The notes: generated by a model not told the origin, from the sequence alone. DNA of 35,338 nucleotides from a virus (IMGVR_UViG_3300035661_000193:1-35338), one strand, 5' to 3'; positions 1-35,338 are shown, counted from the first letter of the stretch. Numbers and translations: made by a program.

Positions 1-14
1 TTCCTTTCAGATCG

Positions 15-608
15 ATGAAATATTTTCTATACATAAAAACTCACAAACAGACAGGAATGAAGTATCTTGGCCAAACTAAACGTGATTCTTTTACTTATCC
101 TGGTTCTGGACAAGAATGGTTGAAACATCTTAAAGAGCATGGTAAAGATGTTTACACTGAAATTTTAGGAGAATTTGATAGTATTCAAGAATTAGAAAAA
201 ATGGGTAGATATTATTCTTTACTTTGGAATATTGTAGAATCTTCAGAATGGGCTAATTTGATGATTGAGACTGGCCACGGAAAAGGTTGGACTAAAGGCA
301 AAAAGCGATCCGAAACTACAAAAGAAAAAATGAAGAAGTCGTGGGAAAATAGAACACATTCATTAGATCATCTTGTTGGTAATTTTGTTGGGCGTAAACA
401 TACAGAAGAATCTAAACAAAAAATGAGTTTAGCCCGTTTAGGAAAAAAATTGCCAAAAAGAACTAAAGCTTGGCCTCCTCAATCTGAAGAAACTAAAAAG
501 AAAAGATCTGAAGCAATGAAGAAACCATGGTCTCCAGCTCGCTGGGCATCTTATAAGCGCAAATATGCCATAAATATAGAAAAGGAGCCATTAGATGAAA
601 TCGCTTGA
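15..608 (+). CDS. GIY-YIG/NUMOD3-type homing endonuclease-like protein
   Basis: This 197-residue protein resembles free-standing homing endonucleases of T4-like phages, which cut DNA of related phages and spread their own gene. The N-terminus carries a degenerate GIY-YIG core (FLYIKTHKQTGMKYLGQT, residues 4-21). Residues about 90-170 hold repeated Lys/Ser-rich NUMOD3-like DNA-binding segments (HTEESKQKMSLARLGKK and SEETKKKRSEAMKKPW). The gene is visibly more A+T-rich than its neighbours, which suits a mobile gene. Its last 14 bases overlap the next gene, and a late-promoter element for that gene lies inside its 3' end. Cleavage activity is inferred, since the GIY motif is imperfect. Confidence 0.7.
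   Translation: MKYFLYIKTHKQTGMKYLGQTKRDSFTYPGSGQEWLKHLKEHGKDVYTEILGEFDSIQELEKMGRYYSLLWNIVESSEWANLMIETGHGKGWTKGKKRSETTKEKMKKSWENRTHSLDHLVGNFVGRKHTEESKQKMSLARLGKKLPKRTKAWPPQSEETKKKRSEAMKKPWSPARWASYKRKYAINIEKEPLDEIA
569..576 (+). promoter_or_regulatory. T4-type late promoter element (CATAAATA)
   Basis: CATAAATA matches the NATAAATA late-promoter core of T4-like phages. It sits inside the 3' end of the homing-endonuclease-like ORF, just ahead of an AAGGAG ribosome site (582-587) and the ATG at 595. The same element precedes other virion-type genes in this window. The leader would be very short. Confidence 0.5.
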
Positions 609-1416
609 AAACACAATTCGCCAAGTAATGGCGCGACAGGCACCAGCTACAGAAGCAACGCCGTCACTTGCATCAACTATCCGTAATATGCGTACAGAGC
701 AGCGTACAGCTCCGCAGATTGCTATTCCAGAACAGGTTGCATCTGCAGCTAGCGAATTGTACGAGCCAGGTTTTGATGAAGTTCCTGCGGATGCAGTTCC
801 TATCATTGGAAAAGCTCCATCACTAGTTGAAGCTGCTACAGTAGCACAGTCATCCAAAGCATTTTCAAAGACTGAAAAAGACAAAATAAGAACTGCTCGA
901 GACAAAGGTACTCGTTGTGAAGGTCAGAAACTTGGTCCAGACAGCAAAACCAGACCAAAAGATGTCAAAAATGAAGAATTCGTTGTCCAAACTGAAGCAT
1001 TCGTAGAATTGCTTACAGCCTTCAATGTTCCACCAGAAGTTATCGGCGGTATTCTTGAAGCGCATGGCGTATTCTTGAAGGGCGGTTCTATTGGTTCCCA
1101 AGGCGGTGATAAGCCAGTTTCAAAGCATGCAACACCTGAAGAAGCAAAAGAAAAAGCTGGTCGAATGAACAAGATTCTTTCCAAAGGTGAAAAGCAGTAT
1201 TATGGCATGAAATATCATGTCAAGCCAATCAAGGAAGAAGTTGATCCTCCAGTTCTTGATTACAAGGACGCAATGGAAGTTCTTGCTGGTAAGAAAATGC
1301 CTGATCCAAATAAAGGTGATGAAGATCAACCAAAGTGGAAGAATATGGCAGAATATCTTGCCTACGCTCGCAACAAGCGTGCAGAATATCAAAAGAAAAT
1401 GATTGATAATGCGTAA
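595..1416 (+). CDS. Conserved phage protein, probable virion or prohead-core component
   Basis: This 273-residue protein has no enzymatic motif that I recognise. The start is supported by AAGGAG eight bases upstream of the ATG. The N-terminus (MKSLENTIRQVMAR) is a short amphipathic segment like those on neighbouring genes at 3104 and 5033. The middle is Lys-rich and the C-terminus is charged. It leads a run of basic, low-complexity genes behind a late promoter element and overlaps the next start by 8 bases. A structural or internal-head role is inferred from this context only. Confidence 0.6.
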   Translation: MKSLENTIRQVMARQAPATEATPSLASTIRNMRTEQRTAPQIAIPEQVASAASELYEPGFDEVPADAVPIIGKAPSLVEAATVAQSSKAFSKTEKDKIRTARDKGTRCEGQKLGPDSKTRPKDVKNEEFVVQTEAFVELLTAFNVPPEVIGGILEAHGVFLKGGSIGSQGGDKPVSKHATPEEAKEKAGRMNKILSKGEKQYYGMKYHVKPIKEEVDPPVLDYKDAMEVLAGKKMPDPNKGDEDQPKWKNMAEYLAYARNKRAEYQKKMIDNA

Positions 1417-3094
1417 ACCAAAGAAGAAGAAAACTCCTGAAGTCGTAGTCAATCCAGAATTGATTATGCCAGTCAAAGTAAAAGGTCTACAGGCTGAAGG
1501 TGTTGTCGCAAAGACAGCAGGAGTTGTAGCTTGGTTAGTAGGTCGCGCAGCCCGCAAATATGCTGAAGCTGCAGCTGAAGGTATCGGCATTAAAGTAAAT
1601 AAGAAGACAAAAAAGAAAAAGAAACTCAAAGAAGAATCTGTAGATGCTATTTCTGCTGTTAAGAAACAGCCTGCTACTTCTGGTCTTGGTATCAAGAAGA
1701 AGAAGTCAAAGAAGCAGCCACTCTCTATTGATGAACTTTATGGTAAGGGATCAATTGATACCATTGGAAAGTATCATGCAGCGCGTTCGTCTAAAGGTGC
1801 TCCAAATTCTTTACATCATGCTATAAACCGCAATCGAGCAGCTCGTCTCCGTGATATTCACAAAGGCACTGGTCCACTTGGAAAGACAACAATGAAAAAT
1901 CGTATGCAATATGCTACTAACGATTCAAAGCAGGCTAAGAAACTCAAGTCTATGTCTGAAGCAATGGGTTTCAAGCCTATGAATCCTCAAAAGAAAATTG
2001 AGGACATGACTCCAGATGAGCACTTGAAACATATCAAACAACACGCTGATGGTGCCCGTAAATTTGGTAAGACTCTTTTGGGTCAAATGCATGGTCGCCA
2101 CGCAGGACGCCATCTTCACCATTTCCTTAACAAGGATAAGTCTCGTGAAGGTGCGCTGAAGGCTATGGCTGCACTCAAAGAAGATTATGATTACTACATG
2201 TCCATGATTGGTCAGACAGAACAGACCTTTGAAGAAGGTTGGGGAAAGTCTAAGACTGGTGGATACACTGCATTCGCCTCGGATATGAAAGCACACAAAG
2301 GACCAATTCGTTGTCCAAAGTGCCGTTCAGAAATACATTTGGGCATTGCAAAGCCACATCGTGACCGCGACAATGATGTAACTCATCACACTGCAACTTG
2401 TCACAAGTGCAAAGCCGGTTTAACTATCTTCAATGATGGTTGGGAACCTGAAGCAGAACTGACTGAACTTTCCAAGCGTACCCTTGGAAGCTATATCAAA
2501 AAAGCACACGTATCTGGGACTGGGGCAGCAGCTGAAGCTGAAGAAGCGCATCAAAATAAAAATTATAGTCAAATGAGATGGGCACATAAAACTAGCGAAA
2601 AGCGTGAACAAGGTATTAAGAAAGCTGTTAGAAAGCTAACAAAAGAAGAAACTATTTCAGAAGCTCACAAAGTTGGCGACATTGTAAAGCCTAAAACTGG
2701 TCCTCATAAAGGTGTTGACCACAAGGTTATTCACGTCCATGATGATGGCTCTTATAACATCAAACCTGATCGTCTTCCTGCAAGTCGTATTAAGTATCGT
2801 CTCGGCGCTGTAAGAGCAACTCATGATCAGCTTCAAGAAGATATTATAAAGAAACCACGTGTTCGTTGGTTTAATCAACAAGCAGGATCAGCTGCTCACA
2901 AGCAGGCTGTAAAACGCAGACATCCAGTTCAGGAAGAAACTCTTGATGAAATCTCAAAGCGTAAAGCAATTCTTTATGCAGTAAAAGCCGGTGAAGAAAA
3001 ACAATCTACTGGAAAGAAGCTTCTTCAACGAATGAAGGGCGTTAAACTAGCAGACAAAAAGCTTTATGGCCAAGCAAAAGTACAAGCAAAATAA
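1409..3094 (+). CDS. Large basic zinc-ribbon protein, probable internal head/core protein
   Basis: The protein has 561 residues from ATG 1409, which overlaps the previous stop by 8 bases; a TTG at 1403 is the alternative start. It is very rich in Lys and His, with a Lys-rich N-terminal third. A central zinc-ribbon-like region has two Cys pairs, CPKC and CHKC, about 30 residues apart. A module LSKRTLGSYIKKA resembles repeats in T4-like cyanophage structural proteins. Near the C-terminus is a KOW-like stretch (VGDIVKPKTGPHKG). Short EExxxE-type modules recur (KEETISEA, QEETLDEISK), and some fit the T4 prohead protease consensus (I/L)-x-E. A DNA-binding internal protein is the best inference. 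Confidence 0.6.
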   Translation: MRKPKKKKTPEVVVNPELIMPVKVKGLQAEGVVAKTAGVVAWLVGRAARKYAEAAAEGIGIKVNKKTKKKKKLKEESVDAISAVKKQPATSGLGIKKKKSKKQPLSIDELYGKGSIDTIGKYHAARSSKGAPNSLHHAINRNRAARLRDIHKGTGPLGKTTMKNRMQYATNDSKQAKKLKSMSEAMGFKPMNPQKKIEDMTPDEHLKHIKQHADGARKFGKTLLGQMHGRHAGRHLHHFLNKDKSREGALKAMAALKEDYDYYMSMIGQTEQTFEEGWGKSKTGGYTAFASDMKAHKGPIRCPKCRSEIHLGIAKPHRDRDNDVTHHTATCHKCKAGLTIFNDGWEPEAELTELSKRTLGSYIKKAHVSGTGAAAEAEEAHQNKNYSQMRWAHKTSEKREQGIKKAVRKLTKEETISEAHKVGDIVKPKTGPHKGVDHKVIHVHDDGSYNIKPDRLPASRIKYRLGAVRATHDQLQEDIIKKPRVRWFNQQAGSAAHKQAVKRRHPVQEETLDEISKRKAILYAVKAGEEKQSTGKKLLQRMKGVKLADKKLYGQAKVQAK

Positions 3095-3103
3095 GAGGAT
3101 AAT

Positions 3104-3712
3104 ATGAAAACCCTAGAACAAGTACTTGAGATCTCTCAGGAAAAACTAAAGCGATATATTCCGGCTGCTCAAGCATCCTCGAAAGCGCTTCATGCAAAGT
3201 CAAATCAGCAATCAAAGGACTCTATGGGTTCTGGAACTTATGACCGAGCATCTGGTAAAGTAACAATTACCAAACCGACAAATCCAGCACTTGGTGCAGC
3301 AGCTGTAAAGTCGGGTGCAAAGTCATCTGATCGTGAATATCAGGTCTCGAAGGCAAAGTCTAAGTTGAAGGAAGAGTCCCTTGAAGAGGCAAAGCGCGGC
3401 CGTCCTCGCAAGGTTCCAGATGCTGAAGGAAACGAGCATATCAACATGCAGCTCCGTAAGGTCATCTCCCTTCGTGGAAAGTACAAGGTAACCTTCGGTG
3501 ATGGTTCTAAGCACGACATTCATCCAAACACTGCCCACAAAGCACTTGGAATGCATGACACTATGAGAACCTCAATTGAGAAGGGTGCATTTGCAAAGCG
3601 CCTTTCACATTCGCACAGTTCATTCCAAGATGCTGTAGCCGGTAAGCCAGCACCAGCCAAGAAACCAAAAATTACCTTGTCTCCCGGCTTCGGACATGGT
3701 CTCAACAAGTAA
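3104..3712 (+). CDS. AT-hook protein, probable prohead-core or virion component
   Basis: The protein has 202 residues and starts at an ATG with AGAGGA upstream. Residues about 100-107 (KRGRPRKV) contain the RGRP core of an AT-hook, a minor-groove DNA-binding motif. Directly before it, SLEEA fits the L-x-E-A consensus of the T4 gp21 prohead protease. The region after the hook, including the word FGDGSKHDIHP, resembles a domain I have seen in other T4-like phage structural proteins. The N-terminus MKTLEQVLEISQEKL is amphipathic. It lies 9 bases after the zinc-ribbon gene and ahead of another late promoter element. The function is inferred from composition and context. Confidence 0.6.
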   Translation: MKTLEQVLEISQEKLKRYIPAAQASSKALHAKSNQQSKDSMGSGTYDRASGKVTITKPTNPALGAAAVKSGAKSSDREYQVSKAKSKLKEESLEEAKRGRPRKVPDAEGNEHINMQLRKVISLRGKYKVTFGDGSKHDIHPNTAHKALGMHDTMRTSIEKGAFAKRLSHSHSSFQDAVAGKPAPAKKPKITLSPGFGHGLNK

Positions 3713-3713
3713 G

Positions 3714-3721
3714 CATAAATA
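3714..3721 (+). promoter_or_regulatory. T4-type late promoter element (CATAAATA)
   Basis: CATAAATA lies immediately after the AT-hook gene and 28 bases before the ATG at 3750. An AAGAAGGA ribosome site falls between them. Position, spacing and a downstream virion-type gene all fit a late promoter. Confidence 0.6.
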
Positions 3722-3749
3722 GACCAAACCCGCTAAAGAAGGAAAAACA

Positions 3750-4370
3750 ATGTCACTATACGGAAATAAAGATGCGGTTTCCAACACTTCTCAAGAGTGG
3801 ACTGCAGGCTTCAAAAGGAAGGCTAACACTACCACTCGTGGTACCTTCTATGGCAACAACACTGTAGGCGCTAGAGCTGCTACAACCATGAAGGTTGGTG
3901 CATTTGCCGTTGCACAGACTCAGATTCAAAAGCAGGGTCAGACTAAGGTTCTGTCTGTTGCTGTTGCTACCGGCGTCAGTGCAAACTCAGGTGCAAACTA
4001 TACTAACGGTGATGTTGTCACTCTTGGTACTGGTGTAGCAACTACCAACGCGACATTCACTGTTACAACTGGTGCTGCAAACAATTCTGTTGCATCTCTT
4101 ACACTAACTACCAACGGTGTTTATACTACACTTCCAACCACACCAACATCAAATACTACAAAGGTAACTTCGACCAACCCAGCAGCAAACGGTCTTGTTG
4201 TTTCGATCACTGTAGGACGTATTTTTGAAGGTTCGAAAGTTCCTCATGCTGGTTGGAACATCCGTAAGGAAGGTACTGGCGGCCGTGTAGGACGCGTTCA
4301 ATATGAAACTTTGGTTGCCGGCGGAATCTCCGGTGCATCAAACACCAACTCAGTTACCTACCTAGGTTAA
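3750..4370 (+). CDS. T4-like phage structural protein with inserted beta-repeat domain
   Basis: This 206-residue protein begins MSLYGNKDAVSN and ends with a conserved block (HAGWNIRKEGTGGRVGRVQYE). Both ends resemble a small structural protein family of T4-like cyanophages, as I recall it. Between them, residues about 62-160 form a Thr/Ala/Gly-rich beta-type domain with YTNGDVVTLGTG and LTLTTNGVYTTLP, typical of the Gly-Tyr repeat found in many phage virion proteins. The start has a good ribosome site (AAGAAGGA) and a late promoter element upstream. It is likely a decoration or tail-associated protein; the exact position in the virion is unknown. Confidence 0.65.
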   Translation: MSLYGNKDAVSNTSQEWTAGFKRKANTTTRGTFYGNNTVGARAATTMKVGAFAVAQTQIQKQGQTKVLSVAVATGVSANSGANYTNGDVVTLGTGVATTNATFTVTTGAANNSVASLTLTTNGVYTTLPTTPTSNTTKVTSTNPAANGLVVSITVGRIFEGSKVPHAGWNIRKEGTGGRVGRVQYETLVAGGISGASNTNSVTYLG

Positions 4371-4373
4371 TAA

Positions 4374-4628
4374 GTGGCAAATACAGGTCTCAAAGTTGCA
4401 AATCTCGGCGTAGTCACTTCCATGACTACTGCCGATTTTTCTGTAATCTCAACCGCTAATGGCTCAGTTCGAAGAGTGCCAGGAGCGAACTCATTCGTAA
4501 TGAAAAATCTTACCCCCGCGGATTCTTCGTCAGCAGCTTATGCTGGTCAAATGTGGTTTGATAATAATTATCTCTATGTCGCTGTAGCTGACAATGTTAT
4601 CAAAAGGATTTCTCTAGTCAGTTTTTAA
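4374..4628 (+). CDS. Small conserved phage structural-type protein
   Basis: This 84-residue protein starts at GTG 4374, three bases after the previous stop. It is Ser/Ala/Val-rich and ends in a beta-rich segment with GQMWFDNNYLYVAVADN, a pattern common in tail or fibre-associated beta proteins. No enzymatic motif is present. Its tight placement after the beta-repeat structural gene suggests that the two are made together late. The specific role is unknown. Confidence 0.55.
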   Translation: MANTGLKVANLGVVTSMTTADFSVISTANGSVRRVPGANSFVMKNLTPADSSSAAYAGQMWFDNNYLYVAVADNVIKRISLVSF

Positions 4629-4642
4629 TTGAGTGATCCTAT

Positions 4643-5032
4643 ATGTATGAACTTTTGACTAACGATAATTTCCTTCTATTTTGTGCTAAATACTATGACA
4701 ATCATCAATGTCATAGCACTGTAGAATTCTATGAAGATCTGAAGCGTTTCAAGTATATCAAGAAACTTCTCACACGCTATGTTCAAACAGGCGAACTTAA
4801 AGAACGCTTGATTCTAAATCACTTTGTAGTTTTGAAGAATGTATTTGGTCCAGAGCCTCTTGTAAGACTATGTTTTCTCAAGATGCTGGATCAGATGAAA
4901 TATGTCAAGCCATTTTTAGTTATGCTAGACATCCTTCCAGAAAATGTCTGGAATGTAAATAAAGAAGGTGTCATTAAGACTGATATGTTCCCGATGGATG
5001 AACATATAGTCTCTAAACTAAGGCTCATCTAA
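4643..5032 (+). CDS. Conserved T4-like hypothetical protein (DUF7207-like)
   Basis: The protein has 129 residues, is mostly alpha-helical in appearance, and contains the words FYEDLKRFKYIKKL and LKERLILNHFVVLKNVFGPE. I recall this pattern from a conserved hypothetical family in T4-like cyanophages; the DUF number is from memory. There is no signal peptide, membrane segment or catalytic motif. It ends one base before the next gene and sits in the virion-type run, so it may take part in head or tail assembly. That role is unproven. Confidence 0.6.
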   Translation: MYELLTNDNFLLFCAKYYDNHQCHSTVEFYEDLKRFKYIKKLLTRYVQTGELKERLILNHFVVLKNVFGPEPLVRLCFLKMLDQMKYVKPFLVMLDILPENVWNVNKEGVIKTDMFPMDEHIVSKLRLI

Positions 5033-5224
5033 ATGAAGAAGTATAAGCAATTTGTTGAAGATACTTTTGCAGCACCTATGGCTGCGAATGCTGTTGCTTC
5101 AGGTGGCGTTGCAGCCTTTGATCCAATTCTTAAAAAGAAGAAATCTATTGCTTCTCTTTTAACTCGTCAAGTTTTGGCAAAGGGAATAGCGCGTCGTCAA
5201 AAACAGGCTCAATCACCATCTTAA
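5033..5224 (+). CDS. Small basic protein with capsid-targeting-like N-terminus
   Basis: This 63-residue protein starts directly after the previous stop codon. Its N-terminus MKKYKQFVEDTFAAP resembles the capsid-targeting sequence of T4 internal proteins (MKTYQEFIAEA), which is cleaved by the prohead protease. The rest is Ala-rich and then strongly basic (KKKK, GIARRQKQ), as expected for a protein packaged with DNA. Its 3' end overlaps the convergent minus-strand gene by 80 bases. The internal-protein idea is an inference from a short match. Confidence 0.5.
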   Translation: MKKYKQFVEDTFAAPMAANAVASGGVAAFDPILKKKKSIASLLTRQVLAKGIARRQKQAQSPS

Positions 5225-5711
5225 TTGACGCTGTATTGATGATGTAAGGAAAGTAAACCTGGAACGGATTACAGGTTACAGAAATTGTAGAAAATAACTC
5301 ATACTTACCAGGAAGAACGCTGTAAGGAATCAGAACAACATTATTAATTCGAAGAGGTGCAGCCTTTGGATAAGTTCGTCGAACAGATGAATTTAGATTG
5401 TACTCAAAATCATACTCAATGTTCTTCAAGATACGTGTTATAATCAGCGTGCATGATTCTTTACGAAGAGAATTAGTTGAAATAGTCAACTGATCACCTG
5501 GCTGAAAAATCCAATATCCATCAACCATTTTTGGCTTGAACTCAGTAATACCGCGAACTGCTCTGTTTTCAAGCACATATTCGCTAATCACAATTGGAGT
5601 ATGAGTTGCTGAAACAAATCCCCAATATCCTACTAGACCAAGCAAGCCATAAAGTGGCATCAAGATAAGCCAAGGAAGAATAATTTTCAAATTAGAAAGA
5701 TGCTGTTTCAT
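5145..5711 (-). CDS. Single-pass membrane protein of unknown function
   Basis: The 188-residue protein has a hydrophobic N-terminal segment at residues about 9-33 (IILPWLILMPLYGLLGLVGYWG), followed by a probably periplasmic beta-rich domain with two Cys residues. It is the second gene of a minus-strand pair; its ATG directly follows the stop of the XhlA-like gene. The pairing suggests a membrane or lysis-related role. I do not recognise the family, and it lacks a lipobox and spanin features. Its 3' end overlaps the convergent + strand gene by 80 bases. Confidence 0.6.
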   Translation of the reverse strand: MKQHLSNLKIILPWLILMPLYGLLGLVGYWGFVSATHTPIVISEYVLENRAVRGITEFKPKMVDGYWIFQPGDQLTISTNSLRKESCTLIITRILKNIEYDFEYNLNSSVRRTYPKAAPLRINNVVLIPYSVLPGKYELFSTISVTCNPFQVYFPYIINTASIKMVIEPVFDDALFPLPKLDELKEKQ

Positions 5712-6041
5712 TTAGTGCGTCTGTACTGTTGCTGGGGATACTTTAGTCTCACTCGAAAAATTATTTGACTTGACTACTAGAACCATAAAGGCACCTAACA
5801 CTGTAATAAGAATAAAACTTACAGCGCCGTAAACAAGCTTTTTAACAGGCTCGTACTCTAGCTTAGAGACGAAATTTTCTTCCATCCGCTCTTCATATTT
5901 ATCAAATGTGTCAATAAGTCGATCGATATTCTTCTGAATCGAAGAAATTTTATCGTCAATTGATTTTACTTTTTCGTCTAAACGTGCCAATTGACCCTCG
6001 AATCTTGAGTTATCGCTATTTGTATATCGATCTCCAGTCAT
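5712..6041 (-). CDS. XhlA-like coiled-coil protein with C-terminal membrane anchor
   Basis: The protein has 109 residues. Residues about 14-60 form a charged coiled coil with heptad-like spacing (LARLDEKVKSIDDKISSIQ). After EYEPVKKLVYG comes a transmembrane segment (residues about 73-92) and a short tail. This layout is typical of XhlA/holin-accessory proteins, which work with holins in host lysis. AAGAAG lies upstream of the ATG, and a late promoter element lies about 40 bases upstream on the same strand. The lysis role is inferred from architecture and late timing; no endolysin is present in this window. Confidence 0.6.
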   Translation of the reverse strand: MTGDRYTNSDNSRFEGQLARLDEKVKSIDDKISSIQKNIDRLIDTFDKYEERMEENFVSKLEYEPVKKLVYGAVSFILITVLGAFMVLVVKSNNFSSETKVSPATVQTH

Positions 6042-6080
6042 TGAGCTTCTTCTTGTTATTTGGTGAGCTTTCTTATGTGG

Positions 6081-6088
6081 TATTTATA
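6081..6088 (-). promoter_or_regulatory. T4-type late promoter (TATAAATA) for the minus-strand membrane genes
   Basis: Read on the minus strand this is TATAAATA, an exact match to the T4 late promoter core. It lies about 40 bases upstream of the XhlA-like gene start at 6041. Late expression would fit a lysis function. Confidence 0.65.
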
Positions 6089-6111
6089 TTATTTGGATCT
6101 ATCAATATAGG

Positions 6112-6140
6112 TTGACATTCTGAGAGTTCCATTGTAAAAT
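6112..6140 (+). promoter_or_regulatory. Sigma-70-type promoter of the RNR gene
   Basis: TTGACA (6112-6117) and TAAAAT (6135-6140) are separated by 17 bases. Transcription would start near 6147 and give a leader of about 60 bases before the NrdJ ATG. The left arm of an inverted repeat lies in the spacer. Confidence 0.65.
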
Positions 6141-6185
6141 AAATTTTAGCAAAGTTTAGTGTCTAAGTGCACATAATGGAACTCT
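6123..6185. repeat. 11-bp inverted repeat over the nrdJ promoter
   Basis: AGAGTTCCATT at 6123-6133 and its exact reverse complement AATGGAACTCT at 6175-6185 are 41 bases apart. The left arm lies between -35 and -10; the right arm lies in the leader about 20 bases before the start codon. It may be a two-site operator. It does not look like an RNA terminator because the left arm would not be transcribed. Confidence 0.55.
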
Positions 6186-6206
6186 GTGGGTTAAATATAG
6201 GATCGA

Positions 6207-8603
6207 ATGACAATCAAGAAAATGGAGACGCGGATGTTTGCACCGACACAGGATGCTATGGCCGACTATGTAGAAAAAATGGCCACTGAAACCCTCAACC
6301 CAAAGTATAGGGAACTTTATCCTGGAATGGGACAAGCAGTTGCAGAACGGACAGTTTTACGTAAGAAAGGCGATAATTGGGAAACTTGGGGTGATGTATC
6401 TCAGCGCGTAGCACTTGGAAACACTCTACTTGACAACAGAGGAAACGTATGGGATGAGTATCGACGCCTACAAGGTCATATTGCAAAAGCTAGCATTCTC
6501 ATGTCTGGTCGTCATCTACAACACGGTGATGTTACCCAACCTACCCGCAATAAAGAAGTTTTTACAAACTGTTCAACAGCTGCCACGTCGTTCCTTAGCT
6601 TTTACTTACTTCTTAATGGATCCGGTGTTGGACGCTGTTACGACGATGATCTTATTGTCTGTGATTGGGATAATGCACCGACTCTAAGAGTTGTGCTATC
6701 TCACGATCACAAAGACTATAACTATTCCGCCGACGAATCTGTACGAGATGCAGAGCACAAATACGGCAAAGATTCCAAAAATGTAATGTGGTTTAAAGTT
6801 CCTGACAGCCGTGAAGGTTGGGGTCAGGCTCTTGAAGTGTGGGAAAATGCTGCCTTCGAGAAGGTCCACAAAGACAAGATGCTCATTCTTGACTTCTCTG
6901 ACGTGCGTCCTCGGGGCGCATTGATTGGTGGAATGCAAGATCGTCCTGCATCTGGTCCTGTTCCGTTGATGAATGCGTTTCGCAAGGCTGCTTCTCTTAA
7001 GGGTTCAGGTCTTGCACCATGGAAGCAGGCAATGTATGTCGATCACTACTTCTCTGAGTGTGTGCTCGTTGGTGGTGCTCGTCGCGCCGCTCGTATGTCA
7101 ACTAAGTTCTGGAAGGACAAAGACATTCTTGACTTCATTCGCATCAAGCGTCCGATTGAGTTCAATAAGCTTTCTGTAGAAGAAGTTGCAGAGTTCCGCT
7201 CAAACAATCCTGGTATTTTTGGATTTCTTTGGTCATCCAATAACTCTGTCTGCGTTGATGATGAGTTCTGGGAATTGCTTGAGATCAAGCGAACCGACGA
7301 GCGTTTTAAGGATGATGATGCAAAGCTTGCTCGCAAAATCATGAAAGAAATTGAGGGTTGTTCGTATGGCGACGGTACTGGTGAACCTGGCCTTATCAAT
7401 GTTGATAAGCTTAAGCGTAATGACAGCGGTTGGAACGAGCTTATTACTCATTCTTTTGTTGGTTCGAAGAAGTATGCGATCCGTGAAGACACTGAGCTTA
7501 TGCTTACTAAAATTGCACGCAAAGCTAAGAAAAAAACTTACAACATGATCGTAAATCCATGCGGTGAGATTGCTCTCAACGTCATGGGTGGTTATTGTGT
7601 TATTGCTGATGTGGTTCCATATCACTGTGAAACTCTTGAAGATGCAGAAGATGCTTTCCGAACTGCAACTCGAGCTCTTATTCGTACCAACACTATGGAT
7701 TGTCTATACAAGGCTGAGTCTGTACGAACAAATCGTATTGGTGTTGGTATCACTGGCGTCCATGAATTTGCATGGAAATTCTTTCAGGTAGGTTTCAAAG
7801 ATCTTATCAAGCCTGACTTCGAAGGATTGGCTGCTGTTGATGATCCGAACACTAATTGGTTTGGTGCAACAGGAAATCGTTCTCCAGCTATTCGTGCTGC
7901 CCGCTTCTGGAAAGTGCTTGAAAAGTTCCGTGATGTGGTCATTGATGAAGCAACCAAGTATTCAAAGGAACTTGGTGTAACAGTTCCTCACACTATGCTG
8001 ACCATCAAACCAGCAGGTACAACTTCAAAATTGTTTGGTCTCACTGAAGGATGGCATTTGCCTTCGATGGCTTTCTATCTTCGTTGGGTTCAATTCCGAT
8101 ATGATGATCCTTTGGTTGTCAAGTATCTCAACGCTGGTTATCCTGTACGTGAACTTACCACATATGAAGGAACTTATATTGTTGGATTCCCAACAGCTCC
8201 TGTTCTCGCTCAAATCATTGAAGAACAACATCTTGTGACTGCAGGTGAAGCAACTCCAGAGGAACAATACACTTGGTTGCTGCTTGGTGAAAAGCATTGG
8301 CTTGGCGATAAGTATGACAACCAGATTTCATATACCCTTAAGTACGATCCGGCTAAGGTAGATTTGAAGCACTTCTCAGAGATGCTCAGAAAGTATCAGC
8401 GAACGATCAAATGTTGTTCTGTTATGCCTCAAACCAACGATTCTTCGTATGAATACCTTCCAGAAGAGGCAATTACGAAGGCTAAATTTGAGGAAATAAG
8501 CCACACTATTCAGAAGGTGCTGGCTGAAGAGGTTGACAAGACTCATATTGACTGTGACTCGGGTGCATGTCCTATTGACTTTAAGGAAAGACTTGCGGCA
8601 TAA
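6207..8603 (+). CDS. nrdJ: Adenosylcobalamin-dependent ribonucleoside-triphosphate reductase (class II)
   Basis: The 798-residue enzyme would reduce ribonucleoside triphosphates to deoxyribonucleotides in the cytosol using vitamin B12. The catalytic cysteines are all present: C122 (TNCST) pairs with C464 (GGYC), and C452 in NPCGEI would be the thiyl-radical residue. A C-terminal CDSGAC pair would relay electrons. The layout matches the monomeric Lactobacillus-type reductase, which is a little shorter. It has its own promoter, with AGGA five bases before the ATG. No aerobic class I nrdA/nrdB genes are visible. Use of B12 implies a host that makes or imports it, as many alphaproteobacteria do. 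Confidence 0.93.
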   Translation: MTIKKMETRMFAPTQDAMADYVEKMATETLNPKYRELYPGMGQAVAERTVLRKKGDNWETWGDVSQRVALGNTLLDNRGNVWDEYRRLQGHIAKASILMSGRHLQHGDVTQPTRNKEVFTNCSTAATSFLSFYLLLNGSGVGRCYDDDLIVCDWDNAPTLRVVLSHDHKDYNYSADESVRDAEHKYGKDSKNVMWFKVPDSREGWGQALEVWENAAFEKVHKDKMLILDFSDVRPRGALIGGMQDRPASGPVPLMNAFRKAASLKGSGLAPWKQAMYVDHYFSECVLVGGARRAARMSTKFWKDKDILDFIRIKRPIEFNKLSVEEVAEFRSNNPGIFGFLWSSNNSVCVDDEFWELLEIKRTDERFKDDDAKLARKIMKEIEGCSYGDGTGEPGLINVDKLKRNDSGWNELITHSFVGSKKYAIREDTELMLTKIARKAKKKTYNMIVNPCGEIALNVMGGYCVIADVVPYHCETLEDAEDAFRTATRALIRTNTMDCLYKAESVRTNRIGVGITGVHEFAWKFFQVGFKDLIKPDFEGLAAVDDPNTNWFGATGNRSPAIRAARFWKVLEKFRDVVIDEATKYSKELGVTVPHTMLTIKPAGTTSKLFGLTEGWHLPSMAFYLRWVQFRYDDPLVVKYLNAGYPVRELTTYEGTYIVGFPTAPVLAQIIEEQHLVTAGEATPEEQYTWLLLGEKHWLGDKYDNQISYTLKYDPAKVDLKHFSEMLRKYQRTIKCCSVMPQTNDSSYEYLPEEAITKAKFEEISHTIQKVLAEEVDKTHIDCDSGACPIDFKERLAA

Positions 8604-8606
8604 ATA
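8599..8606 (+). promoter_or_regulatory. Possible late promoter element (CATAAATA)
   Basis: CATAAATA overlaps the nrdJ stop codon and is followed by AGGAGG and the ATG at 8629. It matches the element seen before virion-type genes, but stop codons in AT-rich context can create it by chance. Confidence 0.4.
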
Positions 8607-8628
8607 GGAGGCACAAGAAAGGACGATC

Positions 8629-9036
8629 ATGATAAACATTGAACATATCCAACGCGTGGAACTTAGAATCGTCGAACATCTTGCTGCAACTCATGAACGG
8701 TTCAACCAAATAGAAAAGGTACTATTAGCCATGGCAATTGATCTATCGGTACTTGTCGACGAAGTCGCCAAAGTACAATCTACCGAAGCATCCGCTGTTG
8801 CACTTATCAGTGGCATTTCCAAGCGTCTTGTTGACGCTGTGTCTGACTCTGATTCTGCAACTCAAGCAAAGATTTCTGAACTTACTGCAGAACTTCAGAA
8901 GGCAACTGTCCCACTTGCGCAAGCAGTGTCCGACAATACTCCAGTAGCTCCTGCTCCAGCCCCAGTGGTTGAACAAGTAGCTCCTGCTCAAGTCCTTTTG
9001 ACTGAGACTGCACCAGAAGCAAACACAGCTGCCTAA
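8629..9036 (+). CDS. Helical/coiled-coil protein with Pro-Ala-rich tail, unknown
   Basis: This 135-residue protein has long helical, heptad-like stretches (residues about 5-105) and a C-terminal Pro/Ala/Val-rich tail from about residue 105 (APAPAPVVEQVAPA). There is no signal peptide or membrane segment. AAGGA lies ahead of the ATG, and a strong terminator follows 23 bases after the stop. It may be co-transcribed with nrdJ or from a late element at 8599. The layout suggests a virion or scaffolding component, but I do not recognise the family. Confidence 0.55.
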   Translation: MINIEHIQRVELRIVEHLAATHERFNQIEKVLLAMAIDLSVLVDEVAKVQSTEASAVALISGISKRLVDAVSDSDSATQAKISELTAELQKATVPLAQAVSDNTPVAPAPAPVVEQVAPAQVLLTETAPEANTAA

Positions 9037-9058
9037 TCCTTAAATAGATTAACGATCG

Positions 9059-9081
9059 AGCCGCCTTCGGGCGGCTTTTTT
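9059..9081 (+). terminator. Rho-independent terminator
   Basis: A perfect 7-bp stem (AGCCGCC/GGCGGCT) encloses a stable TTCG tetraloop and runs straight into six T residues. It closes the nrdJ transcription unit. Confidence 0.9.
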
Positions 9082-9105
9082 GTCTTTTAAGATGGATTTT
9101 TGTCA

Positions 9106-9133
9106 TTGACAAGAACTGGCGAGTGTGTATAAT
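9106..9133 (+). promoter_or_regulatory. Strong sigma-70-type promoter
   Basis: Perfect TTGACA (9106-9111) and TATAAT (9128-9133) boxes are 16 bases apart, just after the terminator. The roughly 90-base leader to the DUF4031 gene contains no tRNA or clear structured RNA that I can see. Confidence 0.8.
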
Positions 9134-9228
9134 AGTACTTGCTGAACGATGCTTCATAGAATTAAAATGGAAGCACATCAGCGGCGTAACCGGCCACTAA
9201 TGGCTCCGTAGGTTCTCCGTTGGATTAA

Positions 9229-9462
9229 ATGGAAATGCGCTACATTGAAGTCTACTGTGACAAAGCTCGCCACCTGGTTTGTAGACCGTATTCAGTTGAA
9301 AATCTCCACAAAGTCGCGTATATGCTTGGGATTAAGCGGTGTTGGTTTCATCGCGACCACTATGATATTCCTAAGAAAAGGGTTGACGAAATTAACCAAC
9401 AGTGTATAATAGTCTCATCAAAAGATATTGTTCGGATCATAAAGGGAACTTACCGTGCTTGA
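9229..9462 (+). CDS. DUF4031-like small protein
   Basis: The 77-residue protein contains the pattern of the DUF4031 family: a short beta strand, then HLVCRPYSVENLHKVA and GIKRCWFHRDHYDIP. Family members are small cytoplasmic proteins of unknown function, common in phages and bacteria. It is the first gene after the 9106 promoter. ATG 9229 and ATG 9235 are both possible starts, and neither has a strong ribosome site. A second promoter lies within its 3' end. It overlaps the next gene by 8 bases. Confidence 0.65.
   Translation: MEMRYIEVYCDKARHLVCRPYSVENLHKVAYMLGIKRCWFHRDHYDIPKKRVDEINQQCIIVSSKDIVRIIKGTYRA
9383..9410 (+). promoter_or_regulatory. Internal sigma-70-type promoter
   Basis: TTGACG (9383-9388) and TATAAT (9405-9410) are 16 bases apart, inside the DUF4031 gene. 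The -10 surroundings (GTGTATAATAGT) are nearly identical to those of the 9106 promoter. It would drive the small-gene, hydrolase and SPFH run. Confidence 0.65.
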
Positions 9463-9637
9463 CGAAAAGAAGCTTGCGGACTTGACGTGCCTTGTCTTCT
9501 TCCTTTTCCATATGGAGCGGGAACAGCCTCGAGCTATGTATGGTTCTCATTATGTCTCCGATGCATTTGATGCAGTTGCTCGTCTGCTCGGATCAGATCC
9601 CGACAAGCTGCGAGTTCGTTTGGAGACTGAACATTGA
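9455..9637 (+). CDS. Small hypothetical protein
   Basis: This 60-residue protein starts at GTG 9455, overlapping the previous stop by 8 bases. It is soluble and helical in appearance, with SDAFDAVARLLGSDPDKLRVRL. There is no recognisable motif. AAAGGGAA lies a few bases upstream as a ribosome site. It overlaps the next start by 4 bases. The chain of overlaps supports a real gene; its function is unknown. Confidence 0.55.
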   Translation: MLDEKKLADLTCLVFFLFHMEREQPRAMYGSHYVSDAFDAVARLLGSDPDKLRVRLETEH

Positions 9638-9819
9638 CCCGTTATCCACACGGTACAGAAGTTACTTGGGAGTTTAAAGGAATTCCCGAGCAATTTTGCG
9701 GACCAGTACAATTTATCTCAATAGTCAGTGGAAAGATGACCATCGAAGATGAAGATCATCCCTCCAATGAAGCATACAAACGGACTATTGAATCTATGCG
9801 GAAAGGTTGGAAGAAGTGA
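9634..9819 (+). CDS. Small hypothetical protein
   Basis: This 61-residue protein starts at TTG 9634, overlapping the previous stop (TTGA). The N-terminal half is beta-rich (TEVTWEFKG, VQFISIVSGKMTIE), like a small barrel. The C-terminal half is a charged helix ending RKGWKK. It overlaps the next small ORF by 4 bases. I do not recognise the family. Confidence 0.5.
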   Translation: MTRYPHGTEVTWEFKGIPEQFCGPVQFISIVSGKMTIEDEDHPSNEAYKRTIESMRKGWKK

Positions 9820-9881
9820 GAAAACATATCATGATGGAGAATGGCTATTGGTCCGACAAGTCTCAAGGAGACTCTAATTGA
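9816..9881 (+). CDS. Possible 21-residue micro-ORF linking two genes
   Basis: GTG 9816 overlaps the previous stop (GTGA), and its own stop overlaps the hydrolase TTG start (TTGA). The peptide is MRKHIMMENGYWSDKSQGDS plus N. The exact chaining at both ends suggests translational coupling, which may help load ribosomes onto the hydrolase gene. The ORF is too short for a functional call. Confidence 0.4.
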   Translation: MRKHIMMENGYWSDKSQGDSN

Positions 9882-10474
9882 ACTATCTACTCATTCATGG
9901 ACTCAATGCCTCAAAGCTTTCATTCACAACTATCTCGCACAATCTCCTACAATACAGAGGCTCTCCGCCGGCGAAATATCTTGCTTGGGAACCTGAAGAT
10001 AACTTTGAAGAAGTTCTTCTTCGGGGAGCTAAACTATTGGAAGGTTGGGATAATGTCACTGTTATTGGCCATTCTCTTGGCGGTCTGCTCGCTTGGCACC
10101 TTGCTAACAAATGTCTTCAGGTCACTGATCTTATTACTGTAACCACGCCGTATGATGGATTTTCCCTGTCTGCGTGGAAGCTTCCACTTATGTTCATGCC
10201 TAAGTTTATCCCTTCGATGCTTGAGGCAATTGATAAGAAATCCTGGGTCATCAAACAACCTAAAAAAGAGTTTCACCGACTCGCTCTGCTTAATGTAGTC
10301 GGAACTAAAGGGTTGTTTAGCAACGTACCAAATGACGGTGTCCTTACTGTGAAATCACAGAAGTCCGTTAAAGAGGCTGCAACTCTTCAAACTGTAGCGC
10401 TTTCATACTCGCATATGGAAATTCTACATTCACCTGAGCTTCAAAAGCTCATCTATACTAGGAGAAATACATGA
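9878..10474 (+). CDS. Alpha/beta hydrolase (esterase/lipase-like)
   Basis: The 198-residue alpha/beta-hydrolase fold protein has an N-terminal oxyanion motif (LLIHGLN), the nucleophile elbow GHSLGG with Ser66, a probable acid Asp153 (PNDGV), and His179 (YSHME). All three triad residues are in the right order. It has no signal peptide, so it acts in the cytosol. The start is TTG, with AAGGAG six bases upstream. It overlaps the following SPFH membrane gene by 4 bases, suggesting a joint membrane-related role. The substrate is unknown; lipid or acyl ester is a reasonable guess. Confidence 0.75.
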   Translation: MNYLLIHGLNASKLSFTTISHNLLQYRGSPPAKYLAWEPEDNFEEVLLRGAKLLEGWDNVTVIGHSLGGLLAWHLANKCLQVTDLITVTTPYDGFSLSAWKLPLMFMPKFIPSMLEAIDKKSWVIKQPKKEFHRLALLNVVGTKGLFSNVPNDGVLTVKSQKSVKEAATLQTVALSYSHMEILHSPELQKLIYTRRNT

Positions 10475-11730
10475 TCGCGCGAATTGTACTTACAGTTCTT
10501 TTGTTTATTGGCGTGCCCTTGGCTTACTCTTTCCTTAATCCGGTGGCTACACTGGTGCAGGGTCAGGTAGCCGGTTCGCAGCTCGCACCAAGCAATGGTG
10601 CATTCTTCACTACTCAGGGTGTATTCAGCGGTTTTCGCTACGCAAACGCGTTGCTTGACATTGGCTCATTGCTCGTCTTTGTTGGGATTTGGTTTGCACC
10701 GTTGAAGCGATTCGTTAAGGAACTTATTGCTACCGCAGCTATGCTGCTTGCATTGGTTGCTTTCCAATCGCAGACTGCGCAGGCATTCTATGAAACGACT
10801 GACCGAACCGAAGCGTATACCATTCTTCCGAATTGGTCTGCTTTTTGGATTCCTGACGTTGGTGACAACAAGACAGATCAAGCCAATATGGACTCGGCCG
10901 ATTATCTTGCTTCAAAGAAGGTTTCCCTGAAGCGCTTTATTGTTCCGCATGCTAAGCTTACTGGCTCGGCCGGCAACTCGATGTTCGCAGGTTGGGATGC
11001 TTATGTTCCGACTGGTCGATTGATCTTGGTTGATCGAACCACTTATTCTCACGAGTGGGTTGACGCATCCGACCGTGGTACTTCAAAGGCTAAGGAAGGT
11101 TTTCCTTGTCAAACTCGCGAAGGTATCAATATCGTAGCAGGTGTTTCTGTCGGTGCTCGAGTTGATGAAAAGGATGCTCCGGCTTTCCTTTATAACTTTG
11201 GTGTAAATGCTCCGAAGACGCAAAATATGTCCGATCCTCAGGAAATCTTCCGTTCAGTTTATTACGGAAAGTCTCTTACGGAAGTCATGCAGGACATGGG
11301 CCGAAAGAAAATTCAGACGCTGGTCTGTAATGAAATCGGTAAGCATTCTTTCGACAAGGCCAATGATGAAATGATTCCCATCATGGATGCTATTGAAAAG
11401 AAGGCTACTGACTACTTCAAGGGAGTTGGCATTACCATCACTTTTATCGGTTGGGCTGATACGTTTACCTTCGATCACTCAATCCAGATAGCAGTTAACT
11501 CGAACTACGAGAAGACTGTTGAAGCAGCCAACGCTCAGAAGATGGCTCCTTACATCACTCTGTTGACAACTCTGGCTCAGGCTGATGCTCTCCGTAAGTG
11601 GAACGGTGTAGTCTCGACTACGACTGTCAACACTTCGGGTCTTCCTGATATGATCCTTGGAGCCTTCGGGGTCAATCCGAATGCTGCAATTGCAAAGGGT
11701 GCGGGTGTCTTCCCAGCTCCTGCCAAGTAA
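10471..11730 (+). CDS. Membrane-anchored SPFH/Band 7-like protein
   Basis: The protein has 419 residues with an N-terminal hydrophobic segment (about 3-24) and further hydrophobic stretches at about 60-77 and 84-104. An SPFH-like domain follows from about residue 165 to 345, with VPTGRLILVDR, EGINIVAGVSVGARV and a helical region ending in NYEKTVEAANAQKMAP. SPFH proteins form oligomeric scaffolds on membranes and often regulate proteases. The gene overlaps the alpha/beta hydrolase by 4 bases and is closed by two hairpins. Family assignment rests on my reading of pattern, without an alignment. Confidence 0.65.
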   Translation: MIARIVLTVLLFIGVPLAYSFLNPVATLVQGQVAGSQLAPSNGAFFTTQGVFSGFRYANALLDIGSLLVFVGIWFAPLKRFVKELIATAAMLLALVAFQSQTAQAFYETTDRTEAYTILPNWSAFWIPDVGDNKTDQANMDSADYLASKKVSLKRFIVPHAKLTGSAGNSMFAGWDAYVPTGRLILVDRTTYSHEWVDASDRGTSKAKEGFPCQTREGINIVAGVSVGARVDEKDAPAFLYNFGVNAPKTQNMSDPQEIFRSVYYGKSLTEVMQDMGRKKIQTLVCNEIGKHSFDKANDEMIPIMDAIEKKATDYFKGVGITITFIGWADTFTFDHSIQIAVNSNYEKTVEAANAQKMAPYITLLTTLAQADALRKWNGVVSTTTVNTSGLPDMILGAFGVNPNAAIAKGAGVFPAPAK

Positions 11731-11737
11731 GTGAATT

Positions 11738-11760
11738 ACCTGGCGGCGACGCCGCCAGGT
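11738..11760 (+). terminator. Strong GC-rich hairpin after the SPFH gene
   Basis: A perfect 10-bp stem (ACCTGGCGGC/GCCGCCAGGT) has a 3-base loop and starts 7 bases after the stop codon. No T run follows, so it may protect the mRNA end or terminate weakly. Confidence 0.6.
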
Positions 11761-11817
11761 TCCTCCATTAAGGAAATACAACACGACTTAATGTATCATA
11801 GATGATGCACTAGGAGG

Positions 11818-11850
11818 GCTTATGTATCTTCTATGTTACATAAGCTTTTC
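11818..11850 (+). terminator. Rho-independent terminator before the primase promoter
   Basis: A 9-bp stem (GCTTATGTA/TACATAAGC) with a 10-base loop is followed by TTTTC. AGGAGG and an ATG lie at its 5' edge and open an 11-codon frame (11823-11858). The micro-ORF is more likely chance than an attenuator, but the overlap is exact. Confidence 0.65.
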
Positions 11851-11853
11851 CTG

Positions 11854-11882
11854 TTGACAGTCACTGCAAATGATGATATAAT
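11854..11882 (+). promoter_or_regulatory. Sigma-70-type promoter of the primase gene
   Basis: TTGACA (11854-11859) and TATAAT (11877-11882) are a perfect pair with 17-base spacing. Transcription should start at about 11888-11890, which is at the primase ATG itself. Confidence 0.75.
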
Positions 11883-11887
11883 GAAAC

Positions 11888-12910
11888 ATGACATTCTCAA
11901 ATAATATCGCGCTCGACGAACGCTATGTCATGCTGTTGTCTCATCAGCTACTTAGGTTCACTGTAAAGCGCAAGAATCCTTTCATAGCCAATTTTCGCTG
12001 TCCATTCTGTGGTGACTCCACAAAGGATCAGCGTAAAGCTCGTGGATACGTTTACGAGAAAAAAGGAACTATGTGGTTCTCTTGCCGTAACTGCGGTAAG
12101 CCAGCTAATATTCCTCAGCTTCTTAAGCAGGTTGATCCTCGGCTTCATACTGAGTACGTTAAGGAAAAATACAAAGGTGGACCAGTCAAGCGACCGATTT
12201 ATATGCAAGAAGCGCCCTTCCAGGGCAAAACTGATATACAGATCAAACTGCCTACAATCGAAGAGCTTCCAGAAAATCATACAGCTCGAGTCTTTATCCG
12301 AAAGAGAAAAATTCCTCGAGAATATTGGAAAACATTGTTCTATGCAGATGCGTTCTTTGCATTTGCTAACACGCTCGACCCAGGTAAGTTCGACAAGGGA
12401 ATTCTGAAGCATGACGAAGCTCGGATAGTCATCCCATTTTATGACATAAATAAGACGTTGATAACTGTGCAAGGCAGAGCCCTCGGTGAGTCAAAATTAA
12501 AGTACATCACAATTAAAGTAGATAAAGATCAGCCGCATATTTTTGGTGCTGATCGATTAGACTTTGAAAAGCGAGCATATATAGTAGAGGGACCGTTTGA
12601 TTCTCTATTCTTAAGCAATGCGCTTGCTTGTGCCCAATCTGATCTTTCATCAGCTGCACAAGAATATGGAATTGATCCGTCAGAAGATGTGGTACTTGTT
12701 TTCGACAATGAACCGCGAAATAAAGACATAGTTAGGCTGATAAAGAAAGCTATCAAAGGTGATTGGAAAATTGCTTTGTGGCCTAAGACTTATCCGTTTA
12801 AAGACGTAAATGATGGCGTTCTCGGTGGACTTGATCCAGAGCGCATTTTAGAAACTAGAGTTTTCAGCGGAGCAAGAGCTGAACTTGAACTGAACAGATG
12901 GAGCATGTAA
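11888..12910 (+). CDS. DNA primase, T4 gp61 type
   Basis: The 340-residue primase would make RNA primers for lagging-strand synthesis with the replicative helicase. An N-terminal zinc finger uses C38/C41 (CPFCGDS) and C66/C69 (CRNCGKP), followed by a TOPRIM domain with E234 in YIVEGPFDS and an acidic VLVFDNE motif. N-terminal spacing to the first Cys pair matches T4 gp61, supporting the ATG at 11888. There is no ribosome site, and the promoter -10 ends only five bases upstream, so the mRNA may be leaderless. It overlaps the next small ORF by one base. Confidence 0.9.
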   Translation: MTFSNNIALDERYVMLLSHQLLRFTVKRKNPFIANFRCPFCGDSTKDQRKARGYVYEKKGTMWFSCRNCGKPANIPQLLKQVDPRLHTEYVKEKYKGGPVKRPIYMQEAPFQGKTDIQIKLPTIEELPENHTARVFIRKRKIPREYWKTLFYADAFFAFANTLDPGKFDKGILKHDEARIVIPFYDINKTLITVQGRALGESKLKYITIKVDKDQPHIFGADRLDFEKRAYIVEGPFDSLFLSNALACAQSDLSSAAQEYGIDPSEDVVLVFDNEPRNKDIVRLIKKAIKGDWKIALWPKTYPFKDVNDGVLGGLDPERILETRVFSGARAELELNRWSM

Positions 12911-13032
12911 TGTTTAAGTGTCAGCCATCTTATGGTCAAGGTGAATCTTGGGCAGAAGCTATCGAAAGTATAGGTGAACAAATCCGCAGAATGTGGTGGA
13001 TGGAAAAGGAGAGACAAAATGGGTTGGGCTAG
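12910..13032 (+). CDS. Small hypothetical protein
   Basis: This 40-residue protein starts with ATG overlapping the primase stop by one base (TAATG). It contains GESWAEAIESIGEQIRRMWW, a helical, Trp-containing segment. It overlaps the next gene by 14 bases and contains that gene's AAGGAG ribosome site. The overlap chain and protein-like composition support it; the function is unknown. Confidence 0.5.
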   Translation: MFKCQPSYGQGESWAEAIESIGEQIRRMWWMEKERQNGLG

Positions 13033-13240
13033 TGGTTCTCAGTTGATGAGTGAAGTTATCGCTGCTATTGCTGACAAGATGGATGACCATGATACCAAGG
13101 TTGAAATCTTTGAAAGTATTATCGAAGCATTTGAAGATGCTGATTGTGATACACTCCAAGAGTGTTTGGACGAAGATGACGCCTTCGATGAAGCGTTGAA
13201 GAATATACATCCAGATTGGTTTGATGAAGATTATGAGTAA
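13019..13240 (+). CDS. Small acidic phage protein (MGWASGS family)
   Basis: This 73-residue acidic protein has the start set at ATG 13019 by an AAGGAG site eight bases upstream, ignoring longer in-frame extensions. It begins MGWASGSQLMSEVI and has a middle block FEDADCDTLQE. I recall this pattern from a small conserved family in many tailed phages, function unknown. It overlaps the phosphatase start by 8 bases. Its strongly acidic tail (DEDDAFDEA, WFDEDYE) could suit a protein-binding or DNA-mimic role, but that is speculation. Confidence 0.6.
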   Translation: MGWASGSQLMSEVIAAIADKMDDHDTKVEIFESIIEAFEDADCDTLQECLDEDDAFDEALKNIHPDWFDEDYE

Positions 13241-13943
13241 GAAAAAGAAGTTAACATTTGCTATAAGCGATATTCACGGTCATTACGATCACTTGCTTGA
13301 TATGGTCGAGCGTTGTGAAGCGTATGCGAAGCAAGCGGGTAAAGGCCTTCGCTTTGTATTCTGTGGAGACTACATTGACCGAGGTCCTCGTTCTGCAGAT
13401 GTCGTTGCTTATCTTATGAAATTCAAACATGAGAATATTTGTTTGAAAGGTAACCATGAAGATATGGTCTGTACTGGTCATGGTGCATGGCTATCAAATG
13501 GTGGCTGGGAAACTATTGATTCTTACAACGTCTATGGTGACGACAAAGATGAAGTAATGAAAGAGCATCTTGCTTGGATGAGAGCTCTTCCGCTCCGTCA
13601 TGAGGATGAGTTCCGTCATTATGTCCACGCTGGATTCCAACCAGGAGTTGCTGTTGAAGATCAGCATGAAGCTCATATGCTTTGGATTCGTGAACCGTTT
13701 CTTCAGCATATGCATGACTTTGGCAAGCTCGTAGTTCACGGTCATTCTCCGTATCATTCTGTAAATCGAAATATTCAGCGAACACCATATCGCATGAATA
13801 TTGACACTGCAGCTTGTTTCGGCGGTCATATGACTGCAATGATCTTCAATGATGAACAGCGCGATCCTGAAGCATTCATTCAGTTTGCTACTCCACGTCG
13901 AGTAACAGCAAAAGAAGTAGTTGAAGCAGACTCGAATGGCTGA
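13233..13943 (+). CDS. PPP-family metallophosphatase (lambda phosphatase-like)
   Basis: This 236-residue protein would remove phosphate from proteins or small molecules. The two-metal motifs are intact: SDIHGH (Asp13, His15), GDYIDRG, GNHE, and a distal VHGHSP. Its size is close to bacteriophage lambda protein phosphatase. ATG 13233 gives an 8-base overlap with the previous gene, matching other junctions here; the longer start at 13221 is less likely. The gene lies between the primase and small genes. Its substrate cannot be told from sequence. Confidence 0.85.
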   Translation: MSKKKKLTFAISDIHGHYDHLLDMVERCEAYAKQAGKGLRFVFCGDYIDRGPRSADVVAYLMKFKHENICLKGNHEDMVCTGHGAWLSNGGWETIDSYNVYGDDKDEVMKEHLAWMRALPLRHEDEFRHYVHAGFQPGVAVEDQHEAHMLWIREPFLQHMHDFGKLVVHGHSPYHSVNRNIQRTPYRMNIDTAACFGGHMTAMIFNDEQRDPEAFIQFATPRRVTAKEVVEADSNG

Positions 13944-14145
13944 GCCAGAAACTGATAATCAAAAAGCCCTAGCAGATTTCTGGGGCAAACTATCCACGGA
14001 AACCCAGATAAAATTTGAGACTGAAGCTCAATATATGTGGGACCGTGGATATTTCTTTGGTGATGCAGATAGTTTAGCTGGTTTAGCAAAGATTATGGCA
14101 TGGAAAGACTATCAGAAGAAAAAAGCACTCGCAAAAGGAGCATAA
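13936..14145 (+). CDS. Small hypothetical protein
   Basis: This 69-residue protein begins at ATG 13936 and overlaps the phosphatase stop by 8 bases. It is helical and charged, with WGKLSTETQIKFETEAQYMW and a Lys-rich C-terminus. There is no signal peptide or known motif. It is probably translated together with the phosphatase. An upstream TTG start (13921) is possible but would lengthen the overlap. Confidence 0.5.
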   Translation: MAEPETDNQKALADFWGKLSTETQIKFETEAQYMWDRGYFFGDADSLAGLAKIMAWKDYQKKKALAKGA

Positions 14146-14148
14146 ATA
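14141..14148 (+). promoter_or_regulatory. Possible late promoter element (CATAAATA)
   Basis: CATAAATA overlaps the stop of the 69-residue gene and lies 22 bases before the SegE-like ATG, with AAGGAG between them. It matches the late element but may be a by-product of the stop codon. Confidence 0.35.
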
Positions 14149-14170
14149 ATGTCAAGGAGACTTTCTTGGC

Positions 14171-14584
14171 ATGTGGTTCTATTGTGACAAAATATTTAGC
14201 GAAGCAGACATTGCTGACGACGTTATCGGCTTTGTTTACATTATTACTAGGTTGAGTGACGGTAAACGATATATAGGTAAGAAACTATTTCGGTTCGCAA
14301 GAACAAAGAAGGTGAAGGGAAAGAAAAAGAGATTCAAGATTGCTTCTGACTGGGAATCATATTACGGTTCCAATAAGGACTTGGTTGCTGACGTAGAAAA
14401 AGATGGTGCATCGGCCTTCAAAAGAGAAATAATTCATCTCTGTAAGAGCAAAGGGATCTGCTCTTATCTAGAGACAAAAGAAATAATAAATCATGATGCA
14501 CTACTTAGAGATGATTACTATAACTCGTGGGTAACTTGCAAAATCAGCAGGTCACATATTTCCGCTCTCCGTCAATTAAAGTAA
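14171..14584 (+). CDS. SegE-like GIY-YIG protein, putative endonuclease
   Basis: This 137-residue protein has a GIY-YIG core: FVYIITR at residues about 17-23 and KRYIGKK at about 30-36, followed by an Arg/Lys-rich region. T4-like phages carry a conserved protein of this type annotated as a SegE-like endonuclease. AAGGAG lies upstream of the ATG. Its 3' end overlaps the convergent GIY-YIG gene by 41 bases. It may be a domesticated nuclease rather than an active homing enzyme, since it is conserved and short. Confidence 0.7.
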
Positions 14585-15005
14585 GTTTTTTGCCGAGTCT
14601 TGCTTGTCTACATTTTTCTCTATACTCAGGAGTCTTCATATAGGAATTATCACGCTTTTTTATCTTTGCTATAGTTTCTTTACTTGCTTTCTTTCCAGTC
14701 ATAAGCTTAGCGTGATTTCTTTTCCATTCTTCTGTACGAAAACCAGTATTTCCTTCACCGCCATCTGTAATATTAAGGAGTATGCCACCGTCTATCTTTT
14801 TACCATACCATCTAATGTAGCGTCTTTCAAGTGCACAAGCGCCAACGTTAGAAAGATTAGTTTCTAAGAATATAATTTTGGATTTATCTTTAGGTGTTTT
14901 GATTCTGCCGTGATTTTTGAAAGCTCTTTTGTCTTTGCCCTTTCCAATGTAATAAGGCAATCCATTAGATTTTCTAACATAGGCATAAACATAATAAATA
15001 AACAT
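14544..15005 (-). CDS. GIY-YIG homing endonuclease (antisense)
   Basis: This 153-residue protein has a clear GIY-YIG motif (YYVYAYVRK and [11 protein letters not shown], residues 4-26) and C-terminal NUMOD3-like DNA-binding segments ([24 protein letters not shown]). The start is ATG 15005 with GGAG eight bases upstream; a longer frame exists but lacks support. It is A+T-rich and lies antisense between + strand genes, as expected for a homing gene insertion. A minus-strand late-promoter element lies about 60 bases upstream. The stop lies inside the SegE-like gene. Confidence 0.8.
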
Positions 15006-15065
15006 GGCTGATTCTCCTAGTACGAGTTTAGAGCCAGTGGGATTCCCGTCCGCGACTGGCAATCT

Positions 15066-15073
15066 TATTTATC
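15066..15073 (-). promoter_or_regulatory. Possible late promoter (GATAAATA) for the antisense endonuclease
   Basis: On the minus strand this reads GATAAATA, matching the NATAAATA late core about 60 bases upstream of the GIY-YIG ATG at 15005. T4 homing endonuclease genes often have their own late promoters. Confidence 0.45.
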
Positions 15074-15106
15074 ATGAGGAGTAAAGCCACTTAAAGGATC
15101 TCACTA

Positions 15107-15427
15107 ATGAGTACCAAAAGAAAAAAGAAACAGACTCCTAGTTATATGGAAACCATTCAGGGCGAAGTTATGCTAACCCTTGGACAGAGAATCTTTTATC
15201 ATCGCGGACTTCTAAATCAAATTATAGAACGCGGCGGAGACCAAATTGAGGATATTGGAGCTACGATTGCTGTTACCGAAATGGATCGATTATACCAAGC
15301 TTCCCTTGATGGGATTTTAGATTCTTTGTCAGATTGTTTAGATATGAATCTGGCAAAGGAAGCCATCACTGCAATAAGAGACTCTATGAATATCAAAAGA
15401 GGACTCGTCAGGATGGAAAAAGCCTAG
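15107..15427 (+). CDS. Conserved-looking hypothetical protein
   Basis: This 106-residue helical protein has a basic N-terminus (STKRKKKQT). AAAGGA lies upstream of the ATG. I see no catalytic motif, membrane segment or signal peptide. It ends three bases before the next promoter's -35 box. It is the first + strand gene after the antisense endonuclease, so it may once have been adjacent to the SegE-like gene. Function unknown. Confidence 0.5.
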   Translation: MSTKRKKKQTPSYMETIQGEVMLTLGQRIFYHRGLLNQIIERGGDQIEDIGATIAVTEMDRLYQASLDGILDSLSDCLDMNLAKEAITAIRDSMNIKRGLVRMEKA

Positions 15428-15429
15428 GG

Positions 15430-15458
15430 TTGACAAATATCTTCCTTAGGTGTATAAT
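15430..15458 (+). promoter_or_regulatory. Sigma-70-type promoter of the sugar operon
   Basis: TTGACA (15430-15435) and TATAAT (15453-15458) are perfect boxes with 17-base spacing. It lies about 29 bases before the ATG at 15487 and is the only clear promoter before the long overlapping run to 20963. Confidence 0.8.
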
Positions 15459-15486
15459 AAACTGTTAACAACCAAAAGGAAAATTC

Positions 15487-15783
15487 ATGTACTTTGACCC
15501 AGCTGCTTTAGCTCAAGAGCTCAAGCGCAATGTGGTAGAAATCCGCTTTACAAAGGCGGATGGAACTTACCGCAGAATGCGATGCACCCTTAAGCCAGAT
15601 TTCTTGCCTCCGCGCGAGATGAAAGAAGGCGACGAGATGAAGTCACCCCAGCTTCTTATGGAAGAGACTGCAAAAGAATCAGCTCGGACTGGACTTTTCA
15701 AAGTTTGGGATATTGATCAAGCCGGTTGGCGATCATTTCATATCAGCACCGCTGATTATGTTCAGACGGTTGACACGATCTGA
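15487..15783 (+). CDS. SH3-barrel/WYL_2-like small protein
   Basis: This 98-residue protein has a beta-rich pattern of the WYL_2 (DUF2693) family, an Sm/SH3-like barrel common in T4-like phages: VVEIRFTKADGT, MRCTLKPDFLP, and a closing VWDIDQAGWRSF. The family's function is unknown; nucleic-acid or ligand binding is suggested by the fold. The ribosome site AAAAGGAA lies just upstream. Its stop overlaps the RlpA-like start by one base. Confidence 0.75.
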   Translation: MYFDPAALAQELKRNVVEIRFTKADGTYRRMRCTLKPDFLPPREMKEGDEMKSPQLLMEETAKESARTGLFKVWDIDQAGWRSFHISTADYVQTVDTI

Positions 15784-16109
15784 TGAGGGCTTTGCTTGTG
15801 GTTACTATTTTAGTAGCTTCAGCAGTTAGTACCGCAGCGAATGCGCGGTGTTTTCTTGCTTCGCACTATGGATTTGAAGCTGGAAGCAGAACTGCTTCTG
15901 GTGAGAGACTAAATCTATCTGATAATACGGCTGCTCATCCGTCTTTACCATTCGGAACAATTCTGATGTTTAAAGACAGAGATGGCAGACCACTTCCTGT
16001 CAGAGTAAACGACCGCGGACCATTTCATGGAAAGCGAAACCTTGACGTTAATTCTGGAGTAGCTCGTAGAATGGGTTGGTCCGGTGTTAGAACAATATGT
16101 GAACACTAG
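15783..16109 (+). CDS. RlpA-like exported lytic transglycosylase domain protein
   Basis: This 108-residue protein has an N-terminal signal peptide (MRALLVVTILVASAVSTAANA; cleavage near 21) and a double-psi beta-barrel domain. RlpA signature elements are present: an AHPSLPFGT block with His52 and VNDRGPF with Asp77, matching the catalytic His and Asp region of RlpA, which cleaves naked glycan strands of peptidoglycan. It lacks a lipobox and a SPOR domain. Export to the periplasm is inferred. A role in lysis, entry preparation or wall remodelling is possible. It is first after the SH3-like gene in the operon. Confidence 0.8.
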   Translation: MRALLVVTILVASAVSTAANARCFLASHYGFEAGSRTASGERLNLSDNTAAHPSLPFGTILMFKDRDGRPLPVRVNDRGPFHGKRNLDVNSGVARRMGWSGVRTICEH

Positions 16110-16120
16110 AAAGGACTGAA

Positions 16121-16495
16121 ATGAGCAAGACCTGGGGTTATAGCCTCTTGATGAACGCCGCCGGATGCAAGCGTGAACTACAGACTTATGAGAACATCTA
16201 TGCTTTCGCCAAGGAATTGGTAAAAGAAATAGATATGGTTGCATACGGTGAACCCCAGATTGTTCATTTCGGTACTGATGACAAGGCCGGATATACGCTG
16301 GTCCAACTTATTGAGACGTCGAATATTTGTGCTCATTTCGTAGAATTGAATGAGGAAATTTATCTCGACGTCTTTTCCTGCAAGTATTTTGAGGATGATG
16401 TGGTGTTCCGCGTATTCGACAAGTACTTTAAACCTATTACCTACACCTCGCGGGTTGTTGACCGTCGAGCTCCGAATGGAAACGAGGACTTCTAA
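16121..16495 (+). CDS. speD: S-adenosylmethionine decarboxylase-like protein
   Basis: This 124-residue SpeD-family protein would convert SAM to decarboxylated SAM for spermidine synthesis. Ser67, His72 and Cys87 match the spacing of Ser63, His68 and Cys83 of Thermotoga AdoMetDC, the pyruvoyl precursor and catalytic residues. The residue before Ser67 is Thr, not the usual Glu, and the residue after it is Asn rather than His, so self-processing is uncertain. I recall this variant (ETSNICAHF) from phage and bacterial homologues. It precedes GmhA by three bases. Roles could be polyamine supply or lowering SAM; neither is shown. Confidence 0.75.
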   Translation: MSKTWGYSLLMNAAGCKRELQTYENIYAFAKELVKEIDMVAYGEPQIVHFGTDDKAGYTLVQLIETSNICAHFVELNEEIYLDVFSCKYFEDDVVFRVFDKYFKPITYTSRVVDRRAPNGNEDF

Positions 16496-16498
16496 ATT

Positions 16499-17107
16499 AT
16501 GAGCAATTGGTATGAATACCACAATGAATTTCGAAAGTTCATTTTGGATTATGAAGATGATGAAAGAAACGCAGAAGCTTATGAGTATGCTATACACTTT
16601 CTTTGTGACGTGAGAAATTTTAGAGGTCGTTGTTTTATTCTTGGCATGGGCGGTTCAGCTGCAAATGCTCAGCATCTTGCAAATGACATGCGGAAAATGT
16701 GTAACATTGATGCCATCAGTCTTTCAGATAATATTGCTGAATTGACTGCACGCGCCAATGATGATGGATTTACACGAATCTATCTTGATAGTCTCAAGGC
16801 ATCAAATCTTGACGAAAATGATGTAGTATTCGTACTGTCAGTTTCAGGTGGTTCTCGCGAGAAGGAAGCATCTCTAGCCCTAGTTCATGCTATGGATTTG
16901 GCAGATGAAAAGCATGCTTCAATTATTGGCATCGTCGGAATGGAAGACTCGGTTGCAGCTTCATTTCGTGGTAAAGAGAACAATGCAATCATGGTAACTC
17001 CCAAAGTTGAAAAGTACCAGACACAGTTTGCTGAAGCTGCGCAGGGCGTTATTTGGCACGGTCTGATTTCTGATCCTCGTCTTATGCAGAAGAGTGCAAA
17101 GTGGTAA
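16499..17107 (+). CDS. gmhA: SIS-domain phosphosugar isomerase, GmhA-like
   Basis: This 202-residue SIS-domain protein is of the phosphoheptose isomerase type, which turns sedoheptulose 7-phosphate into D-glycero-D-manno-heptose 7-phosphate. The GMGGSAANAQHLANDMRK block matches the GmhA phosphate-binding motif, and VLSVSGGSREKEASLAL is the second SIS motif. It sits near an HddA-like kinase and a nucleotidyltransferase in the same operon, which supports heptose chemistry over other SIS functions. It overlaps the next gene by 7 bases. Confidence 0.85.
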   Translation: MSNWYEYHNEFRKFILDYEDDERNAEAYEYAIHFLCDVRNFRGRCFILGMGGSAANAQHLANDMRKMCNIDAISLSDNIAELTARANDDGFTRIYLDSLKASNLDENDVVFVLSVSGGSREKEASLALVHAMDLADEKHASIIGIVGMEDSVAASFRGKENNAIMVTPKVEKYQTQFAEAAQGVIWHGLISDPRLMQKSAKW

Positions 17108-17565
17108 ACACTAATCGTCGTAATTTCCTTTTCGGCTCTCTTGCAGTTGCCTTCACAACGGCACTGCCTTCTATTTCATTTGCTTCATATAACCAGGATA
17201 TCGTAGACGTTATCGAGTCCTGTCATCTAAAATTCGAGAACGCTGAGTATATTGGCGATTGGATGCATATCTTCATTGAAGAGATGGAGAAGAAAATGAA
17301 AGTCTGGGAAACATACGAGCCTCTTAAAGAAATGAGAATGTTCGGTTATGATGAGACTGGCAAGATTGTCGACCAAGGACCATCAGGTTGGTGGACTAAT
17401 CCAAACTTTACCAACGAGTGTCATATGATGGGCCATTGGAACAACTATGACTCTGCTGGTTTTACTTTAGACTTCAAAAATCCAAAGGGTAACTGGGTCA
17501 ATGTCCGATATCATTGGCAAGACAAATCTTTCAAGATCAAAGAAAGAGGTTCAGAGGAAGTATGA
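17101..17565 (+). CDS. Exported protein with twin-arginine (Tat) signal
   Basis: This 154-residue protein starts at GTG 17101. The N-terminus NRRNFLFG followed by a hydrophobic stretch and ALPSISFA resembles a Tat signal peptide (consensus RRxFL), with cleavage near residue 28. Tat substrates are exported folded. The mature domain is Trp-rich (GPSGWWTNPN, MMGHWNNYDS) and unlike any family I recognise. It sits between gmhA and the nucleotidyltransferase, with overlaps on both sides, so it is probably made with the sugar enzymes. Sec export cannot be excluded. Confidence 0.65.
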   Translation: MVNTNRRNFLFGSLAVAFTTALPSISFASYNQDIVDVIESCHLKFENAEYIGDWMHIFIEEMEKKMKVWETYEPLKEMRMFGYDETGKIVDQGPSGWWTNPNFTNECHMMGHWNNYDSAGFTLDFKNPKGNWVNVRYHWQDKSFKIKERGSEEV

Positions 17566-17966
17566 AACCTAAAGTAGGATTTATTTGCGGAACATGGGAC
17601 CTGCTTCATGCAGGCCATGTTCTTGCGCTGCGCGAAGCATCATTCAACTGTCAAGAATTGGTTGTAGGTCTTCAATCTGTTCCAACACATAAGCGTGCTC
17701 CAGTTCAAGGACTGTTTGAGCGTTATCTACAACTTCAAGCAGTTTGTTATGTGAGAGACATTTATCCATATTCGGATGAGCATGATCTTTATAATCTTCT
17801 CGAGTCACTCAAGCCTGACATTCGATTTCTTGGATCAGATTACAAGAATATATCCAAGCCAATTACTGGCTACCACGTAGCACCAATCCATTATATAGAC
17901 CGAAATCATCAGTATTCAACTACTGATCTAATTCATCGTGTGAAAGAAAGCAAGCTTTATGTTTGA
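17562..17966 (+). CDS. Cytidylyltransferase-like nucleotidyltransferase
   Basis: This 134-residue protein resembles TagD/RfaE-C-terminal nucleotidyltransferases, which link a nucleotide to a sugar or polyol phosphate. It has the HxGH motif in GTWDLLHAGH and a C-terminal YSTTDLIHRV like the ISSTxI signature. ATG 17562 overlaps the previous stop (ATGA). A neighbouring GmhA and heptose kinase suggest activation of a heptose 1-phosphate to NDP-heptose. The nucleotide (CTP or ATP) cannot be read from sequence. Confidence 0.85.
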   Translation: MKPKVGFICGTWDLLHAGHVLALREASFNCQELVVGLQSVPTHKRAPVQGLFERYLQLQAVCYVRDIYPYSDEHDLYNLLESLKPDIRFLGSDYKNISKPITGYHVAPIHYIDRNHQYSTTDLIHRVKESKLYV

Positions 17967-18981
17967 GGAAAATGAGATCTCGAAAAATGCTGTCGGTGGA
18001 ACTGAATTGACCAAGCGTGGTCTTGGTAAGATTATTGATCCTACACTAGCATCTAATTTCCAAATCATTTGTTCGCGTGTCCGTGAACTTGATCCGACAA
18101 AGATTAGAGTGTACTGGGTTCATGATTTGCCATCTGATCCAGAGTGTGCAAAAATCAAGGACAAGTCATTCCGTGACCAGTTTCATTTGATTGCTTTTAC
18201 CTCAGACTATCTGTACATGCGGTTCCGACAGGAGCATGGAGTACCATATGATGAGAAATTCGTGGTTATCGAATCTTGCATTGATCCGATCGACTCTCCA
18301 GAAAAACCGGATGATACGATCAATCTGATCTATCATACCACACCACATCGTGGATTGGCTCTGCTTGTTCCAGCATTTGGTTTCCTTGCAAAAATCCATC
18401 CTGAAATTCGATTGCATGTATTTTCATCCTTTAAGGTCTATGGATGGCCTGAGGCAGATGCTCAGTTTGAGCCGCTGTACGAACAAATCAGACAGCATGA
18501 ACAAGCAACGTATCACGAATTCTCTGGCACTGACTCCTACAAAGATGTAGTTGCACAGCTCGAAAAGACTCACATCTTTGGCTATCCTTGTGTCTGGGAA
18601 GAAACATTCTGTCGATCAGTCGTTGAGGCTATGTCTGCAGAGTGTCTTGTAGTTCATCCAAACTTCGGTGCTCTTCCATTCACTTCTGGTGGATTGAATA
18701 TTCAATATCCTGGCGATGCAGACCATAACAAGCATCTCAACACCTTTACTAAGTTCCTTGATATTGCTATCAAGATCACAAAAGGTAAGGAAGTAGCAAC
18801 TAAAGACCGCTTGCGCTTCAATAAGGCGTATGTTGATACTCAGTATTCTACTCAGTATATCGCAAACAAGTGGACTGCACAAATGAATGCGCTTCTTCAG
18901 CAGTATCCAGATGAAGCATCTCGTGCACTTCCAAAACCAGATGATCGTCCGATGTTTGTATTCAATACAAGTCCAAGATGA
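17959..18981 (+). CDS. GT-B glycosyltransferase (GT4-like)
   Basis: This 340-residue protein has GT-B features: a C-terminal Rossmann-like half with LIYHTTPHRGLALLVPAF and an EETFCRSVVEAM block that fits the GT4 EX7E motif, which contacts the nucleotide sugar. There is no signal peptide or membrane segment, so it works in the cytosol. It overlaps the nucleotidyltransferase by 8 bases and the next gene by 4. It likely transfers the operon's activated sugar. The acceptor is unknown. Confidence 0.8.
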   Translation: MFEENEISKNAVGGTELTKRGLGKIIDPTLASNFQIICSRVRELDPTKIRVYWVHDLPSDPECAKIKDKSFRDQFHLIAFTSDYLYMRFRQEHGVPYDEKFVVIESCIDPIDSPEKPDDTINLIYHTTPHRGLALLVPAFGFLAKIHPEIRLHVFSSFKVYGWPEADAQFEPLYEQIRQHEQATYHEFSGTDSYKDVVAQLEKTHIFGYPCVWEETFCRSVVEAMSAECLVVHPNFGALPFTSGGLNIQYPGDADHNKHLNTFTKFLDIAIKITKGKEVATKDRLRFNKAYVDTQYSTQYIANKWTAQMNALLQQYPDEASRALPKPDDRPMFVFNTSPR

Positions 18982-19331
18982 GCAGAATCTTTGTATTTGA
19001 GATAAAACATACTCCAGAACTATATCCAGCAAATCTTGGTTTTATCTTTGCTGACGGTGATTACTACGCCAAAGTAGCAATTTGCAATCCAGCAGACCGA
19101 GAGAATCCAACATTCAAAATTGGATTCCGGTTGGACGCTGAAGATGGTGCAGATCTATACATTGCTGGTCAAAAATGTATTGGCAAATGGACAAGCGATT
19201 TTCACCACATTCAGAAACAGTCAAAAGATTTTGCTATGACTTTTGTAGATTGGAAACAAGAACTTTCTCAAGACCTTAGAGCTGTTGGATATAAAGCTGA
19301 AGAGTTTCCTGAATTGAAAGATTATCTATGA
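18978..19331 (+). CDS. Unknown operon protein between glycosyltransferase and kinase
   Basis: This 117-residue protein has a beta-rich first two-thirds (RIFVFEIKH, LGFIFADGDYYAKVAI, FKIGFRLDAED) and a helical C-terminus. I do not recognise the family. It is coupled by ATGA overlaps with the glycosyltransferase before and the kinase after, so it is probably needed in the same pathway. There is no signal peptide, membrane segment or metal motif. Confidence 0.55.
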   Translation: MSRIFVFEIKHTPELYPANLGFIFADGDYYAKVAICNPADRENPTFKIGFRLDAEDGADLYIAGQKCIGKWTSDFHHIQKQSKDFAMTFVDWKQELSQDLRAVGYKAEEFPELKDYL

Positions 19332-20332
19332 TTATAGCTAAAACTCCTCTTCGAGTATCATTTTTTGGCGGTGGTTCTGACCTTCCTGCTTTTACCGACA
19401 GAGAAGATGGAGCGGCACTATCGGTTTCTATTGATAAGTTTGTCTATGTGATTCTCCATGAGACAACTAAGAATATTCGTTTTCTACATGAGGAAATTGA
19501 ACAAGTTTATAATATCATGCAAATGAGAAACAAGATTGTATCCAATGCTTTAACTTATCACGACATTGATAAAGGTTTGGATATCGTTTCGTTGTCAGAT
19601 GTTCCATCTGTAGGCTCCGGTCTTGGTGGATCGTCAGCATTTACTGTAGGTTTATGTGCTGCACTACTCAAGCATAGATGGCCAGTTGCTGAGTATACGA
19701 ATGAACAGTTTGCTCAAGAAGCTGTCAGAATTGAAATAGACTACTGTCATTTTCCAATCGGTATTCAGGATCAGTATGCTACTGCAGTTGGTGGTTTCAA
19801 TCTTTGGAAGTTCTTCTCTAAATCTCGACGAGCTGAGATAACCAAGAAATTCTATAAATGGCCTGAATGCCAGCCACTTGAAGAAAGACTGTTACTTGTT
19901 CACTCCGGTCTTCAGCGTGTTGGTTCAGCAGGCAGTATTCTTCAAGAGCAGCAATCCGCACTTCAATCAGATGAAGCTAAATTTCAGATTATGCAATCCA
20001 TCAGAGATCGAGCGTACCAAGGAGCTGAACTTCTAGAAAAAGGTCTATTGGACCGTTTTGGGGCACTGCTTCATGACAACTGGATCGACAAAAAGACTCT
20101 GTCTCATTCACTGTCAGACAAACGGTTTGATGAACTCTATGACAAAGCTCTCGACATGGGCGCTCTAGGGGGTAAACTACTTGGTGCTGGCGGTGGTGGA
20201 TTCTTTCTATTTTATATTCCAGAGTACATTGACAAAATCCAATTCGGTCAGGAGCTTACAGAAGAGTATCCTACTGCAAAAGTCTTCCCATTCAAATTTC
20301 ACTATACAGGAACGGAACTAACTCATGTTTAA
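19328..20332 (+). CDS. hddA: D-glycero-D-manno-heptose 7-phosphate kinase-like (GHMP kinase)
   Basis: This 334-residue GHMP kinase has a start motif TPLRVSFFGGGSDLP, an ATP loop GSGLGGSSAF, and a C-terminal GGKLLGAGGGGFF motif. These match the HddA family, which phosphorylates D-glycero-D-manno-heptose 7-phosphate at C1 in GDP-heptose pathways; related sugar kinases such as L-fucokinase share parts of the pattern. The GmhA-like gene upstream supports the heptose reading. It overlaps genes on both sides by 4 and 8 bases. Confidence 0.85.
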   Translation: MIIAKTPLRVSFFGGGSDLPAFTDREDGAALSVSIDKFVYVILHETTKNIRFLHEEIEQVYNIMQMRNKIVSNALTYHDIDKGLDIVSLSDVPSVGSGLGGSSAFTVGLCAALLKHRWPVAEYTNEQFAQEAVRIEIDYCHFPIGIQDQYATAVGGFNLWKFFSKSRRAEITKKFYKWPECQPLEERLLLVHSGLQRVGSAGSILQEQQSALQSDEAKFQIMQSIRDRAYQGAELLEKGLLDRFGALLHDNWIDKKTLSHSLSDKRFDELYDKALDMGALGGKLLGAGGGGFFLFYIPEYIDKIQFGQELTEEYPTAKVFPFKFHYTGTELTHV

Positions 20333-20963
20333 CTTGAAACTTATTGATCTGCCAGGTGATTCCGGCAACTACGAAGTAATCACAGATGCTGCAAACTTTG
20401 TTTCAGCAAATAAGACACCAGGCCTCGCTATTGAAATCGGTCTTCGCCGTGGAGGTGGTTCTAAAGCAATGATCGATGCAATGGTTGCTAATGACTATCG
20501 TCGACCTCTAGTTGGCATTGATCCATATGGAAATATTGACTACAATACCTCCATTGGAACTGTTGACAACCAAGTAACCACGAAGATGGACTATACAAAT
20601 GACATGCGAGCCGACTGTATGGTCAATATGTATGAATACTGCAAGATGCATCGCGTCAATTTCACCTTTATCAACCTCGAGGACACAGAATTCTTTAGCA
20701 GATATGCCGACGGTGTTCCTATCTATGATGAACATAAGGAGATTTGGAATCAATATGCGCTAGTGCATTTTGACGGACCACATTTTCTTCCTGACGTACT
20801 CAAGGAAATTGAATTCTTTGACAGCCGAACTCCACCAGATGCTGCGTATGTTTTTGATGACGTGTCCTATTACAAGCATGAAGTAGTAGATAACCATTTG
20901 CTTGCAACGGGTTGGAAAAACCGCTTGAAAACACCACACAAGTGGTCCTACATTAAGGGTTGA
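20325..20963 (+). CDS. Class I SAM-dependent methyltransferase-like protein
   Basis: This 212-residue protein has a Rossmann-type motif I (LAIEIGLRRGGGSKAMIDAM) followed by PLVGIDPYGN with an acidic residue for SAM binding, then VHFDGPH. The pattern resembles Methyltransf_24/TylF-type O-methyltransferases that act on sugars. It is the last gene of the sugar operon; its stop codon lies in the -35 box of the next promoter. It may methylate the sugar that the operon makes. Confidence 0.65.
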   Translation: MFNLKLIDLPGDSGNYEVITDAANFVSANKTPGLAIEIGLRRGGGSKAMIDAMVANDYRRPLVGIDPYGNIDYNTSIGTVDNQVTTKMDYTNDMRADCMVNMYEYCKMHRVNFTFINLEDTEFFSRYADGVPIYDEHKEIWNQYALVHFDGPHFLPDVLKEIEFFDSRTPPDAAYVFDDVSYYKHEVVDNHLLATGWKNRLKTPHKWSYIKG

Positions 20964-20988
20964 CAGATATCTGAAAATGGTATATCAT
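20960..20988 (+). promoter_or_regulatory. Sigma-70-type promoter with conserved 18-base -35 region
   Basis: TTGACA (20960-20965) and TATCAT (20983-20988) are 17 bases apart. The sequence GGGTTGACAGATATCTGA is identical at the 31727 promoter and contains the palindrome CAGATATCTG. A CATAAATA late-type element (20986-20993) overlaps the -10. Confidence 0.65.
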
Positions 20989-21021
20989 AAATAAAATAGA
21001 AGAAACTACGAAAGTGGTCAC

Positions 21022-21408
21022 ATGGAAGAAACTACAAATGTTATTCAGTTTCCGCTGAAGAACCCTCGAGCGCCTATTAAGACAGAAGAACAGACTGACG
21101 AAGTTATCTACACTGCTCAAATGTCTCACGTCGAACAAGCTGTTGAGTTTGTTGCGCCGATATTATTCTCATATCTATCGCAAGCAGGATTTTCTTTTGC
21201 AGAAATCAAGCCTGATGCTATTGAGAATGATGATGTAAAGAATGCAGCATTTCTTATTGAGTCAATTCGTTCTGTCTTATCGGCGAAGTATAATATCGAA
21301 CATCCATTCCAAGAGCTTGCTCAAGCAAGTTTCCAAGATCAGGAAGGTGGCGGTTTCAAATTAGCCGAATCCGTAAACATCACGTTCAAAAAAGCCAAGA
21401 CGGCATAA
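21022..21408 (+). CDS. Hypothetical protein upstream of RNase H
   Basis: This 128-residue protein begins MEETTNVIQFPLKNP, a pattern seen at the start of many phage proteins that bind replication partners, although I do not recognise the family. The middle is helical (HVEQAVEFVAPILFSYL), and the C-terminus is beta-like. It is the first gene after the 20960 promoter and precedes RNase H by 11 bases, so a replication or recombination role is possible. No catalytic motif is seen. Confidence 0.5.
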   Translation: MEETTNVIQFPLKNPRAPIKTEEQTDEVIYTAQMSHVEQAVEFVAPILFSYLSQAGFSFAEIKPDAIENDDVKNAAFLIESIRSVLSAKYNIEHPFQELAQASFQDQEGGGFKLAESVNITFKKAKTA

Positions 21409-21419
21409 GGAACTTCAAA

Positions 21420-22286
21420 GTGATTATTGTAGACCTCTCGCAGGTATGCATTTCCAATTTAATGATACAGCTAGGCCAACATACCAACACTGAACTTGAT
21501 GTTGGCCTACTGCGTCATATGATCCTGAACCAAATTCGGTTCTTAAATACTAAATTCCGCCAAGAGTATGGTGAGATGGTTATTGCTTGTGATAACCGTT
21601 ACTATTGGCGTAAGAAAGCATTTCCTCTTTACAAAGCACGGCGCAAAGTTGATCGTGCGGAATCTGATCTCGATTGGGATCAGATCTTCAAGGCTCTGCA
21701 CGAGGTGCGAGCTGAGCTGAAGGAATATTTCCCATACAGAGTCATTGAAGTAGACGGAGCTGAAGCTGATGATATCATCGGTTCCCTTTGCCATGTCTAT
21801 GGAAACGAAGACATGAACTTTGGCAAAAAGATTCTGATCGTTTCCGGGGATAAAGACTTCCTTCAGCTCCAGAAATATCAAAACGTCTTCCAGTATAATC
21901 CAACACAAAAGAAAAAGCTTGTTGAGAAAAATCCAACAGAGTTCTTGCTTGAGCATGTTATTCGTGGTGATACTGGTGATGGTGTTCCAAATATGCTGTC
22001 TGATGACGACACTTTGGTTACCGAAGGAAAACGCCAAACTCCTATCACTGCAAAGAAGTTAGCATCACTGAAGAACAGCATTCTTCAGAACATACTTCCT
22101 GAGCGAGAAGAGCGAAACTATTTCCGTAATCTGGAATTGATCTCACTCGATCATATTCCCACTGACATTCAAGACAAGATTATGGCCGAGTATGAAGCAC
22201 AAGGCGGCAAAGGGCGCGCGAAACTCTTTAACTACTTCATCAAATTCAAACTAAAAAACTTACAACAAAATATCGGAGAATTTTAA
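21420..22286 (+). CDS. T4-type RNase H / 5'-3' flap exonuclease
   Basis: This 288-residue FEN-family nuclease would remove RNA primers from lagging-strand fragments. The acidic metal motifs are in order and line up with T4 RNase H: IIVDLSQV, ACDNRYYWRKKAFPLYK, GAEADDIIG, SGDKDFLQL and GDTGDGVPN. The start is GTG 21420 with AAGGAA ten bases upstream. It overlaps the next gene by one base. The primase upstream and the exonuclease downstream complete a replication set. Confidence 0.9.
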   Translation: MIIVDLSQVCISNLMIQLGQHTNTELDVGLLRHMILNQIRFLNTKFRQEYGEMVIACDNRYYWRKKAFPLYKARRKVDRAESDLDWDQIFKALHEVRAELKEYFPYRVIEVDGAEADDIIGSLCHVYGNEDMNFGKKILIVSGDKDFLQLQKYQNVFQYNPTQKKKLVEKNPTEFLLEHVIRGDTGDGVPNMLSDDDTLVTEGKRQTPITAKKLASLKNSILQNILPEREERNYFRNLELISLDHIPTDIQDKIMAEYEAQGGKGRAKLFNYFIKFKLKNLQQNIGEF

Positions 22287-22783
22287 TGAAACTAGGTATC
22301 GCAGAGATCCTTGAATCCACAGCAAAACTCAAGACAAAGTCGGAACGTATCGACTTTCTTCGTAAGCACAATTCCAATGCGTTGATGACCATTCTTGATT
22401 GTGCATTCAATCCGGATATCGTATGGAATCTTCCAGAAGGAACTCCTCCATATAAGGTGTCCGATGTTCTTGACGGTGAAGGTATGCTTTACCAAGAAAT
22501 CCGTCGTCTTTATCTATTCATGAAAGATCGTGGTTCTTCAATTGAAGGCAAACAGCACACTTTGAAGCGTGAAGCTCTGTGGCTTGGTCTTCTCAACTCA
22601 GTTACTGAAGCAGATGCAAAGCTGCTTTGTGCGATTAAGGACAAGAGACTTCCTTCCAATCTTCGTCCTATTACGCTACCATTGGTTCAAGAAGCCTTCC
22701 CAGGATTTCTTGCACATGTCAAGGTAACGTATGATAAAAAGTCTAAGGAAGAACCAGCACCAGCAGAGAGTGAGAATGTCTAA
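22286..22783 (+). CDS. Conserved T4-like protein (DUF6433-like)
   Basis: This 165-residue protein starts MKLGIAEILESTAKL and contains LPEGTPPYK and LVQEAFPGFL. I recall this as the DUF6433 family of T4-like phages, next to replication genes; the number is from memory. It is largely helical with no catalytic motif. It overlaps the RNase H stop by one base and the next start by 8. Its place next to RNase H, where T4 has other replication genes, suggests a helper role. I found no clear match to the gp59 helicase loader. Confidence 0.6.
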   Translation: MKLGIAEILESTAKLKTKSERIDFLRKHNSNALMTILDCAFNPDIVWNLPEGTPPYKVSDVLDGEGMLYQEIRRLYLFMKDRGSSIEGKQHTLKREALWLGLLNSVTEADAKLLCAIKDKRLPSNLRPITLPLVQEAFPGFLAHVKVTYDKKSKEEPAPAESENV

Positions 22784-23021
22784 GTCTAAGAAAGAGTACC
22801 ACAACAAGTACAACCACGATATCCAGGATGACGAAGTCACAAAGGAACGTCGATCCAATCACTACCAACACCGAATGGATCTTCGAAAAGAGCGTGCTCT
22901 TAAGACTAAAAATGTTGAGGCATTTCAACAGTTAGAAAATGCCGATGAAGGTGAAGACGAGGATTATGTCTCGTTTTATTCTCAAGAAGATGATGAAGAC
23001 TGGAGACAGTATTTGAAATGA
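22776..23021 (+). CDS. Small charged hypothetical protein
   Basis: This 81-residue protein starts at ATG 22776. Its N-terminal half is basic (MSKSKKEYHNK, KERRSNHYQHRMDLRKERAL) and its C-terminal half is acidic (ADEGEDEDYVSFYSQEDDEDW). This split charge is common in small phage nucleic-acid or protein-binding factors. It overlaps both neighbours by 8 and 4 bases. I know no family for it. Confidence 0.55.
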   Translation: MSKSKKEYHNKYNHDIQDDEVTKERRSNHYQHRMDLRKERALKTKNVEAFQQLENADEGEDEDYVSFYSQEDDEDWRQYLK

Positions 23022-23257
23022 CAACCTTCAATTTTTATGATAAGGCTTTGGATAAACTCCATCTCGTAGATGGAACCATAGCTGATGCAGAAGCCTTCGA
23101 GAAGGCAAATCCCCATCTCGAATGGCTTGCAGCAGCTCCACTGATTCACTCAGGTTCAGGCATGAAAAAGCCTGACCAGGGTTTTAGAGATGTTCTTCGC
23201 ACAATCAAGAAGGGCAACTCTAAAGGTTTGACTAAAGCGCAAATTAATACTTTCTGA
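23018..23257 (+). CDS. Small hypothetical protein
   Basis: This 79-residue protein overlaps the previous gene by 4 bases (ATGA). It has an aromatic and acidic first half and a C-terminal basic helix (FRDVLRTIKKGNSKGLTKAQ). There is no signal peptide, membrane segment or known motif. It ends 11 bases before the macrodomain-like gene. Function unknown. Confidence 0.5.
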   Translation: MTTFNFYDKALDKLHLVDGTIADAEAFEKANPHLEWLAAAPLIHSGSGMKKPDQGFRDVLRTIKKGNSKGLTKAQINTF

Positions 23258-23268
23258 ATGGTTATAAT

Positions 23269-23616
23269 ATGGCACGCATTTTTGTTTTTGGTTCAAACCT
23301 CGCTGGTAGGCACGGTGCAGGTTCTGCGAAGACTGCTAGGACTGTCTACGGAGCTAAATATGGAATTGGCGTTGGTCCAACTGGGTCTGCGTATGCGATT
23401 CCGACGAAGGATGCAAATCTAAAAGTTCTTCCTTTGGAAATCATAAAACAGCATGTAGAAGCTTTTGTGGAATATGCAAGATTTCACGAAGAGCATACTT
23501 TTGATGTGGTTGCTATTGGTTGTGGTCTTGCTGGTTACAAACCAAAACAGATTGCACCACTTTTTGGTGATGACGTTCCCGACAATGTTAATTTACCTGA
23601 CGAGTTTCTAAAATGA
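23269..23616 (+). CDS. Macrodomain-like protein (A1S_2505-type phage family)
   Basis: This 115-residue protein has FVFGSNLAGRHGAGSAKTA and the later GCGLAGYKP, with YAIPTKD between. I recall this from a small phage and bacterial family named after A1S_2505; the Gly-rich loops suggest a macrodomain fold that binds ADP-ribose. If so, it could remove or read ADP-ribose marks, a known battleground between phage and host. The fold is inferred by pattern only. It overlaps the lipoprotein gene by 4 bases. Confidence 0.6.
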   Translation: MARIFVFGSNLAGRHGAGSAKTARTVYGAKYGIGVGPTGSAYAIPTKDANLKVLPLEIIKQHVEAFVEYARFHEEHTFDVVAIGCGLAGYKPKQIAPLFGDDVPDNVNLPDEFLK

Positions 23617-23837
23617 CGAAATTGTTTGCTGTAGCATCTCTTGCACTTTTTCTTGTTGGTTGTTCAGCATCAGCTGATGATCCGAAGTATGCCGAATATC
23701 AGCAGTATAGAAAAGAACGCGTCCTCGTTAAGGTTTGCCATTCCGGTGAAAAGATCTGGCAATGGCAAGGTAAATTATGGGCAAAAGGTCCTCGTTATCC
23801 TGACGAGACTGTAGCAAGCATAGAGGTTTGTACTTGA
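23613..23837 (+). CDS. Small lipoprotein
   Basis: This 74-residue protein has a classical lipoprotein signal: MTKLFAVASLALFLVGC, with lipidation expected at Cys17 after the LVGC lipobox. The mature part has two further Cys residues and Trp-rich WQWQGKLW. Phage lipoproteins on the host envelope can block entry by related phages, but this is only a possibility here. It overlaps the macrodomain-like gene by 4 bases and the exonuclease start by 4. Confidence 0.65.
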   Translation: MTKLFAVASLALFLVGCSASADDPKYAEYQQYRKERVLVKVCHSGEKIWQWQGKLWAKGPRYPDETVASIEVCT

Positions 23838-24523
23838 ACTTTAAATTATCGCTTTTACCAAAAGTAGAACTTACGACAGAAACATTACACGGTGGCCGTT
23901 ATTACATCACGCCAGAAGGAAATAAATATCCGTCAGTTACTACCGTACTTGGACGAGCCTCAAACATGGACTGGCTTGATGCATGGAAAAAGCGCGTTGG
24001 TGAGGCAGAAGCGAAAAGAATCTCGGAGCTCGCAATGCGGAAAGGCACCGCTGTCCATGAGCTCTGTGAGCACTTTCTCACGAATGACCCAATGTTCAAG
24101 TTCCTCAAACTTCGATCAATGCCCACCACACTCAGCTCCTTCCTTTCTGTGGAGCCAATCCTCAAAGCAAATGTTCGAGAAATCTACGGAATCGAATACC
24201 CATTATATTCAGACGTTCTTCAAACGGCTGGGCGAGCTGATGGGATTGTCAATTACATGGGTAAGTCTGTTATCCTTGATTTCAAGACCACAAAGTCTTG
24301 GGAACTCAAACAAGAAGATGACATCTTAAACTACTTCCTCCAGACTACTGCTTATGGCATCATGACTACTGAACGAACCGGCATGAAAATTGACGGCGTA
24401 GTTATTCTTATGATTTCAGAATCTAATCCTCCTCAAGTCTTCGGACGGTCACTCGATAAATATTATCGAAAGACAATGGAGCTATTTGATGCGCAAGCCA
24501 AGATCGAAGCCTCTCGTTCATAA
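23834..24523 (+). CDS. PD-(D/E)XK exonuclease, Cas4/RecB-like
   Basis: This 229-residue protein is of a type common in T4-like phages. KYPSVTTVLG lies near the start, followed by GTAVHELCEHF with a catalytic His, then GRADGIV and ILDFKTTK with the core D...D-x-K residues, and a Gln-rich QTTAYG motif. The set fits a RecB/Cas4-type nuclease that acts on DNA ends. The start is TTG 23834, chosen because GAGG lies seven bases upstream; TTG 23828 would be too close to it. It overlaps the next gene by 35 bases. Confidence 0.8.
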   Translation: MNFKLSLLPKVELTTETLHGGRYYITPEGNKYPSVTTVLGRASNMDWLDAWKKRVGEAEAKRISELAMRKGTAVHELCEHFLTNDPMFKFLKLRSMPTTLSSFLSVEPILKANVREIYGIEYPLYSDVLQTAGRADGIVNYMGKSVILDFKTTKSWELKQEDDILNYFLQTTAYGIMTTERTGMKIDGVVILMISESNPPQVFGRSLDKYYRKTMELFDAQAKIEASRS

Positions 24524-24911
24524 GAATGAAGATGGTGAACCCGAACTTCGGGTAGGACTTATCAAAAAATATGAAGGAATCTTAAAGGTTACAGCAGGTG
24601 TTGTAGCTTCTGTAGGTGTGCTTTATACAGCTGCTTGGGGAATCGGTGTAGCGCCGATCACTAATGCTAAGACTGCTGAAATGGTTGAAGAACATATCAA
24701 GACTCATAGACTTGAGATTGTTCAGAACTTTAAGGATGACTTTAAGGCACAGAACGAAAAGATCAAAGAACTTGATACAGCTGTGCGTGGTATCGCTGAT
24801 CAGAACGTCCGAACAGATGAACGTACTAAAGCCATTATCGAAGAACAGAAACAACAGCGCGATATTCAGAATCGTATTCTTCAAGGTATCGACAAAATTC
24901 AACAGAAGTAA
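24489..24911 (+). CDS. Membrane-anchored coiled-coil protein
   Basis: This 140-residue protein has a basic N-terminus, then a hydrophobic stretch (residues about 31-52, VTAGVVASVGVLYTAAWGIG) and a long charged coiled coil (about 65-140). This is the reverse of the XhlA-like layout at 5712. It begins inside the exonuclease gene, with GGAG eight bases before ATG 24489. No family is recognised; a membrane-linked scaffold or lysis-timing role is possible. Confidence 0.55.
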   Translation: MRKPRSKPLVHKNEDGEPELRVGLIKKYEGILKVTAGVVASVGVLYTAAWGIGVAPITNAKTAEMVEEHIKTHRLEIVQNFKDDFKAQNEKIKELDTAVRGIADQNVRTDERTKAIIEEQKQQRDIQNRILQGIDKIQQK

Positions 24912-24913
24912 TT

Positions 24914-25498
24914 ATGATTGCTAATTTATGGTATACACCGGTAGCGGTGGTTGATTTGAAACCTCACTTTAAGAACTTCGAAGCTGCAACTGAATTAATG
25001 CTTGCAGTATGGCCTAAGCCAAATCCTTTCAACAAATTTGAATTGTGGCATACCCCAGAGTTTTCAGAGTTGTATTCTGCAATTCACTTTGAGGTCAAAA
25101 AGTTTACTTCTGAAGTGTTTCTTGAAGATGAATTAGTCTTTACTGATGGTTACTTCAACCAGTATTTCTCTGGTGAAAAGAACACTCCTCACCATCATGC
25201 TTATGCTAAAGCTATTGCAGTGTATAATGTTGATGCTCCACCAGATTCAGGTGATTTACTGTTGCATGATCCTCGAGGAGCTGTAGATTGGGAAAATATC
25301 ACTGAAGAATCTTCTCGTGGTAGAGTTGCAGATAGAGCTTTCGTTCGCATCAATCCTGTTCCAGGCTCTCTTGTGATTTGTCCAGCCTATCTTATTCATA
25401 GTGTGGAAACCAATCTATCTAAAGAGGATAGACCGCGTATTACTATCGGGATAGATCTATTCTCAAAAAAATTGGTTGACAGATTCTCAACTTTATGA
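24914..25498 (+). CDS. 2OG-Fe(II) oxygenase-like protein
   Basis: This 194-residue protein resembles the putative 2OG-Fe(II) oxygenases of phages. Candidate iron ligands are in the His93-95 cluster (PHHHAY), with Asp119 in HDPRG nearby and a distal His162 in LIHSV; Arg175 (RPRITIGID) could bind 2-oxoglutarate. Such enzymes hydroxylate proteins, nucleobases or small molecules. T4-like phages carry several of unknown target. Its stop is just before the 25476 promoter region ends. Confidence 0.7.
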   Translation: MIANLWYTPVAVVDLKPHFKNFEAATELMLAVWPKPNPFNKFELWHTPEFSELYSAIHFEVKKFTSEVFLEDELVFTDGYFNQYFSGEKNTPHHHAYAKAIAVYNVDAPPDSGDLLLHDPRGAVDWENITEESSRGRVADRAFVRINPVPGSLVICPAYLIHSVETNLSKEDRPRITIGIDLFSKKLVDRFSTL

Positions 25499-25504
25499 TA
25501 ATAT
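25476..25504 (+). promoter_or_regulatory. Sigma-70-type promoter
   Basis: TTGACA (25476-25481) lies inside the 3' end of the oxygenase gene, with TAATAT (25499-25504) after 17 bases. It fits the same pattern as the other promoters here (GGTTGACAGAT). It would start near 25511, ahead of the small ORF at 25536. Confidence 0.6.
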
Positions 25505-25535
25505 CTAATTATAATGATAGAGGATCATCCACACT

Positions 25536-25625
25536 ATGCCTCTTGAAACCTTCAATAATCTGAAGGAAGTGCTTCGCCGATCTATCACTCTTGCTCAACT
25601 TTCAACATTTGGAAACATTGCATGA
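25536..25625 (+). CDS. Small 29-residue ORF
   Basis: ATG 25536 opens a 29-residue frame (MPLETFNNLKEVLRRSITLA and nine more residues), whose stop overlaps the next start (ATGA). GAGG lies upstream. It is the first ORF after the 25476 promoter. The overlap favours a real small gene; no function can be given. Confidence 0.45.
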   Translation: MPLETFNNLKEVLRRSITLAQLSTFGNIA

Positions 25626-26017
25626 TTTTAAGTAAAGATTCTTGGTTCGTCCGCTATTGGATTCGCTGGGGCTGTACTGTGCGTGGATTTGCAACTATTA
25701 CGGACCATACGTGTTACAACTATACTGGCACCAACATCTGCCAACTCGGTCGTATTGCATTGATCTACGCGCCGATCAAAACATTGATTGTCGGTTTCAT
25801 TCTGTACAATCTGATTTTGGTTCCGATATTTACCAAGCCGCTCGCGGCGTTACTGTTTCTTATTGCTGGCGCAGGTATTGCTCTCGCTGCTTTCGGTATC
25901 ATTTGGACCCTTGTCAAGTTAGGCGGCGCTGTAAGCAAAACTGAACTGTTTACTTTTACCGGGGAATATGTAGCTGCAAAGAAGGGCCGCTTCTGTACAA
26001 AGGTTGAGATCGAATGA
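25622..26017 (+). CDS. Membrane protein of unknown function
   Basis: This 131-residue protein has two predicted membrane segments at about residues 45-70 (LIYAPIKTLIVGFILYNLIL) and 75-100 (ALLFLIAGAGIALAAFGIIW). The N-terminus has three Cys residues and the C-terminus is basic. It is coupled to small ORFs on both sides by ATGA overlaps. It could be a holin-like or envelope protein, but the family is not recognised. Confidence 0.55.
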   Translation: MILSKDSWFVRYWIRWGCTVRGFATITDHTCYNYTGTNICQLGRIALIYAPIKTLIVGFILYNLILVPIFTKPLAALLFLIAGAGIALAAFGIIWTLVKLGGAVSKTELFTFTGEYVAAKKGRFCTKVEIE

Positions 26018-26097
26018 ATGATGGTCTTGAGCCATTTGGCGAAGTTCCTGATCAGAGCTCGAATATTTGGCTTGTTATTCTTGGTCTAGCTGGATAA
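26014..26097 (+). CDS. Small 27-residue ORF with hydrophobic tail
   Basis: ATG 26014 overlaps the previous stop (ATGA). The 27-residue peptide ends in a hydrophobic stretch (SSNIWLVILGLAG), which could insert in the membrane with the neighbouring two-segment protein. The metalloprotease start follows after 4 bases. Its existence is supported only by the overlap. Confidence 0.4.
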   Translation: MNDGLEPFGEVPDQSSNIWLVILGLAG

Positions 26098-26101
26098 ACC
26101 G

Positions 26102-26593
26102 ATGTATATCAAGATTACTAAGACCAAAGGGTCTATAGTTTTCGACCGAGAAAAGTGGAAAGAAGTACGCAAGGAATTACAAGACGCAGCTGAGTTCTTT
26201 GCTATTCAGATGTTAGGTTCTCGACTTGCTAAAAATATTGCAATTCGTCTTCATCTTGAAGCAGGCAAGACTCTTGATTATTCAGGATGGTCACTTTGGG
26301 AAGATGATCGATTTAGACCGCGTGAATTTACTATTCGGTTGAATGTATCTCTTATTCCAGATTGGGAAACTCTTATCGAGACTCTTGCTCATGAGTTTAT
26401 TCACGTCCGTCAGTTTGCTCGAGGTTATCTCAAGCAGTATTGGCGGGCTAATCCTGGAGTAATGCATTGGCATGGTAAGCCATACAACATTTATCGACTT
26501 CAGTATTGGGAATTGCCGTGGGAAATTGAAGCATACAGCTTAGATTTTATCTTTGCTGAAGAATATCTAGAAAGATCGGAATTTGAGTTATGA
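26102..26593 (+). CDS. Zinc metalloprotease-like protein (HExxH)
   Basis: This 163-residue protein has the HEFIH motif (His97, Glu98, His101), preceded by LIETLA. A later Glu in WEIEA (residue 141 or 143) could be the third zinc ligand, as in SprT-like proteases, which cleave DNA-protein crosslinks. Assignment to SprT is tentative; the catalytic motif itself is clear. There is no signal peptide, so it acts in the cytosol. It overlaps the next small gene by 4 bases. Confidence 0.7.
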   Translation: MYIKITKTKGSIVFDREKWKEVRKELQDAAEFFAIQMLGSRLAKNIAIRLHLEAGKTLDYSGWSLWEDDRFRPREFTIRLNVSLIPDWETLIETLAHEFIHVRQFARGYLKQYWRANPGVMHWHGKPYNIYRLQYWELPWEIEAYSLDFIFAEEYLERSEFEL

Positions 26594-26712
26594 ATGAGGA
26601 TATCAAAATTGCAAAGGCGCTCGCCACCGCCTTCTATGAGGGTAAGTTTGGTGAAGGAACCAAACAGGCAGCGTCTGAAGCAGATGCAAATTGGAGCAAT
26701 TTCATCGAATAA
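26590..26712 (+). CDS. Small hypothetical protein
   Basis: This 40-residue protein has an ATG overlapping the metalloprotease stop (ATGA). The peptide MNEDIKIAKALATAFYEGKF and the Trp-Ser-Asn tail look protein-like and soluble. I recall similar small phage proteins, without a known role. The next ORF starts 31 bases later. Confidence 0.5.
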   Translation: MNEDIKIAKALATAFYEGKFGEGTKQAASEADANWSNFIE

Positions 26713-26743
26713 GCCCGTGAAGTCTATACGGACGTAATGGCCG

Positions 26744-26902
26744 ATGAATAAAGAGAAATTCGGAGTCGATATACTCCACGGAATAAAGAAAGGCGAATTA
26801 GTTGTTATCCTTGCCAAGGAAGGCGTTGGAAAAACTATATTCAGAGAACAAAATGACGATAAACGGAAACGATTTGATAGCTTGGGGATTCAAGCCAGGT
26901 AA
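26744..26902 (+). CDS. Short P-loop ORF, probable truncated ATPase
   Basis: ATG 26744 opens a 52-residue frame with a Walker A-like motif AKEGVGKT after ILHGIKKGELVVIL, the typical start of RecA/DnaB-type ATP-binding cores. After the P-loop the sequence turns to charged residues and stops inside the RtcB gene in another frame. The rest of an ATPase is missing, so this looks like a remnant of a recombined gene, or a very small P-loop protein. RtcB starts at 26853 within it. Confidence 0.45.
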   Translation: MNKEKFGVDILHGIKKGELVVILAKEGVGKTIFREQNDDKRKRFDSLGIQAR

Positions 26903-28280
26903 GTATTTCAATGAAGCTATTTCAGCGGCAAATCAGTACAAGCATCTCGGTGCTTCGGATGAAAAGATTATTGAAGTAATCAATAACCTTGTTCCAGTGC
27001 CTGAGCCAGAAATTCTTATGCGGACGAATGCAAAGCCGTATGAAATCTTTTTGGATGCAGAGACGGAAGCTGAGCAAAACAATCTTATCAATGTCAATCG
27101 CCATATGGATGCGCTTATGCGTGTTCCTACGATTGTCAAGGGAGCTGTTATGCCAGATGCGTGTCCTGCTGGTTCTGCAGAAGGTACCATTCCTGTTGGC
27201 GGTGTAGTTGCTGCTGAAGATGCCATTCATCCCGGTATGCATTCTGCTGATATTTGCTGTTCAGTTGCTATGACTCTCTTCAAGCGTGAAGATGATCCTC
27301 GGATTGTTCTTGATGCTGTTGGAGCAGTGACTCATTTTGGTCCTGGTGGCCGAAAGCGATCAGCAGGTGTCTGGAAGAAGCTTCCTGACTCATTCCAAGA
27401 TGCATTCGAGAATCCGTTCTTGAATGGTCTCGAGGAATATGCTCGCAACCACTTTGGAACTCAGGGCGATGGTAACCACTTTGCGTATGTTGGTCGATTG
27501 AAGTCAACTGGTCAAATCGCACTTATAACTCACCATGGTTCGCGAGGATTTGGTGCACAGCTTTACAAGCGTGGTATGGCGATTGCAAAGAAGCACACGT
27601 CGATTGTTGCGCCTCGAGTGCCTGGCCATAACGCTTGGATTAAGGCATCGTCAGAAGATGGTGAGAACTATTGGAAGGCACTGCAATGGATTCGCTTATG
27701 GACTAAGTATAACCACTATGCAATTCATGACTTGGTTACAAAGAAGATTGGTAATCAAGTTGTTGACCGCTTCTGGAATGAGCACAACTTTGTGTTCCAG
27801 AAGTCTGACGGACTGTTTTATCACGGCAAGGGAGCAACTCCAAATTGGAAGGGCTTCTCACCTGACGATGACGGACGAACTCTGATTCCACTTAACATGG
27901 CAGAGCCTATCCTTATTGCAGGCCACGTCGATATGAACCAATCGTTGGGCTTTTCTCCTCACGGAGCAGGCCGCAATTTGTCTCGTACTCAGTATCTTAA
28001 GGAAGGCGTAAAGCCAATTCCTGACGGCATTGATGCACGATTCTTCTGTGGTAAGGTGGATTATTCCGAACTACCTGGTGCTTACAAGAACGCGGATTCC
28101 GTGCAAAAGCAAATCCGCAAGTATGGACTTGCTGATATTACCGACACTATCGAGCCTTACGGCTGCTATATGGCTGGTAATTGGGAAGGCGAAGCACCTT
28201 GGAAGAAGAAGCGTGAAGCTAAGGCAGCTTCACGTCCAAACATGCAGCAAATTCTTGCTGAAGCTGCTGAAGACGAATAG
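26853..28280 (+). CDS. rtcB: RNA ligase RtcB
   Basis: This 475-residue RtcB joins RNA ends with 2',3'-cyclic phosphate and 5'-OH, and repairs or splices tRNA. Metal and active-site motifs are visible: HSADICCSV, GDGNHFAYV, HHGSRGFG, and SPHGAGRNLSR with the predicted guanylated His370. The start is set at ATG 26853, since an upstream frame lacks RtcB-like sequence. Phages may use it to counter host tRNA cleavage. It lies after a truncated P-loop ORF. Its stop is TAG. Confidence 0.93.
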   Translation: MTINGNDLIAWGFKPGKYFNEAISAANQYKHLGASDEKIIEVINNLVPVPEPEILMRTNAKPYEIFLDAETEAEQNNLINVNRHMDALMRVPTIVKGAVMPDACPAGSAEGTIPVGGVVAAEDAIHPGMHSADICCSVAMTLFKREDDPRIVLDAVGAVTHFGPGGRKRSAGVWKKLPDSFQDAFENPFLNGLEEYARNHFGTQGDGNHFAYVGRLKSTGQIALITHHGSRGFGAQLYKRGMAIAKKHTSIVAPRVPGHNAWIKASSEDGENYWKALQWIRLWTKYNHYAIHDLVTKKIGNQVVDRFWNEHNFVFQKSDGLFYHGKGATPNWKGFSPDDDGRTLIPLNMAEPILIAGHVDMNQSLGFSPHGAGRNLSRTQYLKEGVKPIPDGIDARFFCGKVDYSELPGAYKNADSVQKQIRKYGLADITDTIEPYGCYMAGNWEGEAPWKKKREAKAASRPNMQQILAEAAEDE

Positions 28281-28295
28281 TATGGATTTTTCTTA

Positions 28296-28324
28296 TTGAC
28301 TTTGACTTCATCATAGTGTAAATT
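28296..28324 (+). promoter_or_regulatory. Sigma-70-type promoter of the DUF932 gene
   Basis: TTGACT (28296-28301) and TAAATT (28319-28324) are 17 bases apart. The -10 lies between the arms of a 15-bp palindrome. Confidence 0.6.
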
Positions 28325-28344
28325 AACATTATGATGAAGTCAAA
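28301..28344. repeat. 15-bp perfect inverted repeat around the -10 box
   Basis: TTTGACTTCATCATA (28301-28315) and its exact reverse complement (28330-28344) flank 14 bases that contain the -10 box. The length and placement suggest a repressor or activator operator. As RNA it could also form a hairpin on read-through from rtcB, but no T run follows. Confidence 0.75.
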
Positions 28345-28364
28345 CTAAACTTGTAAGGAAACAA

Positions 28365-29324
28365 ATGGCCCATAATATTGAGAAGCTTGCAAACGGCGAA
28401 TACAGCATGGCCTATACCGGTGAAGAACCGTGGCATGGTCTTGGTAAGAAAGTTCCTGGTGATCTGACTCCGGTTCAGATGCTCGAGGCTGCAGATCTCA
28501 ATTGGGAAGTCGAAAAAGTTCCTGCTTACGCGACTATCAATAAGAAGCGCATTACAATGGATCACTGCGCTCTTGTCCGAACCTCGGACAACAAGAAGTT
28601 GGCTGAAGTCACCAATGACTGGAAGCCTATCCAGAATCTCGAAGCCTTCAATTTCTTCAATGATTTCGTTTCCGCTGGTGAAATGGATATGGAAACGGCT
28701 GGTTCACTTCAGGACGGTCAGATCGTCTGGGGTCTCGCCAAGATCAAGGAAGGTTTCAATATCTTTAAGGGCGATCGTGTCAACGGCTATCTGCTCTTCA
28801 CAAATTTCCACAAATATGGATTCTCTACTGACGTCCGCTTCACGCCGATTCGCGTAGTGTGCAATAACACGCTGACGCTGAGCCTGCAGACCAAGTCGGA
28901 ACGAGTTGTCCGCGTATCTCATCGCCGTGACTTTATTGCCGATGAAGTCAAGGAAACCCTTGGTGTGGCCCACGAGAAGATGGCCAAGTACAAGGAAATG
29001 GCTCAGTTCCTCGGCTCCAAGAAATACGGAAAGACTGATGTCGTCGAATACTTCAAGGGACTCTTCCCGAACAGCACTGGCAAGGAAGAGAAGAAGACAG
29101 AAATGTCGCGAACAGCTCGAATGGCACGCGCTATTCTTGAGACTCAGCCTGGCCACGAGTATGCTCCTGGCAGCTGGTGGAATGCTTTCAACGCAGCTAC
29201 CTTCCTCGTCGATCACCAGGTTGGTCGATCCACTGACTCGCGGCTCACTTCTTCATGGTACGGTTACGGCCGGAAACTGAAGACTCGGGCACTCGAGAAT
29301 GCTCTCGAATACGCAAACACATAA
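28365..29324 (+). CDS. DUF932 / TIGR03299-type phage-plasmid protein
   Basis: This 319-residue protein belongs to the DUF932 family found on phages and plasmids; its biochemical role is unknown. Characteristic blocks are EEPWHGLGKKV near the N-terminus and VNGYLLFTNFH with FTPIRVVCNNTLTLSL in the middle. It has AAGGAA before the ATG. It is controlled by a promoter flanked by a 15-bp palindrome, so expression appears regulated. A clean soluble protein with no membrane segment. Confidence 0.85.
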   Translation: MAHNIEKLANGEYSMAYTGEEPWHGLGKKVPGDLTPVQMLEAADLNWEVEKVPAYATINKKRITMDHCALVRTSDNKKLAEVTNDWKPIQNLEAFNFFNDFVSAGEMDMETAGSLQDGQIVWGLAKIKEGFNIFKGDRVNGYLLFTNFHKYGFSTDVRFTPIRVVCNNTLTLSLQTKSERVVRVSHRRDFIADEVKETLGVAHEKMAKYKEMAQFLGSKKYGKTDVVEYFKGLFPNSTGKEEKKTEMSRTARMARAILETQPGHEYAPGSWWNAFNAATFLVDHQVGRSTDSRLTSSWYGYGRKLKTRALENALEYANT

Positions 29325-29338
29325 TAGAAAGAAAGCAA

Positions 29339-29698
29339 ATGCGAAGTTTTGAAGTTAATTGTGCTGATAATGATGCAGCACGTATGTTGAGTGTATTGGT
29401 TACACAGTTTTCAACTGCAGCGGATTTCTCTATCAAAGTTAAGTCGGTTGATCCCGAAGAACCTTTGTTCCGCACAAGTACTATTACAGCAATAGTATTC
29501 GATGCTTTAAAGTCGGCACGACAGCCGATGAGCATCGATGATCTTCACAAGGTTCTTGTAAGACGTGGCTATAAGTCATGGCCATACGCAACAATGAGAA
29601 AGCTTGTTGACATGAACATGGCTCACAAGATCGGCAATCGTTGGGTTGCAGGAAGTAATAAGGGATCAATTCCCTCTCATCACACTCAAAGGAAATAA
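29339..29698 (+). CDS. Hypothetical protein with possible winged-helix domain
   Basis: This 119-residue protein has its start at ATG 29339 with AGAAAG upstream. The C-terminal half (residues about 48-105) has a winged-helix-like pattern: ITAIVFDALKSARQPMSIDD, then HKVLVRRGYKSWPYATMRKL and a beta wing HKIGNRWVAG. It could bind DNA as a regulator. The N-terminus is beta-like. It lies 14 bases after the DUF932 gene. The fold is inferred by eye. Confidence 0.55.
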   Translation: MRSFEVNCADNDAARMLSVLVTQFSTAADFSIKVKSVDPEEPLFRTSTITAIVFDALKSARQPMSIDDLHKVLVRRGYKSWPYATMRKLVDMNMAHKIGNRWVAGSNKGSIPSHHTQRK

Positions 29699-29699
29699 C

Positions 29700-30215
29700 A
29701 TGACAAATCGACTAACTGATCCCGATGCTACTATGGAAGGCCTTGACAAGGATGGTCTTACGCTCGATAATTTGAGCACAGTTGAACTTAACAAGTTGTT
29801 CGATGACGTCTTCGGCGAAGCCCGCACTTCTTCTGATGACGAACTGAATGATGCACTCGATGCTATTATGGAAAGCCTTGACAAGGATAGTCTTGCGATC
29901 GATGATTTGAGCACCGTTGAGCTTGACAAGATGCTCGAAGCCGTTCTTCAGGAAGAGCAGCCTATTGATCCTGATGCGACCATCTCTGTAAGTCTTTCGG
30001 TTGGTTTTGACGGATATGGTACGCTTGCCGACGGTGTTGATACTACTGAGTTCGATGCGACCCAAATGCATATCAAGGAAGTTCTCCGCAAGTTCCAGGA
30101 TTTCATTTTCGGTCCAATGGGCTTCAGTATCAATGGTGATGCTCGAGATGCTCGACTTGCATTCCTTGACGAGAACGGCCAGATCATTTGGAGGGCATGC
30201 GACTCGGCGAAATAA
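29700..30215 (+). CDS. Acidic protein with internal duplication
   Basis: This 171-residue acidic protein starts at ATG 29700 after an AAGGAAATAAC ribosome site. The N-terminal half holds two copies of a 21-residue segment (MEGLDKDGLTLDN... and MESLDKDSLAIDD...), 45 codons apart, while the C-terminal half (about 95-171) is a separate beta-alpha domain. The role is unknown; the acidic repeats suggest a binding surface. A late-promoter element overlaps its stop. Confidence 0.6.
   Translation: MTNRLTDPDATMEGLDKDGLTLDNLSTVELNKLFDDVFGEARTSSDDELNDALDAIMESLDKDSLAIDDLSTVELDKMLEAVLQEEQPIDPDATISVSLSVGFDGYGTLADGVDTTEFDATQMHIKEVLRKFQDFIFGPMGFSINGDARDARLAFLDENGQIIWRACDSAK
29733..29930 (+). repeat. Direct repeat of 63 bases within one gene
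   Basis: Copies at 29733-29795 and 29868-29930 agree at 55 of 63 bases and encode two 21-residue segments agreeing at 15 of 21 positions. The period is 135 bases, in frame. It looks like a fairly recent internal duplication. Confidence 0.8.
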
Positions 30216-30218
30216 ATA
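30211..30218 (+). promoter_or_regulatory. Possible late promoter element (AATAAATA)
   Basis: AATAAATA overlaps the stop of the acidic-repeat gene and lies 28 bases ahead of the ATG at 30247, with AAAGGAAA between. It fits the NATAAATA core but may be incidental. Confidence 0.4.
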
Positions 30219-30246
30219 GAGGGTAAATCCCACAAAAGGAAACTAA

Positions 30247-30474
30247 ATGAGTAAAGATAAGCTGGATTTGTTCGCAGTGCGAACTGCGTCGAAGGAGGTT
30301 CTCAATACCTTCTTCACAAAGAAGACAGAAGCGAAGGCTGTTCGAGATGATATGGTAAAGGAAGGCAAAGAAGCCTTTGTTACCAAAGGTCCTGACCACC
30401 GTGATTTTAACCCTGCTACCTCAGGATTGCGTGCTGCAATTGAGAAGAGGCAGCGAAACAGAAAGCGACGATAA
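30247..30474 (+). CDS. Small basic hypothetical protein
   Basis: This 75-residue basic protein has AAAGGAAA before the ATG. It contains FTKKTEAKAVRDDMVKEGKE and ends in a strongly basic tail (EKRQRNRKRR), as in small nucleic-acid-binding proteins. Its stop overlaps the next start by one base (TAATG). Function unknown. Confidence 0.55.
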   Translation: MSKDKLDLFAVRTASKEVLNTFFTKKTEAKAVRDDMVKEGKEAFVTKGPDHRDFNPATSGLRAAIEKRQRNRKRR

Positions 30475-30908
30475 TGTCTCAATATCGTAAAGATTACAAT
30501 GAGTTTCAACGTGAGACTTATTGGACGATGCCACGAATTCTCTTTATGAGTTTTGTTGGCGTTGTTGGTCTCGGTCTTATGGGCACTGCAGCCAATCTGT
30601 TGATGCAGCCTGGCCGTATTATTTCCAAGACTCTTGACGCCAACAACGTCATTCAGAAGTACGAGTGGTTCTATGATGCCGCAGGTACCTTCAAGGCAAA
30701 AACTTCTCAAGTCCGCCAGTATAAGGAGCTGTGGAGCAAAGAAACTGATGAAGTCGAAAAGCGCCGACTTCGTATCGACATGGCTGCTATTCAGCAGAGT
30801 TGTCGAGACCTCGGTCAGCGGTACAATGCAAATGCGCTGAAGGCAAATCAATCTATTTTCATCGGACGCGACGCACCGTCGAATGTCCCAGTTGGAGACT
30901 GTGAATAA
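30474..30908 (+). CDS. Single-pass membrane protein, conserved phage family
   Basis: This 144-residue protein has a hydrophobic segment at about residues 22-45 (ILFMSFVGVVGLGLMGTAAN), followed by QPGRIISKTLDANNVI and a helical charged domain. I recall this pattern (transmembrane, then PGRVISKT and YEWFYD) from a conserved phage and bacterial membrane family of unknown function. It directly precedes a lipoprotein gene, so the two may act together at the envelope. Confidence 0.6.
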   Translation: MSQYRKDYNEFQRETYWTMPRILFMSFVGVVGLGLMGTAANLLMQPGRIISKTLDANNVIQKYEWFYDAAGTFKAKTSQVRQYKELWSKETDEVEKRRLRIDMAAIQQSCRDLGQRYNANALKANQSIFIGRDAPSNVPVGDCE

Positions 30909-31418
30909 ATGAATAAGCGTTTTGTTATGGTTGCTACTGCATTGCTTGTAATGAGTCCGATGCTTGCAGCATGTCAAGAAGATCCCAAGTCAAATCGATC
31001 GGTCCAGGCTAATAAGGCTGCAAAAGCAGCTAACTCTATTCAGTTTGATGACAATGCTGAAATCGACAATATTCAGCGTCGTTTGAAACTCACTGCTGAT
31101 CCTGGTAAGCTTGGCTTCATTCTTCTCATGAACCAAGCTGGTCAGCCGATCATGTACGAAGGTGTTAAGGGTAAGGTCACTTCAGGTGGTAAGCGACTGA
31201 CTCGTCCTGATCAGCTCGGCACTTACGGAACCAATGGTTCACCCGCTGTCCGCCAAGCTCCTTCGGATGAAGGAACATATGGTAGTTCGGCTCCATATAT
31301 TTACTACTGGAACACCGAAGGTGTTTATCGACAGTGGGATGGAAATTATCTTTACTCGGATCAGCCGATCCGCACTCGAGTGGAACCGTTGGTCATTACC
31401 ACCGTTCCAGCCAAATAA
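30909..31418 (+). CDS. Lipoprotein of unknown function
   Basis: This 169-residue protein has a signal peptide and LAAC lipobox with lipidation at Cys22 (MVATALLVMSPMLAAC). The mature protein has GKLGFILLMNQAGQPIMYEG and a Tyr/Gly-rich C-terminal region (YGSSAPYIYYW). It starts directly after the membrane-protein stop and would be placed on the host envelope. Surface roles such as blocking related phages are possible but untested. Confidence 0.7.
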   Translation: MNKRFVMVATALLVMSPMLAACQEDPKSNRSVQANKAAKAANSIQFDDNAEIDNIQRRLKLTADPGKLGFILLMNQAGQPIMYEGVKGKVTSGGKRLTRPDQLGTYGTNGSPAVRQAPSDEGTYGSSAPYIYYWNTEGVYRQWDGNYLYSDQPIRTRVEPLVITTVPAK

Positions 31419-31544
31419 GTGTTGTTAGCACTTGTAGTTAACACGTCTGCTTTCCCTCCGACGACTCACATCGTCGGAGCGGCAGTCATTTTAATTGTGG
31501 TCATTGGTGCAATGTTACCTTGGCCTTATCGTTATTGGAAATAG
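31419..31544 (+). CDS. Small membrane peptide (41 residues)
   Basis: GTG 31419 starts immediately after the lipoprotein stop. The 41-residue peptide has a hydrophobic core (HIVGAAVILIVVIGAMLPW) and a short basic-aromatic tail. A 9-bp stem (31456-31464 with 31471-31479) lies in the frame; it is more likely a mild RNA structure than a terminator. The zero-gap start and membrane character make a real gene plausible. Confidence 0.45.
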   Translation: MLLALVVNTSAFPPTTHIVGAAVILIVVIGAMLPWPYRYWK

Positions 31545-31545
31545 T

Positions 31546-31719
31546 ATGAACGAAGCGAAAATCCAAGCATTACTCAACTTTATTGACTCCAAAATCAAGT
31601 ACGAGTTCTCTAAATCTAAAAATCACATTAGAACGGTTCCTCAATCTGATCATGATGCTTTTAGGGATTCTTTGGAAACTCTCCGAACCGCACTAAAATT
31701 GCCTAACTTAAATGGATGA
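31546..31719 (+). CDS. Small hypothetical protein
   Basis: This 57-residue protein starts at ATG 31546, one base after the previous stop. It is helical and charged (ALLNFIDSKIKYEFSKSKNH) with no known motif. It ends seven bases ahead of the 31727 promoter. A longer upstream frame would overlap the membrane peptide and is less likely. Function unknown. Confidence 0.5.
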   Translation: MNEAKIQALLNFIDSKIKYEFSKSKNHIRTVPQSDHDAFRDSLETLRTALKLPNLNG

Positions 31720-31726
31720 TGCTGGG

Positions 31727-31755
31727 TTGACAGATATCTGATTCTTTGATACTAT
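31727..31755 (+). promoter_or_regulatory. Sigma-70-type promoter with conserved -35 region
   Basis: TTGACA (31727-31732) and TACTAT (31750-31755) are 17 bases apart. The surrounding 18 bases GGGTTGACAGATATCTGA are identical to those at 20957-20974. Confidence 0.65.
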
Positions 31756-31783
31756 GATAATAGAATGATACAGAGGTTGACGA

Positions 31784-32923
31784 ATGGCTCGCCGAGCATC
31801 TTCTTTTAAGCGGAAACCAAAGAGACAGAAGATTAGCCGCGCTGGCGGCTCTATCATGGATCGTAAGTTCTACGGTGATGAAAAGCCGGTTCCTCAAGAT
31901 CGTGAGCAGACTCCTGGCGAACGTGCTGATGCGTTGAATTGGTATAACGCTATGTGCGACGTAAATGACTGTCGCGAATGGCTTACAGATTATCTTGTTG
32001 GTCATGGTAAAGAAGATTGGGCGAAAAAGCTCAAGCGAGTACCTGACGATTGTCTTCCCCGAACTGCTGGATGGCTATGCCGCATTGCAATGCAAGGTGG
32101 TCACCTGTCTATGGGCTCAAATGCTTTCATCGCGAGCCATGTACAGAATGCTTTCCGCTTTATTAAGGAAGAGACTGAGGTCGAGAAGGTCGTCAAGCTG
32201 AAGCGCGATACTATTCAAGACCGTTTGAATGAGAAGTCTTCAGATATGATCGGTGAGATCGAAGGTCTTATCGATGATGGTTGTGTGGAAGGCCTTTATG
32301 AACTGCTTAAGTCGGTTAACTATCCGCCGATGCTTGCAAAGCGGATTGCTGTCCACTTTAAACCGCAGTTAGAAGAGGCCCGAGAGGCCATCGCTGGTAA
32401 AGACCCTCAGCTCAAGGAAGGTTACCGTCACTTCACCAAGAAATCACTGGCAAACCATGCCAAGATGTTGGAAGGGTTCATTTCGGACGCCGAACGATAT
32501 GCCGATGCCCAGAAAAAGGCTCGTGCACCACGGCGTAAGAAGGAAATCCCTGCTGATAAGAAGGTCAAGGGTTTCAAGCATTCTAAGTTGGATAACGACT
32601 ATAAGGTTGCATCAATTCCTGCTGTCAAGTTGATTGGTGCTCAGGCTGTGTGGTTGTTCAACACCAAGAATCGAGTGCTTACTCACTTGATCGCTGAGGA
32701 CAAGGGTGATATTCAGTGCAAGGGCAACAAGTTGTTCGGCTTCAATGAGAAGCTGTCCGTGTCTAAGAAGCTGCGGGAGAACAAAGTTGCAGCAAACTTG
32801 GATATTGCACTCCGTGGGTCGAAGCCACAGCGTAACAAGCTGATGGGATCGCTAACTACCAAACCAACTGGTTTGCAATTCCGTGGTAATGATACCACGA
32901 TTATCCTGAGGGTTGACGTATGA
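31784..32923 (+). CDS. Conserved phage protein of unknown function
   Basis: This 379-residue protein begins with a basic N-terminus (MARRASSFKRKPKRQK). A helical middle portion is followed, from about residue 255, by a beta-rich C-terminal part (YKVASIPAVKLIGAQAVWLF, LTHLIAEDKGDIQCKGNKLF). I recall similar proteins in T4-like phages without a known function. It is the first gene after a conserved promoter. There is no signal peptide or catalytic motif. It overlaps a short broken frame at its stop (ATGA). Confidence 0.6.
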   Translation: MARRASSFKRKPKRQKISRAGGSIMDRKFYGDEKPVPQDREQTPGERADALNWYNAMCDVNDCREWLTDYLVGHGKEDWAKKLKRVPDDCLPRTAGWLCRIAMQGGHLSMGSNAFIASHVQNAFRFIKEETEVEKVVKLKRDTIQDRLNEKSSDMIGEIEGLIDDGCVEGLYELLKSVNYPPMLAKRIAVHFKPQLEEAREAIAGKDPQLKEGYRHFTKKSLANHAKMLEGFISDAERYADAQKKARAPRRKKEIPADKKVKGFKHSKLDNDYKVASIPAVKLIGAQAVWLFNTKNRVLTHLIAEDKGDIQCKGNKLFGFNEKLSVSKKLRENKVAANLDIALRGSKPQRNKLMGSLTTKPTGLQFRGNDTTIILRVDV

Positions 32924-33012
32924 GTCCGGTTATGTAGCGTGTTGCAGCAATTCTTTTTTCACTTGCTTGCTGGGCAGGTAACATTTATATCGCAATGAAG
33001 ATTTGGAGCTGA
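32920..33012 (+). pseudogene. Broken or amber-interrupted small membrane ORF
   Basis: ATG 32920 overlaps the previous stop (ATGA) and reads MSPVM, then TAG at 32935-32937. The same frame continues RVAAILFSLACWAGNIYIAM and KIWS to a TGA at 33010-33012, a plausible membrane peptide. There is no start codon after the TAG. It may be a gene inactivated by one mutation, or an amber-read-through product. TAG is used as a normal stop elsewhere (for example RtcB), which argues against recoding. Confidence 0.45.
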
Positions 33013-33016
33013 AAAA

Positions 33017-33277
33017 GTGTTTGAATACAAGCTGGTTAAAGTAGAAGGTGGTGCAGGTCTTTCAGCCATTGATCCTGTGAATGCCTTTACTGCAAAGAAT
33101 CCTGATTGGAAGCTCTGGAATGTTATTCCGGGCAGTGTTGGTCAAATACTATTCTTTGTCTTTGAGCGACCGCTCAAGGGGGGTTCTGACTCGAGTCCGC
33201 CTGCTGGTGGTTTGAAGGACGGCGCAAAGCTGACTGACAGCGTTGTGGTTGCATTCCCTAAGCGGGCTGCAGCATGA
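33017..33277 (+). CDS. Small hypothetical protein
   Basis: This 86-residue protein starts at GTG 33017. It has a beta-rich N-terminal half (FEYKLVKVEGG, WNVIPGSVGQILFFVFE) and a Pro/Ser-rich segment. It precedes another small gene with a 4-base overlap. It shows no recognisable domain, and its role is unknown. Confidence 0.5.
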   Translation: MFEYKLVKVEGGAGLSAIDPVNAFTAKNPDWKLWNVIPGSVGQILFFVFERPLKGGSDSSPPAGGLKDGAKLTDSVVVAFPKRAAA

Positions 33278-33519
33278 GTGAAGCTGAACAATCAAAGCCA
33301 AGTTTCAATTTTGAAATTCCTCGCATGAATCATCATGATGCGGCTATTTCACTCATGAATGTGGCTTTGAATGTCTTTGTCCATCGAGCAGCTGCATGGC
33401 AAGATCTTTATATTCTTACCAAACAGCTACTCGAGGATGCAGAGCTTCAAGGTAGAGAAAAAGCACTTGCTGAAGTAGCGGAAGCTACGCCTGAAGAAAG
33501 TGGTGATATCTGTGGTTGA
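33274..33519 (+). CDS. Small hypothetical protein
   Basis: This 81-residue protein has a helical middle (DAAISLMNVALNVFVHRAAA) and an acidic C-terminus. It overlaps the previous gene by 4 bases and the exonuclease by 8. It may be expressed with the exonuclease, but no motif suggests a function. Its composition is typical of a soluble protein. Confidence 0.5.
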   Translation: MSEAEQSKPSFNFEIPRMNHHDAAISLMNVALNVFVHRAAAWQDLYILTKQLLEDAELQGREKALAEVAEATPEESGDICG

Positions 33520-34042
33520 CATTGTAGTAGACGTAGAATCTGACGGACCAGTTCCTGGCTTGTTCTCAATGATTTCGATCGGAATCGTGGTCGCTGAAGA
33601 GAAGCTCATTACGGAGTTGCCGCCTTTCAAAGCTTTATTCAAGCCTATTTCATTATATTGGAAGCATGATGCGCTTGCAATTTCGAATATCTCGCGGGAA
33701 GAGCATGAAGCTTATCCTGAGGCTTTGGACAGCACTGTTCAGATGCTCCATTGGCTCGAGAACATTCAAAAGGTAACTGGCGGTGGACGACTGACTATGT
33801 GGTCAGATAATCCCGCATACGATTTTATGTGGCCTACATACTATCTGCATCATTACGTTGGTCAGTCACCTCTCGGTTGGTCTGCACGACGTATTGGTGA
33901 TCTTTGGTGTGGTCATAAAGGTTCATTGAAAGCAAGATGGAAACATTTGCGCGATACACCTCACACTCACGATCCTGTTGATGACGCAATGGGAAATGCT
34001 GAAGCCCTTATCAAAATCAAACGGATATTGAGCACCAAATGA
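33512..34042 (+). CDS. DnaQ-like 3'-5' exonuclease
   Basis: This 176-residue DEDDh-type exonuclease starts at GTG 33512, which matches the 8-base overlap pattern; GTG 33500 is possible. The first motif VDVESDGP holds D and E, WSDNPAYDF gives the second, and THDPVDDAMGNAEAL has the third region with catalytic His and Asp. Such enzymes trim 3' ends of DNA or RNA. Its next gene overlaps by 4 bases. The substrate is unknown. Confidence 0.75.
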   Translation: MVDIVVDVESDGPVPGLFSMISIGIVVAEEKLITELPPFKALFKPISLYWKHDALAISNISREEHEAYPEALDSTVQMLHWLENIQKVTGGGRLTMWSDNPAYDFMWPTYYLHHYVGQSPLGWSARRIGDLWCGHKGSLKARWKHLRDTPHTHDPVDDAMGNAEALIKIKRILSTK

Positions 34043-34335
34043 GCGATTTCTGGAAAAGGGTAGAAGAGCAGGACGGCCGTGAGACAAAAGCTAATGCACT
34101 CCGATTGGATGCTGCAGGCCGTCCGTTAAATATTGGTGACACAGTCGCTTATGGTGTGCTGTTGAGCCGCTCGGCCGCCGTGCAGATCGGCACTCTGATT
34201 GGATGGTCACCGAAAGGCAAACCGCAGATCAAGATCGACGAGCGCTTTCGTAAGACACGGGGAAGCAAAGAAGTTGTAACTCTACAATTCTATGATCGCA
34301 TGGTAAAGTTGGAGACTATTGACAATGCTTCTTAA
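34039..34335 (+). CDS. Small protein, possible SH3/KOW-like fold
   Basis: This 98-residue protein overlaps the exonuclease by 4 bases. The middle is beta-rich with LNIGDTVAYGVLLSRSAAVQ and IGTLIGWSPKGKPQIKIDE, reminiscent of small SH3/KOW barrels. The helical N-terminus is charged. Function unknown. It overlaps the next gene by 11 bases, showing close packing with the restriction-enzyme-like gene. Confidence 0.5.
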   Translation: MSDFWKRVEEQDGRETKANALRLDAAGRPLNIGDTVAYGVLLSRSAAVQIGTLIGWSPKGKPQIKIDERFRKTRGSKEVVTLQFYDRMVKLETIDNAS

Positions 34336-34843
34336 AAATCCTTTCAATCGAAAAGCAAATTCTGCTGCAATTCTTGAGAAACTCATAAAGCAATTTCCAA
34401 ACAAAAAAGCTCTTATCTCAGGCATTGATTTTGCATTTGCTAAGCTTACTGGTCCTCATAAAGAAATTTACGATATGTTTGCTGAAGAACAGCAAGCTGT
34501 TCTTTCTTGCATGATTGAAAAGTTCTTAGGTATATATCTCATTAAGCATGGATGGATTCCTGGCAAAGCAGCAAAACATGAAAAGGATTATCTTCACAAC
34601 AAAAAGTCTTTGTTCAATTTTGAATTGAAGACAACCAGCGGATATAATATTTGGTGCCGCGCAAGCAGCCATACCAAAAAGAACACTCAGGGCTATTTTC
34701 TCATAGTTTATTATGACACAAAGAAAAGAGAGTATGAATTGAGATTAGGTTGGTTAAATCATTCTGATTGGAATGCAAGAAACACTATTTCTGCTAAAAC
34801 TCGAGATACTCAAAGTGCAATAATACATCAAGGAAAATATTGA
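34325..34843 (+). CDS. ScaI-like restriction endonuclease (PD-(D/E)XK)
   Basis: This 172-residue protein starts at ATG 34325, with GGAG ten bases upstream. The nuclease core is NFELKTTS (Glu100, Lys102) with Asp88 before it, and YFLIVYYDTKK and LRLGWLNHSDWN follow. I recall this order from ScaI-family type II restriction enzymes. The gene is noticeably more A+T-rich than its neighbours, suggesting recent transfer. No partner methyltransferase is seen in this window. It could act as a free-standing or homing-type nuclease. Confidence 0.65.
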   Translation: MLLKNPFNRKANSAAILEKLIKQFPNKKALISGIDFAFAKLTGPHKEIYDMFAEEQQAVLSCMIEKFLGIYLIKHGWIPGKAAKHEKDYLHNKKSLFNFELKTTSGYNIWCRASSHTKKNTQGYFLIVYYDTKKREYELRLGWLNHSDWNARNTISAKTRDTQSAIIHQGKY

Positions 34844-34905
34844 TGACTAATCGCGTTAAAGAATATCGAGACACTCATCTGGCTCAAGGACCATTGGAAA
34901 GCTGA
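34843..34905 (+). CDS. Possible small ORF (20 residues)
   Basis: ATG 34843 overlaps the restriction-gene stop (ATGA). The 20-residue peptide MTNRVKEYRDTHLAQGPLES is soluble and charged. The overlap is the main support. It could be a remnant of a longer gene cut by the insertion of the restriction-enzyme-like gene. Confidence 0.35.
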   Translation: MTNRVKEYRDTHLAQGPLES

Positions 34906-34923
34906 ACTAATAAGGAATAAGAA

Positions 34924-35338
34924 ATGGATATCGCACATCGCGAAGTAACCAAGCAGCTCATGAAAGAGCAAGGTTTTATCACTCATGACTTCGAGTACAA
35001 TTGGGATGCCATGACTCGGTCAGCTCATATCGCTTATAAGTATGATCAGCTACCAGTTTCTGGCATGCCCTACTGTATCGCGAGCAATGTTCTAAAAGAT
35101 CCTGAGCTATTCATCCAGTTGCTCAAGCAATATCCTGCAACGGAATCTGATCCTCGATTCTGGGCAGGTTCAGCACACCACATTGGCTATAAACAGAGTC
35201 TTCATGCTCAAACCTTTTTACCATTGCTTTCTATGTGGAGGGTGGCATTTAAAGAAATGTTTCCTGAAGTTGATTTGGATGACCACAAGACAGCAGCAAG
35301 CTGGAGTGTGACTACCAATATCTACAGTAAGGAAATGC
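34924..35338 (+). CDS. Hypothetical protein, cut by the window end
   Basis: ATG 34924, with AAGGAA upstream, opens a frame that stays open to the last base (138 codons seen). The visible part begins MDIAHREVTKQLMKEQGF and has EYNWDAMTRSAHIAYKYDQL and KDPELFIQLLKQ. It is soluble and helical. No family is recognised. The 3' end lies outside this window. Confidence 0.6.
   Translation, partial: MDIAHREVTKQLMKEQGFITHDFEYNWDAMTRSAHIAYKYDQLPVSGMPYCIASNVLKDPELFIQLLKQYPATESDPRFWAGSAHHIGYKQSLHAQTFLPLLSMWRVAFKEMFPEVDLDDHKTAASWSVTTNIYSKEM

Follow-up and report, generated by a model that had tools for sequence, protein, structure and literature searches.

The operon is real, conserved and coherent, and it can be read as the way in which a phage makes an activated heptose; its kinase and nucleotidyltransferase are an unusual combination. 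We consider it likely that the operon both makes the activated heptose and transfers it, a reading that names no single acceptor. Family membership, predicted fold, motifs, gene order and co-occurrence were observed directly, and from them we infer every reaction, the identity of the sugar and the nucleotide. The window, i.e., the whole stretch of DNA analysed, is a linear fragment, 35,338 bases long, that makes up a complete IMG/VR record (IMGVR_UViG_3300035661_000193) and also encodes a ribonucleotide reductase, a T4-type primase, RNase H, an RtcB ligase and other phage genes. Close DNA relatives were absent from 50,697 phage records when its first 25 kb were used as the query. Its protein relatives are T4-superfamily phages, mostly alphaproteobacterial (Caulobacter phage Cr30, Sinorhizobium phiM12, Ochrobactrum OC and Rhizobium RHph_I1_18), with Stenotrophomonas DLP6 also among them.

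All features given here lie on the + strand. The run opens at 15430, the first base of a TTGACA-N17-TATAAT sequence (15430..15458), and closes at 20963, the stop of a methyltransferase-like gene. This sigma-70-type promoter, a consensus match only, agrees with the consensus at 12/12 positions and is the best site of the region, where promoter-like sites are overall not commoner than in shuffles (14 versus 15.2). In the nearest relative, locus L107, the WYL_2 gene is likewise preceded by a 12/12 site; a promoter at that place is kept in only some relatives. From 16499 to 20963, successive genes overlap by 4-8 bases: isomerase/Tat-signal protein 7, Tat-signal protein/nucleotidyltransferase 4, nucleotidyltransferase/glycosyltransferase 8, glycosyltransferase/HP117 4, HP117/kinase 4 and kinase/methyltransferase 8. 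Genes upstream of the isomerase show a 1-base overlap or gaps of 3-11 bases. Coordinates, overlaps, promoter and the gene families found in profile searches all bear out a preliminary description of this DNA, whose list of genes did not include the WYL_2, RlpA-like, AdoMet-decarboxylase-like, Tat-signal protein and HP117 genes of the run. A chance grouping was considered and dropped, as the gene order is retained in dozens of relatives.

The kinase (19328..20332) is HddA-like. It carries a PxxxGLGxSSA-type motif, and HddA is its nearest family within the GHMP kinases (NF049969, 1.5e-41). Its four best PDB matches (3e-38 to 2e-30) stand well ahead of all others; the top two, 4usm and 4usk, are titled “putative sugar kinase” and we take them to be WcbL, while 3k85 and 4n3o are D-glycero-D-manno-heptose kinases. 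Galacto- and fucokinases match at 1e-9 or worse. Its score is below the NCBIfam equivalog cut-off for HddA (143 versus 600 bits), and every family score in the run falls under such cut-offs.

The SIS-domain isomerase (16499..17107) matches the SIS_2/GmhA profiles at 1.4e-7 and TIGR00441 at 3.3e-12, misses the GmhA equivalog cut-off (46.7 versus 209 bits), and its sequence match to GmhA (3e-7) is weaker than the evidence for the kinase. Its AlphaFold model, built from 40 phage relatives, reached a pLDDT of 96.4, and the top 35 PDB matches of this model are GmhA, its paralogue DiaA or 1x94 (titled “hypothetical protein”); arabinose-5-phosphate isomerase is a far weaker fold match than GmhA or DiaA. 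The model thus suggests an isomerase of the GmhA type.

The nucleotidyltransferase (17562..17966) belongs to the CTP_transf_like/RfaE_dom_II family, RfaE domain II giving the best score (TIGR02199, 8.9e-15; PHROG 7878, 1.4e-26). We place its start at the ATG at 17562 and not at the mechanically called TTG at 17514. It has HAGH at 16 and STT at 119, i.e., the HxGH and STT motifs of the HldE C-terminal/TagD superfamily, and the profiles agree with the earlier view that it is not of the HddC type. The glycosyltransferase (17959..18981) matches Glycos_transf_1 at 1.8e-9 and has an invariant EX7E pair at 215/223. Its model (pLDDT 93.2) finds GT-B/GT4-type enzymes as its nearest folds, and by GT-B fold and EX7E pair it is predicted to be a retaining GT4-type enzyme.

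Around these four genes lie others of less certain role. The cassette has as its left neighbour a WYL_2 (DUF2693) protein (15487..15783; PF10902, 7.6e-13), present in 26/26 kinase loci, followed by a protein (15783..16109; PF03330, 2e-13) that has an RlpA-like double-psi beta-barrel and what looks like a signal peptide, and by an AdoMet-decarboxylase-like (SpeD) protein (16121..16495; PF02675, 5.9e-15), found in 21/26 of the relatives' cassettes. A Tat-signal protein (17101..17565; NRRNFLFG; PF10518 at 3e-4, slightly under the cut-off) and HP117 (18978..19331; no family assigned) had no relatives in the fetched loci. The last gene of the run (20325..20963) resembles Methyltransf_24 and may encode a sugar O-methyltransferase. 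The gene is where it had been placed before, but the family call is weak in the window (PF13578, 6.5e-5, just below the Pfam cut-off); the methyltransferases of relatives score above that cut-off. We dropped the idea of a DNA methylase, since the family matches are of small-molecule types. A second promoter-like site (20960..20988; 11/12) precedes the right neighbour HP128 (21022..21408; kept in 25/26 relatives) and the T4-like RNase H gene, rnh (21420..22286; PHROG 107, 1.4e-55), the right border of the cassette slot.

In the route that we propose, the SIS protein would isomerise sedoheptulose-7-phosphate, which the transaldolase of relatives could provide, to D-glycero-D-manno-heptose-7-phosphate. 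The HddA-like kinase would then put a phosphate on C1, giving heptose-1,7-bisphosphate, and a GmhB-type phosphatase, in the case of the window from the host or an unseen part of the genome, would take off the 7-phosphate. The RfaE-II-like enzyme would convert the resulting heptose-1-phosphate to an NDP-heptose, the retaining GT-B enzyme would link the heptose to its acceptor, and the methyltransferase may O-methylate the sugar. Judged by sequence families, the predicted route is a hybrid of a GDP-heptose-type kinase and an ADP-heptose-type nucleotidyltransferase. HddA kinases (alpha anomer) are not known to be paired with enzymes of the RfaE-II type, which in bacteria use the beta anomer.

When the window's kinase and isomerase were run against viral contigs as single sequences, nothing matched, and alignments were required. 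Alignment scans confirmed 592 relatives of the glycosyltransferase, 524 of the kinase and 220 of the transaldolase, with 80 loci of each kept; related sugar kinases and transferases are present on hundreds of environmental virus fragments. In T4-like phages the cassette occupies a slot between glutaredoxin/WYL_2/SpeD and RNase H/DUF6433, which in most relatives holds nucleotidyltransferase, isomerase, GmhB-like HAD phosphatase, transaldolase, glycosyltransferase and kinase, often with extra methyltransferases. Of the non-redundant kinase loci, 26 had enough flanking sequence; all of these contain the isomerase and the glycosyltransferase, and 23 the nucleotidyltransferase. The GmhB-like phosphatase (profile match 5e-24), which adjoins the isomerase in most relatives, is present in 22 of them and the transaldolase (1.6e-79) in 21. 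Isomerase and kinase come together or not at all in 43 glycosyltransferase loci (both in 29, neither in 14; Fisher 1.3e-11, kinship ignored), and 594 of 611 neighbouring gene pairs in the cassettes, near-copies counted, overlap or lie at most 20 bases apart. With the cassette conserved in this way, the pathway reading rests on more than the window.

The gaps in the window's own gene set are also clearer from its relatives. L107 has the order WYL_2, SpeD, isomerase, nucleotidyltransferase, glycosyltransferase, HddA-like kinase, methyltransferase, HP128, rnh, with neither GmhB nor transaldolase found in its 22 kb. Locus L106 has a GmhB-like gene immediately ahead of its isomerase, and the nucleotidyltransferase was not found there. 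Neither a GmhB-like phosphatase nor a transaldolase was detected in the 35,338 bases of the window, the former absence having been pointed out in the preliminary description. That description spoke of a nearly full heptose route: its gene families are confirmed and the gene order is kept in relatives, but the window is short of both GmhB and transaldolase. The comparison of gene order among related phages that it proposed gave the same slot and a conserved set, and because 22/26 kinase loci carry a GmhB-like gene, the step missing in the window can be explained as a gene of its relatives.

A tree of 95 glycosyltransferases placed all 43/43 of those with heptose genes in one group of 46 rows (support 100/96), where the enzyme of the window groups with those of L107 and L106. 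Over the whole tree, the heptose-gene label changes at least four times. In phiM12 and RHph_I1_18 the glycosyltransferase sits at the same spot, beside WYL_2 and rnh, without heptose genes. The simplest reading would be that the glycosyltransferase is older and that the sugar genes were added later in one lineage. Bacterial chromosomes (Paraburkholderia/Caballeronia, Pelagibacter) also contain related glycosyltransferases, as orphan genes with uninformative neighbours.

What receives the sugar had been left open among DNA, virion protein and host envelope, and rightly so. A TET/JBP dioxygenase or a dCMP-hydroxymethylase-like enzyme accompanies most cassettes, a hint that the DNA may be heptosylated, but one contig close to the window, G019, has neither. 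In our estimate, there is somewhat less than an even chance that the acceptor is an envelope glycan of the host or some other host molecule, and the solitary glycosyltransferases of bacterial chromosomes are a hint in that direction. A phage DNA base is possible but rather unlikely, a virion or other protein clearly unlikely, and anything else would be surprising.

If DNA received the sugar, the glycosyltransferase would add heptose to a 5-hydroxymethylated base made by a TET/JBP dioxygenase or by a dCMP hydroxymethylase. T4 puts glucose on bases of this kind, and RB69 puts arabinose on them. The lack of a match to the dCMP hydroxymethylase family (PF00303) in 13/14 long cassette contigs seemed to exclude this, until PF12851 (matches up to 1e-30) revealed Tet_JBP proteins in many cassette contigs and in Cr30, at a fixed place, the gp46-gp45 slot, near MazG. 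An amino acid:DNA transferase (ADDT; PF18724) is often beside the TET gene, matching at 1e-52 in Cr30. Two contigs without Tet_JBP, G004 and G021, have in the same slot a short thymidylate-synthase-family enzyme next to a dCMP deaminase; it has Asp at the position of the ThyA Asn, and by comparison with T4 gp42 we take it to be a putative dCMP hydroxymethylase. Where the slot is visible, it holds TET or the thymidylate-synthase-family enzyme in 15/17 cassette records versus 1/5 phages with the glycosyltransferase only (Fisher 0.009); after hand-merging of near-copies, 11/13 cassette records remain (one-sided Fisher 0.02; shared ancestry ignored in both tests).

On the other side, the cassette of G019 (181 kb), the contig of L106 and the window's next-closest relative, is not accompanied by TET, thymidylate-synthase-family enzyme or ADDT, and the gp46-gp45 slot of G041 is empty. 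Due to the G019 exception, we did not take DNA as the main reading. TET occurs without an accompanying C5 methyltransferase; such an enzyme, which might have supplied the TET substrate, was found only in G004, which itself has no TET. Moreover, phiM12, RHph_I1_18, OC and G005, complete phages among them, have the glycosyltransferase without a hydroxymethyl-base route, so DNA was probably not the original acceptor. The fullest version would end in a heptosylated genome: phage-encoded enzymes (transaldolase, isomerase, kinase, phosphatase and nucleotidyltransferase) would draw on central metabolism to build heptose, which would then go onto DNA bases hydroxymethylated by TET/JBP or, interchangeably, by a hydroxymethylase. 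This version seems to us more doubtful still.

The sugar might instead be placed on a capsid or tail protein. Where PMC12619734 cites work on mycobacteriophages, their virion proteins are described as glycosylated, with the sugar acting as a shield. The glycosyltransferase is kept across phages whose hosts differ greatly (Sinorhizobium, Rhizobium, Ochrobactrum, Caulobacter and Stenotrophomonas), which suits a phage-made acceptor, and SdgB and GtfA, both of which glycosylate proteins, are among its nearest folds. However, the structural agreement is loose (TM about 0.6), the acceptors of the matched enzymes are variously proteins, teichoic acids and small molecules, and the operon, with its host-type promoter, is located with replication genes and not with structural ones. 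We regard a virion acceptor as having a low probability.

It is also conceivable that the SIS protein uses another ketose phosphate and that the cassette yields a different product, e.g., an activated pentose. Residues H59, D63, E179 and H187 occupy the metal-site positions and are invariant across the 40 phage isomerases. The bacterial GmhA site is His/Glu/Gln/His, with E65 and Q172 as the Glu and Gln positions in E. coli. The phage pattern is His/Asp/Glu/His in comparison with this reference, for which PDB titles (Q175E, H64Q) were also used. Since D63 and E179 replace the usual Glu/Gln pair in all 40 phage isomerases, activity or substrate may differ; SIS domains also make arabinose-5-phosphate, and SIS-like genes take part in the arabinosylation carried out by RB69 (PMC6024577). 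Nevertheless, kinase, isomerase and phosphatase each independently indicate heptose and the transaldolase reaction gives sedoheptulose-7-phosphate, which leaves a different sugar improbable. The heptose reading that had been given to the SIS protein and the kinase survives, as the PDB ranking of the kinase and the GmhA fold of the SIS protein point to no other sugar family.

This heptose cassette has partial precedents. In Cr30 (KF301602), one run contains an isomerase (at 2793), an HddA-like kinase (3541), a glycosyltransferase of the family seen in the window (4525) and an epimerase (5513), the first two annotated as phosphoheptose isomerase and D,D-heptose 7-phosphate kinase. Cr30 differs from the window in this extra, GalE-like epimerase and in having its nucleotidyltransferase elsewhere in the genome (153231); it has no GmhB and, in its heptose run, no transaldolase. 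Cr30 is a cultured phage carrying related heptose genes plus Tet_JBP. For the cyanophage SynMITS9220M01, the authors list heptose-related LPS synthesis (PMC7378029); it shares the HddA-like kinase, phosphoheptose isomerase and RfaE-II-like nucleotidyltransferase and adds an epimerase, all adjacent. It differs in belonging to another phage family, in its large sugar region and in the fusion of its nucleotidyltransferase with an additional N-terminal part, and no WYL_2/rnh slot was seen in it.

Compared with the bacterial route to GDP-D-glycero-alpha-D-manno-heptose (GmhA, HddA, GmhB, HddC), the phages share GmhA-like, HddA-like and, in relatives only, GmhB-like enzymes, whereas they have an RfaE-II-like enzyme in place of HddC and add a transaldolase (relatives) and a glycosyltransferase to the operon. 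Compared with the route to ADP-L-glycero-beta-D-manno-heptose (GmhA, HldE, GmhB), their nucleotidyltransferase resembles the HldE C-terminal domain, but their kinase is of the GHMP type and the HldE kinase domain of the PfkB type. RB69, also T4-like, attaches its own arabinose, a pentose, to DNA and has SIS-like and nucleotidyltransferase-like genes for this dedicated sugar (PMC6024577); there the DNA acceptor is demonstrated, while the cassette of the window is known from genes and predicted structures. The preliminary description called the system new, which is right for the operon variant but not for phage heptose genes as such, annotated before in Cr30 and SynMITS9220M01 (PMC7378029). The open-access literature searched gave no account of a heptose operon from transaldolase to glycosyltransferase or of its link to TET/JBP.

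Taken together, lytic phages that carry a whole sugar-nucleotide pathway, back to a transaldolase that might supply the starting ketose, would be giving up part of their coding capacity for a specific glycan mark. With a kinase and a nucleotidyltransferase of these two types, the product may be an activated heptose with an unfamiliar nucleotide or anomer. The gene pattern also connects TET/JBP-type base modification with the heptose cassettes of T4-like phages. Whether DNA, virion or envelope carries the mark matters for host range, restriction escape and superinfection exclusion.

Among the proteins of the operon, an AdoMet-decarboxylase-like protein (window 16121-16495) has a counterpart accompanying the cassette in 21 of 26 non-redundant kinase loci. 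It appears to carry IETS in place of the SES processing motif that is usual and, therefore, may not be a normal decarboxylase. The operon also encodes a Tat-signal protein (window 17101-17565), for which no relatives were found among the fetched loci; export of a phage protein by the Tat system would be unusual. In cyanophage SynMITS9220M01, the RfaE-II-like nucleotidyltransferase (L004:11448-12200) has a fused N-terminal part resembling a HAD phosphatase. Relatives of the phage glycosyltransferase stand alone in Paraburkholderia, Caballeronia and Burkholderia contigs (L248, L250-L253, L255-L257, L266), and no phage or polysaccharide cluster was evident among the neighbours of L248 and L252.

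Dioxygenases of the Tet_JBP family (PF12851), with lengths near 440-470 aa, are encoded in Caulobacter phage Cr30 (KF301602, 59353-60681) and in contigs or genomes of relatives (G001, G020, G022-G025, G029-G031 and others), always with gp46 on one side and clamp genes on the other. For the copies in Cr30 and Stenotrophomonas phage DLP6, the existing annotation reads SNF2 DNA repair protein. In G004 and G021, this position is occupied by short thymidylate-synthase-family genes (L297:9516-10166 and L296:9616-10293, respectively), each adjoined by a dCMP deaminase gene; their products, in which the ThyA Asn is replaced by Asp, are candidate dCMP hydroxymethylases. In Cr30, the dioxygenase gene adjoins those of an amino acid:DNA transferase (PF18724, 1.3e-52) and a protein weakly resembling TET-associated glycosyltransferases (L290:4427-5656 and L290:3519-4445 for the pair), and the DNA of this phage is probably hypermodified.
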